NCBI RefSeq assembly: GCF_010671595.1
Contig: NZ_JAABOP010000001.1
Span: forward strand, 1 to 64,000
From: Muriicola jejuensis
GTDB taxonomy: Bacteria > Bacteroidota > Bacteroidia > Flavobacteriales > Flavobacteriaceae
Reading direction: 5' to 3'
DNA length: 64,000 nucleotides
Shown here: piece by piece, positions 1-64,000 of the stretch
Position numbering within the stretch: the stretch's first letter is position 1
How the letters are laid out: the number at the start of each line of letters is the position of its first letter
Position numbers and translations under genes: made by a program
Notes under the pieces: model-generated
What the model was told of the DNA's origin: nothing
What the model saw: the letters and a program-made list of their open reading frames with translations, nothing else
Databases searched by the model: none

Positions 1-783
1 CCCAATAATACAAGGGGTACCTTGAACTTTAACTTTGATTATGTGCATTATCAGGGAGAATTACCCGGAGCTAAAAGTCAAAATAGCTTTGCGATGGGTT
101 TTCAACCCGTCCTTCCAGTACCGTTAAATAAGACGACGAATCTTTTTGTAAGACCCAATATCCCCCTTTATTTTACGCAGCCGACATTTGGGGCGAACGG
201 GTTTGAAAATCAGGGATTCGGTCTGGGGAATATCAGCGCCGATATTGCGATAGGAAAAACATTTCCATCAAAAACTATTGGTATCCTTGGTGTATTTGGT
301 AGTTTTAGAACGGCTAGCAATGAGGCCTTACGATCTCCTTATACCTTATTAGGTCCTGAAATCATGGTTTCTCAACTTTTTAAATGGGGTGTTGTCGGGC
401 TTATGGTAAATCACTCATGGAATTTGAATAAGATTGACCCATCTACGAATGATAGTTTTTCTATTTTGGGTGATGATGTATGGATTTCATCAGAAGGAGG
501 AGAATCTGCTAGTATTACAGCTGGACAATATGTTTATGCAGTTAGCTTGAGTAATGGTTGGCAAATCATGTCGAGTCCAACCTGGTCTTATAATCACAAC
601 GCCTCAAAAGGGAATAAATTAACCCTTCCCCTTGCTACTGGTGTAACTAAAGTAACACATTTTGGTAAATTACCTATAAAGTTTAATCTGCAATATTGGT
701 ATTATGTGGCATCTCCAGAGGCATTTGGTCCACAACATCAGATCCGATTAACAATATCTCCTGTTGTGCCTTTGCCTTGGTAA
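1..783 (+). CDS. Outer-membrane beta-barrel protein, copy 1 (5' end outside window)
   Basis: The frame is open from base 1, so the visible 260 residues are the carboxy-terminal part of a longer protein. The intact second copy at 15671-16588 (305 residues) shows that only a signal peptide and a short linker are missing. The alternating hydrophobic/polar strands and the final aromatic residue (ending VVPLPW) are typical of an outer-membrane beta-barrel; the pattern resembles the phenol-degradation MetA-like/transporter barrels, but I do not recognise a specific substrate. Within the part I compared, the two copies differ at base 774 (G here, A at 16579), a silent Leu codon change. It sits at the left edge of the amidohydrolase array, so a role in uptake of the array's substrate is plausible but is inference. 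Confidence 0.8.
   Translation, partial: PNNTRGTLNFNFDYVHYQGELPGAKSQNSFAMGFQPVLPVPLNKTTNLFVRPNIPLYFTQPTFGANGFENQGFGLGNISADIAIGKTFPSKTIGILGVFGSFRTASNEALRSPYTLLGPEIMVSQLFKWGVVGLMVNHSWNLNKIDPSTNDSFSILGDDVWISSEGGESASITAGQYVYAVSLSNGWQIMSSPTWSYNHNASKGNKLTLPLATGVTKVTHFGKLPIKFNLQYWYYVASPEAFGPQHQIRLTISPVVPLPW
1..783 (+). repeat. Long direct repeat, left copy (matches 15806-16588)
   Basis: Bases 1-783 match 15806-16588 with a constant offset of 15805 and one difference noted (774/16579). Similarity ends just after the stop codon, apart from a short shared AT-rich stretch. The left end of the repeat lies outside the window. Two copies in the same orientation can recombine to delete or amplify the roughly 15.8 kb between them. 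Confidence 0.9.
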
Positions 784-852
784 GACAGATTAAAATAATT
801 GAATGAAAACGCCTGCTAAAAAAGAGTATTTAACACAATGGGTTGAAAAGAA

Positions 853-1008
853 GATTCTCTTCATGCATCATTTGCTGCGCATATTGATGCTGATATATTA
901 CTTGTAAACGGAAACCTGTTGGTAAGTATTTCTTTATTAGCTAATCCTGAAAAGAACTTACTGCTTATTAGCAAAGAAGGGAAAATACATGAAAATATTA
1001 TAAAATAA
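853..1008 (+). pseudogene. Amidohydrolase carboxy-terminal remnant
   Basis: Reading from 853 to the TAA at 1006-1008 gives about 51 residues that align with the last part of the amidohydrolases of this array: ADILLVNGN here against ADLLLVNGN in the protein at 14152, then SLLANPEKNL against SLLAAPDKNL, then a KEGKIHEN / KDGVIYKN tail. A TGA lies in frame just upstream (near 844) and no start codon is available, so this is a broken 3' end of a lost paralogue between the beta-barrel gene and the next porin. It shows that the array once held at least one more amidohydrolase. Confidence 0.75.
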
Positions 1009-1018
1009 ATTTAAAAGT

Positions 1019-2275
1019 ATGAATAGAGTAATGAGAGGTTTACTATTATTTTTTGTTGCAGTGGTGCTTAATTTTTCTGTCTATGGGCAAGACAAAAAGA
1101 AAGACACTATTAAGATAAGAGATCTTTCAGGTCCAAACTCTGTGCATCAGCAGATTAATCAAGACACAACCTCAATAGAAACGTCTAATATATTGCCTGG
1201 GTTAGACGGTTTAGACCAATTGAAAGAAAGGTTTTATAAAAAAACTGGGTTTATAATTAATGCTGATTATAACTCACAAATAATGGCAGCTACCGAAGCC
1301 ATTGGAGATAATGTTGGTGCTAGTGGTGTGTTTCGTATTTATGGTAAGTATAATCTTGTTGGGAGAGGGACTTCACATGAGGGCGGTTTAGTGTTTAAAG
1401 TTGAAAACAGACATAGATACACCGACCTACCTTTACGTGAATGGGGACTTGCAGGAGTAGGTTATGCTGGTCTTATGCAATCTGTTTATAATGATGACAG
1501 GTGGCGTGTTACCAATCTTTATTGGAGACAAACATTTGCTAAGGCTAATATTGTTGCTTATGCTGGATTTCTGGATGTGACTGATTGGACTGACATTTTT
1601 GTATTGGCTAGCCCTTGGAGTAGTTTTAACAATCTATCATTTGCAACAGGTTCCAGTACTACCGGTGGTTCATACCCTGATGGTTCATTGGGCTTAATGG
1701 TTAGCGCATGGTTAACGGATAATATTTATGTTATAGGAGGTTTAATTGATGCTAATGGTAGTGCCAAAGAATTTTATAAAAGTTTTGATACGTTCTTTAC
1801 TGAATTTGAAACCCTCAAAACTTTTGAAGTTGGTTTTACACCGAATCCCGAAATGCCTATTTTACAAAACGTACATGTAACCTTATGGCAAGTAGACGAG
1901 ACAACAAGTGCTCCTAGTGGTTGGGGGCTTTCAGGCTCTATTAGCTGGGAGTTAGGTAATAAATTATTTCCATTCCTTAGAGGGGGCTGGGCAAATGATG
2001 GTGGTAGTTTTTTTACAGCCTCAGTCAGCGCAGGTATTGGTTATAATGTAATAGGATCAAACGTATTTGGATTAGGACTAAACTGGAACCAACCAAATAA
2101 AAATCTATTTGGTCCTGGCTTGAAAGATCAATACCTGTCTGAAATTTTCTACAAATTACAGGTTTCAAATCATGTTGAATTCACACCAAATCTACAATTC
2201 ATCATAAATCCAGCATTAAATACTAACGCAAACTTTACAACTATTTTCGGAGGACGTGCACGAATTAATATATAA
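1019..2275 (+). CDS. Carbohydrate-selective porin, OprB-like
   Basis: A 418-residue outer-membrane protein with an amino-terminal signal peptide ending near VYGQ. The body alternates short beta strands rich in Gly and aromatics. Its end, with LQFIINPALN followed by IFGGRARINI, is the characteristic last-strand pattern of OprB-type porins, where a long barrel ends in an 'INPA' strand. OprB porins let sugars and other small solutes cross the outer membrane; the substrate here is unknown. The start codon follows directly after an amidohydrolase remnant, and the next gene is a secreted amidohydrolase, suggesting a porin-enzyme unit. A decayed piece of a second copy of this gene lies at 3962-4081, so the unit was once duplicated. 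Confidence 0.8.
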   Translation: MNRVMRGLLLFFVAVVLNFSVYGQDKKKDTIKIRDLSGPNSVHQQINQDTTSIETSNILPGLDGLDQLKERFYKKTGFIINADYNSQIMAATEAIGDNVGASGVFRIYGKYNLVGRGTSHEGGLVFKVENRHRYTDLPLREWGLAGVGYAGLMQSVYNDDRWRVTNLYWRQTFAKANIVAYAGFLDVTDWTDIFVLASPWSSFNNLSFATGSSTTGGSYPDGSLGLMVSAWLTDNIYVIGGLIDANGSAKEFYKSFDTFFTEFETLKTFEVGFTPNPEMPILQNVHVTLWQVDETTSAPSGWGLSGSISWELGNKLFPFLRGGWANDGGSFFTASVSAGIGYNVIGSNVFGLGLNWNQPNKNLFGPGLKDQYLSEIFYKLQVSNHVEFTPNLQFIINPALNTNANFTTIFGGRARINI

Positions 2276-2337
2276 AGAAACTAGGAATTACTGTTGTAAA
2301 AAATTAAGATATAATACACACTACAATAATTTTATAA

Positions 2338-2672
2338 AATTAATTAATAACCAAAAAACAATGAAATATGAAAAAAGACAAAGCCTAACAAATAAAAATG
2401 ACATTAACATAATTTTAACTTTAACAAACCTATTTAGAATGAAAAAATTAAACTCGATTCTCGGTCTTGTAGTAGCATTAGTATTAATGAATCCTAATGT
2501 ATTTGCACAAGAAAAAAATGCACCCACTTACAAATTGATCACCAATGTAAATGTTTGGGATGGAACAAGTGACAAGCTGGTAAAAGCAGATGTATTAATT
2601 GAAAACAACCTAATTAAAGAGGTTAAGAACGGAATTACAGCACCTAAAGGTGCCACTGTAATAGACGGTAAG
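2338..2672 (+). repeat. Direct repeat, leader and 5' part of amidohydrolase A1
   Basis: The upstream region, signal-peptide region and first ~75 codons of A1 closely match 4079-4412. Identity stops sharply at the shared GTAATAGACGGT at 2661-2672, i.e. 4401-4412. This marks a recombination or gene-conversion boundary inside a coding region. Confidence 0.8.
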
Positions 2673-3839
2673 GGAGGCACAGTAATGCCTGGCTTAATTG
2701 AGGGGCACGGCCATTTATACTTGAATGGCTTAACTCTAGCGGATATTGAAAATAATAAAGGATATGATGAATTAGCGATTAGAGCAGCGGTAAAAGCTGA
2801 AGCTCATTTAATGTCTGGATTTACGACTTGGAGAGATGCAGGAGGAATGGGTACTGGGCTAAAGAAATCTATTGATGCAGGTATAGTAAATGGACCAAGA
2901 ATTTATCCCTCTGGTGCTTTAATTGGCCCATCCGGTTCTCACGCAGATTTTAGAAATTATACAACGCCTAACGAAACTATGTTTGGGGCCCATACTTCAG
3001 CCGCTCGCAATGCCATGAGTTTTACGGCTGATAGTCCGGAAGCGATTAAAACAGCAGCTCGCCAAAACTATATGCAAGGAGCAACTCAAATTAAAATCAT
3101 GTCCAGTGGTGGAATTGCTTCACAATTTGACCCTTGGCAATTAAATGCCTTCTCTGCAGAAGACATAAAAGCCGTTGTTGAAGTAGCAGATGCTTATGGT
3201 TCTTATGTAATGTCTCATGCGTACTCCAAGACAGCAATTATGAGGTGCTTAGATAATGGGGTAAAGACTATAGAGCATTGCTTAATGTTTGATGAAGATG
3301 TTGCCAAAAAATTGGTAGAAAAGGGAGCGTATATGACCACAAACGTGACGTCTTTCTCTCCTCTCATTGATCAACTGGATTATATACGCACAAGTCCAAT
3401 GTCTAAGAAAAAATATGAGTCTGCGAAAATAGCAACTAAAGACTTTGTTGCAAATGTTAAAAAATATCAACCAAAAATGGGGTTCAATTGTGATGCGATT
3501 GGCGATCTTCAAAACGGTATAACGCAAGCTGACTATTCCATTTATTTAAGTGGAGAGCTCTTTGGTAATTTATTTACGTTAAAATCGTTGACTTCTGTAA
3601 ATGGTGAAATAGTAAAACTTGTAGGAGACGTTCTAGACCCATATTTTGAAGGAGATTTAGGCGTAGTAAAACCTGGAGCCTATGCAGATCTTCTTATCGT
3701 AGCCGGAAATCCATTAGAAGACTTAACACTTATTGGAGCTAATGAAAAATGGTTTGATGCATCTGGACGTGCTGGTGATGATATCCCAGGAATGAAGCTT
3801 GTCATGAAAGATGGCAAAGTATATAAGAATACTTTGTAA
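2439..3839 (+). CDS. Secreted metal-dependent amidohydrolase A1
   Basis: A 466-residue enzyme of the imidazolonepropionase/prolidase-like amidohydrolase group. I chose the ATG at 2439 because it begins a proper signal peptide (MKKLNSILG... ending VFAQ); the frame is open further upstream but without such a signal. The TIM-barrel metal ligands can all be placed: HxH at His90 and His92 (EGHGH), the carboxylated Lys219, His260, His280 and Asp352 (NCD instead of the usual GTD/GSD of the paralogues). Family members cleave dipeptides, N-acyl amino acids or cyclic amides; the true substrate cannot be read from sequence. The first part, up to about base 2672, is almost identical at DNA level to the gene at 4180-4412, after which the two diverge abruptly. 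A strong terminator follows at 3890. Confidence 0.85.
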   Translation: MKKLNSILGLVVALVLMNPNVFAQEKNAPTYKLITNVNVWDGTSDKLVKADVLIENNLIKEVKNGITAPKGATVIDGKGGTVMPGLIEGHGHLYLNGLTLADIENNKGYDELAIRAAVKAEAHLMSGFTTWRDAGGMGTGLKKSIDAGIVNGPRIYPSGALIGPSGSHADFRNYTTPNETMFGAHTSAARNAMSFTADSPEAIKTAARQNYMQGATQIKIMSSGGIASQFDPWQLNAFSAEDIKAVVEVADAYGSYVMSHAYSKTAIMRCLDNGVKTIEHCLMFDEDVAKKLVEKGAYMTTNVTSFSPLIDQLDYIRTSPMSKKKYESAKIATKDFVANVKKYQPKMGFNCDAIGDLQNGITQADYSIYLSGELFGNLFTLKSLTSVNGEIVKLVGDVLDPYFEGDLGVVKPGAYADLLIVAGNPLEDLTLIGANEKWFDASGRAGDDIPGMKLVMKDGKVYKNTL

Positions 3840-3889
3840 GTAAGCCGTCCTAAAATAAGTGGACATATTTATATTGTTAATTTAATAAA

Positions 3890-3920
3890 AAACGGAGAAG
3901 CTAGCTTCTCCGTTTCTATA
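3890..3920 (+). terminator. Terminator after amidohydrolase A1
   Basis: A perfect stem AACGGAGAAG (3891-3900) pairs with CTTCTCCGTT (3905-3914) around a CTAG loop, about 50 bases after the A1 stop. The flanking A and T stretches would serve transcription termination in either direction. Confidence 0.7.
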
Positions 3921-3961
3921 CATCATTTTGGTAGCCATGACTATTCTCGCGGGAATATTGA

Positions 3962-4081
3962 ATGGTTATAACTAACTCACAAATAATGGGAGTTATAATC
4001 AGCAATTGGCGATGATGTTAGTGCTGGGGGTGTTTCGTATTTATGGTAAGAATAATTTTGTTGGTAGAGGCACTCCACATA
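3962..4081 (+). pseudogene. OprB-like porin fragment
   Basis: The stretch aligns with 1258-1380 of the porin gene, for example the shared GTGTTTCGTATTTATGGTAA, but carries indels and no open frame of any length. It joins directly to a copy of the intergenic region found upstream of A1. The simplest history is tandem duplication of a porin-amidohydrolase unit followed by internal deletion of most of the second porin. Confidence 0.75.
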
Positions 4082-4412
4082 AAAATAATTAATAACAATA
4101 AAAAAAATGAAATATGAAAAAGCACAAACCCAACAAATAAAAATGACATTACCATAATTTTAATTTTCACCATAGAAACATGAAAAAAATAAACTCGATT
4201 CTCATTCTTATTGTGGCATTATGTTTAATGAATCCTAATGTATTTGCACAAGAAAAAAAAAACACCCACTTACAAATTAATCACCAATGTAAATGTTTGG
4301 GATGGAACAAGTGATAAGCTGGTAAAAGCAGATGTATTAATTGAAAACAACTTAATTAAAGAGGTTAGCAGTGGAATTAAAGCTCCTAAAGGTGCCACTG
4401 TAATAGACGGTG
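4079..4412 (+). repeat. Direct repeat, leader and 5' part of amidohydrolase A2
   Basis: This is the second copy of the 2338-2672 sequence: upstream spacer, signal-peptide region and first ~75 codons. A few substitutions and a longer A run distinguish it from the first copy. Confidence 0.8.
4180..4314 (+). other. Out-of-frame signal peptide upstream of amidohydrolase A2 (A10 run)
   Basis: The ATG at 4180 is the counterpart of the A1 start and encodes a good signal peptide (MKKINSILIL... ending VFAQE). The frame then enters a run of ten A at 4253-4262 and continues into a wrong frame that stops at the TGA at 4312-4314. The enzyme body is read in the next frame. A1 has only seven A at this place. 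Removing one A (or adding two) would rejoin signal peptide and enzyme. It could be phase variation, transcriptional slippage, a dead gene or a sequencing error in a homopolymer. Confidence 0.75.
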
Positions 4413-5521
4413 GCGGGCGCACGCTGATGCCCGGGCTGATTGACGCTCACTGGCATACGCTGCTCTCTTCTATTACGTTAGAGGAAGGTCAATCGGAAGA
4501 AGCGGACTATCTGCATGCTCGCGCGATTGTCGGCGCGGAAAAAACGCTCCTGCGGGGTTTTACCACTGTCCGTGATGTCGGCGGGCCGGTTTTTGGTATT
4601 AAGAAAGCCATTGATGAAGGATTACTTGAGGGGCCGCGCATTTTCCCCAGTGGGGCATTGATCTCCCAGACTTCAGGGCATGGTGATTTCGGTCATGTGT
4701 GGGACGGTCCGCGTGCCTTCGGAGCGGGTCCACCACGATTTGAGCAGCTTGGGATCTCCCGGGTGGCAGACGGGGTGGATGAAGTTCTCGCGGCCACACG
4801 CTACAACCTGAAGCAAGGGGCGACTCAGATTAAAGTTATGGCCGGCGGGGGTGTATCTAGCCTGTACGATCAATTGTATGTCAATGAATATACTGCTGAA
4901 GAACTAAAAGCTATCGTGGATGCGGCGTCTGACTGGGGTACCTACGTTACCGTGCATATTTACAACGAAGAAGGAATCGCCCGGGCATTGAACGCCGGCG
5001 TTAAGGGTATCGAGCATGGACACCTGATGAGTGAAGAAAGTGCAAAACTCATGGCGGAGAAGGGCGCCTGGCTGTGCATCCAGCCGTTTTACAAAGATAT
5101 TCCGGGTGCAGAGACATTAGACCCAGGTCGCTATGCAAAGTTTATGCAGGTCGTAGACGGTTTTGATAGGACAATGAAACTTGTTAAAAAATATAACCTG
5201 AACATGGCCTATGGAACAGACCTACTCTTTTCACCGAAAACCAACGGTCAGCAGGGTGATCTTTTTGCCCGATTTAAAAACTATTATAACGATGTTGAGA
5301 TCCTTCGTATGGCAACTTCCAACAACGCCACGTACTTTGAATTGAGCGGACCAGGGCATCCCTACAAGGAGGGACCGCTGGGCGTAATTAAGCAAGGTGC
5401 CTACGCCGATATCCTGTTGGTAGATGGAGATCCTTTAAAAGACGTCTCGATCTTGGGTGAAGATGGAAAGAACATCCCGATGGTCATGAAGGACGATAAA
5501 ATATACAAGAATACTTTATAA
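4238..5521 (+). CDS. Metal-dependent amidohydrolase A2 (signal peptide out of frame)
   Basis: The enzyme frame, 427 residues from the ATG at 4238, begins with a few residues (MYLHKKKK) that are only the signal-peptide region read in another frame; the natural start is probably at 4180 with a frameshift at the A10 run. All catalytic motifs are intact: HxH in DAHWH (His71/His73), the Lys in TQIKVMAGG, His in VTVHIY, His in GIEHGHLM and Asp in YGTD. The first ~60 residues match A1. From about base 4412 to about 5150 the DNA becomes strikingly GC-rich with CTG/CGC/GGC codons unlike the rest of the array, then returns to AT-rich sequence. The gene therefore looks like a three-part mosaic with a middle part gained by transfer. 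If read from 4238 the protein would stay in the cytoplasm, unlike its paralogues. Confidence 0.75.
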   Translation: MYLHKKKKTPTYKLITNVNVWDGTSDKLVKADVLIENNLIKEVSSGIKAPKGATVIDGGGRTLMPGLIDAHWHTLLSSITLEEGQSEEADYLHARAIVGAEKTLLRGFTTVRDVGGPVFGIKKAIDEGLLEGPRIFPSGALISQTSGHGDFGHVWDGPRAFGAGPPRFEQLGISRVADGVDEVLAATRYNLKQGATQIKVMAGGGVSSLYDQLYVNEYTAEELKAIVDAASDWGTYVTVHIYNEEGIARALNAGVKGIEHGHLMSEESAKLMAEKGAWLCIQPFYKDIPGAETLDPGRYAKFMQVVDGFDRTMKLVKKYNLNMAYGTDLLFSPKTNGQQGDLFARFKNYYNDVEILRMATSNNATYFELSGPGHPYKEGPLGVIKQGAYADILLVDGDPLKDVSILGEDGKNIPMVMKDDKIYKNTL

Positions 5522-5538
5522 GTTAGACGTTCTAAAGA

Positions 5539-6843
5539 ATGAGATCGATCTGGATTAAAAGAAGACTGAATGTGTCAATCCCTCTTACAAAGGGAGGACA
5601 TACTCAGTCTTCATTACTAATAACAAAGGCTTCCAGCCTCTCCTACCGCTTAATTGCCTTGCTCTTCTGTTTGTTTGCTTTTACAAATCTAAATGCGCAA
5701 AATGCGCAAAAGCTTGATTCCATTACACCGATACGCGATAACATAGGAGATCTAAACGAAGCGGCTATAAGAAAAGGTGATTTCCCGGGTGCCATTAGAC
5801 TCCCCGGCACAGATGTTTCTCTGGCAATTGGAGGATTTATTAAGGCTGTTGCATTATACGATACCAGATATAATGAAAAAAACGAAATCCTTCTTCCCGG
5901 CACATTCTCTCCCGAAAATATTTATAAAGGTCAGACCTATATGGGCGCCAAAGCATCGCGCTTATATTTTGATGGAAGGTCTACCATAAAGGATATAGAT
6001 ATGCGAGGTTATTTCGAGATGAACTTCACGGGAGCATCGGGATTTAACTTGCGACATGCTTATTTAGAATTGAGTAATAAAAAGGGTCAAAAACTATTAA
6101 TGGGGCAATACTGGAGTCTCATAATGGATTTGGAGGCAATTCCTGAAGGTTTGGTTGAACCTACGATAAGTGGACTCCCCTTTATACGCCTTGGACAAAT
6201 TCGGTTTAGCACCCCACTCTCGAAAACGCTTGCATTGTCGGTTTCTCTGGAAGAACCCAGAAATTCAGATCTGAAAGGAGTTAATATGATTCCGTTGAAT
6301 AAATATCCTCTTTTTGTTGGATCACTGAGCATTGACCCTTCATCTATATTTCATTTTAGCATCATGGGAATGGTTCGCCCCATGTCTTTTGCTGATTTAA
6401 CAGATGATTCTCAAAATCCTGCAACTGGTTATTTAAGCAACGCAACGCTCATCGTTAAACCAAATGATGCTAACAAGCTTACGCTTTCAGGCCTGTATGG
6501 TTCAGGAGCCTCAAATTATCTATTGGGAGCGGATAGCAATACAGGATATTTCGATGGAACTAGAACTGAATTGCAAACCCAACATGGTGGTTTTGGTGCA
6601 TACCGCCATGAATGGAATGACAAATTCAGGAGTAATTTCGCATATGGAATGTTTGTCGGTGATGAAATTCCCAATAATCCTAATCCACATATAAAATCAA
6701 GCACCTTCGCATTTATTAATACGTTTTACAGGGTTAATAAATATGTAAATATTGGTGTGGAATGGATATACTCAGCCAAGGAAAATTTCAACGGGGGAAA
6801 ATTCATTAATAACCGTTTTCAATTTGGAATACAGCTATTTTAA
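5539..6843 (+). CDS. DcaP-like outer-membrane porin
   Basis: A 434-residue barrel protein of the DcaP type: after a signal peptide (hydrophobic core near residues 36-50, cut near LNAQ) come the family's GDFPGAIRLPGTDVSLAIGG-like entry strand, a short helix-rich leader and a barrel ending FQFGIQLF. DcaP porins of proteobacteria admit dicarboxylates and other small acids. The start is uncertain: the ATG at 5539 gives an unusually long n-region of about 35 residues that overlaps an inverted repeat at 5561-5612, so translation may begin at a non-ATG codon after it. It lies 17 bases after amidohydrolase A2 and is probably co-transcribed unless the inverted repeat stops transcription. Confidence 0.8.
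   Translation: MRSIWIKRRLNVSIPLTKGGHTQSSLLITKASSLSYRLIALLFCLFAFTNLNAQNAQKLDSITPIRDNIGDLNEAAIRKGDFPGAIRLPGTDVSLAIGGFIKAVALYDTRYNEKNEILLPGTFSPENIYKGQTYMGAKASRLYFDGRSTIKDIDMRGYFEMNFTGASGFNLRHAYLELSNKKGQKLLMGQYWSLIMDLEAIPEGLVEPTISGLPFIRLGQIRFSTPLSKTLALSVSLEEPRNSDLKGVNMIPLNKYPLFVGSLSIDPSSIFHFSIMGMVRPMSFADLTDDSQNPATGYLSNATLIVKPNDANKLTLSGLYGSGASNYLLGADSNTGYFDGTRTELQTQHGGFGAYRHEWNDKFRSNFAYGMFVGDEIPNNPNPHIKSSTFAFINTFYRVNKYVNIGVEWIYSAKENFNGGKFINNRFQFGIQLF
5561..5612 (+). other. Inverted repeat at the start of the DcaP-like gene
   Basis: GAAGACTGA (5561-5569) pairs perfectly with TCAGTCTTC (5604-5612); an inner partial pairing (TGTGTC with GACATA, TCCCT with AGGGA) extends it. There is no T run after it. 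It lies between amidohydrolase A2 and the first plausible signal-peptide codons of the porin, so it may be a weak terminator, a processing site or a regulatory hairpin. Confidence 0.5.
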
Positions 6844-6935
6844 TGACAGCCCTAACCAGTGCCTGTAAATAAAGTGATGTACCAAATAGAAAATCATAAT
6901 CGAACGAATTTAAAATAATAAATGAGTAAGAAGCT

Positions 6936-7139
6936 TATGGAACCGAGGGAAAGACCTATTCTAAACCTGAATACAAAGTTGGATTGCGTTGGGAACCAAA
7001 CAGCTACATTATTCCTGCCATTACCTGCGGAGGCTGATTCGATGGCAGTCCGGGTGCGGGTTTAGAAATAGGAGTTGTTATTTTCTCTCCTCCATTTTTG
7101 AAAAAGGATTTTAATAAAAACAATACCATTCAATTCTAA
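6936..7139 (+). pseudogene. Decayed 3' end of an outer-membrane-type gene
   Basis: In the 300 bases between the porin and the ABC gene, one frame from 6936 to the TAA at 7137 reads as protein-like sequence (YGTEGKTYSKPEYKVGLRW, then FDGSPGAGLEIGVVIFSPPF) interrupted by one TGA at 7035-7037. The pattern is that of the last strands of a small beta-barrel. It could be the missing carboxy-terminal type of the protein at 24469, which stops early, but they do not overlap so this is only a guess. The rest of 6844-7146 shows nothing else. Confidence 0.5.
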
Positions 7140-7146
7140 ATTCATC

Positions 7147-7890
7147 GTGAATAATTCAATCATACAAATACAGGGTTTACAGTTTGATTGGGACAAATCA
7201 AAGGTTCCTTTTATTACAATTCCGGAACTTGAAGTTTTGAAAAGTGAACATCTTTTAATTAAAGGCGACAGTGGAAGTGGAAAAACCACTTTTCTCAATT
7301 TAATATCCGGCGTTTTACCCCTTAGCAGTGGTGAAATTAAAATTTTAGGCGAAAATTTGGCCGATGTGTCATCTTCAAAACGGGATGCCATCAGGGCAAA
7401 TCACATGGGTGTTATTTTCCAGATGTTTAATCTCATCCCCTATCTTTCGGTTATCGAAAATGTGCTTCTTCCCATACATTTTTCTGAAGTCAAAAAGAAT
7501 AAAATCCGGGCAAAGGGAAGTACTGCAAAAGAAGAAGCCATCCGTTTACTTTCTGAATTAGGCCTTCAGCAAAAAGAGATTCACGAAAAAAAAGTGACCG
7601 AACTGAGTGTTGGGCAACAGCAGCGGGTGGCGGCAGCCCGGGCTTTAATTGGTTCGCCCGAAATTATACTGGCCGATGAACCAACTTCAGCACTCGATGA
7701 AAAGAATTCCATGCGCTTCCTCGACCTGCTTTTGGAAGAGTGCAATAAAAACAACAGCACTTTGTTGTTTGTAAGTCACGACAGTCGTATCCATCAAAGA
7801 TTCCAACAAAGTATTTCAATCAATGATTTTACGGAAGATATACCGATTGTTGAGAAAAAAAGAAAGGAGGCCGTGGAATGTTCATCTTAA
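7147..7890 (+). CDS. ABC transporter ATP-binding protein (LolD/MacB type)
   Basis: A 247-residue ABC ATPase starting with GTG. Walker A is GDSGSGKTT near residue 42, the Q-loop lies near VIFQMFNLIPY, the signature is LSVGQQQR and Walker B is IILADEPTSALD followed by the switch His in FVSHD. The length and the MNLIPYLSVIENV-like region place it with the MacB/LolD family that drives substrate movement in the periplasm or outer membrane rather than classical import. It overlaps the permease gene by 13 bases, so the two are translationally coupled. A DUF3299 protein follows. Together they resemble ATPase-permease-DUF3299 clusters, some of which I recall as linked to zinc supply in Vibrio (zrg genes); that link is inference here. 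Confidence 0.9.
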   Translation: MNNSIIQIQGLQFDWDKSKVPFITIPELEVLKSEHLLIKGDSGSGKTTFLNLISGVLPLSSGEIKILGENLADVSSSKRDAIRANHMGVIFQMFNLIPYLSVIENVLLPIHFSEVKKNKIRAKGSTAKEEAIRLLSELGLQQKEIHEKKVTELSVGQQQRVAAARALIGSPEIILADEPTSALDEKNSMRFLDLLLEECNKNNSTLLFVSHDSRIHQRFQQSISINDFTEDIPIVEKKRKEAVECSS

Positions 7891-9137
7891 AGCTCGCGTT
7901 AAAAAGTCTGTTGAACCGTAAGTTTACGGTGGCACTTACCATATTTTCTATCGCTATTAGTATCACTCTTTTATTGGGTGTTGAACGGATAAGGATTGGC
8001 GTTGAAAATAGTTTCACCAATACAATTTCAGGCACCGATTTGGTTGTTGGCGGGCGCACCGGCGACGAGCAGCTTCTCTTGTCAGCTGTATTTCATATCG
8101 GTATGGCTTCCAACAATATCAGCTGGAATAGGTACGAAGATATTGCTGCCAATGAATTAATAGACTGGACGATTCCGATTTCCCTGGGCGATTCGCATGA
8201 TGGATTTAGTGTAATTGGTACTAATGAAGATTATTTCAAACATTATAAATTTGCCAATAAACAACATTTGAAATTTCAGACGGGAAAAGCGTTTCGTGAA
8301 ACTTTTGATGCCGTTTTGGGGGCAGATGTCGCAGCCACTCATGAATATAAAATTGGCGATGAAATTGTAATCAACCACGGTTCGGGTGAAATTGCATTTC
8401 AAGATCATGGCGACAAACCTTTTCGAGTAACTGGAATCCTGGAACGCACCGGCACACCTGTTGACCAAACCATTCATGTGAGCCTGGGAGGAATCGAAGC
8501 CATTCATATTGACTGGGTAGATGGAATGCCCGACAAACTCATGAACTTTTCGGCTGAAGAGGTAGAGGAGCTTAATCTTGAACCCGAATTCATTACTGCT
8601 TTTTTGGTGGGATTAAAAAACAGAACAGACGTATTAACCTTACAGCGCCAAATCAATACAAATAAGAGTGAGCCCCTAACTGCAGTTATGCCAGGGATTA
8701 CCTTGCAACGACTTTGGAACATGATGGGCAAAATTGAAACAGCACTGCTGATTGTCTCTGGTTTTGTTGCCATTGCCGGATTAATAGGTATGCTTGTGGC
8801 ATTGCTCACCGGCGTTAGTGAAAGACGGCGCGAAATGGCAATTCTACGTTCGGTTGGTGCCAGCCCGTTAAAAATATTCGGTTTAATTTCCAGCGAATCT
8901 ATTGTAATAACCTTTTGGGGAATAGCGCTGGGTATAGGTTTTGTTTTTCTCTTGTTGCAGATAGCTAAACCCATACTCGAAACACAGTACGGCATTTATT
9001 TAAATCCCTCAGGGATATCATTACAGGAAATTTATATTATCGGAACGGTAATAATTTTGGGAATATTAATTGGGATAATTCCCGGTTATAAAATATATAA
9101 ATACTCACTTTTGGATGGAATGACAGTTAAAGTGTAA
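7878..9137 (+). CDS. ABC transporter permease, FtsX/MacB family
   Basis: A 419-residue membrane protein with one amino-terminal helix (residues ~18-36), a large periplasmic domain and three helices at the carboxy-terminal end (about 285-310, 335-365 and 385-405). The cytoplasmic loop holds GVSERRREMAILRSVGA, the FtsX-family coupling motif. It starts inside the ATPase gene (overlap 7878-7890) and forms the transporter with it. The periplasmic part contains a repeated 'GSGEIAFQDHGDKPF' -like region rich in His and Asp, which fits but does not prove a metal-related role. It is followed after 35 bases by the DUF3299 gene. Confidence 0.9.
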   Translation: MFILKLALKSLLNRKFTVALTIFSIAISITLLLGVERIRIGVENSFTNTISGTDLVVGGRTGDEQLLLSAVFHIGMASNNISWNRYEDIAANELIDWTIPISLGDSHDGFSVIGTNEDYFKHYKFANKQHLKFQTGKAFRETFDAVLGADVAATHEYKIGDEIVINHGSGEIAFQDHGDKPFRVTGILERTGTPVDQTIHVSLGGIEAIHIDWVDGMPDKLMNFSAEEVEELNLEPEFITAFLVGLKNRTDVLTLQRQINTNKSEPLTAVMPGITLQRLWNMMGKIETALLIVSGFVAIAGLIGMLVALLTGVSERRREMAILRSVGASPLKIFGLISSESIVITFWGIALGIGFVFLLLQIAKPILETQYGIYLNPSGISLQEIYIIGTVIILGILIGIIPGYKIYKYSLLDGMTVKV

Positions 9138-9172
9138 CTATCTTTCACACCAAAAAACTTAATTAAAAAAAT

Positions 9173-9832
9173 ATGCGCAATTTAATTTTCACTTTTCTGT
9201 TTTTAACCTTTTTTACTGGCTCCTTTGCCCAGGAGGTAAAAGAAATTCAATGGGATGATCTAGTTCCGGATGAAGTTAAACTTGATGATCCTTTTGAAAA
9301 ATTGACGGAGGATCAAATTGACGATTTAAGGTATATAGTGAGAATGCGGATGCTTCAAGAAAGAAAACCGGGAAGTGTGGGCGCTGAAAGCCTGAAAACA
9401 ATTGAAGAAAAAGAAAAAAAACTCACCGCTGAAGGAGTTGATATTGACGGCATGCTTGCCCAGCATACAGCTATTACGGAGTTTAGGAAAAAGAGTGCGG
9501 AAGGAGTAGTCGACTCATTAAACGGAGTAAACATTAGAATGTCAGGTTTTTTATTGCCGCTGGACTTTGATGGAAAAAATGGAGTTGAATTTCTTTTGGT
9601 GCCCTGGGTAGGGGCATGCATCCACACACCGCCACCACCGGCAAATCAAATTGTTTTTATAAAATTTGACAATGGCTTCGAAATGAATTCCCTCTTTGCC
9701 CCGGTGTGGGTTGAAGGTACGCTGATAACAAAAAGATTAACGAAAGAGCTTTATTTGGCAGATGGTGAATCCGAAATAAATGTGGGATATGCCATGTCGG
9801 CAAAAAAAATCTTGGACTACAAGAAGAAGTAA
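9173..9832 (+). CDS. DUF3299 secreted protein
   Basis: A 219-residue protein with a signal peptide (cut near GSFAQ), a charged helical middle with EEKEKKLTAEG, and the DUF3299 core: SGFLLPLDFDG, then EFLLVPWVGACIHTPPPPANQ with the family's conserved Cys-Ile-His, and VWVEGTLI. The Cys/His pair and repeated Pro suggest metal binding. The family is often found beside MacB-like ATPase/permease pairs, exactly as here. Function is not established; a periplasmic metal-handling partner of the transporter is the best inference. A terminator follows about 95 bases later, closing the three-gene unit. Confidence 0.85.
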   Translation: MRNLIFTFLFLTFFTGSFAQEVKEIQWDDLVPDEVKLDDPFEKLTEDQIDDLRYIVRMRMLQERKPGSVGAESLKTIEEKEKKLTAEGVDIDGMLAQHTAITEFRKKSAEGVVDSLNGVNIRMSGFLLPLDFDGKNGVEFLLVPWVGACIHTPPPPANQIVFIKFDNGFEMNSLFAPVWVEGTLITKRLTKELYLADGESEINVGYAMSAKKILDYKKK

Positions 9833-9927
9833 ATAAGACAAGCGATAGACCAATACGGGAAGAGAATCCGTTAATGCCGGTTTTGGTATAAATTATATTT
9901 TAAATCAATAGTGTCCGATAAAACAAT

Positions 9928-9967
9928 TTAAAAGGAAGCGGTATCAACTACCGTCTTCCTTTTTTTT
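9928..9967 (+). terminator. Terminator after the ABC/DUF3299 unit
   Basis: AAGGAAG plus CGGTA pairs with TACCG plus CTTCCTT across a TCAAC loop (one bulged T), followed directly by a run of seven or more T. This is a textbook intrinsic terminator. Confidence 0.75.
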
Positions 9968-10061
9968 ATGACTTTAATTTTTGGCAAAATTAAACGCTTC
10001 AAATGGCAACTGGTCGCTTTTTTCGGACAGGTTGAAAGTAGATACCTTGTAACTTTAAGAC

Positions 10062-10196
10062 ATGAAAAAGGGCAAATTTTCAGAGAAGCAGATTCTCGAC
10101 ATTCTCAAAGAGCAAGACTTTGGCAAAACTGTGGCTGAGATCAGCCGTGCGCACAACATTTCGCATGCCACCTTTCACAACTGGAAAAACAAATAG
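10062..10196 (+). mobile_element. IS3-family orfA remnant
   Basis: Forty-four codons starting at ATG 10062 read MKKGKFSEKQILDILKE followed by VAEISRAHNISHATFHNWKNK, the helix-turn-helix of an IS3-family transposase OrfA. The frame stops at TAG 10194-10196 where intact members continue with Tyr-Gly-Gly. No orfB is present. TGTCCGATAAAA near 9912 and TTTTTTCGGACA ending near 10028 are an imperfect inverted pair that may be old element ends, but this is weak. Confidence 0.75.
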
Positions 10197-10370
10197 GCCG
10201 GTCTGAAAAAACAGGAGCTCGTACGGCTTATCGCTAAAGGGCTCAGAAACAAAGAAATTGCGGATCTGCTCAACATCTCCACGGGAACCGTTAAAAGTCA
10301 TCTGACCAATATTTCTAGCAAACTCCAGGTTTCTAATCGCACCTCCATGCTCAGGAAAATCGTGGATTAG
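10197..10370 (+). pseudogene. LuxR-type DNA-binding domain remnant
   Basis: Directly after the TAG that ends the IS3 fragment and in the same reading frame come about 57 codons: QELVRLIAKGLRNKEIADLL, NISTGTVKSHLTNISSKLQV, SNRTSMLRKIVD, then TAG. This is a complete LuxR/GerE helix-turn-helix, the output domain of a response regulator or similar activator, without its sensor half and without a start codon. The in-frame junction suggests that an IS3 orfA was fused to a LuxR gene and later broken by a nonsense mutation. Confidence 0.75.
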
Positions 10371-10445
10371 GGAAAATCTCCTCCCTAGAAATACGACCTT
10401 TTTGTGACTAAAGTCATAGAATTGGGCGTCAAGATTAATAATACC

Positions 10446-10475
10446 TTTAACGAATTATTAACAAATTTATCTTTG
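10446..10475 (+). promoter_or_regulatory. Bacteroidota-type promoter upstream of the HdeD/amidohydrolase genes
   Basis: TATCTTTG at 10468-10475 fits the TAnnTTTG element, with a TTTA-type upstream element about 18 bases before it. The HdeD-like gene starts at 10662, leaving a long leader of about 180 bases. That leader contains CATCTCAG (from about 10598) and CTGAGATG (ending near 10640), which could fold with a loop of about 29 bases. Between 9833 and 10661 I see nothing else beyond the terminator and the IS3/LuxR remnants. Confidence 0.5.
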
Positions 10476-10661
10476 TAATAACTTCGGGCGATAAAACGGG
10501 GGCCATCTATCAAATTAGAGTAAAGGGGGAGCTCAATACTACCCTTTTGAATGCGGTAGATGATTTGATCTTAATCAATCATAACATAAGTAAAGCATCT
10601 CAGGATATGTTCTACCAAAAAACTAACACATTCTGAGATGTTAATTAAAAACATAACAAAT

Positions 10662-11195
10662 ATGAAAACATTACAAAAACTGTGGTGGTTAACCTTCTTA
10701 AGAGGGGTTATACTTTTAATACTCGCTTTTTTTGTATTTCGCCATCCGGTGAATGCACTTATGGGCGTGGCTATCTACATTGGGATTAGCTTATTGATTA
10801 CAGGAATATTACAGACTGCAGCATCAATTGGGTTTAAAGATTTATTTCCTAATTGGGAGTATATCCTTGCCGGAGGGCTTCTTGATATTGTATTCGGGTT
10901 TGTACTCTTATCTAACCCGGCACTTACGGCAAGTACACTGCCCTTTGTAGTAGGGTTTTGGATCATGGTTTCGGGTATCATGTCGTTTTCAGACGCTTTT
11001 CAAAGTAAAAAAGAAGGCAATTCCCTTTGGGCCTTAAGTATGCTAGGCGGCGTGCTGTCCGTATTGATAGGTTACCTTATTATGAGCAATATAGTAGTTG
11101 GAGTACTTACCATTACCACATGGATGGGGATTGGATTTGCTATTGCCGGCATTGTGAACATTACCATTGGATTAAAATTAAAATCATTAAAATAA
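10662..11195 (+). CDS. HdeD-like membrane protein (DUF308)
   Basis: A 177-residue integral membrane protein with six predicted helices arranged as three pairs, the usual layout of the HdeD/DUF308 family; HdeD of E. coli is linked to acid resistance at high cell density. I chose ATG 10662 (MKTLQKLWWLTFLRG) rather than ATG 10638 because homologues begin with such a WWLxxLRG segment. The stop is 13 bases before amidohydrolase A3, so the gene probably heads an operon with A3, the deacylase and A5. Its exact role beside secreted hydrolases is unknown. Confidence 0.8.
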   Translation: MKTLQKLWWLTFLRGVILLILAFFVFRHPVNALMGVAIYIGISLLITGILQTAASIGFKDLFPNWEYILAGGLLDIVFGFVLLSNPALTASTLPFVVGFWIMVSGIMSFSDAFQSKKEGNSLWALSMLGGVLSVLIGYLIMSNIVVGVLTITTWMGIGFAIAGIVNITIGLKLKSLK

Positions 11196-11208
11196 ATAAT
11201 TCATCATT

Positions 11209-12546
11209 ATGAAAAGAATAGTACTGGTATCCATACTTTGCATCCTCAGCTTAGGGCTATTCGCCCAGGAAAAACCAAAGCCAATTACACTTTTCACTAA
11301 CGTCCAAGTTTTTGATGGAAAAACTGACAAGCTGATCAAGGCAGATGTTTTGGTTGAGGGAAATCTGATCAAACAAATATCCAAAGAGCCTTTGATGGTG
11401 ATGCAAACCGATAATGTATCCATTATTGATGGAGGTGGGCGCACGCTGATGCCAGGTCTTATTGACGCACATGTGCATCTTTCATTAAATATGAATTTTA
11501 TCTCTATGTTTTATCAATCTCCAGACTATCTGGCAATACGAGCTATAGATGAAGCAAAAAACACTTTAATGCGAGGCTTTACTTCTGTAAGAGATACAGG
11601 AGGAGAAGTATTAGGAATAAAATTAGCCATTGATCAAGGTTATGCAATTGGGCCACGTATTTGGGCTGCAGGTGCAGGGATTTGTATGACGGGTGGGCAT
11701 GCAGATTTAAGACCTCAAGCTCAAAGACCACGTCAATTAGGAGGTCCAGTTTATTACGATGGGGAATTTAACGGGATTACAGTGATTGCTGATGGTGTGC
11801 CAGAAGTATTAAGCGCTGCCCGACTCCAAATGCGTAAAGGTGCTGCATTTTTAAAAATGTTTACAAGTGGAGCAGTAAGTGGGATGTATGATCCTTTAGA
11901 TATTGGTGAGTATTCTTTCGAAGAAATTAAAGCTGCTGCAGATGAAGCAAAAAGATGGAATACTTATTTAGCTGTGCATTCATATAATGACAAAGGGGTA
12001 AGTTTAGCTTTAGAAGCTGGTGCAATGTCTATTGAACATGCAAATTTAATGACAGAAGAAACCATGAAGCTACTTGTTGAAAAAGGTGCGTTCTTAAGTA
12101 CACAAACTGGAGTTTATTTTTCAGATGCACCTGAAAACTGGAGCGAAGAAAGCAAAATGAAACATGATAAAGCTAGAGATGGTATAGACAACTTGTTTAA
12201 GTTAGCAAAAAAATACAATGCCAAAATTACTATTGGTAGTGATTATGTTGACAATGCAGAGCAGAAAAAAGGACAGTCTTTTGAACTGAGCAATAGATTA
12301 AAATGGTGGACAGCTCCAGAAATCTTAAGTCAAGCCACTTCTGGAAATGCTGAAGTACTTTATTTTAGTGGTCCTCGTAATCCCTATCCTGGAAAACTAG
12401 GTGTGATTGAAGAAGGTGCTTTGGCTGACATTCTATTAATTGATGGAAATCCCTTAGAAGATTTAACACTATTTCACGATCCTGAAAACAATCTAGATCT
12501 TATCATGAAAGATGGAAAAATCTATAAAAACACAATTGAAAGATAA
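11209..12546 (+). CDS. Secreted metal-dependent amidohydrolase A3
   Basis: A 445-residue enzyme with signal peptide (cut near LFAQ). Catalytic residues are in place: DAHVH (His88, His90), Lys in AFLKMFTSG, His in LAVHSYND, His in SIEHANLM and Asp in IGSDYVD. The first ~85 residues (LFTNVQVFDG, KADVLVEGNLIKQISKEPL, DNVSIIDGGG) are very close to those of the enzyme at 14152, while the rest is clearly different, repeating the mosaic pattern of A1/A2. The ending NPLEDLTLF plus DLIMKDGKIYKNT is the shared carboxy-terminal beta-sandwich. It is tightly spaced between the HdeD-like gene and the deacylase gene. Substrate specificity is unknown; family members act on dipeptides and N-acyl amino acids. 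Confidence 0.85.
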   Translation: MKRIVLVSILCILSLGLFAQEKPKPITLFTNVQVFDGKTDKLIKADVLVEGNLIKQISKEPLMVMQTDNVSIIDGGGRTLMPGLIDAHVHLSLNMNFISMFYQSPDYLAIRAIDEAKNTLMRGFTSVRDTGGEVLGIKLAIDQGYAIGPRIWAAGAGICMTGGHADLRPQAQRPRQLGGPVYYDGEFNGITVIADGVPEVLSAARLQMRKGAAFLKMFTSGAVSGMYDPLDIGEYSFEEIKAAADEAKRWNTYLAVHSYNDKGVSLALEAGAMSIEHANLMTEETMKLLVEKGAFLSTQTGVYFSDAPENWSEESKMKHDKARDGIDNLFKLAKKYNAKITIGSDYVDNAEQKKGQSFELSNRLKWWTAPEILSQATSGNAEVLYFSGPRNPYPGKLGVIEEGALADILLIDGNPLEDLTLFHDPENNLDLIMKDGKIYKNTIER

Positions 12547-12629
12547 TTAAGCTACTCAAATTGAAAAAAATAATAACAACTATTGCATTAATGCTAGCTT
12601 TAAGTAGCTTGAATGCACAAGAAAAACCT
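12528..12629 (+). repeat. Direct repeat: intergenic plus signal-peptide region, copy 1
   Basis: About 100 bases covering the end of A3, the spacer and the deacylase signal peptide closely match 14119-14220. Differences are few; among them is the start codon, TTG here against ATG in the second copy. Confidence 0.8.
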
Positions 12630-14117
12630 GCTGAGTATGACCTTGTCATTCTTAACGGAAGAGTAATGGACCCTGAAACCATGTTTGATGCTATTGCAAA
12701 CGTTGGAATTAAAGACGGGAAAATTGTAATGATTACTAAAAGTAAAATTACAGGTAAAGAAATAATTAACGCAAAAGGTCATGTTGTTGCTCCAGGTTTC
12801 ATTGATCCACATAGCCACAACGTTCCAACTCCATTTGGTCAAAAATTAGCCTTAAGAGATGGTGTAACAACACCACTAGAATTAGAACTTGGAGTGTTGC
12901 CTATCAATTTTTGGTATGATCAAATGAAGGGAAAATCACAAACGAATTACGGTGCTTCTGCTAGTATTGAAGCGGCTCGAGAAAAAATACTTAATCCTAC
13001 CTACCAAACATCTGATGCAGCACTTATCAATGATGCCTCGATAATGGATGAAACCCATCTTTCCATGGCTTGGTCAAAAGATGTTGCTTCCGATGAACAA
13101 GTAAACCAGATTCTTGATTTAGTTGAAGAAGGATTAAAGCAAGGTGGTCTTGGTATTGGTTACACACCTGGTTATATGGTCTACGGAGTAAGGTCTGAAG
13201 AAGGTGTTGGCGCACAAAAGTTGGCTGGTAAATACAGACGTTTCGTTTATTTACACGGTCGGTTTTCAGGTCAACTCCCTCCTAATGACGGACTAACCGG
13301 CACATTGCAACAGCTAGGTGCTGCAGAAGCTTATGGAGGTGGTCTGGTTATCGCACATATGACGGCACAGACTTTAAGTCAAACAAAAGAAGCACAGGCG
13401 ATTATAGATGCCGCTGCTAGAAAAGGTATTCCTGTTATATCTGAAATATATGCCTATACCTATGGTTCTACTATCGTTGCTGCCGACTATCTTGAACCAG
13501 ATAATTATCAAAATAATATGGGACATGATTATAAAGATATTGTCAATTTAACAGACATGAAGCCCTTAACAAAAGAAACCTACGAACAACTAAAAAAAGA
13601 TGCTCCTACTACTAATGTAACGTTTGAGAATGCTACGAAGGAAGATTTATATTGGGCACTTTCCCACCCTACTTCTATTATAGGTAGTGATGCTTTCCCT
13701 GGTGTTTCAAAGATAGACAAATCTCTCCCTAAAGATTGGGATACACCCTATGAATCTGTCAATGCTCACCCTCGAGGTGCTGGAACTCATGCTCGAATTT
13801 TAAGATTAGTACGGGAAGAAAATTTAATGTCTTTAATGTTGGCCGTTTCCAAAATGACTTTTATGCCAGCTAAATTTCTTCAGGAAAATGGAGTAGATCA
13901 AATGGCGAACAAAGGACGATTACAAGTGGGTAAAGACGCAGACATAACAATTTTTGATCCTGCTACCATCAAAGATAATGCAACACCACAAATGGGTACT
14001 TTACCATCTACAGGTATTCCTTACGTGATAGTCAATGGTACAGTTGTGGTTAAAGATTCTAAAGTTTTAAAAGATGTTTATCCAGGACAACCGATTCGAG
14101 CAGAAATTCAAGAATAA
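12561..14117 (+). CDS. N-acyl-D-amino-acid deacylase-like amidohydrolase A4
   Basis: A 518-residue secreted enzyme of the D-aminoacylase branch. The start is TTG at 12561, supported by a signal peptide (KIITTIALMLALSSLNAQ) whose DNA is nearly identical to that of A5, where the codon is ATG. Motifs: PGFIDPHSH (His84, His86), LRDGVTTPLELELG where a Glu takes the place of the bridging ligand as in D-aminoacylases, YLHGRFSG, IAHMTAQ, IGSDAFPG, and HPRGAGTHARIL, which is diagnostic of the family. Members remove acyl groups from N-acyl-D-amino acids (or act on D-glutamate derivatives). It lies 14 bases after A3 and 34 before A5 and is clearly in their operon. Confidence 0.85.
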   Translation: MKKIITTIALMLALSSLNAQEKPAEYDLVILNGRVMDPETMFDAIANVGIKDGKIVMITKSKITGKEIINAKGHVVAPGFIDPHSHNVPTPFGQKLALRDGVTTPLELELGVLPINFWYDQMKGKSQTNYGASASIEAAREKILNPTYQTSDAALINDASIMDETHLSMAWSKDVASDEQVNQILDLVEEGLKQGGLGIGYTPGYMVYGVRSEEGVGAQKLAGKYRRFVYLHGRFSGQLPPNDGLTGTLQQLGAAEAYGGGLVIAHMTAQTLSQTKEAQAIIDAAARKGIPVISEIYAYTYGSTIVAADYLEPDNYQNNMGHDYKDIVNLTDMKPLTKETYEQLKKDAPTTNVTFENATKEDLYWALSHPTSIIGSDAFPGVSKIDKSLPKDWDTPYESVNAHPRGAGTHARILRLVREENLMSLMLAVSKMTFMPAKFLQENGVDQMANKGRLQVGKDADITIFDPATIKDNATPQMGTLPSTGIPYVIVNGTVVVKDSKVLKDVYPGQPIRAEIQE

Positions 14118-14118
14118 G

Positions 14119-14220
14119 AAACACAATTGAAAAATAATTAAACTACTCAAAATGAAAAAAATAATAACAACTATTGCATTAATGGTAGTTTTAAGTAGCT
14201 TGAATGCACAAGAAAAACCC
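14119..14220 (+). repeat. Direct repeat: intergenic plus signal-peptide region, copy 2
   Basis: This is the second copy of 12528-12629, placed so that the same leader and signal peptide now precede a different enzyme (A5 instead of the deacylase). It shows that leaders move between catalytic bodies in this array. Confidence 0.8.
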
Positions 14221-15492
14221 AAACAGATTACCCTTTTTACGAATGTACAAGTCTTTGACGGCACATCCGATAAGTTGATCAAGGCAGATGTGTTGGTGGA
14301 GGGAAACCTGATCAAACAAATATCCAAAGAACCTCTAATGGTTGCGCAAACTGATAATGTAAGCATTATTGACGGAGGAGGAAAAACGCTGATGCCGGGT
14401 TTGACTGACGCCCACACGCACATTATGTGGACTGATGATATCGAAAATCTGATTTATAGTGCCCCGGAGGGGTGGTCGGGCACACTTGCAGCAGTTAACG
14501 CAGGTGAAATGCTACAACGCGGATTTACAACTATTCGAGACAACGGCGGCCCAGCTTTCGGATTAAAAAAAGCAATTGATGAACATATCATTCCTGGTCC
14601 GCGAATTCTTCCTGCGGGTGCGTTTATATCTCAAACGTCAGGTCACGGTGATTATGACCAACGCATGTTCTATTTATCACCGCACTTTACCGGTCAGATT
14701 GACAAGGCCTACATCCGTGGTTGGACCATAGTTGCTGATGGCGTGGCTGAAGTACAGAAGGCCTCACGAGATGTTCTTCGGTCAGGAGCAACACATCTCA
14801 AAGTCTTTGGTAGCGGAAGCATTACCGGCGCTCATGACCCGATAGATGTCACAGAGTATACCTATGAAGAACTCAAAGCGCTTGCCGATGAAACAAAAAA
14901 ATGGGGAACATACGCAGCGATACACGCTTACAGCGATGAGGGCATCCAAAACGCAATTAAAGCCGGTATAAAAAGTATTGAACATGGTCTATTCGCTTCA
15001 GAAGAAACCATGGAAATGATTAAAAAAAATGATGTGTGGTTTTCAACTCAGTTTTTAGCTTTTAGTTTGCCTCCAGAAAAGGCGGGAATGAAAGGGGAGG
15101 CTGTTTCCAAGTATCTAACCGCACAAGAAGGCGCTCAAAAAGGGTATGAACGTGCTAAAAAATATGGTGTGAAAATGACGTTTGGTACCGATATTTTAGG
15201 TTCGCTAGAACTTCACCGTATGCAAAATTTAGAATTTACAGCCCGAAGCAAGTACTTTACTCCGTATGAAATATTGAAGCAAGCTACATCGCAAAATGCA
15301 GAACTCTTTGAATTATCCGGAGAGCGCCATCCCTATAAGGAAGGTAAGCTAGGTGTTATCGAAGAAGGCGCATATGCGGATTTGCTGCTAGTAAACGGCA
15401 ACCCTCTTGAAGATATATCGCTGTTAGCTGCACCAGATAAAAATTTATCTTTAATTATGAAAGATGGCGTAATTTATAAAAATAGTCTGTAA
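14152..15492 (+). CDS. Secreted metal-dependent amidohydrolase A5
   Basis: A 446-residue enzyme. Its signal peptide (KKIITTIALMVVLSSLNAQ) is shared with the preceding deacylase, the next ~70 residues are shared with A3, and the catalytic body resembles A2 more (PRILPAGAFISQTSGHGDYD against PRIFPSGALISQTSGHGDFG). The ligands are present: DAHTH (His88, His90), Lys in THLKVFGSG, His in AAIHAYSD, His in SIEHGLF and Asp in FGTDILG. The carboxy-terminal strands (YADLLLVNGNPLEDISLL) are those found as a remnant at 853-1008. It is the last enzyme of the HdeD-A3-A4-A5 run; 178 bases later the second beta-barrel copy begins. Confidence 0.85.
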   Translation: MKKIITTIALMVVLSSLNAQEKPKQITLFTNVQVFDGTSDKLIKADVLVEGNLIKQISKEPLMVAQTDNVSIIDGGGKTLMPGLTDAHTHIMWTDDIENLIYSAPEGWSGTLAAVNAGEMLQRGFTTIRDNGGPAFGLKKAIDEHIIPGPRILPAGAFISQTSGHGDYDQRMFYLSPHFTGQIDKAYIRGWTIVADGVAEVQKASRDVLRSGATHLKVFGSGSITGAHDPIDVTEYTYEELKALADETKKWGTYAAIHAYSDEGIQNAIKAGIKSIEHGLFASEETMEMIKKNDVWFSTQFLAFSLPPEKAGMKGEAVSKYLTAQEGAQKGYERAKKYGVKMTFGTDILGSLELHRMQNLEFTARSKYFTPYEILKQATSQNAELFELSGERHPYKEGKLGVIEEGAYADLLLVNGNPLEDISLLAAPDKNLSLIMKDGVIYKNSL

Positions 15493-15670
15493 CACCCTGT
15501 AAATTAAACTGATATGGATTGACTTTTTAGATAGTAACATCTGTTTTTTATGCTGTTCTTGTCACTAAGAAAAGCTAAATAACTGAGCCCTATTATGGGA
15601 AAACGTAGTACTTTAACAGCTGTTTTTAGATATTTATTTTAGAGAACAATTAAACAAAAACAATTAAATT

Positions 15671-16588
15671 ATGAAAAAAATGTTAAAAATTAAGAAGTAT
15701 TTATTTCTTTTAATGATGCTATTTTCAGCATTGATAAATGCACAGGAAGCACAAGAAACCCAAGATAAACCAAGTGCAGATGAGCTGGCAAAAGAATTAG
15801 CCAATCCCAATAATACAAGGGGTACCTTGAACTTTAACTTTGATTATGTGCATTATCAGGGAGAATTACCCGGAGCTAAAAGTCAAAATAGCTTTGCGAT
15901 GGGTTTTCAACCCGTCCTTCCAGTACCGTTAAATAAGACGACGAATCTTTTTGTAAGACCCAATATCCCCCTTTATTTTACGCAGCCGACATTTGGGGCG
16001 AACGGGTTTGAAAATCAGGGATTCGGTCTGGGGAATATCAGCGCCGATATTGCGATAGGAAAAACATTTCCATCAAAAACTATTGGTATCCTTGGTGTAT
16101 TTGGTAGTTTTAGAACGGCTAGCAATGAGGCCTTACGATCTCCTTATACCTTATTAGGTCCTGAAATCATGGTTTCTCAACTTTTTAAATGGGGTGTTGT
16201 CGGGCTTATGGTAAATCACTCATGGAATTTGAATAAGATTGACCCATCTACGAATGATAGTTTTTCTATTTTGGGTGATGATGTATGGATTTCATCAGAA
16301 GGAGGAGAATCTGCTAGTATTACAGCTGGACAATATGTTTATGCAGTTAGCTTGAGTAATGGTTGGCAAATCATGTCGAGTCCAACCTGGTCTTATAATC
16401 ACAACGCCTCAAAAGGGAATAAATTAACCCTTCCCCTTGCTACTGGTGTAACTAAAGTAACACATTTTGGTAAATTACCTATAAAGTTTAATCTGCAATA
16501 TTGGTATTATGTGGCATCTCCAGAGGCATTTGGTCCACAACATCAGATCCGATTAACAATATCTCCTGTTGTGCCTTTACCTTGGTAA
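15671..16588 (+). CDS. Outer-membrane beta-barrel protein, copy 2 (intact)
   Basis: A 305-residue protein with an amino-terminal signal peptide (hydrophobic core LFLLMMLFSALINA, cut near NAQ), a short linker (ETQDKPSADELAKELANP) and a beta-barrel that ends VVPLPW. It is the complete version of the partial gene at 1-783; the overlapping parts are almost identical at DNA level. Family-level similarity is to transporter-like barrels of the MetA/phenol-degradation type; I cannot assign a substrate. Its place after the amidohydrolases suggests that it exports or imports compounds connected with them. Such high identity points to very recent duplication or ongoing gene conversion. Confidence 0.85.
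   Translation: MKKMLKIKKYLFLLMMLFSALINAQEAQETQDKPSADELAKELANPNNTRGTLNFNFDYVHYQGELPGAKSQNSFAMGFQPVLPVPLNKTTNLFVRPNIPLYFTQPTFGANGFENQGFGLGNISADIAIGKTFPSKTIGILGVFGSFRTASNEALRSPYTLLGPEIMVSQLFKWGVVGLMVNHSWNLNKIDPSTNDSFSILGDDVWISSEGGESASITAGQYVYAVSLSNGWQIMSSPTWSYNHNASKGNKLTLPLATGVTKVTHFGKLPIKFNLQYWYYVASPEAFGPQHQIRLTISPVVPLPW
15806..16588 (+). repeat. Long direct repeat, right copy (matches 1-783)
   Basis: This is the partner of the left repeat at bases 1-783, same orientation, offset 15805. The true left edge cannot be seen because the first copy is cut by the window. Confidence 0.9.
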
Positions 16589-16616
16589 TTAAATTAAAAT
16601 AATAGCATATGAATGA

Positions 16617-16950
16617 ATGTACAAAATATTAATTAGGGTTAGTTTTTCTGGTTTATACGTTAGTTAATGCTATGAAATGGAATGCTTCAGATAGTGCAAA
16701 TATTAATAAATAAATTGAAGACAGAATTGATTACTTTAGAGGCAATATGATTGAATATGCCGGACAGGATCTTATAGATGCTTCTATATATAGAGACCCT
16801 ACTAAAATTGAAGGTGGTTCTTCTGGACACATAGATCAAATATGGTCACCTGAAAAAAATATAGAAACAGGCATTGGAGTTTATGAGACTAGAACGCATC
16901 AATGGAGATTCAAGTTCTGGAACAGGAAATCGTCTCCAAATGATGGTTAA
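16617..16950 (+). pseudogene. Decayed gene for a secreted protein
   Basis: Starting near the ATG at 16617 (MYKILI) a signal-peptide-like stretch (GLVFLVYTLVNA) appears after a one-base frame change, then MKWNASDSANINK, a TAA at 16711-16713, and IEDRIDYFRGNMIEYAG onward to the stop at 16948-16950. The last piece is a clean open frame with protein-like composition. I do not recognise the family. Downstream, GGCCATTG/CAATGGTC around 16986-17006 could fold as a short hairpin before the next gene. Confidence 0.45.
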
Positions 16951-17045
16951 GTATAGTTTTTAATATTCGATAGATTCAAAAGGCCTGGCCATTGCTACCA
17001 ATGGTCGAGGGTATATTAATTTTTTAGAGTTGAAAAAAAATAGTT

Positions 17046-18992
17046 ATGAGAACAAATTTAACTTTTGTCGTTTCCCTTGCCCTGCTGCTGCTCTTTTCAT
17101 GCGAAGTGCCTGAAGACAGTGTTATTAAAGCGGTGGATGACACCAAGGAAATACTGACAACCAACAAATGGAATCTGGAAGAATTCAAATTTGAGCTTCG
17201 CAATGATGACATTCCCCCTCCCCTATTGTTCAATGCCACTAATGCCTTATTGGCTGCCGGGGTCTATGATCTGGACGATATGGTCCTGGATGCCTCAGAA
17301 ATGCGTAAATACGAAGTAGAATTTAAGGAAGATGGTACCATCATTACCAGAAATGGCGAGCTAGACCTGTTGTTGGAGGAGGAAATAGGGACCTATTTTG
17401 TCTTTAATGAACGAACTATAAGGATTAGCTCGGCTGAAAGCCTTAATTACACCTACATTTATGACGCCAATGAGAAGGAGCTATCCCTGGTAGCAAATGA
17501 AGAATCGGCTGAAAGAATCGTAAAAAAAATAAACGATAAGCTTATAGACCAGGTTGCGAACGGGACCCCTACCAAAATAGGAGATTTTATCGCGGGTCTT
17601 TTATTTAATAATGAGGCCTTACAAACCTTAATTAATGATGTAGTGGTGTCTGCCATCGCAGGGAAACTGGAATTTATAAATGAGATTGACCCGGATGAGT
17701 TGGCCGCCTTATTGGCTGCCGATATCAGGAATGCGCTTGAACAAGTAGATTGGCAACAAATATTGACCGATTTAATTCTAACGAAACTTGAAGGGATCTC
17801 AAACATCGATAAAGAGGCAGTGGCTGAGGCAATAGCGAGCCAGGTGGTTCAACTTATCAACGAAAAACTTTCTCAGGAACAGATCAATTCTTTAATTCTT
17901 CCTTACATTGAACAAATAGCGATCAATTCTGAAGCGGTTTCTGAAGCTATAGCAACTTTAATCACAGACCTCTTTTCTGATGTCTTCAATGAGAACAACC
18001 TTCAACCGCTGTTGGTTGATGCGTGGACACAATTTACACGTTTAGATGAAGCGCAAATAGGCGTTATTTCAGATACATTAACCTCGGTTGTAGAAACGGT
18101 ATTCATCAATGAACAAACGATCTCTGCCGGACTATTACCCTTTACGACGCGTATAGACGAAACATCCATACTGCAAATGGGTGCTTTGGCAGCAGAGACC
18201 ACAACAAGCATAGAAAACCTGGTTAATGGCCTTAATCAGTCATTTCCAGACCTTAATCTGACCCCTGATTATGAGAGTATGCAAAATACGATCAGGCTGG
18301 CCTATATTGGCATTAAACCTGTAATTGCCATTCTCGGGCCGGAACAGGCCGCTACCGATGTCGCTAATCTATTATTGTCGCAATTCTTAACATCGGAAAA
18401 TATCAGTAATACCTTTAGGGCCGCACTTCAATTTTTACAAACAATCGACCCTGAAACGGCGGGAACAACGCTAACGCAATGGCTGTTAAGTTTTGAAAAT
18501 GATATTTCCCCTGCTTTATATGCCTATATCAGAGATCTGATAAGTCCGATTCTCGATAATTTGGATCCCAATGCAACCGCCCTGGCCATAGCAACAGCAT
18601 TGAATTCTTTTATTTCTGAAAATTTGACCCCCGAAGCGGTTAAAAATTTGATCATCCCGCTTTTAGATGAAATAACCAATCTCAATGCAGAAGCGGTAGC
18701 CGCCTATTTAGCACAGCTTATCCTTAATTCAGATCTAATTCAAGATAATGTTACTGAGGAAGCCATATTCCAGGCCATTTTACCTGTATTGCAATCCGTA
18801 CAAGAGACCAACGTCAAGGAGGTAGCACAAAACCTTATAAATGCCATAGTAAACACCGGTATCTTTGAGGAAGTGATCACAGAGGAACGCGTTTCCGCAA
18901 TCATTTCACTCCTAATTTATAAAGCCACTTGGGAAGAAGTACTGGTCGCTAACAATTTTAAAGAACTATCTATAATACTGCGTCATGATTAA
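17046..18992 (+). CDS. Lipoprotein built of ~42-residue helical repeats
   Basis: A 648-residue lipoprotein: the signal peptide ends in LLLFSC, making Cys19 the lipidated residue. Residues ~35-145 look like a lipocalin-like/heat-shock-like small domain (KWNLEEFKFELRND... GTYFVFNERTIRISSAE). The rest is helical and repetitive. Two neighbouring units are exactly 42 residues long (528-569 starting TPEAVKNLIIPLLDEI and 570-611 starting TEEAIFQAILPVLQSV), a third begins at 612, and earlier versions start at SQEQINSLILPYIEQI and near EAVAEAIASQVVQLI. The stop overlaps the start of the next gene by 8 bases, so the lipoprotein and the following beta-barrel protein are coupled and probably work together in the outer membrane. 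I do not recognise a described family. Confidence 0.75.
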   Translation: MRTNLTFVVSLALLLLFSCEVPEDSVIKAVDDTKEILTTNKWNLEEFKFELRNDDIPPPLLFNATNALLAAGVYDLDDMVLDASEMRKYEVEFKEDGTIITRNGELDLLLEEEIGTYFVFNERTIRISSAESLNYTYIYDANEKELSLVANEESAERIVKKINDKLIDQVANGTPTKIGDFIAGLLFNNEALQTLINDVVVSAIAGKLEFINEIDPDELAALLAADIRNALEQVDWQQILTDLILTKLEGISNIDKEAVAEAIASQVVQLINEKLSQEQINSLILPYIEQIAINSEAVSEAIATLITDLFSDVFNENNLQPLLVDAWTQFTRLDEAQIGVISDTLTSVVETVFINEQTISAGLLPFTTRIDETSILQMGALAAETTTSIENLVNGLNQSFPDLNLTPDYESMQNTIRLAYIGIKPVIAILGPEQAATDVANLLLSQFLTSENISNTFRAALQFLQTIDPETAGTTLTQWLLSFENDISPALYAYIRDLISPILDNLDPNATALAIATALNSFISENLTPEAVKNLIIPLLDEITNLNAEAVAAYLAQLILNSDLIQDNVTEEAIFQAILPVLQSVQETNVKEVAQNLINAIVNTGIFEEVITEERVSAIISLLIYKATWEEVLVANNFKELSIILRHD

Positions 18993-20028
18993 AAATATTC
19001 AAAGATTTATATCCCTTGTTCTATTGTTGTTAGCTTGTGTTACGATGACTTACAGTCAAACAGTAAGTGACCTATCGATTAGTGATAAACTAGAATCCTA
19101 TCGGGACAGCCTAAAAAGAACCCCCTATGAATGGCATTTGCCTATCATGGGGAAAAAAATCAGGGAAATGGGATTTGATATTCCCTATCCTAATGGGGTT
19201 TCCTTTACCTATGCTCATTCCAAACAGGATCTCCTATTAAGTGATGCCTTTGTAGGTTTTGATCCGGACGAACTCATTCCCATTGATGGTTTCGCCCGTT
19301 TTAGAAGTATCAGTTCAGTTGTGAATGCCTATACAGTGCGTTATGATTTTTGGTTACTGCCTTTTATGAATTTTTATGGTATCGGAGGAAGTGTAGACGC
19401 AATAACGAATATCCAACTGGGCCTTCCCTTTGAAGCGGAATTCGATACGAAAAGAAAAACCGGTCTCGCCTATGGTTGGGGGACTGTTTTAGGAGGTGCC
19501 ATTGGGCCAATGATCATATCCACAGATTTTGCTATGATGTGGACCAAGATGGCCGACCTCGACCAGCCTAACAAATCGATTCTTTTTGGTGCAAGGACAG
19601 GTTATTTAATGAAATTTAGAAACCCGGAAAGAAACTTGGCATTTCTGGTAGGAGCACAATATATAGGCATTAATAAAGCAGGAAGCGGTAAATTAGAATT
19701 GATCAGTGCTTCTGACAAAGAAAAAGCTCTTGGAGATTTAAACGGTTGGTATGATAACCTGACGGACAGGGAACAGGAAGTCTTGGAACCGCTATATAGT
19801 GGGCTTGCCAATTGGCTTGACAGCTCAGAGTCGACAAATCTTTATTATAAGTTTAATAAAAGGTTTATATCGCCCTGGAGTATGAATGTTGGCCTTAATT
19901 TTCAATATAATAAACGATATACCTTAACCGGCATTTACAGTTTCGGAAGTCGAAGTCAGCTCGTTGTTGGTCTGGGTTATCGGTTTGGTATTAAAGGAAA
20001 GAATCTGTTGTCCGGTTTACAATTGTAA
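18985..20028 (+). CDS. Beta-barrel protein coupled to the repeat lipoprotein
   Basis: A 347-residue protein with a signal peptide (cut near TMTYSQ), a short helical leader (KLESYRDSLKRTPYEWHLP), and strands compatible with an outer-membrane barrel ending in VVGLGYRFGIKGKNLL. A helical insert lies near residues 235-280 (SDKEKALGDLNGWYDNLTDREQEVLEPL). The ATG overlaps the lipoprotein stop (18985-18992), so translation is coupled. The family is unknown to me. Together the pair could form an outer-membrane complex in which the repeat lipoprotein covers or connects the barrel; this is inference. Confidence 0.7.
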   Translation: MIKNIQRFISLVLLLLACVTMTYSQTVSDLSISDKLESYRDSLKRTPYEWHLPIMGKKIREMGFDIPYPNGVSFTYAHSKQDLLLSDAFVGFDPDELIPIDGFARFRSISSVVNAYTVRYDFWLLPFMNFYGIGGSVDAITNIQLGLPFEAEFDTKRKTGLAYGWGTVLGGAIGPMIISTDFAMMWTKMADLDQPNKSILFGARTGYLMKFRNPERNLAFLVGAQYIGINKAGSGKLELISASDKEKALGDLNGWYDNLTDREQEVLEPLYSGLANWLDSSESTNLYYKFNKRFISPWSMNVGLNFQYNKRYTLTGIYSFGSRSQLVVGLGYRFGIKGKNLLSGLQL

Positions 20029-20596
20029 AATGTATTGCAGGATAACAAATTCATTCCCCTTTGGATTTTGAAGACAGTTATTTCTTGATGTTTAACTTAA
20101 GGCTGAGAAAAAAGCCTCTTTAAAAAGGAAGATTCACAAATTGTCTTTGAGTCAAATACATAATGATTGCCTGATTACACGGAATAATCCCATTTTCAGT
20201 TTTTTTGACTGGAGTTGAAGATATAGGTAACAAGCCATATAGCACGGGTAACACCGCTATTGGAAAATATAAATTCCGAAGCGTAAAATGGCTTAAGGGC
20301 CATTAATGATTCCTTTTGCAGCTAAGATGCAATACAGATGAAATTAATAATCAGATAGTAACGCCAGGAATGCTTGTTTTTGCATATAAATATGAAAATA
20401 ATAAGGGCAGTGACATTGGAATAAACCATCACTATAATGGAAATCTTTCACTGGTTTCAGCCAAATGTGTTGCGTTTTTTTCCAATTCCAAATACATGCT
20501 TAAAAAAGACTTAGTATCACAAATGTTTTTATGAGCAGATGCGGAGATAGAAAAAGAGCTCCTGTACTTGTTTTTATTTTTGAAAAATAAACTACC
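20029..20596. other. Intergenic region without recognised gene
   Basis: No convincing gene is visible. A 72-codon open frame at 20316-20534 has no recognisable features. TATTTTTG at 20575-20582 fits the TAnnTTTG element and stands 15 bases before the next start codon, so it may be the promoter of the barrel gene at 20597, although the start would then be almost leaderless and I see no good upstream element. Confidence 0.4.
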
Positions 20597-21697
20597 ATGA
20601 AGAATCCAACCATTAGATCCATTTACAGGGTTACCGTTCTACTTTTTATATGTATCACCAGCTCATACAGCAGTGCTCAGGAAGAATCAAAACCTCCTAA
20701 AAAGGTCAATTTTGCCGCGGTACCTGTCGTAGGTTTCAGCAATAGTACGGGGTTTAGCCTTGGAGTGATGGGGCAGATGTTTTACAAAATAAGCAAGAAC
20801 GATACTATCTCACCGGTATCCTCTACTGGTATTTTTGGTTCGTATACAACCAACGGTACCTGGTTTGGTGCCTTATTTCAGCGCTTATACATCAATGAAG
20901 ATAGATGGCGTGTAACCGCTGCAATAGGAGCAGGCAATATTAATTATCAATATTTTCAGGACATCCCTGTTTTTGGAGGAGGTGCCTTTATTGGCTTTAA
21001 TACCAAAGCCGATTTCGGATTGCTTAATATAGATCGTAGATTATTCAGCAAACTGTACTTTGGCCTTTTGGGGATATATGCCAATTCTAAAACGGTCTTT
21101 GACCTTCCTGATTTTATTCCCCCCGATCTTGCGACCGATACACGCAGTATGAATACCATAGGGTATTCCTTTAATTTTGACATGCGCGATAACCAACTAA
21201 ATCCATATAGTGGTTACTACCTATATTTTAGAAATAATTTCTTCAGGGATTGGCTGGGGAGCGATAATGACTTTGAGATGTATAGCATTTCCTATAATCA
21301 TTTTATCCCCATTAAATCGCCACGCGATATCATTGCAACAAGGTTACATGCATCCATAGCAGCGGGCGATGTCCCGTTTCAGGGGCAGAATGTGGTAGGG
21401 CAAGAAGATATCAGGGGGTACTCTGAGGGCCGTTATCGAGGCGATCAGGTCTATACCCTGCAGGCAGAATACCGCCACCGTTTTCAGAACAGGTTTGGGG
21501 TAGTTGGTTTTTTTGGTATGGCCACGGCCTTTGATTCGTTTTCAGAATTAGACAATGCCCCATTTTTACCGGGCGGAGGTGTTGGCATACGATATATGGT
21601 CATAGAACAAATGCGGATCAATATTGGCCTTGATGCAGCTCTTGGTAAGGACGATTGGGGTATTTATTTTAGAATTGGCGAATCATTCGGCCGTTAA
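20597..21697 (+). CDS. BamA/TamA-family outer-membrane barrel protein
   Basis: A 366-residue protein with signal peptide (cut near YSSAQ) and a carboxy-terminal surface-antigen/D15 barrel. It has no obvious POTRA domains, so it is a short barrel-only member. Typical features are the GIFGSYTTNGTWFG strand early on, the DNQLNPYSGYYLYFRNNF strand and the conserved loop motif RGYSEGRYRGD, which corresponds to the VRGF/Y-type lid-lock loop of BamA-like barrels, then an end in WGIYFRIGESFGR. Role: outer-membrane transport or lipid/protein insertion. It precedes a patatin-barrel fusion gene, and a similar barrel is found at 30451. Confidence 0.8.
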   Translation: MKNPTIRSIYRVTVLLFICITSSYSSAQEESKPPKKVNFAAVPVVGFSNSTGFSLGVMGQMFYKISKNDTISPVSSTGIFGSYTTNGTWFGALFQRLYINEDRWRVTAAIGAGNINYQYFQDIPVFGGGAFIGFNTKADFGLLNIDRRLFSKLYFGLLGIYANSKTVFDLPDFIPPDLATDTRSMNTIGYSFNFDMRDNQLNPYSGYYLYFRNNFFRDWLGSDNDFEMYSISYNHFIPIKSPRDIIATRLHASIAAGDVPFQGQNVVGQEDIRGYSEGRYRGDQVYTLQAEYRHRFQNRFGVVGFFGMATAFDSFSELDNAPFLPGGGVGIRYMVIEQMRINIGLDAALGKDDWGIYFRIGESFGR

Positions 21698-22066
21698 CAG
21701 GTCGGTGTTTAATTAAAATCAGGGTCTATTCTTCCTTCCTATGAATAAGTTAGAATTCTTGATTTAAGAAGAGGCCAGTTTCTTTCTGATATGAACTGTA
21801 GCTTCAGTATGTGAAGATCCTGAAATGCTGCCATGCTAATCCGAAAGTGAAAACGGTATTTGATCCGTAAACAGGGCTGGTTAATAAAAGGGGTAAAGCA
21901 CTAAGCTGCCGAGTTCACATGCCGTTTAGTAGTAGGTGATATAGGATACGGAGGTTTTTGTAAGAGCTATTGAACCATTACAAAATGGTCATTATGATGT
22001 ATGCTCCATCTGCTTTGGGTCAATCATTGATGCTATTATTTGTTGAAATTTTAATGCTGTATTTTT
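21698..22066. other. Intergenic region upstream of the patatin gene
   Basis: No gene is visible in these 370 bases. A small hairpin ACCATT-ACAA-AATGGT lies near 21972-21987. A promoter ends exactly at the next start codon (see 22039-22067). Confidence 0.4.
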
Positions 22067-22067
22067 G
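22039..22067 (+). promoter_or_regulatory. Promoter overlapping the patatin start codon
   Basis: TTTG at 22039-22042, 17 bases, then TATTTTTG at 22060-22067: a close match to the Bacteroidota promoter. The last G is also the first base of the apparent GTG start codon, so transcription would begin a few bases inside the gene. If the promoter is real, the start must be a later codon such as TTG 22079 or 22082. Confidence 0.55.
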
Positions 22068-24379
22068 TGATTCGCAATTTGTTGTGGTTCGTATTGGTAA
22101 TTCTAATTCAATTACCCGTTGTCCTTTTTGCGCAAAACGAGAAGCCTAAGATAGCGCTCGTTTTAAGTGGAGGGGGTGCAAAGGGCGTGGCCCATATCCC
22201 CGTGCTGCAGGCTTTGGATTCATTACATATCGTACCGGATATCGTAGTAGGAACCAGCATGGGAAGCGTTATAGGAGGTTTATATGCCATGGGCTATTCC
22301 GGCGATGAAATTGCGTATCTGGTAAATACAACGGAATGGAATAATCTACTTTATGAAAAGACCCCCTTCAATGATGTGAGCGTTGAAGAGAAAAGCGAAA
22401 ATGAGAAGTATTTAATAGGATTGGATATTGTTGATGGTGCACCAAAAACAACACCCTATCTGTTGAATGATCAAAATTTAAGGTTGAAACTGGGCACATT
22501 AACCGCTCCCTTTTATAAGGACACTAATTTTGATGACTTGCCAATACCTTTTAGATCAGTAACAACAGATCTTATAAATTTTAAAGAGATTGTTCTTAAA
22601 GATGGCTCACTGGCTACAGCCATGCGCGCAAGTATGTCTATTCCCGGGGTGTTTGAACCTGTAAAATATAAGAATACCATTTTAGTGGACGGCGGTATAC
22701 TCAATAATTTTCCCACGAACATAGCCAAGGAATGGGGGGCAGACATTATAATTGGCAGCGATGTTTCGGGAGGGGCTCAAGATATCGAAGGTTTAGACAA
22801 TATTTCCGATCTTCTTTTCCAAACAACAATGGTGCAAAATTATAGGATGTACCCCTCCAATAGAGCATTGGTTAATATTATGATCGATCATGTTCCCAAT
22901 TTAACCTACTCCACAGGCGACTTTAATAAAACCACGGAACTTTATGAAGAGGGGAAAATTGCTTCGAAGGAAAAGATTGGAGAATTAGCAGCATTGGGCC
23001 TGCAGTTGGCTCGTTTTAAACAAAGAGAAATAGCGCTCCCTGTATTTAAAGACAGTGTTAGCTTTGGTAAAATAACGTACAAAAATATCAGTGAAGATAA
23101 CCTGCAATTACTAAAGAGCCGAATGGGCTTGGAAGAAGATCATGTCTATACTTCTGAAGATCTGGTTGCAGCGATTAAAAGATCCATGGGCACAGATATT
23201 TTTAGAAAAATTTATTTGGACTTAAGTGCGGCTAATAACGAAGAATTGGTAATAACGGGTTTTGAAAAATCAAACCACAGACTTAATGCTTCCGTTCACT
23301 ATGATTTATACAGAGGGATCGGGTTAGTGGGCAATTACACGGGGAGAAATCTTTTAGGTGAAGCCTCTAGAGTGCTCGTTACCCTTGATATTGCAGAACA
23401 ACCAAAAGGTATGCTACAGGTACAAAAAAACTTTGGTGAAAAAAAACAATGGTGGTGGCGCTCTGAGGGTATCGGCAAACAACTGATTCAACGTATTTTT
23501 ATTAATGGGCAATACGCAGATGACTACAGGGAAAAATCTGTGAAATTTAAAAACCAAATAAACAGAAATATTAATTCGCTAAGCAGCTATGCAGGCTTAG
23601 GGTTTAATTATGAGTACGTAAACATTGACCCAACGGCCAATTCAGAATTCAGAGACAACCTCCTTGTATTGAACCAATACTATGCCTCGTATGTAGGTTT
23701 TGATGCGCATTTTTTCAGCAACACCATGGATAAGGTGTTTTATCCAAAACAAGGAACGAGTATTAATGCCACTGTAAACAGGTCTATTAAACAGCGAGCC
23801 AGTGTTTTCTTTTCAGACGCGGAAGCGTTAAGCCTTGCAGGTCTCAATTATGGATTTACAAATTTGCAGGGCAATTATCACAAAAGACTGCCATTAGGAA
23901 ATAAGGTTACTGGCATTTTTGAAGCATCCATGGGGTTTACCATTGCGGATAAGGACGAAGAGAATGAAATTTCATTTTATAATGCAGGTTTTCCACAACT
24001 GTTTTATTTAGGAGGCAACTTACCAATACTGAGGTCAAATACTGTAGGATTTCAAGGACTTCAGGAAGACGAAGTAATTACAAGCCAATTTATCGTTTTA
24101 AAAGTAGCGTCCCAATTGGATGTTTTTAACAATTTTTATATTACCCCAAATATAAACCTTGGTAGCATAGGCTTTAGTGACCTGGAAGAGTTTTCTAAAA
24201 ATGTATTTTCTCCCAGGGGCAGCTGGGAAGATTCTGACCAGACTAGTCTTCTTTTCTCCATTGGAACTATGGTGTCGTATAAATCCATTTTAGGGCCTGT
24301 CGATTTAAGTTTTTCATGGACCAACGACATCAATAAAGTAAGGGTATTTCTCAGCGTTGGTATTCCGTTTAATCGCTAA
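22067..24379 (+). CDS. Patatin-like phospholipase fused to BamA-type barrel
   Basis: A 770-residue protein: signal peptide (cut near VLFAQ), patatin domain (about residues 27-330) with oxyanion hole SGGGAKG, nucleophile Ser64 in GTSMG and catalytic Asp208 in DGGIL, then a POTRA-like linker (FGKITYKNISEDNLQLLKS) and a carboxy-terminal surface-antigen barrel ending FLSVGIPFNR. This is the PlpD/type Vd autotransporter-like architecture, common in Bacteroidota, in which a lipase is joined to its own outer-membrane barrel. It probably hydrolyses phospholipids at the cell surface or periplasm. The start is drawn at GTG 22067, but an overlapping promoter argues for a slightly later start. Neighbours include other barrels and a cardiolipin synthase. 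Confidence 0.9.
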   Translation: MIRNLLWFVLVILIQLPVVLFAQNEKPKIALVLSGGGAKGVAHIPVLQALDSLHIVPDIVVGTSMGSVIGGLYAMGYSGDEIAYLVNTTEWNNLLYEKTPFNDVSVEEKSENEKYLIGLDIVDGAPKTTPYLLNDQNLRLKLGTLTAPFYKDTNFDDLPIPFRSVTTDLINFKEIVLKDGSLATAMRASMSIPGVFEPVKYKNTILVDGGILNNFPTNIAKEWGADIIIGSDVSGGAQDIEGLDNISDLLFQTTMVQNYRMYPSNRALVNIMIDHVPNLTYSTGDFNKTTELYEEGKIASKEKIGELAALGLQLARFKQREIALPVFKDSVSFGKITYKNISEDNLQLLKSRMGLEEDHVYTSEDLVAAIKRSMGTDIFRKIYLDLSAANNEELVITGFEKSNHRLNASVHYDLYRGIGLVGNYTGRNLLGEASRVLVTLDIAEQPKGMLQVQKNFGEKKQWWWRSEGIGKQLIQRIFINGQYADDYREKSVKFKNQINRNINSLSSYAGLGFNYEYVNIDPTANSEFRDNLLVLNQYYASYVGFDAHFFSNTMDKVFYPKQGTSINATVNRSIKQRASVFFSDAEALSLAGLNYGFTNLQGNYHKRLPLGNKVTGIFEASMGFTIADKDEENEISFYNAGFPQLFYLGGNLPILRSNTVGFQGLQEDEVITSQFIVLKVASQLDVFNNFYITPNINLGSIGFSDLEEFSKNVFSPRGSWEDSDQTSLLFSIGTMVSYKSILGPVDLSFSWTNDINKVRVFLSVGIPFNR

Positions 24380-24468
24380 TTTGATGACAAGATGTATGCG
24401 GCCAAAATAGTAAACCACAGGATACAACAATTCAGGGATCAACCTTTTTTGATTAAATTATTGCTTGT

Positions 24469-24930
24469 ATGAAATCTGTTATTTTAACCGGATTATTAAT
24501 TGTCCTGTTTTGTTTTAGTCATAATTTAATGGCACAACAATTCAAAAACGATAACTATTGGGCCATGCCCCATGGACCATCTTATTTAACGTTAACGGCA
24601 GGCACCGAGTATATGGGTATTCAACCCTCATTTGCATTGGCCAATAAATGGGAGTTTTTTGTGGGTGCCTTTTCAACGTATGAAAATGACGACAACACAG
24701 CCAATTACAGGACCGCTGTATGGGGCAAACGCAATCTCTACGAGAATAAACAGAAAAACGGAGGTTTGGCCATGGCCGGCGGTATTGGAGGTGACCCCGG
24801 ATTATATTCCAACGGTGGACTCACAGACAGCTATCGCACATGGTGGCTGGCCCCAATGATCAGTATCCCATTTTTCAAAGGACAAGTTTCCTTAGACCTT
24901 AATCCCGGTGTTGCGTTTAATAGCGTATAA
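24469..24930 (+). CDS. Small outer-membrane protein, probably truncated
   Basis: A 153-residue protein with signal peptide (cut near LMAQQ) and strand-rich body (YLTLTAGTEYMGIQPSF, WEFFVGAFSTYENDDN, WGKRNLYENKQKNGGLAMAG). It stops in the middle of what looks like a continuing barrel strand (VSLDLNPGVAFNSV), so the gene is probably a truncated relative of a longer barrel. An orphan fragment at 6936-7139 has the type of sequence expected for a missing end, but they cannot be aligned. I do not recognise a named family. Confidence 0.55.
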   Translation: MKSVILTGLLIVLFCFSHNLMAQQFKNDNYWAMPHGPSYLTLTAGTEYMGIQPSFALANKWEFFVGAFSTYENDDNTANYRTAVWGKRNLYENKQKNGGLAMAGGIGGDPGLYSNGGLTDSYRTWWLAPMISIPFFKGQVSLDLNPGVAFNSV

Positions 24931-25031
24931 ATGTCATTTCAATCACTGAGGGGATGTGTAACGTCTATACCAAAAGAACATTTTAAATAAAGCTCGTTTT
25001 AAATCAGTATTAATTCTAAAAACCAAAATGT

Positions 25032-25634
25032 ATGAAAATCAAAGCAAAAAGTTTAATGATGTTAATAGTGGTATTGCTGCTAAGTAGCTATACCTCTTCT
25101 TTTTCCAATCTTTCGCCTTATCCTAAATCATCTGAAGGATTATTTCAGGAAGTACCTGTTCTTCCAGTAGGCACTATTTTGTTCATTAAGTCTACGAAAG
25201 GAATATCAGCAAAAAATTTTAATGCCGGTGACAATTTCTTCGTCGAGCTCGATAAAGATGTAACTTCAAAAGGGGAAATAGTAATACCAAAAGGTACAAT
25301 AGTTCAAATGAATGTCCTTGTCTCGGATAATACAAATCGCAGAGGAAGTACTTTTTCGGTTACTGTTGGTGGTTTTATTATAGATAATTACCTGCAAGGA
25401 GTTGAAACCGAAACTAAAGTTGTAACTACTGAAGCGCAAGCAGGTAATACTATTAGGAAAGCAGCAATTGGTGCTGGTATTGGAGCTGTATTTGGCGGTG
25501 GCAAAGGTGCAGGTAAAGGTGCTGCCATTGGAGGTGCCATGGGATTACTTACTCCAGGTGAATCAATTTATTTTCCTCCAGGGACAGAAGCAACATTTCA
25601 ACTAACAAAGCCCTTAAAAGTAAATTGGCTTTGA
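25032..25634 (+). CDS. Secreted protein with glycine-zipper segment
   Basis: A 200-residue protein with signal peptide (hydrophobic core MMLIVVLLLSSY). Residues ~40-130 form a beta-rich domain of the 'VPVGTILFIKSTKGISAKN' kind, similar to domains that begin with a conserved P-x-GT-x-L motif in TraB/TrbI-like and soil-bacterial secreted proteins. Residues ~150-180 are a glycine zipper (GAGIGAVFGGGKGAGKGAA) able to insert into or line a membrane. It ends with PPGTEATFQLTKPL, which repeats the first motif. The function is unknown. ATG 25032 is chosen because it begins the signal peptide; another ATG four bases earlier is out of frame. Confidence 0.65.
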   Translation: MKIKAKSLMMLIVVLLLSSYTSSFSNLSPYPKSSEGLFQEVPVLPVGTILFIKSTKGISAKNFNAGDNFFVELDKDVTSKGEIVIPKGTIVQMNVLVSDNTNRRGSTFSVTVGGFIIDNYLQGVETETKVVTTEAQAGNTIRKAAIGAGIGAVFGGGKGAGKGAAIGGAMGLLTPGESIYFPPGTEATFQLTKPLKVNWL

Positions 25635-25778
25635 AACTCGTTGAAATTATAAAGCATATAAATTTTGAATATAGTGCAAGGTTTAAAACTTTAGTACGAT
25701 AGTAAAGAGGAATGAATTACAAAGTACTGTTATAAAGAACAGCTTCGTTTTATTTGAATTGATTTAAAATAAAAGCCT

Positions 25779-26204
25779 ATGGGTTTATCAATAAAGTATG
25801 TTGTCCTATTTGTTTTTGTTGTTTCACTTGTCAATGCGCAAGAACAGAAAACCTTTGAGATTAAGGTTGAGGTAAAAAATGCAAAAAATGATGAAGGCAA
25901 AATGTTTTTTGCATTATACGATAATGAAGAAGATTTTTTAAAGAAGGAAATTAAAGGGGAAATTAATGTGATATCGAATAAAACCTCTGTAATTACTTTT
26001 AAAAATGTTCCTGCAGGTGTTTATGCCGTCTCGGTTTTTCATGATAAAAATGATAATGGCGAAATGGATACCAATAGTTTAGGAATTCCTATTGAAAGTT
26101 TTGGTTGTTCTAATGATGCGAAAGGATTCATGGGGCCACCAAAATGGAAAAATGCGAAGTTTGAGTTATCAGATAAGGATAAAAATATAACCATAAATCT
26201 TTAG
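25779..26204 (+). CDS. DUF2141 secreted protein (first)
   Basis: A 141-residue protein with signal peptide (cut near LVNAQ) and a DUF2141 domain: KMFFALYDNEEDFL, then the family's AVSVFHDKNDNGEMDTN followed by GIPIESFGCSNDA. The HD-x-N-x-NG-x-D loop is calcium-binding-like. Function is unknown; such proteins are periplasmic or surface proteins common in Bacteroidota, often near outer-membrane lipid or polysaccharide genes. A second member lies at 29916. Confidence 0.85.
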   Translation: MGLSIKYVVLFVFVVSLVNAQEQKTFEIKVEVKNAKNDEGKMFFALYDNEEDFLKKEIKGEINVISNKTSVITFKNVPAGVYAVSVFHDKNDNGEMDTNSLGIPIESFGCSNDAKGFMGPPKWKNAKFELSDKDKNITINL

Positions 26205-26584
26205 ATCTGGTAGGAGAGGTTTGGGATTGTAGGCGGAGCAAAGGTGAATTCCATTTGGCGTTTGATACTGCGATGGTCTTACCTAATCTATTTGGCAGCT
26301 TTGGCAGCTTGTCTATTCCCATGGCTTTGATGGCACCGATGTAACTGTTTTTGAAATTGGAATTTCGTTATATACGGTTCGCATTTACTGTTTTGGGGGT
26401 TGTCATAAATAAACCAAAATACAATTAGTAAACAGTTGTCTTTTAATATGTTAGGCTTATCCTTACACCTCTCTTTCTTTGAAGATACGATATTCGTAAA
26501 CGCAGATCGGAATAGTCTTGATTTAGTTAGAAAGTTTCTGTTTAGTTAATCCGGCCGCAAGCCGGCATTAATCGATAACGATAT
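26205..26584. other. Intergenic region with a possible barrel remnant
   Basis: No intact gene is present. A short frame around 26299-26410 reads SHGFDGTDVTVFEIGISL, the look of a last outer-membrane strand, preceded by a frame break. Confidence that it is a true gene remnant is low. The rest shows nothing recognisable. Confidence 0.3.
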
Positions 26585-27598
26585 ATGGCTTTAAAAAATT
26601 CAATCTTTCTAATCTGCCTGTTCTGCTTTACTTCCGGGGTGGTCTGCCAGAAGGTTAGAAATAATGATTCAACGGCAATTCGATCGTTTGTGGATAAAAT
26701 TCTTTTGAAAGTGAATGTCGATACACAAACAGAGTCCTACTCGGTTAAATCAGAAAACAGTTCAGACTTTCGCCTTGAGACCAACAATCAATTGGAACTT
26801 AGTTTGTCTTTAGACTATGACTTTATTGGAGTAAGTATTGGCTTTTCTCCAAAATTTCTGCCAGGAAACAACGAGAATGAACTCAAAGGTGAATCTACCT
26901 ACCAGGACTTCAGTTTTCGCTTTTTTATTGGACAATGGACTCAAACCCTTCAGTATAAAAATGTGAAAAGCTTTTATGTTGAAAATACAGAGGATTTTAT
27001 TCCATCGTGGATCAAAGGGCAAGATCCCTACATACAGTTTCCAGATTTTGAGACCATTTTTTGGGGTGGTGCTACCTCTTTTGTCCTAAATCCAAATTTT
27101 TCCTTGAGGAATGTGGTTTACAATACGGAATGGCAACTTAAAAGTGCCGGAAGTTTGATACCGACCCTGCGTTACGGGTATACCAATTTGATATTGGAAA
27201 GTGATGACTCCAATTCCTTCGAAAAAAGTTTTGATATCAGTTTATCCCCAGATTACTACTACACTTATGTCTTCCAAAAAAACTGGTTCGCTTCTCTTTT
27301 TTTATCTCCTGGCCTGGGGATCCGATTTTCAACTGCAGAGGAAGAAGGCGTAGATGCACCCGAAAAAAAAACCTCCTGGCCCATATCATTTGACGGCGGA
27401 TTGCAGTTGGGCTATAGTTCCAGCAAAATTATTTTTGGGGGTAATTTCAATTTTGAAACCACGTGGTACACTTCAGATAATACAACCAACATTACCAATA
27501 ATTCCTTGTATGCAAAAGTATATGTAGGATATAGGTTTGATGCGCCGCGGATCGTTAAGAAAATTGTTCACCCCAGGAAGAAAAAGAGAGGTTCGTAG
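26585..27598 (+). CDS. DUF4421 outer-membrane protein
   Basis: A 337-residue protein with signal peptide (cut near SGVVCQ) that matches the DUF4421 type: an early LSLDYDFIGVSIGFSPKFL strand, then FSFRFFIGQW, the long insert YPSW/IPSWIKG-like with the 'PDFETIFWGG' step, and a barrel end KVYVGYRFDAPRIVKK. The family is Bacteroidota-specific and probably an outer-membrane barrel of unknown function. It ends in a strongly basic tail (HPRKKKRGS). It stands alone between two gaps, upstream of cardiolipin synthase. Confidence 0.8.
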   Translation: MALKNSIFLICLFCFTSGVVCQKVRNNDSTAIRSFVDKILLKVNVDTQTESYSVKSENSSDFRLETNNQLELSLSLDYDFIGVSIGFSPKFLPGNNENELKGESTYQDFSFRFFIGQWTQTLQYKNVKSFYVENTEDFIPSWIKGQDPYIQFPDFETIFWGGATSFVLNPNFSLRNVVYNTEWQLKSAGSLIPTLRYGYTNLILESDDSNSFEKSFDISLSPDYYYTYVFQKNWFASLFLSPGLGIRFSTAEEEGVDAPEKKTSWPISFDGGLQLGYSSSKIIFGGNFNFETTWYTSDNTTNITNNSLYAKVYVGYRFDAPRIVKKIVHPRKKKRGS

Positions 27599-27716
27599 TA
27601 TAATTTCAAGGGCTAAATAGCCTGTTTGTACTATGTTTTATGCAAATTTTACAGTTCATCGATTACTACCATATACTCGTGATCATGGTTTCCCATCCCC
27701 TAAGTAGCACAAATTG

Positions 27717-29207
27717 ATGTATCCCGACATGAATGCAACTTTCTCAAACACAAGTTTATCCTTTGTTTACATTATTGGCCTGTTGTATACCCTGTTTTTG
27801 ATCTATACCACGATCCGGATTTTATTGGATACTACAAAAACATCAAAGACACTCGCCTACCTCCTATTGGTATTGATTCTTCCGGTTTTGGGAATCGCCT
27901 TCTATTATTCCTTCGGTATTAATACCAGACGGGGCAGATCAAATAAAAAAATAGGGGCTTCTTACAGCCAGGTTTCAAACGAATTTGAATCACACTTTAA
28001 AAATGAAACCAATAGGTTAATAGCCGATCATAAAGAGGTACTCGCCCAATATTCCGGATTTGCCCTTTTCCTGAAAAACCTGGGCGATGAAAACCTGTCC
28101 CTTAACGATTATCAATTATTACTTAATGGTGAAGAAAAATTCCCGGAGTTGCTCAAAATACTCAAGAATGCCGAACATTACATCCATATGGAATATTATG
28201 CATGGGAGAATGACATACGGGGCAACCAAATAAAAGACATTCTCTTGCAAAAGGTTAAAGAAGGCATTAAGGTGAAGGCCATTTATGATGCCTATGCTAG
28301 CCGGAAAATCAGGTACAACATTGTTGCGGAACTCCAGGCCGGTGGTGTTGAAATTCATCCCATAATCAAAGTTAAACTGGCAGGATTGGCCAACAGGCTA
28401 AACCACAGGGATCATAGAAAGATTGTTATTGTTGATGGTAAGGTAGGTTTTGTAGGGGGTATAAATATATCTGATCGGTATGATAATTCAATTGACACAG
28501 GACTCTACTGGCGAGATACGCACATAAAGATTACCGGTCCCGGGGTAATGAATTTACAACGTCACTTTATGGTGAGCTGGAATGCCTGTCAAACTAAGCC
28601 GTTGTTTTTAAGGGAAGTCCTTCCCCAAAAGGAACTGACCGAACTAAAGGAAAATAAAATAGGCTTGGCTCAGATCATTGCCGGCGGGCCCATTTATAAC
28701 ATGTCGAACATTATGTTAAGCTATGCCAGGCTCTTTACCCTGGTAAAAAAAAAGCTATACATCACCAATCCCTATTTTATTCCGAACGAAACTATACTTG
28801 ACGCACTTACACTGGCAGCGAAAAGCGGTGTTGATGTGCGGCTGTTATTACCCCAAAAATCCGATTCGGCCCTGGTGGGTGCAGCTGCTAAATATTACTT
28901 CGGGGAACTGCTTCAGGCTGGCGTAAAAGTCTATCTGTACAAAAAGGGATTCGTCCATGCCAAAACCGTTGTGGCAGATGGTATTGTGAGTATTGTAGGA
29001 ACAGCCAACATGGACTTACGCAGTTTCGACCTGAATTTTGAAATTATGTCTGTAATTTATAGCCCTGATTTTGCCAAAGAACTGGAAGATGCCTTTATAG
29101 CGGATTTGAAGGAATCCGTTGAAATAAATTGCAGTGAATGGATGATGCAGCCAAAATTAAACATGTTGGTCTATGCCACAGCCCGTTTGATCTCCTCATT
29201 CCTTTGA
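27717..29207 (+). CDS. cls: Cardiolipin synthase (phospholipase D family)
   Basis: A 496-residue inner-membrane enzyme: two amino-terminal helices (about 13-30 and 40-60), then two phospholipase D HKD motifs, HRKIVIVDG near residue 233 and HAKTVVADG near residue 413, each followed by the GG/GTAN-type pocket (VGGINISDRYD; VGTANMDLRSFD). It joins two phosphatidylglycerols, or PG and PE, to make cardiolipin. ATG 27717 is preferred over the in-frame TTG directly before it. Its neighbourhood (patatin, surface-antigen barrels, DUF2141) hints at envelope lipid remodelling. No obvious terminator follows. Confidence 0.9.
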   Translation: MYPDMNATFSNTSLSFVYIIGLLYTLFLIYTTIRILLDTTKTSKTLAYLLLVLILPVLGIAFYYSFGINTRRGRSNKKIGASYSQVSNEFESHFKNETNRLIADHKEVLAQYSGFALFLKNLGDENLSLNDYQLLLNGEEKFPELLKILKNAEHYIHMEYYAWENDIRGNQIKDILLQKVKEGIKVKAIYDAYASRKIRYNIVAELQAGGVEIHPIIKVKLAGLANRLNHRDHRKIVIVDGKVGFVGGINISDRYDNSIDTGLYWRDTHIKITGPGVMNLQRHFMVSWNACQTKPLFLREVLPQKELTELKENKIGLAQIIAGGPIYNMSNIMLSYARLFTLVKKKLYITNPYFIPNETILDALTLAAKSGVDVRLLLPQKSDSALVGAAAKYYFGELLQAGVKVYLYKKGFVHAKTVVADGIVSIVGTANMDLRSFDLNFEIMSVIYSPDFAKELEDAFIADLKESVEINCSEWMMQPKLNMLVYATARLISSFL

Positions 29208-29915
29208 CACTTGCTGTATGTGTGGCTAAGCCTGAAATTTAGAAGAAAATAACCAGGTTACCATTAAAAATTGAATTTTAGATAAAACATTCGCTGAGCG
29301 TTAGGAATAAATAAAGGCTATTAGCCAAAAACCGATTCTGTGTATTTTTGGTTTACTAACTGGCCAAAAACCTAAGGAAATCTGAAATCCAATGCCAAAG
29401 CGCGATGAACTTAAGCTTAAAGATTATTTACTCCTATTATTTTTTTATGTCGGCTTTACCTATACCCGGAGTTCAGTAAGTTTTGCAAGTCATTACAGAT
29501 TAAACGCAGAAAGGTTTGAAATTGCAAACAATTTGGATGCCGGAGTGCGGTATACCCATTGGCAATGTATTGCGGGTTAGGAAATCCCATTTTTAGAAAA
29601 AAAGTAAGTAGCCTTCTGGCAAAATAGCAGGGAGCCAACCATGACTAAAAGTGTTTAGTAAAGAGTGTATAATTCATTAAACCTTACTATACCTTGAAAG
29701 CCAGAATGCCAAGTTTTGGTGTACAGGGAAAATAAAACGGTGGATACTTTTGGTATAGGTGTATTATCCATAGGATTGTTATATTTTTGAACGGTCTAAA
29801 AGTCAGTTATTTTTTTTAAGATAAAACCTCATCCTCGACTCTTGAAATATGGACGATTAAGTGATTTGATTCACTTATTCAACGTCTACTGAACGCTGGA
29901 ATTAAAACCAAAAAA
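29208..29915. other. Long intergenic region, no recognised gene
   Basis: Seven hundred bases with no clear gene. A 62-codon open frame (29392-29580) lies behind a TATTTTTG element at 29343-29350, but its product has no recognisable features and is probably a fragment or chance. GCCAAAAACC occurs twice nearby (29321 and 29363 region) and pairs partly with TTTTTGG. A second TATTTTTG at 29782-29789 is 127 bases upstream of the DUF2141 gene. Confidence 0.4.
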
Positions 29916-30341
29916 ATGCAAAAATACATATGGTCAATCCTCATATTGTGTGTTCTTTCACAAAATGCCATTTCTCAAAATGCACAATTGGAAATTGAGA
30001 TTTTAGGTATCAATGAGGTGAAAGGAAAAATCCAGATAGCTGTATACAATGATAGTGAGGTATTTCCTGAAAAGGGCAAAGCATACAGGGTAGAATGTTT
30101 TGAGGTCACCTCAGCAGAATTGAATGCCGTCATAAAAGATTTACCCCATAATGAATATGCCATTGCATTGTTTCATGACATCAACGGGGATCAGGAATGT
30201 AATTTGAATTTTATTGGAATTCCAAAAGAGCCCTATGGCTTTTCCAATAATATAAAGCCCGTACTAAAAGCCCCTTCTTTTGAAGTAACAAGTATCATTT
30301 TGAATGCCGATAAAAAAATACGCATTAAACTTATGGATTGA
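29916..30341 (+). CDS. DUF2141 secreted protein (second)
   Basis: A 141-residue protein with signal peptide (cut near NAISQ) and the DUF2141 pattern: GKIQIAVYNDSEVFPEKGK, then AIALFHDINGDQECNLN and GIPKEPYGFSNN. It is the same length as the gene at 25779 but diverged in sequence, so the two are old paralogues. The HD-x-N-x-D loop is retained. Function is unknown. The BamA-like gene starts about 110 bases later on the same strand. Confidence 0.85.
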   Translation: MQKYIWSILILCVLSQNAISQNAQLEIEILGINEVKGKIQIAVYNDSEVFPEKGKAYRVECFEVTSAELNAVIKDLPHNEYAIALFHDINGDQECNLNFIGIPKEPYGFSNNIKPVLKAPSFEVTSIILNADKKIRIKLMD

Positions 30342-30450
30342 TAAGGTAACCTTTCGTATTTTAAACTCTTTAAAGTAGTTTTTGATCTTTCCCTGGATTA
30401 ATTTAACTTTTAAGTATTTGATACAATATGTATTGCAAAAGCCACAACAG

Positions 30451-31614
30451 ATGCTGATTTTATCGCGACTAATTAGAATTTGCCTCCTGTTGGGTTTGTT
30501 GCTTGGACCGGGCTTTGTAGAGGCACAATCGGACAGCATCCCGAAAAAAAAGAAACTCAGTTTTAAGGATCCGGAAGACGGGGCCTTCGACCTGAGCCAA
30601 TTCCTGCTGGAGGCCAATGGGGTATTACCGGTTATAATTCCAATAACAGAGCCAGCAGTGGGCTACGGCGGCGGGGCAGCGATCCTGTATTTTCACAAAC
30701 GAAAGAAAAAATACGATACCTATGTGCCTCCAAATGTAACAGGGGTTGCGGGGTTATATACCTCGAATAAAACCTGGGGAGCTGGGGCCTTTCACAGTCA
30801 TATCTTCGGCGAGAACCGGGTACGTACCATAACAGCCGTATTTAAACCAGATGTGAATTATAAATACTACGGCAACAACAGCTCCATCCTGGATGGTAAT
30901 CCTATAGGGATCAATCTGGATTCCTGGGTGGTCTTACAGAAGGCTGAGCTTCGGCTTGGAAAATCGAAATTTTACGCAGGGGCTACCTATACGTTTTTTA
31001 ATGCAGATATTTCCTTTGACACTATCCCAAACCAGCCAATTATCAATGCAATCCTGCGAAGGTTAAATGTCAATTCAAAGATCAGTTCCATTAAACCGAG
31101 TATTAGCTATGACAGCCGCAACAATGCCTTTACGCCTACCAAGGGGATAAATGCGCAGTTTGCCCTGAACTATAGTGCAGAGTGGTTGGGCTCTTCCGAT
31201 AATTTCAGCTCGCTGTCTACCGATTTTTTCGGTTATTTGCCTGTGACTTCCCGGTTAAGATCCTCCTGGCGCTTTCAGGGGAGTTACCTGCTTGGCGATG
31301 CACCGTTTTATGCATATCCATTTATCAACCTGAGGGGCGTTCCTGCTATGCGCTATCAAGGAGATAATACAATGGTTGCTGAAACCGAATGGAATTATAA
31401 TATTTACAGACGGTGGTCACTACTGGGATTTTTCGGCGGAGGGAAGGCTTTTTCTGAATTCAAAAATTTTGGGTCGGAAGACTGGGCCTATACAATTGGC
31501 ACCGGTTTTAGGTACAAAATAGCCAGACAACTCGGTGTAGATATGGGTACAGACTTTGCATGGGGCAATGGTAAAGATTTTGCCTTTTATGTTGTTTTTG
31601 GAAAGTCCTGGTAA
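30451..31614 (+). CDS. BamA/TamA-family outer-membrane barrel protein
   Basis: A 387-residue barrel-only surface-antigen protein. The frame is open from TTG 30382, but ATG 30451 gives a clean signal peptide (MLILSRLIRICLLLG, cut near VEAQ), so I use it. Motifs: VGYGGGAAILYFHKRKK strand, DSRNNAFTPTKGINAQFAL (the D-x-R-x-N-x-PxKG strand that defines the family), the loop RGVPAMRYQGDN and an end in FYVVFGKSW. It is a relative of the protein at 20597. Substrate unknown. It is convergent with the minus-strand gene at 31730, with a terminator between. Confidence 0.8.
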   Translation: MLILSRLIRICLLLGLLLGPGFVEAQSDSIPKKKKLSFKDPEDGAFDLSQFLLEANGVLPVIIPITEPAVGYGGGAAILYFHKRKKKYDTYVPPNVTGVAGLYTSNKTWGAGAFHSHIFGENRVRTITAVFKPDVNYKYYGNNSSILDGNPIGINLDSWVVLQKAELRLGKSKFYAGATYTFFNADISFDTIPNQPIINAILRRLNVNSKISSIKPSISYDSRNNAFTPTKGINAQFALNYSAEWLGSSDNFSSLSTDFFGYLPVTSRLRSSWRFQGSYLLGDAPFYAYPFINLRGVPAMRYQGDNTMVAETEWNYNIYRRWSLLGFFGGGKAFSEFKNFGSEDWAYTIGTGFRYKIARQLGVDMGTDFAWGNGKDFAFYVVFGKSW

Positions 31615-31700
31615 TTCCTTAATAATGGACGAAGTATCCTAATAATCTTACCCAATCCTCCTCATTCTATTGCCTGCGAAAGCGTCTGTAAGGCACCAGG

Positions 31701-31729
31701 CCATCCTGTTTCGATAATGGATGGTTTTC
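31701..31729. terminator. Terminator between convergent genes
   Basis: CCATCC (31701-31706) pairs with GGATGG (31719-31724), followed by TTTTCTTATT. It lies between the stops at 31614 (+) and 31730 (-). Confidence 0.55.
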
Positions 31730-32452
31730 TTATTCATTGGCGGGGTTTTTTGCTTTTTTTTCTGATTTATGTGCCCCTATGGGAATATTTGCTTTCAGGA
31801 AAATAGAGTTATTTCTGCTACCCGCTTGATCCTTATATACATTCGTAAAACCGGAATAATATTTTATGCCGATCGTTACTCCTGAATCAGGTCTTAGTTT
31901 ATAACCTGTTCCGATGACCCAACCTGCATCAAGGAAATTTATAGCCCCTTTATTAAAATCCCTGATGCGTAAGTTACTATCATCGGTTTTAGCATTAAAT
32001 TCAACCCAGGCCTTGTTCCTAACTCCAAATTGTGGCCCCGTTTCCAGATAGATACGGTTGCCAAAACTATACTTCAAAAAGGCCGGCAACAGGAAATAAT
32101 TGATTCTTTGGCTATAGGTTCCTTCCTGTTCGTATGGAGTAATGCCTAAAAACGTTAGGTCTTCCTCTGACAATTTATTCGCACCTAGCCTGGATTTGGC
32201 CAGTACACCCGTATAAAGGTGCCATTGGTTTTTCAGGCGGATATCAAAATAAAAACCTATGTTAAAGGCAGATAACCTTTTATCTGCCTCAAGGCCTGAA
32301 ATATAGGAGGAATTTAACCCAACTTCCAGGCCAAATTCCAGGCCATCTGAATTAAGTTTATCCCCAAATAAAAGCGACATGAGAATCTGGGAATGCGCTG
32401 CCGAACCTGTTAACAACAACAGAAGAAGGAGAAGAAGTTTTTTAAATGACAT
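31730..32452 (-). CDS. Small outer-membrane barrel protein (PorT-like)
   Basis: A 240-residue protein with signal peptide (KLLLLLLLLLTGSAAHSQ) and an eight-strand-like barrel pattern (GLEVGLNSSYISGLE, FNIGFYFDIRLKNQWHLYTG, NYFLLPAFLKYSFGNRIYLETGPQFG). The PxxxKY-x-L-E-GPQ strand is typical of PorT/outer-membrane beta-barrel domain families of Bacteroidota. It ends with a short basic tail (HKSEKKAKNPANE) after the last strand. Upstream a (TTAA)n run lies near 32468-32487. It is adjacent to another 240-residue barrel gene on the same strand. Confidence 0.7.
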   Translation of the reverse strand: MSFKKLLLLLLLLLTGSAAHSQILMSLLFGDKLNSDGLEFGLEVGLNSSYISGLEADKRLSAFNIGFYFDIRLKNQWHLYTGVLAKSRLGANKLSEEDLTFLGITPYEQEGTYSQRINYFLLPAFLKYSFGNRIYLETGPQFGVRNKAWVEFNAKTDDSNLRIRDFNKGAINFLDAGWVIGTGYKLRPDSGVTIGIKYYSGFTNVYKDQAGSRNNSIFLKANIPIGAHKSEKKAKNPANE

Positions 32453-32529
32453 ACTATACTTTATCTGTATTAATTAATTAATTAATTCCTTATCTGAATT
32501 GGATGTGCTCCATGCTTTTTATAAATTAC

Positions 32530-33252
32530 TCAGAAAGCATAGGACAGCTTGATCCCATACCTGAATTCAGGAAGCAATATCTTTTCATTTAATTTATTGT
32601 CCCTAAATTCTAAATCTGCATTGAGCAAGTCGAATAAACTGTATTCTTTAAGGGCTTCATTCAAGGCATCATAAAATTCATCCGGGGGTGGGATGATGTT
32701 TCTCAATCTGAATTTATAATTACTGGCTCCCGGGCCGGCAATAAGGAAATCTATATTGAACCTGTCGGAAATTTTCAGCTTATACCCTACCATAAGGCCT
32801 AAGGAGGCTACATTGATGTTCCCTTTATATAAAAAATCGAAGTTTTCTCCTTCACTGGAGATAAAAATACCATCGATGTCCGATGTAAAGTTTATAAACT
32901 TCAGATAGGCCCCAAAATAAAATCCGCTCAGCATTCCCTGCCCTTTTTCAGTAAGATAATACCGGAATTCCGGAATAAACCGGGTACCCGAATAACTAAT
33001 ATCCCCAGTTTTTACAAAGTCAGTATCAAGGCCGGATAGTGCTATTAGGCCCTGCTCTGTTTTATAGCCGGCGATCAATCCTACACTGATATGTTTTCCT
33101 AAAGCCCTTTCATAATTAAAGGAAAGGGAACCATTTATCATATCGCTTAAGATGATGCCCACTTCGTTGTTCATCTCACGATTAGGAGGTGTTTCCTGCC
33201 CCAGAACAGGCACCATAAATCCGAATATAAGTATTGGAATGAAACACTTCAT
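32530..33252 (-). CDS. Small outer-membrane barrel protein
   Basis: A 240-residue protein with signal peptide (IPILIFGFMVPVLGQ), conserved-looking strands (NEVGIILSDMINGSLSFNYE, GKHISVGLIAGYKTE, FIPEFRYYLTEKGQG) and an aromatic end (EFRYGIKLSYAF). This resembles DUF3575-type barrels, where NYERAL and EFRYY segments are typical. Function is unknown. It reads towards the PorT-like gene, separated by 77 bases containing an AT-rich simple repeat; the two may form a unit. Confidence 0.65.
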   Translation of the reverse strand: MKCFIPILIFGFMVPVLGQETPPNREMNNEVGIILSDMINGSLSFNYERALGKHISVGLIAGYKTEQGLIALSGLDTDFVKTGDISYSGTRFIPEFRYYLTEKGQGMLSGFYFGAYLKFINFTSDIDGIFISSEGENFDFLYKGNINVASLGLMVGYKLKISDRFNIDFLIAGPGASNYKFRLRNIIPPPDEFYDALNEALKEYSLFDLLNADLEFRDNKLNEKILLPEFRYGIKLSYAF

Positions 33253-33802
33253 AATAAATATTTTAGGAATTAGTAATTATTAAATTTAAAGAAACAAAGT
33301 AACACCCTCGTTTAAAAGAAGGCCTTTTTTTTTTATAAAAAAAATAAAAAAGTTCTGAGTAAAAAAAGGAAAGAAACACATAGCTTCCGACCGGATCCCT
33401 CGCCTGAGACGTAGGGTCTTGCATACCAACAACACTCAGAATCTGGCAGCCCAGCGGAATTCGAATACAGCACCATGATACAAACCAAAAAGCAGTGCCC
33501 TATTAAGATCCCTAAGGGACGTTTCGCCTCCATGGACGAAAATCAAAACCCGTACTTACCAAGCCAAGAATCGATGTGCCAGATACCCCTGCACCTGCTT
33601 AAGGGTCTCAGAGACCAACTTAAAATATACATTCCACCCCATTAAGGTTTCATCTTGTCATTTCCGCTTTGGCGATTGGCTCTACGTATAATCCGGTCCA
33701 AGGTAATATCCGAGAACCTGTTCTGCGTGGGAAAGAAGACCATATCCCTTATTCAAAGTTCTGTTTTTAAGGAAATTCATACGAATGAACCCAGAGATAC
33801 GG
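33253..33802. other. Intergenic region, nothing recognised
   Basis: About 550 bases between two minus-strand genes. It holds long A and T runs (33325-33370) and no convincing frame on either strand. I see no RNA gene or repeat here. Confidence 0.4.
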
Positions 33803-34270
33803 TTATTTTCCAATTCTAAAACCTTTAACCAACTTCAAAGCAGCTGCCATGAGCAAAATACTAATTGGCAATATCAACTGTTCAAATTTCAAATTATTCG
33901 GGTGTTCAAAAAATCCCAAAGCGGTCCAAACGGTAAGCGTCAACAAAAGGGTTTCCCACAAAAGAATTTTAAGATCTTTAAAGGTTTTTATTTCGGCAAT
34001 TACTGGTCCTTCCCCTATGTTATTGTTAAACCCGACAAACAGTTTGAATATTCCGGCACACAGTATCAATACCACCAGGCTAAAAAGTAGTGTATCCACT
34101 GCCTCTATCAAAGGAATTCCAGGCTTGCCCTGTGCGCCCTTTCCTACTTCTAGAATGCTTAATACAATATGTTTGACACCCAAACCAATTGAAATAAAAC
34201 CACATATAAGAAACAAAATACAAATTACCAATGCCAGATACCTGATCCTAAACATTCTTTCTATTCGCAT
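33803..34270 (-). CDS. YqhA-family membrane protein (UPF0114)
   Basis: A 155-residue inner-membrane protein with four hydrophobic segments. The EAVDTLLFSLVVLILCAGIFKLFVG stretch and the FKDLKILLWETLLLTLTVWTALGFFE stretch are the conserved middle of the YqhA/UPF0114 family. Function is unknown. The ATG at 34270 gives MRIERMFRIRYLALV, the usual family beginning. It stands alone in an AT-rich, gene-poor region. Confidence 0.75.
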   Translation of the reverse strand: MRIERMFRIRYLALVICILFLICGFISIGLGVKHIVLSILEVGKGAQGKPGIPLIEAVDTLLFSLVVLILCAGIFKLFVGFNNNIGEGPVIAEIKTFKDLKILLWETLLLTLTVWTALGFFEHPNNLKFEQLILPISILLMAAALKLVKGFRIGK

Positions 34271-34597
34271 GATTTCAATTTTGGTTATTTAATTATTTTG
34301 TCATTTAAAATGTTTCCGGCAATGGCAATTACTATGCTCACAGTGCCATAACCTTAATTTAATTTGTCGTCCAAACCTTTACCCTAAGATAGCTGCGCCC
34401 CGGAATGGCCTTTAAATGAAATGATCTTGAATCGGCCTCTTTGCTTTGAAGGAGGTTTTACATTATTATCCCCAGAATGATCTAACGTTGGAGATGCCTA
34501 CCTTTGCATATAAAAAGCGTTTTTTATGAAGATTTATAACAAGAGAATCTGGATATAACAAGCGCTCATGCTTTACAATGTAGTTGGATCCAAGCTT
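34271..34597. other. Intergenic region, nothing recognised
   Basis: No gene is visible in 327 bases. TACCTTTG at 34499-34506 fits the promoter consensus on the plus strand, but no plus-strand gene follows. Confidence 0.35.
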
Positions 34598-35218
34598 TTA
34601 CAACTTATCCTGCATAGCAGCAACCAATTCGGCTGCCACTTTATTGATAACTTTCTCTATGTTCGTCGGGTCCTTTATTTGAAATTTACCCACCCAAATG
34701 AGATTGTCCTCCTGTTTTCTCAAATCGTATAAAGCAGATTGAAAAGAGTACTTTTTACCGGTTACTACCCTATCCGGTGACCAGGTTGTTACAGGGTAGG
34801 CCCCCCAATACCGCCCAAAACGCCTGGGATAATAATACGTACTGGGTGTGCCCGGGATGACATTTTGATATTCATCCTCAGACAAAAGCGTGGTCACAAC
34901 TACACCATCTACTCCTTGTGATCGCAATGTTTTTATAATTACATCAGGATCATTGGAGGTCACATTTACCTCCGCACTGGTTTTACTGCCTTTTTGTAAA
35001 GCACTCAGTTCTAATTTTATTTGTTCCTCAAACCTGATTTTATTCACCTGATCTTTTGAATTGGCATAGATCAATATATTTTCAAATGAAGCTTGCTTCT
35101 CCGAAACAGCTATGCTATCTGTTAAATAGGTCGTTGCGCAAGAAGTAAATAATAGACTTAAAACGATTATATAAACTGGTTTCAAAAGGTAACTGCTTTT
35201 TATGTTGATATTCTTCAT
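34598..35218 (-). CDS. Lipoprotein, DUF4136-like
   Basis: A 206-residue lipoprotein with lipobox LLFTSC (Cys27). The body has an alternating helix/strand layout (FENILIYANSKDQVNK, FEEQIKLELSALQKGSK, DGVVVTTLLSEDEYQN), a Tyr/Pro/Trp-rich insert (YYYPRRFGRYWGAYP), and a final helix (INKVAAELVAAMQDKL). This order (nucleotide-binding-like start, aromatic insert, 'YDLRKQEDNLIW' strand, final amphipathic helix) is that of DUF4136-type envelope lipoproteins. Function is unknown. It lies on the same strand as the DUF502 gene, about 180 bases away. Confidence 0.65.
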   Translation of the reverse strand: MKNINIKSSYLLKPVYIIVLSLLFTSCATTYLTDSIAVSEKQASFENILIYANSKDQVNKIRFEEQIKLELSALQKGSKTSAEVNVTSNDPDVIIKTLRSQGVDGVVVTTLLSEDEYQNVIPGTPSTYYYPRRFGRYWGAYPVTTWSPDRVVTGKKYSFQSALYDLRKQEDNLIWVGKFQIKDPTNIEKVINKVAAELVAAMQDKL

Positions 35219-35396
35219 AATTTACAAAATAATAATTGTTCTTTCTATGGTATATAGCACAGGGGTTTGATCCGTCCCTATAGCATCGCTAAAATAGTTT
35301 TTTTTAGCTTTCTGGAACTATGTACCTTCATCATTGTTTGTTACTAACCCTGGATTAATGGAAAAAAATCCATTCGGAGCACACCTCAATACAGAA

Positions 35397-35972
35397 TCAG
35401 TCCATGTGATGAATTATTCCTTTGCCGAAGATTTTAATCGATTTTAAAAAATCCTTAGTGCTGATATTCAGTTTTTGAACATTTTCAGAAGCTACCACCC
35501 TCATTTCTCCAGCGTCGTACTTGGGGGCATCCGGAATAAAGACCATACTCACCTTATCACCCACTTCCACCAAAAACCCAATATTCCAACTGTCGCCATC
35601 CCGGATAGTAATGGGCAGTAGATGTTTATCGGATTTAGCACGAACGGCATCAGCCGTAATCGATTTTATCAAACTATAGCCCGGAATATTAACAAGAACC
35701 GTATTCTCCAGTTTGCTAATCCTCTTATTGACCCAAGCAGAACGAATCAGCAACCCGCTAAAAAAGCAAATAGTAAGTAACAAGACTATTGTGAGTAAAA
35801 TGCCATAATTAAAACCTGAAGCGCTTTCAGGCAGTCTTTCCGACAATGGTTCAGAAAGCTTCTCCAAGATGGAATATGCCTTGGTTAATATTATTATCAA
35901 CAATACCGAAGGCAACAGAAATAAGATGCCGCCTAAGAGGGTTGACTTTATAAAGCTGAAGAAGGTTTTCAT
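35397..35972 (-). CDS. DUF502 membrane protein
   Basis: A 191-residue protein with two amino-terminal membrane helices (about 10-32 and 53-76) and a soluble carboxy-terminal domain. The LLGGILFLLPSVLLIIIL start, the IPGYSLIKSITADAV middle and the GFLVEVGDKVSMVFIPDAP segment are hallmarks of the DUF502 family. Role unknown. It is the last protein gene before the repeat/tRNA boundary zone. Confidence 0.8.
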   Translation of the reverse strand: MKTFFSFIKSTLLGGILFLLPSVLLIIILTKAYSILEKLSEPLSERLPESASGFNYGILLTIVLLLTICFFSGLLIRSAWVNKRISKLENTVLVNIPGYSLIKSITADAVRAKSDKHLLPITIRDGDSWNIGFLVEVGDKVSMVFIPDAPKYDAGEMRVVASENVQKLNISTKDFLKSIKIFGKGIIHHMD

Positions 35973-36219
35973 AATTATTGAATTAAATTAGTTCATGAAT
36001 TTAAGAAAAAACACGCATCCTGTAAGCACCCCTTTTGCAAAGCAATGTTGCAATAACTGAGTTGTAACTGATGTCAGTTTCAGTTTGCGACTCTTTTAAT
36101 AGTTTTACTAATCATCCTTTTACAGTGCATCTTGGCGGTCAGCTCAATAGAAGCAAGCATCGGTTTTTTTGTCCGGGATCGCGGTATTAAGACTGCGCCT
36201 GCCTCACGGCAGGCAAGCC

Positions 36220-36586
36220 GTGATCCACAAGGGAGTGGTTTACAGTAAAGTGAACCATTCGCTCCGCTCAAATAGTTTATTTCCTGACCTTATAATCAGG
36301 ATTACCTCCTTTCAGTCGGTGATCCTGAAGGGGGAGGTTTACAGTAAAGTGAACCATTCGATCCGCTCGCGTAGTTTTGGAATTTGGGATTTGGAATTTC
36401 GATATTCAGGATTACGGCTTCGCCGTGATCCTGAAGGGGGTGGTTTACAGTAAAGTGAACCATTCGCTCCGCTCGCGTAGTTTTGGAATTTGGGATTTGG
36501 AATTTCGATATTCAGGATTACGGCTTCGCCGTGATCCTGAAGGGCTGCTTTACAGTAAAGTGAACCTATTCGCTGCGCTCATTGCG
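36220..36586. repeat. Tandem repeat, about 106-bp unit, 3-4 copies
   Basis: Units start with GTGATCC at 36220, 36319, 36425 and 36531 (spacings 99, 106, 106). Each carries TTTACAGTAAAGTGAACC and a stretch rich in CGCTCCGCTC, then a GGAATTTGGGATTTGGAATT block. The units at 36319 and 36425 are almost identical; the first and last are diverged or shortened. Each unit end folds as GGATTACGGC-TTC-GCCGTGATCC. The rest of 35973-36219 contains one hairpin (GCCTGCC/GGCAGGC near 36197-36214) and no gene. Long frames across the repeat are not genes. Confidence 0.85.
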
Positions 36587-36645
36587 TTTTTTATTTTCCT
36601 GTCTCTCATCAGAATGAATTCCACTCGGTACAGGAAAATAAAAAA
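36587..36645. repeat. Perfect 16-bp inverted repeat
   Basis: TTTTTTATTTTCCTGT (36587-36602) pairs exactly with ACAGGAAAATAAAAAA (36630-36645), loop 27 bases. It lies between the tandem repeats and the tRNA terminator; its right arm overlaps the terminator's T run on the minus strand. Confidence 0.7.
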
Positions 36646-36667
36646 CCATCGCCTAAAGACGATGGTT
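36631..36667 (-). terminator. Terminator of the tRNA genes
   Basis: AACCATCG (36644-36651) pairs with CGATGGTT (36660-36667); read on the minus strand it is followed by a T-rich run. It lies just 12 bases beyond the 3' end of tRNA-Pro. Confidence 0.8.
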
Positions 36668-36678
36668 CTACTTTACTG

Positions 36679-36753
36679 TCGGGGTGGCAGGATTCGAACC
36701 TGCGGCCTCCTGCTCCCAAAGCAGGCGCGATAACCGGGCTACGCTACACCCCG
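36679..36753 (-). tRNA. tRNA-Pro (anticodon TGG)
   Basis: The minus strand folds as a cloverleaf: acceptor CGGGGTG/CACCCCG with discriminator A, anticodon arm CCTGC-TTTGGGA-GCAGG giving TGG, and T-arm GGTTCGAATCC. The 3' CCA is not encoded. It is 75 bases long and lies downstream of tRNA-Ser on the same strand. Confidence 0.95.
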
Positions 36754-36891
36754 TAGCAGCTAAAGCTGCAAATTCCAATAAATAAATTCCAAAACCTAAA
36801 TTACTATTATTAATGGCAATCTGGGTAAATGAAATATGAACTTTATACTGGCGGACCTGTCCGCCGGAGCTACGCTCTTGCGTAGCGAAGG

Positions 36892-36975
36892 CGGAGAGAC
36901 TGGGACTCGAACCCAGGCGACACTTACGCGTCGACAGATTAGCAATCTGCTCCGTTACCACTCCGGCACCTCTCC
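36892..36975 (-). tRNA. tRNA-Ser (anticodon GCT)
   Basis: The minus strand starts GGAGAGG, has the anticodon arm CAGATTGCTAATCTG (GCT), a long variable arm pairing CGAC with GTCG typical of serine tRNAs, and T-arm GGTTCGAGTCC; the discriminator is G and CCA is not encoded. It is 84 bases long. Between it and tRNA-Pro two GC-rich hairpins (GGCGGAC/GTCCGCC and CTACGCT/GCGTAG) occur. Confidence 0.93.
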
Positions 36976-37062
36976 AATTTGTCAATGTCTCAAAAATGAT
37001 CTTTCAGTTCATCCATGAGGCGGGTGCAAAAGTACTTTTTCAAAGGTAATAACGCAACTTTT

Positions 37063-39411
37063 TCAATTGTTTTTAGTGAAAAAGCTTTCAATATTCCCTT
37101 GCTTCCCATCCTGGGTGAAGATCCTGGCCTCCATGCGTATCAAATCGAACTCCTCAGCACCGGGCAGGGGTATGATCACCTCCCCGTTTTTATCGGTCTT
37201 CAACACAGGGTCCCAGAAGAGAGTGGTGAGAGCTATTCTGCCTTTCCTACGGCTGCGCTCTCCCCCACTGATCTCTTTGAAAGAAGGGGATTCGTGATAC
37301 CCATGCAATACAGCCTGTGCGTCTTTCCGCGCAAGGTAATCGACGTCCGAACCGGATCTGGTCTTTATGGAGATGACACCTCCGGCTGACCGCGTACCGT
37401 AAATAGAAGCTTCCGCACCGATCAGGATCTCTATGCTCTCGACATCGGTATAAGGTACCAGACTTATGATATCGACCAGCGTTGTGCTTTGGTTCATTAT
37501 AAAGCCATCCAGAACCCACAAAAGAGGTCCCAGTCCTGCCGCCCTTGGAATGGACAAATAAGGATACGGAGTTCCCAGTCCTACCACTTGAACACCTGGA
37601 ATATTGAGGAATAATTGGTCTATGGGTACAGGTCTTTCCCTTTCCTGGCTAATGACCCTCGTAGCCTGTAATGCATAATCCGGAATATTCGATTTCTTTA
37701 GTTCACGGGTGGCTATCAGGGTCACCGTATTTAAGGCTATGATCTGCTCATTTTCTTCACGGTTGCCCATAAATTCTGTGCTTGAATTGAGTGTTTCCTC
37801 TGGAATCAAAGTTCCTTTGTAAACCTCAGGAATTATTAGGGGTGGGGTCTCGAATTCAAAAGGGATCACCTTAACCAGTTTGGCTTCCGTTTCTTCTCCT
37901 GCAGTCCTGAACACCAGGGTAGCTTCTCCCGATATATCCAGATCAGAAAGCTGAAACCGACCATCATCGTCCGTTCTTACCTCCCGGACATAGACATTGT
38001 CTCCTTCTTCAATCAGGATTTGTATGTCTGTGTCTCTCAACAACTCGTTATAGAGGTTGTATGCCTGTCCGTAAAAATCCACTCCTTTCTGGAAGTCGTA
38101 TTTGATCCTTTCAGGGACAGCAGACCTTTTCAACAAGCCAGTAGAAATTTGCTGCTCTCCGGAGAGGATTTTAAGATCATTGACAAAAGCTGTACTGCGA
38201 TCCAGTATTCGGGCTGGTAAATCAAAAGGGAGTCTTCCTCCTGACCGATTTGTGAGAACCTCTCCCGTAAGGCTAAGGGACAAGGTAGTTTCAACGGGTT
38301 CATTGTCCCTGTCTGTTACCCTTATTTTCAGTATCTCCGTTCCCTCAGAATCGAAGGACTTCTCTGCCTGAATCTGCAGCTCATTCTTTTCGACCACTAC
38401 GGGCCTGTAGCTCCAAGCCCGCCCGGATCCATCCCTAAGCTGCAAGTGGAAAATGCCTTCAGGAATGTCCGATTTGGGTATCTCAATACGGGCCACCAGA
38501 TCATCGTCAAAGGCGACCTCCTTATCCACATAGGTGGCTCCTCCGGATTTCCCCAGGAGATACAATGACGATTTTCCAGAAGGACCTGAACCAGTTATCT
38601 GTACGATCATCTTTTCAGGCGCGAGGTTGTTGACCTGCATATTGTAACCCTTTTCAAGGACTTCAGGTAATGGTACCAGCCGGTCATCAGCAATACGCAC
38701 TGCATAGGTATCTCCCCAAACAGGTGTCAGTTGAAAAGCACCAAGGCCCCTGCCGTAGGTATTGATATTCGCAACGATTTCTCCCTTTTGATTTACCACT
38801 GGGATTGCTTCTAAATTCAGGGTTCCGGACGAGACGATGACCTTGGTCTGAAGGCCGCTGACAAGAAAGCCTCCTTCAGGAACAACTACCAGATCCTCGT
38901 TCGTTTCCTTAAAAAAATCATCTTTCCGGTCCTTTACAAGAATTTTCTTCGTCGGAAGATGGTTGAGGCCATAATTCAACATCCAGCGGGTATAAGCCCT
39001 GAGATAGTAAATTCCAGCGTCCATCTTTTTTGGCAATTCCAAAGATCCCGAGCTACTCCCTTCCGTAATCCTGTGAACCTGTTTCTTGAGCAGCTTCCCA
39101 TCCCCATCCAAAAGTTCCAGCCTTAAGACCTCACTGGCGCTGACCCTGTATTGGTTTGGCCCCGTGAGTATGTTAGCTTTAAAGAAAAGAACCTCTTCTG
39201 GTCGTACGACAGGCCTATCAATTTGCAGGTCTACCCGTTCCTGCCATAGCCAGAGTGAGTCGGCCAGCACCTGTTGGTTAAGTCCAGTATCCGTAAAATT
39301 GATGTGGTGAACACCTTCTTCGAAATGGTTACTATTTCCCTGTCCCGAAACAAAATAGAAAGAAGAGAAAAACAGGATAAAAACGGCATAACAATTCAAA
39401 CAGAATCTCAT
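37063..39411 (-). CDS. MG2-like / TonB-plug protein without a barrel
   Basis: A 782-residue secreted protein (signal peptide cut near VSGQ). Order of domains: an alpha-2-macroglobulin MG2-like beta domain (VDLQIDRPVVRPEEVLFFKA, with DAGIYYLRAYTRWML), several further beta-sandwich domains, a carboxypeptidase-regulatory-like segment (VRTDDDGRFQLSDLD), a TonB-dependent receptor plug (ERPVPIDQLFLNIPGVQV, WVLDGFIMN, VESIEILIGAEASIYGTRSA, GGVISIKTRSG), then TLFWDPVLKTDKNGEVIIPL, an MG-like end. The usual 22-strand barrel is absent although the plug motifs are complete. Such proteins occur in Bacteroidota and are of unknown function; the plug may interact with the TonB system or another barrel. Confidence 0.8.
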   Translation of the reverse strand: MRFCLNCYAVFILFFSSFYFVSGQGNSNHFEEGVHHINFTDTGLNQQVLADSLWLWQERVDLQIDRPVVRPEEVLFFKANILTGPNQYRVSASEVLRLELLDGDGKLLKKQVHRITEGSSSGSLELPKKMDAGIYYLRAYTRWMLNYGLNHLPTKKILVKDRKDDFFKETNEDLVVVPEGGFLVSGLQTKVIVSSGTLNLEAIPVVNQKGEIVANINTYGRGLGAFQLTPVWGDTYAVRIADDRLVPLPEVLEKGYNMQVNNLAPEKMIVQITGSGPSGKSSLYLLGKSGGATYVDKEVAFDDDLVARIEIPKSDIPEGIFHLQLRDGSGRAWSYRPVVVEKNELQIQAEKSFDSEGTEILKIRVTDRDNEPVETTLSLSLTGEVLTNRSGGRLPFDLPARILDRSTAFVNDLKILSGEQQISTGLLKRSAVPERIKYDFQKGVDFYGQAYNLYNELLRDTDIQILIEEGDNVYVREVRTDDDGRFQLSDLDISGEATLVFRTAGEETEAKLVKVIPFEFETPPLIIPEVYKGTLIPEETLNSSTEFMGNREENEQIIALNTVTLIATRELKKSNIPDYALQATRVISQERERPVPIDQLFLNIPGVQVVGLGTPYPYLSIPRAAGLGPLLWVLDGFIMNQSTTLVDIISLVPYTDVESIEILIGAEASIYGTRSAGGVISIKTRSGSDVDYLARKDAQAVLHGYHESPSFKEISGGERSRRKGRIALTTLFWDPVLKTDKNGEVIIPLPGAEEFDLIRMEARIFTQDGKQGNIESFFTKNN

Positions 39412-39520
39412 GTAATGAAAGTATTACTATTAATAAAAAGTAGTATTGCCTTTAAGTTAGGATGGAATGAGGAATTCCCCAAATTCTTTGGGAATTCTTT
39501 AACGTCGACGAACAGATGGC

Positions 39521-41569
39521 CTATTCCGGATATTCCACCCTGAGGTGGTAAATATTGGTGAGTTTTTGCTTGAGTACCTTTTTTACCATTTCGATCTCCT
39601 TAAAGGTGATGTTGGCATTGAGGAACTGGTTAGACTTCATCTGCCCGTTCACGATCTTTTCCACAAACTCCTCGATTACGGGATAGGTAGGGTTTACCAG
39701 GCTCTTGGATGCTGCCTCCACAGAATCGGCCATCATTAAAATAGCCGTTTCCTTCGAAAATGGAATGGGGCCCGGGTAGGTGAAAGCCACTTCATCTGTC
39801 TCCGGGTTCCGCTCCATTTCTTTCTTGTAAAAATAATACACGCGAGTGGTCCCGTGGTGGGTGCGGATAAAGTCGATCACCCTGTCCGGTATATTGTTCC
39901 TCTGGGCCATCTCTATACCTTCTATGACGTGGTTGATAATGATCTCGGCACTTTCCCTGGGTTCTATATCGTCGTGGGGGTTCACATTGGTTACCTGGTT
40001 CTCCGTAAAATAAGTGGGGTTGTTCATTTTACCGATATCGTGATACAGGGCGCCCACCCGGGTAAGCATTGCATTCGCCCCAACCGCATTGGCAGCTGCC
40101 TCAGCCAGGTTGGCGACCTGGAGGGAGTGATGAAAGGTACCGGGTGCTTTATTCGATAGTTCTTTCAGCAGGCGGGAATTCGTATCGGATAACTCCAGAA
40201 GGGACACATCGGAGACCATACCGAATATTTTTTCATAGATGTAGATGAGTGGCTGGGCGAACAGGGTAATCATACCGTTGAGCAGGAAGAAGCCGAAGGT
40301 AAAAAAGTTCATATCATCCAGGTTCCCTTCGTGTATGATGTGGAAAGCGAAATAGCCCACTATATAGATCAGTGTGATCTGTCCGACCGAAATAAAGAGG
40401 TTAGCCCTTTTGTACAATTCTGACACCGTCAGGATGGTAACGATCCCTGCTATGATCTGCAGGAAGATGTATTCAAAACTATTGGGTACCACAAAGCCCA
40501 GGATCAACACCGTAAGCACGTGGACAAAAAGCCCCAGTCGGGCATCGAAAAAGGTTTTGAGGATCAGTGGGAGGATGCAGAGGGGCACCACAAAGACATA
40601 AGCCTCATCGTACTTAACCACCAGGGTGGTCAGAAAGACCATCAGCAGAACGTTAAAGAAGATAAAGGTGACCTTGATGTTGTTCCGGTAGATCGCAGGG
40701 CGGTACTTCTTCAGGAAAAGGAACAACATCATGAGTACCAGTGCCACAAGGATGGTGTAACCAAAAAGGATGAGGTACTGATTGTTTGCCGACCATAACT
40801 CCGACTCAAACTCTGCCTTGAGGGAATTCAGGATGTTGAGGTTCTCGGCTTCAACCACCTCCCCCCTGGCGATGATGAGTTTCCCCTCGTCTACATTCCC
40901 CCGGGTGGTAGAGATCTTGGAAAGTTCGTCTGCCAACTCTTTTTCTGAAAGTTCCGCATCATAAGTTACGTTGGGCCTGACCGCGTTGAAGAACACATCC
41001 TGAAAAATCGAATAATAGTCGCCCGCCCTTCTCGATTTGAGGATATCCCTGACCAAGGAATCCACTTCCGAGAGGGAATAAAGGGCATCGGTCCTGACTC
41101 GGCTGGCCTCATTGTTCCTCACCAGGTAAAGAAATTCCGGTACTTCCCTGCCCGAGGTATTCTGCAGGATCCCGTTCCGGTACAATTCGAGCAGGATATC
41201 CTCCCCTATCCGGCTCAGCCGTCTTTTCTGCCTCTCTGTAAGCTGTTGGCTATCCAGAAGGACCTGGAAATCCTCCCGGAAATTTTGGCTGACCTCTGCC
41301 ACCACAGCCGTGTCATAGGTGTAATAGGGAATTTGTTTCTCCCTCAGGGACTGTTGTTCCCTACTGATCTCCTCTTCCCCTTTACGGATGGAGAAATCGA
41401 AGGGGGCATACAGGTTCTCGTACTGCCAGGGTTTTCCCTTCTGGAATTCGTATTTGAACTTCCCTCCCCTGGGGAAGAAGAAAACAATACAGCCTACCGT
41501 CACAAAATACAGGATGTACTTGTAGATCAGGCCCTGGTTCTTATAAAGTTTATCTAGTGAATCTTCCAT
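39521..41569 (-). CDS. HD-domain membrane phosphodiesterase (PgpH/7TM-HD family)
   Basis: A 682-residue protein: one amino-terminal helix, an extracytoplasmic 7TMR-HDED-like domain (about 50-260), seven membrane helices (about 265-460) and a carboxy-terminal HD domain with HHSLQVANLAEAAANAVG, HDIGKM near residue 510 and RTHHGTT. This is the architecture of PgpH, the cyclic-di-AMP phosphodiesterase of Gram-positives, widespread in Bacteroidota. It probably degrades c-di-AMP and thereby affects osmotic and cell-wall balance. It lies upstream of the MG2 gene on the same strand and diverges from the thiolase gene. Confidence 0.9.
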   Translation of the reverse strand: MEDSLDKLYKNQGLIYKYILYFVTVGCIVFFFPRGGKFKYEFQKGKPWQYENLYAPFDFSIRKGEEEISREQQSLREKQIPYYTYDTAVVAEVSQNFREDFQVLLDSQQLTERQKRRLSRIGEDILLELYRNGILQNTSGREVPEFLYLVRNNEASRVRTDALYSLSEVDSLVRDILKSRRAGDYYSIFQDVFFNAVRPNVTYDAELSEKELADELSKISTTRGNVDEGKLIIARGEVVEAENLNILNSLKAEFESELWSANNQYLILFGYTILVALVLMMLFLFLKKYRPAIYRNNIKVTFIFFNVLLMVFLTTLVVKYDEAYVFVVPLCILPLILKTFFDARLGLFVHVLTVLILGFVVPNSFEYIFLQIIAGIVTILTVSELYKRANLFISVGQITLIYIVGYFAFHIIHEGNLDDMNFFTFGFFLLNGMITLFAQPLIYIYEKIFGMVSDVSLLELSDTNSRLLKELSNKAPGTFHHSLQVANLAEAAANAVGANAMLTRVGALYHDIGKMNNPTYFTENQVTNVNPHDDIEPRESAEIIINHVIEGIEMAQRNNIPDRVIDFIRTHHGTTRVYYFYKKEMERNPETDEVAFTYPGPIPFSKETAILMMADSVEAASKSLVNPTYPVIEEFVEKIVNGQMKSNQFLNANITFKEIEMVKKVLKQKLTNIYHLRVEYPE

Positions 41570-41682
41570 GCAGTCATCCGCTGCAATAAAAATAGAAAAT
41601 ATAATGGCATCCCTCCTCTTTTATATTCTAAGGCTCTTCTTTGGCACATAATTTCTTAATTTCGCGACAGAACTACACAACA

Positions 41683-42858
41683 ATGAAAGAAGTCGTAATC
41701 GTTTCAGTCGCCAGGACCCCTATCGGAAGTTTTATGGGGGCATTATCCGGTATTCCGGCACCTAAATTGGGTGCTATTGCTATCAAAGGGGCTCTCGAAA
41801 AGGTAGGCCTTGCCCCGGACCAGGTGGAAGAAGTGCTTATGGGCAACGTGGTACAGGCCGGGACCGGCCAGGCTCCTGCCCGCCAGGCCGCCATCTACGC
41901 CGGGATCCCTGATACGGTTCCCTGTACCACAGTAAATAAGGTTTGCGCCTCCGGGATGAAGGCCATCATGCAGGGAGCCCAATCCATCGCCCTGGGCGAC
42001 ACCTCCATCGTGGTGGCCGGCGGGATGGAGAACATGAGTTTGATCCCTCATTATGTGCATATGAGGACGGGGCAAAAATTCGGCCCGGCAACTCTGGAGG
42101 ACGGCATGCAAAAAGATGGTCTGGTAGATGCCTATGACCAGAATGCGATGGGCGTATGTGCCGACCTCTGTGCGGCGGAACACAAGTTCAGCAGGGAGGA
42201 CCAGGACGCCTTCGCGATCCAATCATACCAGAGGTCCGCCAAAGCATGGGCCGAGGGAAAATTTGCGGATGAGGTGGTCCCCGTGGAAGTACCCCAAAGA
42301 AGGGGGGAACCTTTGATCGTCTCCGAGGATGAGGAATTCAAAAATGTAAAAATAGAGAAGATCCCTGACCTAAGGCCGGCTTTTACTAAGGACGGTACGG
42401 TCACGGCGGCCAATGCCTCCACCATCAATGACGGTGCAGCCGCCTTGGTGCTGATGAGCGCCGAAAAAGCGGCCGAACTGAATCTCAAACCACTGGCCTC
42501 TATCAAAGCCTATGCGGATGCCGCCCAGGAACCCAAATGGTTTACTACGGCCCCGGCAAAGGCCCTTCCCAAAGCGCTTGCAAAAGCGAACTTGAAAATA
42601 GAGGAAATCGACTTTTTTGAGTTCAATGAGGCCTTTTCTGTGGTAGGTCTTGCCAATATGAAACTCCTAGGCCTTAAGGATTCCAACGTCAATGTCAACG
42701 GAGGTGCCGTGTCCCTGGGGCATCCTTTGGGTTGCTCCGGAGCGAGAATCGTTATCACCCTGCTCAGCGTGATGAAGCAGAACAACGGTAAATACGGGGC
42801 AGCAGCTATCTGTAATGGAGGGGGAGGTGCCTCAGCCCTGCTCCTGGAACGTAAATAA
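41683..42858 (+). CDS. Acetyl-CoA C-acetyltransferase (thiolase)
   Basis: A 391-residue thiolase. ATG 41683 (MKEVVIVSVARTPIGSF) is the usual beginning. The nucleophile is Cys88 in KVCASGMKA; the second active site is GGAVSLGHPLGCSGAR with its His, and Cys in AICNGGGGAS is the acid/base residue. It condenses two acetyl-CoA to acetoacetyl-CoA or the reverse in fatty-acid and amino-acid breakdown. The next gene starts 6 bases after its stop, so they form an operon. The sequence is GC-rich like the other core genes. Confidence 0.93.
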   Translation: MKEVVIVSVARTPIGSFMGALSGIPAPKLGAIAIKGALEKVGLAPDQVEEVLMGNVVQAGTGQAPARQAAIYAGIPDTVPCTTVNKVCASGMKAIMQGAQSIALGDTSIVVAGGMENMSLIPHYVHMRTGQKFGPATLEDGMQKDGLVDAYDQNAMGVCADLCAAEHKFSREDQDAFAIQSYQRSAKAWAEGKFADEVVPVEVPQRRGEPLIVSEDEEFKNVKIEKIPDLRPAFTKDGTVTAANASTINDGAAALVLMSAEKAAELNLKPLASIKAYADAAQEPKWFTTAPAKALPKALAKANLKIEEIDFFEFNEAFSVVGLANMKLLGLKDSNVNVNGGAVSLGHPLGCSGARIVITLLSVMKQNNGKYGAAAICNGGGGASALLLERK

Positions 42859-42864
42859 GATTCC

Positions 42865-43632
42865 TTGCAAAAAAACGCCCATCACTACGGGCTCTGTGCC
42901 CAGAGTATCATCCCGGTCAGGAATACCGCAAATCCATCGGGGGAACAGGTGACCCAGCTCTTGTACGGGGACCTGTACAAGGTGACAGACCACCGGAAAG
43001 AATGGGTAAAGATACGGGTGACCTATGACGGGACCGAGGGGTGGATCCCCAAAAATCAATCCCATGCACTTGAAAAGGAGGACTATCAGGCTTTGAAGTC
43101 GGCCCGGGAACCCGCCCATGCCTCAGACCTCATCTCCTTTGTCAGTATGGGGAATAACCAACTCATCCCTGTGCTACTGGGTTCTGTAGTCCATTTTGCA
43201 GACCACCTGAAACACGATTACGAGGGAGAACTGGTAAGGGGTACACTCGAAAAATCCCACTTGCTGAATACCGCCTTCCTCTACCTCAACGCCCCCTACC
43301 AGTGGGGAGGAAAGACCCCTTTCGGGATCGATGCCTCGGGTCTGGCACAAATGGTCTATAAGATCAACGGATACAAGCTTCCCAGAAATGCCTGGGACCA
43401 GGCTCTTTTAGGGGAAGTACTGAGCTTTGTGGAAGAGAGTAACCCCGGAGACCTCGCCTTCTTTGATGATGAGGAGGGAAAGATCACCCATGTGGGGCTC
43501 ATTATGAAGGACAACCACGTGATTCACGCCCACGGAAAGGTCCGTATAGACCGGCTGGATCAGAGCGGAATCTACGATCAGGAACAGGGAAGATACACCC
43601 ACCGGCTTCGCGTGATCAAAAAGATCCTATAA
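42865..43632 (+). CDS. SH3 / NlpC-P60-like protein lacking catalytic Cys
   Basis: A 255-residue protein with an amino-terminal bacterial SH3 domain (about 10-75, SIIPVRNTA and EGWIPKN) and an NlpC/P60 domain (about 120-250). The family's catalytic site normally reads DCSG; here it reads GIDASG, with Ala157 (GCC) in place of Cys, while His209 (THVGL) and the HAHG motif (His221, His223) remain. The enzyme is thus probably unable to cut peptidoglycan peptides, or it works as a binding protein. No ATG is available; TTG 42865, 6 bases after the thiolase stop, is the likely start. It has no signal peptide, as is usual for this flavobacterial family. Confidence 0.85.
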   Translation: MQKNAHHYGLCAQSIIPVRNTANPSGEQVTQLLYGDLYKVTDHRKEWVKIRVTYDGTEGWIPKNQSHALEKEDYQALKSAREPAHASDLISFVSMGNNQLIPVLLGSVVHFADHLKHDYEGELVRGTLEKSHLLNTAFLYLNAPYQWGGKTPFGIDASGLAQMVYKINGYKLPRNAWDQALLGEVLSFVEESNPGDLAFFDDEEGKITHVGLIMKDNHVIHAHGKVRIDRLDQSGIYDQEQGRYTHRLRVIKKIL

Positions 43633-43633
43633 A

Positions 43634-43664
43634 AAAACCCGGCAGCTTGCCGGGTTCTTTTTTA
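43634..43664. terminator. Bidirectional terminator
   Basis: AACCCGGCA (43636-43644) and TGCCGGGTT (43648-43656) form a perfect stem with a three-base loop, flanked by A and T runs, between the convergent genes ending at 43632 (+) and 43680 (-). Confidence 0.9.
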
Positions 43665-43679
43665 TGTCAGTAATGAAAA

Positions 43680-44945
43680 TTATTCTCCGAGGAGTTTCTT
43701 GATCCTCATAAAATTCTCATTATCCCCCAGGGCTCCATAGATATTCTTCAGCTGGGATAGGATTCCCTGGTTATCCGGATTGTTTTTCAGGGCATCCTCC
43801 AGAACCAGAGCACCTTCTCTGAAAAGTCCGTCTTTTTGTTTCTTCAATTCCTCATACCTCGCAATATCTGCCCTTGAATTCCCCAGGCTGTTCATCTCAT
43901 CGATCAACGCATTCCCCTCATTTACATAGGTAGTGGAAAGGTTGAGCTGGGCATTCACATAGCCCGGATTGATCTCAATAGCCCTGCGGTAGGCCGCCCT
44001 GGCTTCTTCCATATTGCCTTGCTCCATATTGATCACTCCAATATTGTACTGGAGATCCGGGTTGTCCGGAGCCATGTTGGAAGCCTCTGCCATCAGACTC
44101 TTGAATCGGTCCTTATCACCCATCTTGTAATACAGGTTGGCCTCATTCAGGACCAGGTTCACGTCATTCGGGTTTTTTATTTTTGCATCCTTATAGGCCT
44201 GTAGGGCCTTCTCGTCCTGCCCGAGCTGAGTGTAGATCAGGGCAATATTCTTAATGATCTCAGAACTTTTAGAAGGAGATCGCTCCATGACCGGATCCTT
44301 GTAGGTTCCGGATTTGATCATGATGTCCATCTGAGTCTTGTCGTTCATTTCTTCAACCTCTCCAGTCTCTACGTTCGTGGCCTTGTAGGACATGGTGCTT
44401 CCGTCGTAATTCAGATCCTTAAGCTCCTCGTAATACCCTAGAGCCTGCTCGTAATGTTGCCCGTTAACCGCACTGCTGGCGGCGTAGTAAAGGTAAATGG
44501 TGTCCTGTGGGCTCAACTTGTAAGCCATGTAGAGTTTATCGGCCCCTTCCTTGAATTTTTTGTTGTTGTTGTCCTCAACAGCCGCATTGATCAGGTCGGA
44601 GGTCATTCCCGCCAGGGCCTGCCCGCTATCTGAGCTGTACTTCTGCTTCCCACTGGCATCCTCCACTTCGATCACCTTTTTGTAGGCAGCGATCGCCTCA
44701 TCAAAAGCCCCGGCTTCTCCTTTCTTGGCCAGATCGGCAAACACCTGCCCCCTGACGTAGTAGTATTGAGCCTGGGAACGGTCATCGGCCCCGCCTATCA
44801 TTCCAGAAATAGATTCCAGACTGGCTTTGGCTGCTGCAGCATCCCCACTTTTCATGGCTTTTTCGGCATCCTTCAGCTCGTTCTTTTGTGAAAAAGCGAG
44901 CGCGCTAATCATCATAGCCGTTAAAATGAATAGTTTCGTTCTCAT
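43680..44945 (-). CDS. Tetratricopeptide-repeat protein
   Basis: A 421-residue secreted protein: signal peptide (MISALAFSQ) then tandem TPR helices, e.g. EIIKNIALIYTQLGQDEKAL, VLNEANLYYKMGDKDRF, LQYNIGVINMEQGNMEEARAAYRRAIEINPGY. It begins 30 bases after the gyrA stop on the same strand and shares its transcript; this gyrA-TPR pairing is recurrent in flavobacteria. A protein-protein interaction scaffold in the periplasm is likely; partner unknown. Confidence 0.85.
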   Translation of the reverse strand: MRTKLFILTAMMISALAFSQKNELKDAEKAMKSGDAAAAKASLESISGMIGGADDRSQAQYYYVRGQVFADLAKKGEAGAFDEAIAAYKKVIEVEDASGKQKYSSDSGQALAGMTSDLINAAVEDNNNKKFKEGADKLYMAYKLSPQDTIYLYYAASSAVNGQHYEQALGYYEELKDLNYDGSTMSYKATNVETGEVEEMNDKTQMDIMIKSGTYKDPVMERSPSKSSEIIKNIALIYTQLGQDEKALQAYKDAKIKNPNDVNLVLNEANLYYKMGDKDRFKSLMAEASNMAPDNPDLQYNIGVINMEQGNMEEARAAYRRAIEINPGYVNAQLNLSTTYVNEGNALIDEMNSLGNSRADIARYEELKKQKDGLFREGALVLEDALKNNPDNQGILSQLKNIYGALGDNENFMRIKKLLGE

Positions 44946-44975
44946 TGTTTTAATCTTTTGTTTAGTGTTTATTAA

Positions 44976-47507
44976 TTATTCTTCTGATTCTGGTTCCTGT
45001 GTATCAAGAGCCGTGCCATCTTCGGTTTTAACTTCGATATCCCTGAGGTTTACCTCCTCCAGATCATCTTCATCCTTCATAACCTTGGCCACTGCTGCGA
45101 TCGAATCGTTGTCCTTGAGGTTGATCAGTCTTACCCCCTGGGTAGCCCTGCCCATGGTCCTCAGATCGTCCACGCTCATGCGGATGGCAATGCCTGATTT
45201 GTTTATGATCATCAGGTCATCCGAATCGGACACATTCTTGATCGCCACGAGTCCTCCCGTTTTCTTGGTAATGGAAATGGTCTTGACCCCTTTTCCTCCG
45301 CGGTTGGTGATACGGTAGTCATCAATACTCGACCTTTTTCCGTATCCGTTCTCAGAAACCACGAGGATATCCTCTTCAAAATTATGTACTGAGACCATGC
45401 CGATCACTTCATCATCCTCGCTGGCCAGGGTGATCCCGCGAACTCCGGAGGCACTTCTGCCCATTGGCCGTGTTTTGCTTTCCTCAAAACGGATGGCTTT
45501 TCCGGATTTCAGGCCGAGGAAGATCTGACTGGTCCCCGTGGTAAGCTTGGCCTCGAGCAACTCATCCCCTTCCCTCACATTGATCGCGATGATTCCATTT
45601 TGCCTGGGCCTTGAATACTGTTCCAGGGAGGTCTTCTTCACCACACCTTTTTTGGTGGCCATAATGACGTAATGGCTGTTGACGTAGTCCTCATCCTTGA
45701 GGTCCTGGGTACATATAAAGGCCTTTACCTTATCGTCTGTCTCTATGTTGATCAGGTTCTGTATCGCCCTGCCTTTGGAGGTCCTGCTACCTTCAGGGAT
45801 CTCATAGACCCGCATCCAGAAACACTTTCCGCTCTGGGTGAAGAACAACATGTATTGGTGGTTGGTCCCCACAAAGAGGTGCTCCAGGAAGTCTTCGTTC
45901 CGGGTAGAGGATGCCTTCTGGCCTACCCCACCCCTGTGCTGGGTCTTGTATTCCGTGAGGGGGGTCCTTTTGATATATCCCGCGTGGGAAATGGTAATAA
46001 CCACCTGCTCATCGGGAATCATGTCCTCTATACTGAGGTCTCCCCCGGCGAAGTTGATCTCCGAGCGCCTCTCATCCCCGTATTTCTCCTTGATCTCAAG
46101 TAATTCCTCCTTGATGATGTCCATCCTCCTTTCCTTGCGGGCGAGAATGTCTTTGAGGTCCTCAATGGTCTTGAGGATCTCCTCGTATTCAGACCTCAGT
46201 TTGTCCTGCTCGAGTCCGGTGAGTTGCCTCAATCTCATTTCCACGATCGCCCGGGCCTGAACTTCTGTCAGTTCGAATCGTTCGATCAGATTCTGCCTGG
46301 CCGTATCCGCATCCGAAGAGGCGCGGATAATGCTGATCACCTCGTCTATATTGTCCGAAGCGATGATCAATCCTTCCAGGATATGGGCCCGATCCTCTGC
46401 CTTTTTCAGGTCGAAGGTGGTCCTGCGAACTACCACCTCATGGCGGTGTTCGACAAAGTATGTTATGATCTCTTTGACGTTGAGCAACTGGGGTCGTCCT
46501 TTTACCAGGGCGATGTTGTTCACGCTGAAGGAGGATTGTAAGGCGGTGTATTTGTACAGGGTATTCAGCACGATGTTCGGGATTGCATCCCTCTTAAGGA
46601 TGTACACCACACGCATTCCCTTGCGGTCACTTTCGTCCCGGATGTTGCTGATACCTTCTATCTTCTTCTCATTGACCAGGTCGGCCGTCTTTTTGATCAT
46701 ATCCGCCTTGTTGACCTGGTAGGGGATCTCAGTCACCACGATGCACTCGCGGCCATCCACTTCCTCGAAATGGGATTTGGCCCGCATGACGATGCGCCCT
46801 CGGCCGGTATGAAAGGCTTCCTTAACCCCGTCATATCCGTAGATGATCCCTCCTGTAGGGAAATCCGGGGCTTTGATGTGGGAGATCAGCTCGTCTATTT
46901 CGATCTCCGGGTTATCGATGTAAGCAACGGTACCGTCCACTACCTCCGACAGGTTGTGGGGAGGCATGTTGGTCGCCATACCCACGGCGATCCCGGATGC
47001 TCCGTTGATGAGCAGGTTGGGTATCCTGGCAGGCAGGACGGTGGGCTCCTCTAAGGAGTCGTCGAAGTTGAGCTGGTGGTCTACAGTCTCCTTCTCTATA
47101 TCCGTAAGCATTTCGTCCGCGATCTTCCGCATCCTTGCCTCCGTATACCTCATCGCCGCCGGGCTGTCCCCGTCTATGGACCCGAAGTTACCCTGCCCGT
47201 CTATGAGCATGTACCTCAGGCTCCATTCCTGTGCCATACGCACCATGGTATCGTAAACAGACGTGTCGCCATGGGGGTGATACTTACCCAGAACCTCCCC
47301 TACGATACGGGCAGATTTCTTATGGGCACTGTTAGATCTCACACCCAGTTCGTGCATTCCGTAGAGCACCCTTCTGTGCACCGGTTTGAGTCCATCCCTG
47401 ACATCGGGTAAGGCCCGTGACACAATGACCGACATTGAGTAATCAATGTAGGCAGATTTCATCTCATCCTCTATGTTGATCGGGATCAATTTTTCTCCTT
47501 CCGCCAT
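44976..47507 (-). CDS. gyrA: DNA gyrase subunit A
   Basis: An 843-residue protein with all gyrase A features: the breakage-reunion domain, active Tyr121 in MRYTEARM, and six carboxy-terminal blades (e.g. [33 protein letters not shown]). With GyrB it introduces negative supercoils. The quinolone-resistance region reads [10 protein letters not shown]: Thr82 stands where E. coli has Ser83 and Asp86 where E. coli has Asp87. The GyrA-box-like QHRGGVGQ is present in the first blade. The carboxy-terminal tail is acidic (EDDLEEVNL... EPESEE), as in many Bacteroidota. Confidence 0.97.
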
Positions 47508-47767
47508 ATAAAAATCCTATTGCTTATCAGTGGTTAAAACATCGGCCCAATATACGTAAAATGATAGGTTAAGGCGTACAAAACGCTGAGTTTATTGCAG
47601 AATTTATCAACATGACATATGGTCATTTTCGTTGATAAAAGCCCTGTTAATTATTTTGTAAATCGGGCATTTTTTCGTCATTTAGGCCAACTTAATCTAA
47701 TATAGGTACGGTTATTGACGTTCTTATGGTAAGTTTTAGTAATTTTAAAGTGTTTTAAGGAAACCTT

Positions 47768-50317
47768 ATGGACGATAATTTTTCACCAAGAGTAAAAGAC
47801 GTAATTGCTTACAGCAAGGAGGAGGCCCTGAGGCTCGGTCACGACTTCATAGGCACCGAACACCTGATGTTAGGCTTACTCCGGGATGGCAGTGGAAAGG
47901 CCATTAGTATCCTGGACGCTTTGGACGTAGACCTCGACCATCTCCGCAGAAAGGTGGAAATCCTGAGTCCGGCCAACCCCAATCCGGGGAATACCCAAAA
48001 AGACAAGAAGAACCTGCACCTCACCAGGCAGGCTGAACGCGCTTTGAAGACGACCTTCCTGGAAGCTAAATTGTTCCAGAGTTCTTCCATCAATACAGCT
48101 CACCTCCTCCTTTGCATTTTGAGGAATGAGAATGACCCTACCACCAAATTGCTCCACAAGCTGAAAGTGGACTACGACGGGGTAAAGGAACAGTTCAAAT
48201 CTATGATCACCAGCGAGGACGATTACGTGGATTCTCCTACCTCAGAATCCTTCCCAAGCGATTCTGATGAGCCCTCCGAAGGGAAGGAAGCCTCCTATGG
48301 GGGAGCCTCTGCCCAAAAGGGGAGCAAGAAATCCAAGACGCCCGTGCTCGACAATTTCGGACGCGACCTAACCCAATTGGCTGAGGAGAACAAACTCGAC
48401 CCCGTGGTAGGCCGTGAAAAAGAGATCGAACGCGTCTCCCAGATCCTCAGTCGCAGAAAGAAAAACAACCCCCTGCTCATCGGTGAACCCGGAGTGGGAA
48501 AGAGTGCTATTGCTGAAGGGCTGGCCCTGCGTATCATCAACAAGAAAGTATCCCGAATCCTCTACAACAAGAGGGTGGTGACCCTTGATCTCGCCTCCCT
48601 CGTTGCCGGCACCAAGTACCGCGGGCAATTCGAAGAGCGGATGAAGGCGGTGATGAACGAGCTGGAAAAAAATGACGATGTGATCCTGTTCATTGACGAG
48701 ATCCACACCATAGTGGGTGCCGGTGGAGCCACCGGGAGCCTGGATGCCTCCAATATGTTCAAACCTGCCCTTGCCAGAGGGGAGATCCAATGTATAGGGG
48801 CCACTACCCTGGATGAGTACCGTCAGTACATTGAAAAGGACGGAGCCCTGGAGCGAAGGTTCCAGAAGGTCATGGTAGAACCCACCACCGTGGAGGAAAC
48901 CATAGAGATCCTCCGGAACATCAAAGGAAAATACGAAGACCACCACAACGTGATTTATACGGATGAGGCCATCCTCGCCTGTGTAAAACTCACGAATCGC
49001 TATATGACGGACCGTTTTCTGCCGGACAAGGCCATCGATGCCCTGGACGAATCCGGATCCCGTGTACATATCGTTAATATGGACGTGCCCAAACAGATCC
49101 TCGAACTGGAAAAACAACTAGAGGATGTAAGGGAACTCAAGAATACGGTTGTGAAAAAACAACGGTATGAAGAGGCTGCCAAATTGAGAGATGATGAAAA
49201 ACGCCTGGAGAAGGAACTGGCAGTGGCCCAGGAAAAATGGGAAGAAGACAGCAAACTGCACAGGGAGGTCGTGAGCGAGGACAATGTGGCAGATGTGGTT
49301 TCCATGATGAGTGGTATCCCGGTAAACAAGATCGCACAGACCGAGAGTAACAAACTGGCAGAATTGCCGGCCCTCATAAAAGGGAATGTGATCGGGCAGG
49401 ACGAGGCGGTGGCCAAGGTGGCCAAAGCCATACAGCGTAACCGGGCCGGACTCAAAGATCCCAACAAACCCATAGGATCCTTTATCTTCCTCGGTCAGAC
49501 CGGGGTGGGTAAGACTCAGTTAGCCAAGGTACTGGCCAAGGAATTGTTTGATTCTGAGGACGCGCTTATCCGGATCGATATGAGCGAATACATGGAGAAA
49601 TTTGCCATCTCCAGACTGGTAGGTGCCCCTCCCGGATATGTGGGGTATGAGGAAGGCGGACAACTGACTGAGAAAGTCAGACGCAAACCCTATTCAGTCA
49701 TCCTCCTCGACGAGGTGGAAAAAGCGCATCCCGATGTATTCAATATGCTCTTACAGGTACTGGACGACGGCTACCTGACAGACAGCTTGGGCAGGAAGAT
49801 CGATTTCAGAAATACCATCATTATAATGACCTCCAATATCGGGGCCAGACAGTTGAAAGACTTCGGACAAGGGGTAGGTTTTGGTACTTCGGCCAAAAAA
49901 TCCCAGGAGGATTCCCACCAAAAGAGTGTGATAGAGAACGCACTAAAGAAAGCTTTTGCCCCTGAGTTCCTGAACAGGATAGACGATGTGATTGTCTTTA
50001 ATCCGCTCGAAAGAGAGCATATCCACCAGATCATTGATATTGAGCTCGATAAATTGTTCAACAGGATCAAGGACATAGGCTACGAACTGAATCTTTCAGA
50101 CAAGGCCAAGGACTATATCTCGGAAAAAGGGTTTGACAAACAATACGGTGCCAGACCTCTTAAAAGGGCGATTCAGAAATACATAGAGGATGCCCTGGCC
50201 GAAGAGATCGTCAATTCGAAACTGGAAGAAGGAGACAGCATTTTTATGGACTATGACGGGAAATCAGAACTCCTTACTATTGAGATCAACAAAGCCAAGA
50301 AGTCTTCCAAAGCGTAA
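47768..50317 (+). CDS. clpC: ATP-dependent Clp protease ATPase ClpC
   Basis: An 849-residue AAA+ unfoldase: amino-terminal double Clp-N repeat ([29 protein letters not shown]), first AAA domain with Walker [10 protein letters not shown], middle UVR-like coiled coil ([20 protein letters not shown]) that distinguishes ClpC from ClpB, second AAA domain with GQTGVGKTQ and Walker [12 protein letters not shown]. It unfolds proteins for ClpP. It is divergent from gyrA, with 260 bases between them that hold both promoters (no clear consensus found by eye). A terminator follows. Confidence 0.96.
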
Positions 50318-50340
50318 GCTGTAAGAAATAGATGTAAACA

Positions 50341-50371
50341 GGGTGTTAGTTAACTGACACCCTTTTTTTAT
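50341..50371 (+). terminator. Terminator after clpC
   Basis: GGGTGTTAGTT (50341-50351) and AACTGACACCC (50352-50362) form a near-perfect stem followed by seven T. Confidence 0.85.
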
Positions 50372-50498
50372 TCCTCCTTCAGAACTTCAATTCCTGACTG
50401 CGCCTCATGTCAATAAAACGATTTTTGAGCCTTTAATCTAATATTTTTCTAAAGGTACGGCCCTCCCTATACTTTCGTAATGAACACTACAAAACTAC

Positions 50499-50906
50499 AT
50501 GGGGATGAAAGTTGGACCGATCAAAACACCGGTTGTCGTAAAGGAGTATATTCTGGATATAGGTACGGTTCAGGTCTTTGACAATTACATGGTGTCCATT
50601 TTTAATGAAGGCTGCACAGTAACCCTGGAAAGGGCCTATCAACTGATAGGCATTACAGAAATTCACTTCAGAAACAAACCTTTTGGTTATATCAGTTACA
50701 GGAAGAACTCCTATGCCATTGATCCAAATATCTACAGTTTTGTGAGGGAACTGGAGAACCTAAAAGCATTTGCTATCGTTTCAGTTAAGGAAATGGACAT
50801 GCACAACTTCACCATCGAGAAGATGTTCTACAAAAAACCGATGAAGTTCTTTATCGATTACAACAACGCCCTGGCTTGGGTGAAGAGACGGGTGCTCAAG
50901 AAATAG
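50499..50906 (+). CDS. Conserved hypothetical protein (STAS/SpoIIAA-like fold possible)
   Basis: A 135-residue soluble protein without signal peptide: beta/alpha alternation with VVVKEYILDIGTVQVFDNYM, a central helix (VTLERAYQLIGITEIHF) and a final helix with DYNNALAWVKRRVLKK. The size and pattern resemble small STAS/SEC14-like regulatory proteins of flavobacteria, but I do not recognise a specific function. TACTTTCG a short distance upstream (about 50470-50477) is one base off the TAnnTTTG promoter. It is convergent with the following gene, with one base between the stops. Confidence 0.6.
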   Translation: MGMKVGPIKTPVVVKEYILDIGTVQVFDNYMVSIFNEGCTVTLERAYQLIGITEIHFRNKPFGYISYRKNSYAIDPNIYSFVRELENLKAFAIVSVKEMDMHNFTIEKMFYKKPMKFFIDYNNALAWVKRRVLKK

Positions 50907-50907
50907 A

Positions 50908-52446
50908 CTACTCCCTGACCTCTCTTTCTTTTTCATCGCTATCCTCCGTATAGAATTCCCGGAATGCAGCCCCTATATGTGCTGTGATATCGGATGCGAT
51001 CGAGGATTCCATACTTTGAGAATCCAGGCAGAGATCCCCTGCCCTTCCATGTATATAGACACCCATGAGCGCGGCCTCCTCAGGGAGATATCCCTGGGAG
51101 AGAAGTCCAGTGATCACCCCGGTGAGCACGTCCCCGCTTCCCGCTGTGGCCATTCCCGGGTTACCGGTAGAATTCACGTATCCTTTTGTACCGCTTACAA
51201 CCATGGTATGCGCCCCTTTGATCACCAAAAGGCAGTGGTGCTCTCCGACAAATTTCCTGGCCATTTCCAATTTTTCAAAATCGTCTTTCCACGGGCCGAT
51301 GAGTCGTTCCAGTTCCCCGGGATGGGGAGTGAGAACGGTCCCCGGTGGCATAAGTTTCAGCAGGGACCTGTCTTTGGAAATGGCATTCAGCCCGTCTGCA
51401 TCGACCACCAGTGGGGAGGTGTTGCTCTCCAGAAAAGCCCTGAAAGCAGCGATGGAAGCCTTGGAAGTACCCATCCCCATTCCGATACCAACGGCAGAAG
51501 GGGTGAACGGCATCCTTATTTCCGTGAGTTCACTTTCATCCTTGCCGGTCATCACCATGACCTCGGGCAGGGCCGACTGCAGGGGATTGTAACCGCAACC
51601 CGGTACAAAGGCCGTGACGAGTCCGCTCCCGCTTCTCAAACAGGCTTCAGAACTCAGGATCACAGCACCCATTTTGCCATGGGATCCGCCAACGATCAAA
51701 GCATGGCCGTACGTGCCTTTATGGGAAAATTTTTTTCTGAATCGGTACAGGGGCCTGACCTCCCGAAACCCTATTAATTCGTATGCCGTGTCCAGTGAAT
51801 CAATAAATTCCTGATGCAGACCGATATCGAGGGCTACCCACTGTTCACAAAAACGACCGGAAGAAGGCAGGAAAAAGGGTAGTTTCGGATGTTGAAAGGT
51901 CAGGACATAATGGGCGTGCACCACCTGTTTCGGATCTGAATGCCTCTCGAGGAACATCCCTGAGGGGACATCAATGGACACTACCAGGGCTTTGCTTTTA
52001 TTCAGGGATTGCATCAGCTTGCATACCCAGGGTTCGGGCTCACGGTTCAGGCCTGTCCCGAAAATAGCGTCCAAAACGATATCCCCTTCGGGAATAACGG
52101 GCAGGGCACTCTCCTCTTTAATGACCTCCGGCCAGACTTTCCGGTCTTTAAGCCTGTCGAGGTTGATCAGGAAATCTGCTGAACGCTTATCGCTGTAATT
52201 GACGATATACACCTGTATCTGATAGCCGTGTTCCAGCAAATGCCTGGCCACTACCAGTCCGTCTCCCCCGTTGTTCCCCGTTCCGCAAAAGATGTGGAGG
52301 GTTACAGGAGATCCGTTCAGCTGACTGTTTAGCCAGCCGAAAATAGCGCTACCGGCCCTCTCCATGAGTTCATCGCTCTGGATGCCCTCCTTTTCTATTG
52401 TAAAGGCATCTGCAGCCCTGATCTGTTCCGCGGAAAGTATTTTCAT
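50908..52446 (-). CDS. nnr: Bifunctional NAD(P)HX epimerase / ADP-dependent dehydratase
   Basis: A 512-residue enzyme repairing hydrated NAD(P)H. The epimerase half (about 1-215) has CGTGNNGGDGLVVARHL and LDAIFGTGLNRE; the dehydratase half (about 225-500) has VGGSHGKMGAVILSSEACLR, TPHPGELERLIG, and AGSGDVLTGVITGLLSQGY with the catalytic Asp. The frame can be read from GTG 52512, but MKILSAEQIRAAD at 52446 is the normal family start. It is divergent from the threonine operon. Confidence 0.93.
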   Translation of the reverse strand: MKILSAEQIRAADAFTIEKEGIQSDELMERAGSAIFGWLNSQLNGSPVTLHIFCGTGNNGGDGLVVARHLLEHGYQIQVYIVNYSDKRSADFLINLDRLKDRKVWPEVIKEESALPVIPEGDIVLDAIFGTGLNREPEPWVCKLMQSLNKSKALVVSIDVPSGMFLERHSDPKQVVHAHYVLTFQHPKLPFFLPSSGRFCEQWVALDIGLHQEFIDSLDTAYELIGFREVRPLYRFRKKFSHKGTYGHALIVGGSHGKMGAVILSSEACLRSGSGLVTAFVPGCGYNPLQSALPEVMVMTGKDESELTEIRMPFTPSAVGIGMGMGTSKASIAAFRAFLESNTSPLVVDADGLNAISKDRSLLKLMPPGTVLTPHPGELERLIGPWKDDFEKLEMARKFVGEHHCLLVIKGAHTMVVSGTKGYVNSTGNPGMATAGSGDVLTGVITGLLSQGYLPEEAALMGVYIHGRAGDLCLDSQSMESSIASDITAHIGAAFREFYTEDSDEKEREVRE

Positions 52447-52627
52447 CTCTTCAAGTTCAGTTTGGGTCAACCCCGTTTGGGATCCTTTTTTGTCGACTGA
52501 TGGAAAGTTCACACTTTTTCCCTCCGTCGGTGAAAAATCCGCAAAAAAGATGGTTATTCACAGGCTGGTCCTCAAAAATCGTCTGATTTGTTGGGGCAGC
52601 ATCGTAAAAATACTACATTTGACCGGT

Positions 52628-52720
52628 ATGAGATCAACGCCTATTTCTTTCCCAATGTTTTCCTCATCGGAATTCCCTTTCCGCACGGGTGTGATGACGA
52701 TCACCACCCCCTGGGGGTAG
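52628..52720 (+). promoter_or_regulatory. Possible thr leader peptide and attenuator-like hairpins
   Basis: An open frame from ATG 52628 (or ATG 52694) ends in MTITTPWG at TAG 52718-52720, 56 bases before thrA. It holds three Thr and one Ile in eight codons, the sort of run expected in a leader that senses charged tRNA-Thr/Ile. Two hairpins exclude one another: GGGTGTGAT (52687-52695) with ATCACCACCC (52700-52709), and the palindrome CCCCCTGGGGG (52707-52717). No T run follows, so classical termination is not evident. The remaining sequence of 52447-52776 shows nothing else. Confidence 0.4.
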
Positions 52721-52776
52721 CCTCTGATCATTCTCCGCAGTCACGTTTATTATTCTATCCTTAATCTCCTTGCAAA

Positions 52777-55221
52777 ATGAAAGTTTTAAAATTTGGTGGT
52801 ACCTCTGTCGCTTCTTCAGGCGTTATAAAGCAGGTCCGGGAAATCTCGGCTAACTCGAAGGCAGAACGGATCGCTGTAGTAGTCTCAGCCCTGGGTGGTG
52901 TCACCGATCTCCTTCTCGATACCATGCACACGGCTTCCAGGCAGGATGCGTCCTTCCGAAAAGCCCTGAAAGGCATAGAAGACCGGCATTTGGAGGTCGT
53001 CCGAGAACTGCTGCCTACCAAGGCGCAAAGCGGGATTCTCAGTAAGGTAAAAAGTGAGCTCAACGTACTGGAGACCCTCCTGGAGGGCGCTTATTATATA
53101 GGTGAGGTCACCCCAAGGCTTTCCGATAAGGTCGTCAGTTACGGGGAATTACTGTCGGCCTTTATCATCAGCGAATATTTCAAGGTGAGCGGACTCGATG
53201 CGGTTTTCAAGGATTCGCGCGAACTTCTGATCACGGATCAGACCCACGGTAAGGCTGCTGTGGATTTTAAGGAGACCGATAAACGGATTATCCATTATTT
53301 TGAAGAGGAATCGGCCAAAGTGGTCATTCTTCCCGGATTTATTGCGTCCTCAGAGGACGGTAATGTCACGACACTCGGCCGGGGCGGTTCTGACTATACC
53401 GCCTCCATTATCGCCGCCGCCCTGAAAGTGGACGAATTACAGATCTGGACGGATGTCAGCGGGATGTTCACGGCCAATCCGAAGATCGTAAAACAGGCCA
53501 AACCCATCGCACATATCTCCTATGAAGAAGCCATGGAACTGTCGCATTTTGGTGCCAAGGTGCTCTACCCGCCCACTGTGCAACCAGTTCTTGCCAAAGG
53601 CCTTCCCATCAGTATCAAAAACACCTTTGACCCCGATGCTGCCGGGACGTTGATCACCAGGAAGTCGCCTGAAGAAGGCAGGACGGTAAGGGGAATCAGT
53701 TACATCCCCGGCATTTCCCTGCTTTCCCTGGAAGGTCCAGGAATGATCGGGATCCCGGGTATTTCAAAGCGATTTTTTGAGGTGCTCTCCCTGGCTAATA
53801 TCAGTGTGGTGCTTATCACCCAGGCCTCTTCAGAACATTCCATCTGTATAGGGATCGCAGATGAAGACGCCTCAAAGGCCATCAAGGAAATAGACAAGGC
53901 CTTTGCGTTTGAGAGGTCGCAGGGGAAGATCAAACCCGTGGCCCATGAAAAAGACCTTGCCATCATAGCCCTGGTGGGAGACCAGATGAAGAATCACCAG
54001 GGGTTGAGCGGCAGGATGTTCAGTACACTGGGAAAGAACAATGTGAACATCCGGGCGATCGCCCAGGGGGCTTCAGAAAGGAATATCTCGGCCGTGATCC
54101 GCAAGGAGGATGTCAAAAAAGCGCTGAACACCCTGCACGAGACCTTTTTCGAGGAGAACGTCAAACAGTTGAACCTCTATGTCCTGGGGTGTGGGAATGT
54201 AGGATCCAAATTGCTGGAACAACTCAGAAAGCAAAGGAAATATCTCAAGGAACACCTGAGGCTGAATATCAGGGTTCTGGGGATCTCTAATTCGCGCAGG
54301 ATGTACTTCGACGAGCAGGGGATTTCGCTTCAAAATTGGCAGGATCTGCTGGCAGGCGGAGAAAAGGCGAATGCAGGAGAATTCTTTAAAACCATTCAGA
54401 AGATCAATGCCCGCAACAGTATCCTGGTAGACAATACAGCAAGCGAAAAGGTGGCAGAGAGCTATCCAAGATACCTCAGAGAGAGCATTTCTGTGGTCAC
54501 CTGCAACAAGATCGCCTGTTCTTCCGCATATGAGAATTACAGGCAGCTGAAGGAGCTGGCCAAGCAATTCAGGGCGCCGTTTTTGTTCGAGACGAATGTT
54601 GGAGCCGGACTGCCCATCATCGACACCCTCAAACATCTCGTTGCCTCAGGTGACGAGGTACTCGAGATCAAAGCGGTTTTATCGGGTAGTCTGAATTTTG
54701 TCTTCGACCATTTTGACGAGCATACCACCTTTCACGATGTGGTAAAACAGGCGCAGGAACAGGGATATACCGAACCAGATCCCAAGATCGACCTCAGCGG
54801 GATAGACGTGATGCGAAAGATCCTGATCCTGGCTCGGGAAAGCGGATTTAAGCTGGAACTGTCCGATATCGAAAATCGTTCCTTCCTCCCGGAAGAAGCA
54901 TTGAAAACGAAAGACAACAACCAATTTTTTGCTGCCCTGCAGAAGCACGAGGCGGAATTCCAGCAATTGGTCCGGGACGCCAAGGCGAAGAAGTGCAAAC
55001 TGAAATTCGTTGCGTCCCTCAAGGAAGGGAAGGCCAGTGTAGGTTTGGAACATATTCCTCAGGGACATGATTTTTATTCCCTTGCAGGAAGTGACAATAT
55101 CGTCCTTTTTTATACGAAAAGGTATCCCAAACAACCCCTGATCATAAAAGGGGCCGGGGCAGGAGCCGATGTGACCGCCTCGGGGATCTTTGCCGATATT
55201 ATCCGTATCGGTACGTATTAA
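52777..55221 (+). CDS. thrA: Bifunctional aspartate kinase / homoserine dehydrogenase I
   Basis: An 814-residue fusion: kinase domain (MKVLKFGGTSVASS; TLGRGGSDYTASI), two ACT-type regulatory domains around residues 315-460, and homoserine dehydrogenase (LNLYVLGCGNVGSKLLEQL; TNVGAGLPIIDTLKHLVASG; VLSGSLNFVF; PDPKIDLSGIDVMRKILILAR). It makes aspartyl phosphate and reduces the semialdehyde to homoserine, the first and third steps to threonine and methionine. First gene of the thrA-thrB-thrC operon; a Thr/Ile-rich leader may precede it. Confidence 0.96.
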   Translation: MKVLKFGGTSVASSGVIKQVREISANSKAERIAVVVSALGGVTDLLLDTMHTASRQDASFRKALKGIEDRHLEVVRELLPTKAQSGILSKVKSELNVLETLLEGAYYIGEVTPRLSDKVVSYGELLSAFIISEYFKVSGLDAVFKDSRELLITDQTHGKAAVDFKETDKRIIHYFEEESAKVVILPGFIASSEDGNVTTLGRGGSDYTASIIAAALKVDELQIWTDVSGMFTANPKIVKQAKPIAHISYEEAMELSHFGAKVLYPPTVQPVLAKGLPISIKNTFDPDAAGTLITRKSPEEGRTVRGISYIPGISLLSLEGPGMIGIPGISKRFFEVLSLANISVVLITQASSEHSICIGIADEDASKAIKEIDKAFAFERSQGKIKPVAHEKDLAIIALVGDQMKNHQGLSGRMFSTLGKNNVNIRAIAQGASERNISAVIRKEDVKKALNTLHETFFEENVKQLNLYVLGCGNVGSKLLEQLRKQRKYLKEHLRLNIRVLGISNSRRMYFDEQGISLQNWQDLLAGGEKANAGEFFKTIQKINARNSILVDNTASEKVAESYPRYLRESISVVTCNKIACSSAYENYRQLKELAKQFRAPFLFETNVGAGLPIIDTLKHLVASGDEVLEIKAVLSGSLNFVFDHFDEHTTFHDVVKQAQEQGYTEPDPKIDLSGIDVMRKILILARESGFKLELSDIENRSFLPEEALKTKDNNQFFAALQKHEAEFQQLVRDAKAKKCKLKFVASLKEGKASVGLEHIPQGHDFYSLAGSDNIVLFYTKRYPKQPLIIKGAGAGADVTASGIFADIIRIGTY

Positions 55222-55283
55222 CCGACATAAAACTACCTGGAAAAAGGAAATTGTATTAGTTTCGGTACAGGCATACCTGCTTC

Positions 55284-56213
55284 ATGACAAAAGACGAGAT
55301 CAAAATATTCTGTCCGGCCACCATCGCCAATATTTCCTGTGGTTTCGATGTCCTCGGACTCGCCCTGGGAACCGTTGGGGATGTGATGGTGATCCGAAGG
55401 GGAAATAGTCCCGGGATCAGGATCACCAGGATTACGGGTCAGGAGATCCCCATGGACGCCGATAAGAATGTGGCCGGCGTCGCAGGCATGGCTATGCTCA
55501 AAGAGCTGGAATACCAGGGCGGCTTTGAGGTGGAGATCCATAAAAAGATCAAGGCCGGAAGCGGGATAGGCAGCAGTGCAGCCAGCGCCTCCGGAGTGGT
55601 CTGGGGGATCAATCACCTCCTGGGCAACCCTTGTTCCGAAGAACAACTGGTGCGCTTTGCGATGGAAGGGGAAAAACTCGCCAGCGGTACTCCCCATGCA
55701 GACAATGTGGCTCCTGCGATCTATGGGGGCATTACCCTGGTGCGCAGTTCGGACCCCCTGGACGTAGTGCGCATACACGCTCCGGCAGAACTCTTTGCCT
55801 CAGTGGTCCATCCCCAGATAGAGATCAAGACCTCTGATTCGAGGAAGATCCTTAGAACGAGCATCTCCCTGGCGGACGGGATCAGGCAATGGGGGAATCT
55901 CGGTGCACTCATAGCCGGTCTGTTCAGGGAAGATTACGATCTCATCGGCCGCTCGCTTGAAGATCATATCGTGGAACCCATCCGCTCCATCCTCATACCC
56001 GGTTTTGACGAGATCAAGCGAGCGGCGATTGCTGCCGGCGCTCTGGGGTGCGGCATATCGGGTTCCGGGCCTTCGATATTCGCCCTGAGCAAAGGGAGGG
56101 AAACCGCCGTAAAAGTATCTGAAAGCATGAGCAGGGTGCTTACCGGAATAGACCTGGAACACGACACCTATGTCTCAGAGATCAATACCCAGGGGATACG
56201 GATCATTTCCTAG
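55284..56213 (+). CDS. thrB: Homoserine kinase
   Basis: A 309-residue GHMP kinase: ATP-binding loop KAGSGIGSSAASASGVVWG, the first motif FCPATIANISCGFDVLGLA and the third motif ALGCGISGSGPSIFAL. It phosphorylates homoserine. It is 62 bases after thrA and 21 before thrC, so clearly part of the operon. The length is normal. Confidence 0.96.
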   Translation: MTKDEIKIFCPATIANISCGFDVLGLALGTVGDVMVIRRGNSPGIRITRITGQEIPMDADKNVAGVAGMAMLKELEYQGGFEVEIHKKIKAGSGIGSSAASASGVVWGINHLLGNPCSEEQLVRFAMEGEKLASGTPHADNVAPAIYGGITLVRSSDPLDVVRIHAPAELFASVVHPQIEIKTSDSRKILRTSISLADGIRQWGNLGALIAGLFREDYDLIGRSLEDHIVEPIRSILIPGFDEIKRAAIAAGALGCGISGSGPSIFALSKGRETAVKVSESMSRVLTGIDLEHDTYVSEINTQGIRIIS

Positions 56214-56234
56214 GACCCTGGCAAAACACAAAGG

Positions 56235-57527
56235 ATGAAGTACTACAGCCTCAACAAGAGATCTCCGAATACCTCCTTCAGGGAAGCGGTCATACGCGGT
56301 ATAGCGCCGGATGGCGGACTGTATTTCCCCGAACACATCCCTGAATTCCGTCCGGGCTTTATCAAAGATTTAGGCAGACTTTCCCCATTGGAGATCGGGA
56401 TGGAAGCCATGACCCCTTTTGTTGAAGGGGAACTTCCCGGGGAGGTCCTGGAAGGTATATTGACTAAGGTTCTCGACTTCGAATTTCCCCTGGTGAACCT
56501 GGGTGGCGGGATTTCATCTCTGGAACTCTTCCACGGGCCTACCATGGCTTTCAAAGATGTGGGCGCCCGCTTCATGGCATTGAGCCTCGGGTATTTCTAC
56601 AGGAATTCAGACAAAGAGGTCACGGTCCTGGTGGCTACTTCCGGCGATACAGGCGGCGCTGTGGCCAAGGGTTTCCTGGGAGTTACCGGAGTAAATGTCG
56701 TCATTCTCTATCCCGAAGGCAAGGTAAGCGACATTCAGGAAAGACAGCTCACTACGCTGGGACAGAATATAAAGGCACTAAGGGTAAAGGGCACCTTTGA
56801 CGACTGCCAGCGTATGGTAAAAAAGGCATTTACGGACGAAAACCTTTCCCGTAAGATACAGCTCACCTCCGCCAACTCCATCAATGTGGCCCGCTGGCTC
56901 CCGCAGATGCTCTACTACCTGCTTGCCTGCCACCAATTACCACACACGGGCAAGAAACTTGTCTTTTCCGTTCCAAGCGGGAATTTTGGGAATATCTGTG
57001 CTGGCATGCTCGCACAAAGGATGGGCCTGCCGGTGAGTCATTTCATCGCCTCCACCAATGTAAACGACACCGTACCTCGATACATGCAAACCTCGGAATA
57101 CGACCCACACCCATCCACAGCAACCATATCGAATGCCATGGACGTGGGAGACCCGAGCAACTTCGTCAGGATCCTGGAACTCTACGGCCAGGATTTTGAA
57201 GAATTGAAGAAACACCTGAGTTCCTACTCCTTTTCTGACAAAGAGACCAGAGAGGCTATGAAGTCCCTTTACAGGGATAACGGGTACGTGGCAGACCCCC
57301 ATGGTGCCGTGGGCTACCTGGGATTGAAGAAATACATGCAATCCCATCCGGATACCGAAGGTGTTTTCCTCGAAACTGCCCATCCCGTAAAATTCCTGGA
57401 TGTGGTGAGAGAAACCCTGAATACGGAGATCCCGCTACCGCCTCAGATCAGGGAGGTCATGGATAAGGAGAAAGTTTCGACCCCTGTAAAGGGCTACGAA
57501 GAACTCCGGGATTTCCTCCTCTCCTGA
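56235..57527 (+). CDS. thrC: Threonine synthase
   Basis: A 430-residue PLP enzyme. The PLP lysine is in FHGPTMAFKDVGARFM; phosphate-binding region ATSGDTGGAVAKGF; ending motif ETAHPVKFLDVV. It converts O-phosphohomoserine to threonine. Together with thrA and thrB it completes the branch from aspartate. No strong terminator is seen before the next gene, which has its own promoter. Confidence 0.96.
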   Translation: MKYYSLNKRSPNTSFREAVIRGIAPDGGLYFPEHIPEFRPGFIKDLGRLSPLEIGMEAMTPFVEGELPGEVLEGILTKVLDFEFPLVNLGGGISSLELFHGPTMAFKDVGARFMALSLGYFYRNSDKEVTVLVATSGDTGGAVAKGFLGVTGVNVVILYPEGKVSDIQERQLTTLGQNIKALRVKGTFDDCQRMVKKAFTDENLSRKIQLTSANSINVARWLPQMLYYLLACHQLPHTGKKLVFSVPSGNFGNICAGMLAQRMGLPVSHFIASTNVNDTVPRYMQTSEYDPHPSTATISNAMDVGDPSNFVRILELYGQDFEELKKHLSSYSFSDKETREAMKSLYRDNGYVADPHGAVGYLGLKKYMQSHPDTEGVFLETAHPVKFLDVVRETLNTEIPLPPQIREVMDKEKVSTPVKGYEELRDFLLS

Positions 57528-57593
57528 GTGTGCCCTCCTCTGAAAAATGGTTAAAAGTTCTTTCCCCGGAAAGTGGCTAAGACTTATTTTCAA

Positions 57594-57601
57594 TACCTTT
57601 G
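57594..57601 (+). promoter_or_regulatory. Promoter element of gcvT
   Basis: TACCTTTG is an exact TAnnTTTG element, 21 bases before ATG 57623. An upstream TTG element at the right distance is not obvious. Confidence 0.55.
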
Positions 57602-57622
57602 CGCCACATAAAAAAACAAAGC

Positions 57623-58711
57623 ATGAAGACCACTGCTTTACATGATATCCATGTATCCCTGGGAGCCAAAATGGTCCCTTTTGCCGGATATTCCATGCCG
57701 GTATCCTACGAGGGAGTAACCGCAGAGCACGAGACTGTACGCAAGGCATTGGGCGTCTTTGACGTATCCCATATGGGTGAATTCCTGATAGATGGCCCAA
57801 AAGCCCTGGAACTGGTACAGAAGGTTACCTCCAACGATGCCGCCAAACTGGAGGTCGGGATGGCCCAATACAGCTGTATGCCCAATGAGACAGGGGGTAT
57901 CGTGGACGACCTCATCATCTACAAGGTCAAGGATGAACAGTTCCTTCTGGTGGTCAACGCATCGAATATCGAAAAAGACTGGGATCATATCACCCGGTAC
58001 AATAAAGGCATTGGCGCTTCCATGAGGAATATCTCTGACGATTATTCCCTCCTGGCCATTCAGGGGCCCAAGGCGGTGGAGGCTATGCAATCGCTTACCT
58101 CTGTAGACCTGTCGGAAATCAAATTCTACACCTTTGTGGTCGCCGATTTTGCGGACATACCACATGTGATCATTTCGGCAACGGGCTATACCGGATCCGG
58201 GGGCTTTGAGATCTACTGCAAGAACGGGGAAGTCAGGCAGGTCTGGGAAAAGGTATTGGCAGCTGGGAAGGAATACGGGATCAAACCAATCGGACTGGCC
58301 GCGAGGGATACCCTGAGGCTGGAGATGGGATATTGTCTATACGGCAATGACATCGATGACACTACCTCACCCCTGGAAGCCGGGCTGGGTTGGATCACTA
58401 AATTCAATAAGGAAGATTTCGTCAACAAGGAGGATCTCGAGCAACAGAAAAAAGAGGGGGTCACAAGAAAGTTGGTGGCCTTTGAATTAAAAGACAGGGG
58501 GATACCAAGGCAGGGATATCCTATCCTGGACGCGGACGGAAATGAGATCGGACAGGTGACCTCAGGTACCATGTCGCCCTCCCTGGGAATAGGCATAGGG
58601 TTGGGATATGTCCCCATCGGACATGCTGCCACAGGTTCAACTATCAAGATTCAGATCAGGAAAAACGCCCTGGACGCCACTGTTGTGAAATTACCATTCT
58701 ACAAGGGATAG
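57623..58711 (+). CDS. gcvT: Aminomethyltransferase (glycine cleavage T protein)
   Basis: A 362-residue folate enzyme. ATG 57623 ([20 protein letters not shown]) is the family start; a longer reading to 57599 would place the promoter inside the gene. Motifs: [49 protein letters not shown] (family TGYTGE region, here Gly instead of Glu), [18 protein letters not shown], with final GHATGS-like binding loop. It moves the aminomethyl carbon of glycine to tetrahydrofolate. The SDR gene follows 27 bases later. Confidence 0.94.
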
Positions 58712-58738
58712 GAGGATAGAGGGAAGCTGGAAGGAACG

Positions 58739-59566
58739 GTGCAAGAAGACTCAAAGAAAATACTGATTTTAGGCGGGAGTGGTTTCATTGGAAACGCGCT
58801 CTACAGGGAATTGTGTAATTACTACGACACCTATGGCACCTATTTCTCCTCCAGAAACGGGTATGCCTCCAACAAGCAGTTCTTCCCCTATGATATGCAG
58901 GAAGACGACGTGTTCCAGCTCCTGGAAAAGATACGCCCCAACATCGTGATCTCCGCATTGAGAGGGGATTTCCCGGCCCAGATCCAGGCACATGAACACC
59001 TGGTAGAATACGTGTCGAAGCACTCCTGCAGGCTGTACTTCCTCTCTTCGGCTAATGTCTTTGACGCTTACAGCAAATTCCCTTCCTATGAATACGACAA
59101 GACTCTCTCTGAAAGTATCTACGGCAGGCTAAAGATCAAGATTGAGAATATGTTGCTGAGGCTGCCAAAGAAGAAAGCCTGTATCCTGAGGCTTCCCATG
59201 GTCTTCGGCAATACATCCCCCCGCATCCGGGAAATGAAACAGGCCATCTGGAACAACGAACCCATCGAGGTCTTCCCGAACCTTATCGTAAACGTGACCA
59301 ATGACGACAAGCTCAGTCAGCAGGTGCACTACCTCATCAACCGCAACAAATCGGGGATCTATCACCTGGGGAGTACAGATCTCGTCCACCACGAGGACTT
59401 CCTGAGGGATATCATAGACAGGGTGGGGTCCTTTAACCCCATCTTCAAAAGGGTCTTTACGACCAACGAGGAACGCTATCTGGCGGTACTCCCCAAAGAC
59501 AACCTCCTGCCTAAAAACCTGCAGTTCACCTGCCAGGAGATCATCGACCACCACGTGATGGGGTAA
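58739..59566 (+). CDS. NAD(P)-dependent sugar-nucleotide reductase-like SDR
   Basis: A 275-residue extended short-chain dehydrogenase: Rossmann loop GGSGFIGN (residues ~12-19), ALRGDFP region, catalytic-type YEYDKTLSESIYGRLKIK (Tyr...Lys in the YxxxK style is not exact), and PMVFGN. It is closest in character to RmlD-like dTDP-4-dehydrorhamnose reductases, but substrate is uncertain. The start is GTG 58739; no nearby ATG fits. It is probably co-transcribed with gcvT. Confidence 0.8.
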   Translation: MQEDSKKILILGGSGFIGNALYRELCNYYDTYGTYFSSRNGYASNKQFFPYDMQEDDVFQLLEKIRPNIVISALRGDFPAQIQAHEHLVEYVSKHSCRLYFLSSANVFDAYSKFPSYEYDKTLSESIYGRLKIKIENMLLRLPKKKACILRLPMVFGNTSPRIREMKQAIWNNEPIEVFPNLIVNVTNDDKLSQQVHYLINRNKSGIYHLGSTDLVHHEDFLRDIIDRVGSFNPIFKRVFTTNEERYLAVLPKDNLLPKNLQFTCQEIIDHHVMG

Positions 59567-59677
59567 GTCGGCCCTAAATGCATCGATGACGGAAGCATTT
59601 TTACCCGTATCTTTAAGGAAGAACCGCGATCAGGCAGGAAGCTTGTAGGTCACAATATGTAATTAAAAATCAAATCC

Positions 59678-59965
59678 ATGGAAAAGCTAAGTCATTCAGA
59701 AATCGAAAAAAGACTCCAGGCGCTAGAGGGCTGGGAATTCAATGACAATGCCATAGAAACGTCTTTCGAATTCAAAGATTTCAAAGAGGCCTTTACGGTG
59801 ATGACCCGGATCGCCTTTGAATGCGAGGCCCAGAATCACCATCCGGACTGGAGTAACGTCTATAATTCCCTGAACATACGTTTGAATACGCACGATGCAG
59901 GAGGGGTCACGGAGCGGGATTTCAAGCTCGCGAAGACCATTGAGAACATTATTGAAAGCGAATAG
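59678..59965 (+). CDS. 4a-hydroxytetrahydrobiopterin dehydratase
   Basis: A 95-residue pterin-4a-carbinolamine dehydratase: WEFNDNAIETSFEF, then the active-site motif AQNHHPDWSNVYNSLNIRL followed by THDAGGVTERD. It recycles the pterin cofactor, usually for phenylalanine hydroxylase. The length is complete. Between 59567 and 59677 only a promoter-like TATCTTTA is seen (about 59609). Confidence 0.93.
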   Translation: MEKLSHSEIEKRLQALEGWEFNDNAIETSFEFKDFKEAFTVMTRIAFECEAQNHHPDWSNVYNSLNIRLNTHDAGGVTERDFKLAKTIENIIESE

Positions 59966-59983
59966 AGAAGGGCTCTGAACCCT

Positions 59984-60014
59984 CTTGTAGGCGATCTAAA
60001 ATTTATTAAATTTG
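59984..60014 (+). promoter_or_regulatory. Promoter of yebC
   Basis: CTTG at 59984-59987, 19 bases, then TAAATTTG at 60007-60014: both elements fit the Bacteroidota consensus and spacing. ATG is 26 bases downstream. Confidence 0.75.
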
Positions 60015-60039
60015 CCCCGATTTTACACCCTGTTTACCT

Positions 60040-60753
60040 ATGGGAAGAGCATTTGAATTCCGGAAGGCGCGAAAAATGAAACGCTGGTCGGCCATGTCCA
60101 AGGCCTTTACCCGTATTGGGAAAGACATCGTCATGGCGGTCAAAGAAGGAGGACCCGATCCGGATGCGAATTCACGACTGAGGGCGGTGATCCAGAATGC
60201 CAAATCGGTCAACATGCCCAAGGACAATATCGAAAGGGCGATCAAACGGGCCTCCGATAAGTCCCAGGGGGATTACAAGGAAGTGCTCTTCGAAGGCTAT
60301 GCCCCTCATGGGATAGCCATTCTCATTGAAACGGCTACGGACAACAACACTCGCACCGTGGCAAACATCCGCAGCTATTTCAACAAATGCAACGGAAGCC
60401 TCGGCACCTCCGGTTCCGTGGAATTCATGTTCGACCACACCTGTCATTTTAGGATCGATCCGGGAAACCTGGATCCTGAGGAACTGGAGCTCGACCTGAT
60501 CGACTTCGGGGCAGAGGAGATCTTTGAGGATGAGGATGGCATCATGATCTATGCCCCTTTCGAAAGTTTTGGAGCCATCCAGAAAGAACTGGAAGCCAGG
60601 GAAATTGAGATCCTTTCTTCCGGTTTTGAACGCATCCCCCAGGTCACTAAGGAACTCACTCCGGAAGAAGCGGAGGATGTGGAAAAACTCCTGGAAAAGA
60701 TCGAGGAGGATGACGACGTGCAGAACGTCTACCACACGATGCAGGAGATGTAG
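60040..60753 (+). CDS. yebC: YebC/PmpR-family DNA-binding protein / translation factor
   Basis: A 237-residue YebC-family protein: MGRAFEFRKARKMKRWSAMSK, AFTRIGKDIVMAVKEGGPDP, NMPKDNIERAIKRA and EGYAPHGIAILIE are strongly conserved. Family members act as regulators and/or assist ribosomes at difficult sequences. It has a good promoter of its own. The tail is acidic. Between 60754 and 60932 no further gene is seen. Confidence 0.95.
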   Translation: MGRAFEFRKARKMKRWSAMSKAFTRIGKDIVMAVKEGGPDPDANSRLRAVIQNAKSVNMPKDNIERAIKRASDKSQGDYKEVLFEGYAPHGIAILIETATDNNTRTVANIRSYFNKCNGSLGTSGSVEFMFDHTCHFRIDPGNLDPEELELDLIDFGAEEIFEDEDGIMIYAPFESFGAIQKELEAREIEILSSGFERIPQVTKELTPEEAEDVEKLLEKIEEDDDVQNVYHTMQEM

Positions 60754-60932
60754 TCTCACTGCTGATTCTGTCTGGTCTTCGGGAGGAACAGTCCGCAACT
60801 TTTTATAGACTTTTTCTTACTTTTTTTGCTCCTGCTGACAAATATCATTGCACAGGGTCCGTGCCCATTCTACCTTTATGCTACACGGAATTCTTAGAGG
60901 GTTCCATGTATTCATCCCTAAATCCGGAAATC

Positions 60933-61424
60933 ATGAGAAATTCAGCAAATGCCTTCCTTCTTGGAGCATTCCTGGCAATTTTTCTCGCATTTTCCTGCGA
61001 TAACACATCAGGTGAGGACCCCAACCTGGTGAAGGAAGGATTTTTTGACATAAGTGAACTGGCCGGAAACTGGGAAGCCACCCAAGCACAATTTAGCGTA
61101 AGCACCGTATCTGTAGATATCGTAGAAGACGGGGGGAGGGTAACTATGACGGTTCAAACGAGTGGCGGATTTACCCTGACCCTAAATCCTGTAGATAGAC
61201 CTGCCTACACGGTGAGTGGTGAGATGTTCTGGGAAAAATGGGAAGGCACCTACTATTTTGCAATCGTGTGGGATGACTACCCCGACGATTGGGATACCTA
61301 TGGACATACCTGGGACGGGGCCACCTTAACCCTGAACGGAGGGGCAGATACAGGGGAATACGATTTTGACAATGACGGGGTTGCAGAATCCTGTACTCTG
61401 CATTTCGACTTCGTTCGCATTTGA
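60933..61424 (+). CDS. Lipocalin-like lipoprotein, first of tandem pair
   Basis: A 163-residue lipoprotein with lipobox LAFSC (Cys22). ATG 60933 starts the signal peptide; an upstream ATG at 60906 and the frame beyond would add an unlikely leader. Body: ISELAGNWEATQAQF, SVDIVEDGGRVTMTVQTSGGF, VSGEMFWEKWEGTYYFAIVW, then DDYPDDWDTYG and EYDFDNDGVAE, an EF-hand-like calcium loop. It is a close paralogue of the gene at 61642. The protein is probably exposed in the periplasm or on the surface; function unknown. Confidence 0.8.
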   Translation: MRNSANAFLLGAFLAIFLAFSCDNTSGEDPNLVKEGFFDISELAGNWEATQAQFSVSTVSVDIVEDGGRVTMTVQTSGGFTLTLNPVDRPAYTVSGEMFWEKWEGTYYFAIVWDDYPDDWDTYGHTWDGATLTLNGGADTGEYDFDNDGVAESCTLHFDFVRI

Positions 61425-61568
61425 GCCCCTGGCGTCCGGGATCTTCCCTATCAGATTGCGGAAGATTCGCTCTTGTATTTTGAGATCAGGCACCATTACC
61501 TCAACCGGGAATACGGGCCCGGAGGTTTGAAGAGTTATCCCGTCTGGGAGAGTAATCAAATCCCATGA
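61425..61568 (+). pseudogene. Coding-like fragment following the lipoprotein stop, in frame
   Basis: Directly after the lipoprotein TGA, in the same frame, 47 codons run to TGA 61566-61568 with protein-like sequence (DLPYQIAEDSLLYFEIRHHY, LNREYGPGGLKSYPVW). There is no start codon. It is probably the broken 3' end of another gene, or a part separated by a nonsense codon. I cannot assign a family. Confidence 0.35.
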
Positions 61569-61641
61569 ATCAGGGAATCCATATAAGTGAAAAAGTGTTT
61601 TAATCATTTATAGCATATACGAACTTTAAAGAATAGGAATC

Positions 61642-62130
61642 ATGAGAAAATTGACAAGAGTATTATTTAGTGTACTACTGGTCTTATTTGTCGCATTCTC
61701 ATGTGGCAAAGAAGATCCTGCAGATGACCTTATCAAGGAAGGTGATTTTAATATCAGTGAATTGACCGGAAGTTGGGAAGCAACATCAGCCGTTTTTAAT
61801 GATGGGGTAAGCCAAAGTGTAGAGATCATAGGTGAAGGGGGTTCTTTGACTATGACCGTACAAAGTAATGGCAGGTTCAGTCTGACCATCAGTCCTGCTG
61901 AACGAACACCGTATACAGTAAGTGGAGAATTCTTTTGGGAAAAATGGGAAGGGAAATATTACCTGGCCATTATATGGGATAAATATCCCGATGATTGGGA
62001 TACCTATGGGTCTACACTTACAGACACCACTTTTACACTATCCGGTGGGTTCGAATCTGGGGAATACGATTTTGACAATGACGGCACTTTTGAAATTTGC
62101 GGTATCAGTATTGCATTTGTAAGAATTTAA
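61642..62130 (+). CDS. Lipocalin-like lipoprotein, second of tandem pair
   Basis: A 162-residue lipoprotein with lipobox VAFSC (Cys21), followed by ISELTGSWEATSAVF, GEFFWEKWEGKYYLAIIWDKY, PDDWDTYGSTLT and EYDFDNDGTFE. It is colinear with the gene at 60933 throughout, so the pair is a tandem duplication; amino-terminal signal peptides and core strands are the most alike. The DNA of this copy is more AT-rich than the first. The stop codon overlaps the stop of the minus-strand acyltransferase gene. Confidence 0.8.
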   Translation: MRKLTRVLFSVLLVLFVAFSCGKEDPADDLIKEGDFNISELTGSWEATSAVFNDGVSQSVEIIGEGGSLTMTVQSNGRFSLTISPAERTPYTVSGEFFWEKWEGKYYLAIIWDKYPDDWDTYGSTLTDTTFTLSGGFESGEYDFDNDGTFEICGISIAFVRI

Positions 62131-62663
62131 GTGTATTCCGGGATCTTGCCGACAACCCCTCTGTAAAAGTCCCGGAATTTCTCCATGTCGCTTTCCTTGT
62201 CATCCGTAGGTGTTACAGGCGCCGAGATGAGCACTCTTTTTTTACCGAAATCAAGGGCGACCATCACCACGGGTACTCCGGCCTGTTTTGCGATATAGTA
62301 GAATCCCGTTCTCCATTTTTCGACCTTCTTTCTGGTCCCTTCCGGCGAGAGAGCCAGGCGAAAAACCTCCCGTCCTTTAAATATTTCCACGGTGGAAGCC
62401 ACCGTATCATGGTTCTTCGTACGATCGATGGGGGTACCACCAAGCCTTCGGAAAATCCAACCGAAAGGCGGCTTGAACAAGGTGTGTTTTCCGATGAAAT
62501 GGACCTTTTTCCCAACAATACTCCTCACGAGCAGTCCGATGAGAAAATCAACCCAGCTGGTATGGGGGGCCACGATCACGACGCATTTGGACACCTCCGG
62601 GAACTGGCCCACAAGTTTCCACCCCAACAGACGGCAATAAATAAAGGAACTGATTGTTCGCAT
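62127..62663 (-). CDS. Lysophospholipid acyltransferase (PlsC family)
   Basis: A 178-residue acyltransferase: HX4D motif in APHTSWVDFLIG, the substrate-loop PPFGWIFRRLGGTPIDR and the ALSPEGTRKKVEKW block (EGTR). It transfers acyl groups to lysophospholipids in membrane lipid synthesis. The short size is usual for this flavobacterial group. It lies downstream of kdnB on the same strand (87 bases away), and overlaps the plus-strand lipoprotein stop by four bases. Confidence 0.88.
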   Translation of the reverse strand: MRTISSFIYCRLLGWKLVGQFPEVSKCVVIVAPHTSWVDFLIGLLVRSIVGKKVHFIGKHTLFKPPFGWIFRRLGGTPIDRTKNHDTVASTVEIFKGREVFRLALSPEGTRKKVEKWRTGFYYIAKQAGVPVVMVALDFGKKRVLISAPVTPTDDKESDMEKFRDFYRGVVGKIPEYT

Positions 62664-62750
62664 AGCGTTCTTTCGTTTCAGCCGGGATCCGACCGTGATC
62701 TTATCTCAAAGTATAAATGACCTGTTCTTACTCACTTCGTTAAAAAACGA

Positions 62751-63878
62751 TCATATTTCGCGGAAGATCTTTCTGAGTGTATCCGGATGAACCCGCTCTT
62801 TCCATGAAGGTCCCAGGGCGTTTTCCCATAAGGGTTTCATACTGAGGGAAACAGAGACCATGGTATCCATTTCGGATTCGGACAGGTTCCTGCAAATCCC
62901 TTTTGGCAGGATGATCCCGTGTTTCTTCATCATTTTTTTGAAAAGGGCAACCCCTTCGGGATAATATTCCTCCAGGTGCTGGAAGACCAGGCAATTCCCG
63001 ATGCCGTGCTTAACTCCCAAGACGTAGGACAGGCCATAGCTGAGCGCGTGGGCCACCCCTACCTGTGAATAGGCGATACTCATGCCCCCATGCCACGATG
63101 CCATCATGAGCTTGTCTCTGGATTCTACCGGAGTCAGATCCCCCAGGAACACTTCCTTGCAAAGATCCAAAGCCTTCTCCCCATAGCTCTGGCTAAAGGC
63201 ATTCAGGAAGGTGCCGTTAAGGGATTCCACACAGTGTATATAGCAGTCCATTCCCGTATAGAACCACTGATCTTTGGGAACACCTATGGTTAGATCAGGA
63301 TCCAGGATAACCTGGTCGAACGTAGTGTAATCCGAGTTGATCCCCAATTTCTTACTGGGCCCGAGCAAAACGGCCGTACGGGAGACCTCCGCACCTGTCC
63401 CGCTGATGGTCGGGATGCCTGCGTGGTATATGCCCGGTTTCTCGATCAGGTCCCATCCCTGGTATTGTTTTGCGCTTCCTTTGTTGGTGAGCAAAAGGGC
63501 AACCGCCTTGGCAAGATCCAGCAAGGTGCCTCCTCCTATCCCGACAATGCCGGAAGGAAGCTCCGAGAACTGTTCCCTGATCAGAGCGACCAGTGCATCT
63601 ACCTGATCCGTCTTGGGCTCTTCGTCTGCTGAAACAAAAATGATCTTGTCATTGAACATTACTGGCACGCGAGCCACTAACTCATTCCTTTCGAAGACCT
63701 CATCGATGAGAAAGATGACGGGTGCCTCTGCATTCCGCCTTACAGGTAAAAGAATATCGCCCAATTGATCAAAACTTCCCCTGCCAAAGACCACCCGGGG
63801 TACCATGGGGAAATTCCTGTAGCCGGTCTTCCTGCCTGCATTCGATTTGCTCACCGCTATGTTTTTCTTAACGTCCAT
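62751..63878 (-). CDS. kdnB: 3-deoxy-alpha-D-manno-octulosonate 8-oxidase (KdnB-like)
   Basis: A 375-residue iron-dependent alcohol dehydrogenase: RVVFGRGSFDQLGDIL, GIGGGTLLDLAKAVALLL, GIPTISGTGAEVSRTAVL, the metal ligands around FYTGMDCYIHCVES and VGVAHALSYGL / GVKHGIGN. The overall sequence is of the KdnB type that oxidises Kdo at C8 for 8-amino-Kdo in lipopolysaccharide; a partner aminotransferase KdnA is not in the window. A HAD-type gene precedes it closely. Sub-family assignment is from recall, so moderately sure. Confidence 0.8.
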   Translation of the reverse strand: MDVKKNIAVSKSNAGRKTGYRNFPMVPRVVFGRGSFDQLGDILLPVRRNAEAPVIFLIDEVFERNELVARVPVMFNDKIIFVSADEEPKTDQVDALVALIREQFSELPSGIVGIGGGTLLDLAKAVALLLTNKGSAKQYQGWDLIEKPGIYHAGIPTISGTGAEVSRTAVLLGPSKKLGINSDYTTFDQVILDPDLTIGVPKDQWFYTGMDCYIHCVESLNGTFLNAFSQSYGEKALDLCKEVFLGDLTPVESRDKLMMASWHGGMSIAYSQVGVAHALSYGLSYVLGVKHGIGNCLVFQHLEEYYPEGVALFKKMMKKHGIILPKGICRNLSESEMDTMVSVSLSMKPLWENALGPSWKERVHPDTLRKIFREI

Positions 63879-63884
63879 AAATAG

Positions 63885-64000
63885 CTAGAGATATTGTAAA
63901 AGTTCCTTGATACCGTTCACGGTAAGATGGTTGTTTTCATGCGAATCCGGGTCTACTTCCTCGTGGGCCCAGGTGGTGTGGAAGGGCACGTGTACCGCCT
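63885..64000 (-). CDS. HAD-family hydrolase, 3' end only
   Basis: The last 37 codons of a minus-strand gene that begins beyond the window: AVHVPFHTTWAHEEVD, then NNHLTVNGIKELLQYL and TAG at 63885-63887. The H-x-P-x-H-TTWxHE tail is typical of a group of HAD-superfamily phosphatases in flavobacteria. Six bases separate it from kdnB, so they are co-transcribed. Assignment rests on the tail only. Confidence 0.5.
   Translation of the reverse strand, partial: AVHVPFHTTWAHEEVDPDSHENNHLTVNGIKELLQYL

Follow-up and report, generated by a model that had tools for sequence, protein, structure and literature searches.

The window, by which we mean the whole 64,000-nucleotide stretch of the Muriicola jejuensis genome analysed here, carries a row of amidohydrolase genes (A1 to A5, Table 1) in which the neighbours A1 and A2 are much alike at their 5' ends and far less alike behind, and the question raised by this locus is which of the two parts has moved. 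The first-pass annotation held that an export/start module stays fixed while catalytic bodies are exchanged behind it, a reading that we regard as rather unlikely. As judged from sequence comparison, recombination between paralogues probably copies the 5' module, which consists of the leader and the sandwich, repeatedly from one array gene to another.

Table 1. Positions of the array genes, their exchanged parts and their neighbours in the window
Feature	Position	Strand	Basis
OprB-type porin gene, 5' neighbour of A1	1019..2275	+	Pfam OprB 8e-20; 84% aa G630, 88% aa A. marinus
A1 front module (leader, signal peptide, amino-terminal segment)	2334..2672	+	84% to 4079-4456; breakpoint 2669
A1 amidohydrolase, signal-peptide-like start	2439..3839	+	Amidohydro_1; 92% aa A. 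marinus, 79% aa G630
Porin gene fragment before A2	3955..4080	+	79.7% to 1253-1378; matching fragment in A. marinus
A2 front module, A1-type (putative copy)	4079..4412	+	Identity to A1, G+C, breakpoint
A2 signal-peptide coding sequence, out of frame with body	4180..4251	+	Translation from 4180 meets stops
A2 open reading frame	4238..5521	+	Amidohydro_1; model mean pLDDT 92.6
Run of 10 A, site of +1 frame difference from A1	4253..4262	+	Alignment to A1
A2 body	4413..5482	+	51.4% G+C, with 34.6% and 27.8% in its two flanks; 96% aa to A. marinus
A2 3' tail, extending beyond the stop codon	5483..5536	+	81% to A1 3801-3854
HdeD-like DUF308 gene, 5' neighbour of A3	10638..11195	+	Pfam DUF308 78 bits
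A3 amidohydrolase	11209..12546	+	Amidohydro_1; 95% aa in G630
End of A3, gap and A4 leader	12524..12628	+	94% to 14114-14219
A4 amidohydrolase, other subfamily	12561..14117	+	Amidohydro_3; NCBIfam PRK09061
A5 leader and signal peptide, A4-type	14114..14219	+	94% to 12524-12628
A5 amidohydrolase	14152..15492	+	Amidohydro_1; 91-92% aa in G630 (91% over 383 residues compared)
A5 amino-terminal segment, A3-type	14206..14414	+	80% to 11263-11471

Protein family and fold of the array enzymes

With Pfam Amidohydro_1 scores of 81, 114.7, 115.1 and 131.7 bits (gathering score, 25), A1, A2, A3 and A5 are assigned to the COG1228 prolidase-like branch of the amidohydrolase superfamily, and A1 is predicted to be secreted. 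Against the NCBIfam model for Xaa-Pro dipeptidase, NF051886, all scores (168.7, 224.6, 199.3 and 240.2 bits) lie below the curated cut-off of 500. The best sequence and fold matches of the array are the COG1228-type prolidases and carboxypeptidases of PDB entries 3mkv and 3feq/3n2c, which we take to be the work of Xiang et al. (2010), and the A2 model reaches TM scores of.87–.88 to 3mkv and.89 to 3n2c. A2 is, however, only 35–38% identical to these solved enzymes, and their substrate can therefore not be transferred to it.

The six columns H71, H73, K199, H240, H260 and D328 (A2 numbering) are present in the nine array proteins checked and invariant in 29 aligned sequences; presumably they represent the HxH motif, a carboxylated lysine, two histidines and an aspartate that bind the metal. 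The bodies of A1 and A2 had been called unrelated, but by their sequences they are homologous metal-dependent amidohydrolases: both belong to Amidohydro_1, they share about 35% protein identity and all six ligand columns, and the two solved structures closest to them are the same. By its strand order the model of A2, the only array protein modelled, contains a barrel and a beta-sandwich formed from both sequence ends, a layout that we assume is known from the family, and the A1/A2 breakpoint separates the amino-terminal beta-sandwich from the barrel.

A sharp step in identity between A1 and A2

By blastn, A1 2334–2714 and A2 4079–4456 are 84.5% identical. The break is best placed at A1 2669, where identity falls from 87% of bases on the left to 50% on the right, a step reached by 0 of 2000 column shuffles. 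The sharp drop described before is confirmed, three bases away from the 2672 given for it. The description of the fronts as nearly identical was overstated, since identity is 76% upstream, 88% in the signal peptide, and 95% and then 86% in the parts that follow. We infer that the A1 front module was the donor of the A2 front.

Such a step could also arise with no recombination at all if purifying selection acted more strongly on the front than on the body, and 29 relatives do conserve the sequence that precedes the HxH motif. The step is, however, equally strong at third codon positions (88% in the front vs 35% in the body), and the likeness continues into the non-coding DNA upstream. Moreover, between more distant relatives the front can change faster than the body (G539/G495, 44% and 40% vs 67% of DNA), and the mean front excess among 718 cross-genome pairs is just.031. 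Selection without recombination is accordingly very unlikely; it would require likeness at replacement sites only, which the third positions contradict, and constraint as the sole cause is rejected on these positions together with the non-coding homology.

A2 as a probable composite gene

The A2 body, with a GC3 of 53% over 4412–5518, is richer in G+C than both of its flanks (Table 1) and has A1 homology on either side, which agrees with a fixed module behind which bodies change. Because of this G+C contrast and the tail shared with A1 past the stop codon, we consider that the A2 body was probably replaced once, in an older event that set higher-G+C DNA inside an A1-like frame and that probably predates the split of the window and Algoriphagus marinus copies of A2. 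The idea of a kept module and an exchanged barrel is supported for this one event only; otherwise it is mostly the fronts that appear to have been exchanged. The porin fragment before A2 suggests a remnant of the donor's upstream neighbour.

In A2 the segment containing the run of ten A is one base longer than its A1 counterpart, which puts the signal peptide and the body in different frames, and the reading frame called at 4238 is without a signal peptide in this assembly. This frame difference could be a homopolymer error, and the window begins at a contig end within a repeat; nevertheless, an assembly or sequencing artefact that joined different genes is extremely improbable, as A. marinus has the same order, porin-A1-A2-DcaP, along 6.2 kb and boundaries of the A1/A2 kind are found in other assemblies too.

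Shared fronts and mixed leaders in A3 to A5

A3 and A5 had been said to repeat the pattern of A1 and A2, which is correct for the amino-terminal segment but not for the leaders. The two genes are 80% identical over 11263–11471 and 14206–14414, and when they are tested from codon 25 the best break comes after A1-equivalent codon 89 (81% left, 53% right, 0/1000). With upstream DNA included, the best single break moves to 11262, where identity rises from 39% to 58% (2/2000) because the A3 and A5 leaders differ. The A5 leader is A4-like in the window, where its source would be the segment that runs from the end of A3 across the gap into the A4 leader, and A3-like in G630, a genome of the window's family. 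The HdeD-like gene before A3 scores 45.7 bits with the NCBIfam HdeD model, below the cut-off of 189; a fragment of a homologue stands before A5 in G630 and is only 56% identical to the window protein, so that the donor was not this very window copy.

Fragments of a donor's neighbour are thus present at the fronts of A2 (porin), A5 of G630 (HdeD-like) and A5 of the window (end of A3). Their position before the fronts argues against a fixed module, and leaders copied together with pieces of the donor's 5' neighbour suggest the direction of copying. The shared 3' tail, the porin fragment before A2 and the A4-type leader of A5 had not been recorded in the first-pass annotation.

The same bodies behind different fronts

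Close relatives were sought with the DNA around A1 in a sample of 395 genomes from the order. Apart from the copies in the window itself, this gave nothing but short matches (25–156 bases), in 41 others; G630 was evidently missed by this sample and was found via the porin. A1, A3, A4 and A5 are present in G630, and A1 and A2 in A. marinus. Viral contigs contained no relative of the array, and plasmid matches, in 136 records (E up to 1e-60), remained below 60% identity.

Orthologous bodies are 82–99% alike in the DNA segments tested, whereas the fronts joined to the matched A2, A3 and A5 bodies vary, which again speaks against the fixed module. At third codon positions, front and body identities between orthologues are.59 and.89 for A2 (p 3.5e-7),.62 and.89 for A3 (p 5.6e-6), and.47 and.85 for A5 (p 1.2e-8); with bodies at 85–89% and fronts at 47–62%, what has been exchanged is mostly the front. 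For A1, three comparisons of orthologues at third positions gave no significant difference between front and body. The amino-terminal segment of A2 is A1-like in the window, while its second half is A3-like in A. marinus, and as a guide to polarity the 79 relatives of the A2 body are divided, this second half being nearer the A. marinus type in 29 and the window type in 46, with 3 ties and 1 lacking an anchor. Low leader identity proves nothing by itself because the leaders of true orthologues differ too; between the A1 genes of the window and A. marinus, a break at 2494 separates 76% from 94% identity. Whether related genomes hold the same fixed combinations therefore has a divided answer: the bodies and mostly their order are fixed, but the front ends are not. 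Body swapping as the main process is rejected, since the bodies keep their places between the window, A. marinus and G630.

In three of four comparisons, the fronts of paralogues within a genome are closer than those of orthologues over a bounded tract. The A3 and A5 fronts of G630 agree at 148/159 sites vs 133/159 (p.013) and 127/159 (p.0009) for the orthologues, and the window A1 and A2 fronts at 140/153 vs 107/153 for the A2 orthologue (p 2e-6); the window A3 and A5 fronts (129/159) showed no excess over A5 orthologues (127/159, p.89). Trees, from which SB73, G045 and G033_c were left out, separate the two histories as well. The body data reject the grouping of A1 with A2 (p-AU 1.7e-144) and of A3 with A5 of G630 (p-AU 1.9e-57), while the front data join the A3 and A5 fronts of both genomes (support 100/99) and reject A5 kept with its own body family (p-AU 0.012). 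With the short front data, pairing of orthologues remained acceptable for A2 (p-AU.19), A3 (.18) and A5 (.16), and the window A1 and A2 are grouped in the front tree with a weak 37/77.

Arrays in other genomes

Further copies were sought in 196 sampled genomes (E up to 1e-90) and breakpoints in 17 pairs. The same front excess occurs in arrays of three further genomes. Of 21 pairs compared within genomes, 6 have a front that exceeds the barrel after correction, and in all 6 the excess is greater than the maximum (.241) among the 718 cross-genome pairs, a background without pairs among the focal three genomes, barrel third-position identities >.5 or parts with <20 sites; the other 15, including window A3/A5 (p.0022), gave no corrected front signal. 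This survey omits the opposite-strand pair of L102, SB73 a/c, which was compared separately, and non-tandem copies. One pair of the 21, C245 b/c, has a corrected carboxy-terminal signal, both of its ends being alike (.71 and.72 at third positions) and its barrel not (.35).

Recent tandem duplication followed by fast adaptive divergence of the barrels would suit the tandem layout, and the barrels carry the substrate pockets. In the six significant pairs, however, barrels have fallen to.30–.38 at third positions while fronts remain at.59–.88, the A2 body differs in G+C, and the bodies belong to separate clades; we therefore regard recent duplication as highly improbable.

Discussion

The array displays sharp boundaries, separate histories of fronts and bodies, one body behind different fronts, and fragments of donor neighbours. 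Paralogue recombination would account for these features by one-way copying, through gene conversion or unequal homologous recombination, among the amidohydrolase genes in a row. The copied 5' module would comprise leader DNA, the signal peptide and the amino-terminal strands of the beta-sandwich, and copying would tend to end in the conserved sequence immediately before and around the HxH metal-binding motif, a block of DNA in which homology between the paralogues persists, while the barrels would keep their places and be inherited or transferred as units. The module is likely to function in any array gene because leader, export signal and sandwich presumably do not set substrate choice. None of the present results supports the first-pass proposal that exchange diversifies the substrate range of the secreted enzymes. 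The agent of copying would be ordinary homologous recombination. As regards site-specific inversion of the shufflon type, the 27 proteins of the window and the single one from the adjoining contig that were scanned for other purposes include no recombinase. Promoter and terminator scans of the window were near chance (12 vs 9.4 and 4 vs 2.8), and Rfam gave two tRNAs only.

The process is a known one, and it is the repeated boundary that is unusual. Outer-membrane protein paralogues of Helicobacter have shared ends and diverged middles shaped by conversion, but they are surface adhesins and the array genes encode hydrolases. Among the matches listed in a literature search (titles and beginnings of abstracts), none dealt with conversion in amidohydrolase arrays. 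Conversion between the diverged bacterial paralogues RF1 and RF2 was likewise partial, confined to about one domain (domain 3), with two cases in opposite directions (PMC4530459); those are release-factor genes, whereas here the genes form a neighbouring row, and the leader, the export signal and pieces of adjacent genes move as well. The array also resembles the prokaryotic paralogues under concerted evolution (26 genes) of which copies within a genome are closer than orthologues, synonymous sites included; the words "amidohydrolase", "partial" and "N-terminal" are absent from that source's main text (PMC6053082).

More broadly, and only tentatively, tandem secreted amidohydrolases of Bacteroidota may possess an exchangeable frame that recombination homogenises within a genome while old, distinct barrels are preserved; it is perhaps composed, an equally tentative point, of the leader, the signal peptide and both sequence ends that form the beta-sandwich. 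The array suggests a natural, repeated experiment in which the amino-terminal sandwich is movable between barrels that are ~35–55% identical in protein, with a natural cut point just before the metal-binding motif. Phylogenies inferred from the fronts of such genes can mislead, and expression leaders can spread within catabolic arrays. If general, the finding would hint at where to cut chimeric hydrolases and at how a common frame for export and expression is maintained in arrays.

Shared fronts and the position of the joint

In the row of amidohydrolase genes A1-A5, the front of A1, that is, leader DNA, signal peptide and amino-terminal segment, aligns with that of A2 at 84.5% identity (blastn; 2334-2714 versus 4079-4456). 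Identity is 87% to the left and 50% to the right of the best breakpoint, which follows A1 position 2669, and none of 2000 column shuffles reached the observed value, which bears out the sharp drop described in the first-pass annotation. By segment, identity is 76% upstream and 88% in the signal peptide; the first half of the amino-terminal segment reaches 95% and the second 86%, after which it falls to 67% over the next 42 bases and then to 40-48%. A3 and A5 share 80% across 209 bases in the same gene part, and the leader of A5 is 94% identical to that of A4, which belongs to a different subfamily from the other four. The catalytic bodies, which had been called unrelated, are not so: A1, A2, A3 and A5 all match Amidohydro_1 and keep six metal-ligand columns, and A1 and A2 have the same two best solved relatives, 3mkv and 3feq.

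In the A2 model (mean pLDDT 92.6), strands at residues 12-57, which we take to be a sandwich, come first, followed by those at 62-65 and 67-72, presumably the first barrel strand; the HxH motif occupies residues 71 and 73, and the joint in the window lies around residues 57-60. When breakpoints were sought in 17 pairs (A1 codon numbering, HxH at codons 90-92, 1000 shuffles), seven had their best one at codons 77-93, and a clear break was absent from AL24 b/c and the G520, G688 and G498 pairs (41 to 359 of 1000 shuffles).

Genes of the window and gene pairs compared. G630 is a genome of the window's family; AL, C, SB and G codes denote other genomes, with a/b/c as copies.
Feature or pair	Window position	Best breakpoint (A1 codon)	Front > barrel after correction
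A1	2439-3839		
A2 open frame	4238-5521		
Window A1/A2; G630 A3/A5; AL20; C330 b/c		77-93	yes
Window A3/A5; C185; SB73 b/c		77-93	
G033 a/b		97	
Algoriphagus marinus A1/A2		50	yes
C245 b/c		373-416, end part more alike	yes
C330 a/b; AL24 a/b		373-416, end part more alike	
C245 a/b		296	

Among 21 within-genome pairs surveyed with correction for 42 tests, the front was more alike than the barrel in six, by about.27 to.53, all above the maximum (.241) of 718 cross-genome background pairs. The remaining 15, including those from G520, G688 and G498, stayed below the corrected threshold, and the carboxy-terminal part exceeded the barrel in one pair (C245 b/c). Since six pairs were significant and fifteen failed, the process, as read from sequence, recurs in three genomes besides the focal ones (window, A. 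marinus am2 and G630), yet is not universal.

Which part moves

At third codon positions (front, codons 28-78; body, codons 93-454), front and body identities between genomes are.59 and.89 for A2,.62 and.89 for A3, and.47 and.85 for A5, and the three A1 comparisons give.84/.91,.90/.81 and.86/.83. Within genomes, the values are.88/.35 for window A1/A2,.81/.40 for G630 A3/A5,.59/.32 for A. marinus A1/A2 and.60/.36 for window A3/A5. From these identities we infer that the bodies stay put and that A2, A3 and A5 have acquired new fronts in one or other of the genomes compared. The mosaic pattern is real, well bounded and recurrent, but the moving part is mostly not the one first proposed, namely a barrel exchanged behind a fixed start module; the sole event that would fit this idea is the probable replacement of the A2 body. 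The A1-like stretch extends to codon 77 in window A2; in A. marinus A2 it gives way at about codons 50-55 to an A3-like one. The trees are in partial agreement with this. Groupings of A1 with A2 and of A3 with A5 are strongly rejected by the body data. The front tree unites the A3 and A5 fronts with firm support (100/99), has the A. marinus A2 front adjoining them (98/99), and places the window A2 front among A1 fronts with weak support. With such short fronts, the front data fail to reject the orthologue pairs.

The directions of copying seem to be A1 to A2, A3 to A5 and A4 to A5, because the fronts come after a piece of the gene that lies upstream of the presumed donor. A piece of the porin, the gene upstream of A1, precedes A2 both in A. 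marinus and in the window; in G630, A5 is preceded by the last 88 residues (of 185) of an HdeD-like gene, and in the window HdeD lies upstream of A3. In the shortest and weakest case, window A5 follows the last 23 bases of A3, the gene upstream of A4, and an A4-type leader. The HdeD piece is 56% identical in amino acids to the window protein, so its donor would be a relative of the window arrangement and not a window copy. Between DUF3299 and HdeD, 10227-10351 matches the 3' end of the A. marinus regulator gene (L058 3849-3973) at 74% and is possibly a regulator remnant.

A1-type DNA lies on both sides of A2, as porin fragment and leader 5' and as 54 bases 3' extending beyond the stop codon, and for this reason replacement of the body within an A1-like copy, at a time when the A2 copies of window and A. 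marinus had not yet separated, is the likeliest origin of A2. The A2 body has 51.4% G+C (GC3 53%), against 34.6% in the amino-terminal segment and 27.8% in the tail; in A. marinus the body has 50.5% and the flanks 37-38%. In A2, the signal-peptide sequence (4180-4251) and the body lie in different frames, the change occurring at a run of ten consecutive A (4253-4262), and the A. marinus region is in frame; an error, a frame break that is fixed, or a run of varying length might each explain it. The first-pass annotation overlooked both this frame difference and the presence of A1-type DNA on both sides. The run is one of four A/T runs of at least 9 within the 64 kb. Part of the porin remnant (3973-4004) matches A. 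marinus L058 7587-7556 inverted at 100%, so the gap before A2 was also rearranged.

Distribution and surroundings of the array

Among the best 80 of at least 578 relatives in named genomes, the closest to the A2 body is in the A. marinus array stretch L058 (96% amino acid identity; next 53%). Porin, A1, A2 and DcaP follow one another in A. marinus as they do in the window, with 90% DNA identity across 6.2 kb. The G630 order is regulator, porin, A1, ABC transporter, permease, DUF3299, A3, A4, A5 and outer-membrane-like gene; A2 and DcaP are absent from the 40 kb examined of that array region, and A5 as query at 1e-60 found only A5, A3 and A1 in the whole genome. One of eight genomes in G630's genus gave a match, namely G630 itself. 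A2 was matched at 1e-60 in 23 of 72 genomes of the Algoriphagus group, A. marinus being the sole close one (92%; next 50%), and in none of eight further genomes assigned to the window's genus, of which three are less than 90% complete. Porin, A1, A2 and DcaP are 88-92% identical in amino acids between window and A. marinus, the outer-membrane-like gene just 73%, and the array genes compared with G630 79-98%, against 63% (A. marinus) and 80% (G630) for a thiolase outside the array. This patchiness, together with the contrast to the thiolase, the one outside gene compared, favours spread of the array by lateral transfer.

The outer-membrane-like gene, without a Pfam match, forms a direct repeat flanking the array (1-799 and 15806-16603, 99.4%), which could permit loss or amplification of the intervening 15.8 kb; the stretches examined in G630 and A. 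marinus have one copy each. The neighbouring contig C21 probably precedes the window, because its end (L138) has an identical 119-base overlap with the start of the window and bears a MalT-like LuxR regulator with 82% DNA identity to that upstream of the porin in G630. G+C is about 38% over 1-36600 and mostly 45-54% past two tRNA genes (36679-36975) to 64000, a change resembling an island edge; no integrase was found among the proteins scanned.

Mechanism and possible function

The mechanism is probably homologous recombination between linked paralogues, which would enter through the shared leader DNA and exit in the conserved block that precedes the metal site; the proteins scanned, a subset of all, included no recombinase. 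The OprB-type porin, the signal-peptide-like starts of the amidohydrolases and the MalT-like regulator on the neighbouring contig point to a putative role in taking up and cleaving peptide-like or N-acyl compounds; A1, A2, A3 and A5 score below the Xaa-Pro dipeptidase cut-off. No report of conversion in amidohydrolase arrays was found among literature titles and abstract starts. Processes of this kind are already known, as the portions consulted of PMC4530459 and PMC6053082 indicate, and the variant here is a catabolic array in which the joint falls repeatedly at a domain boundary and leaders travel along.
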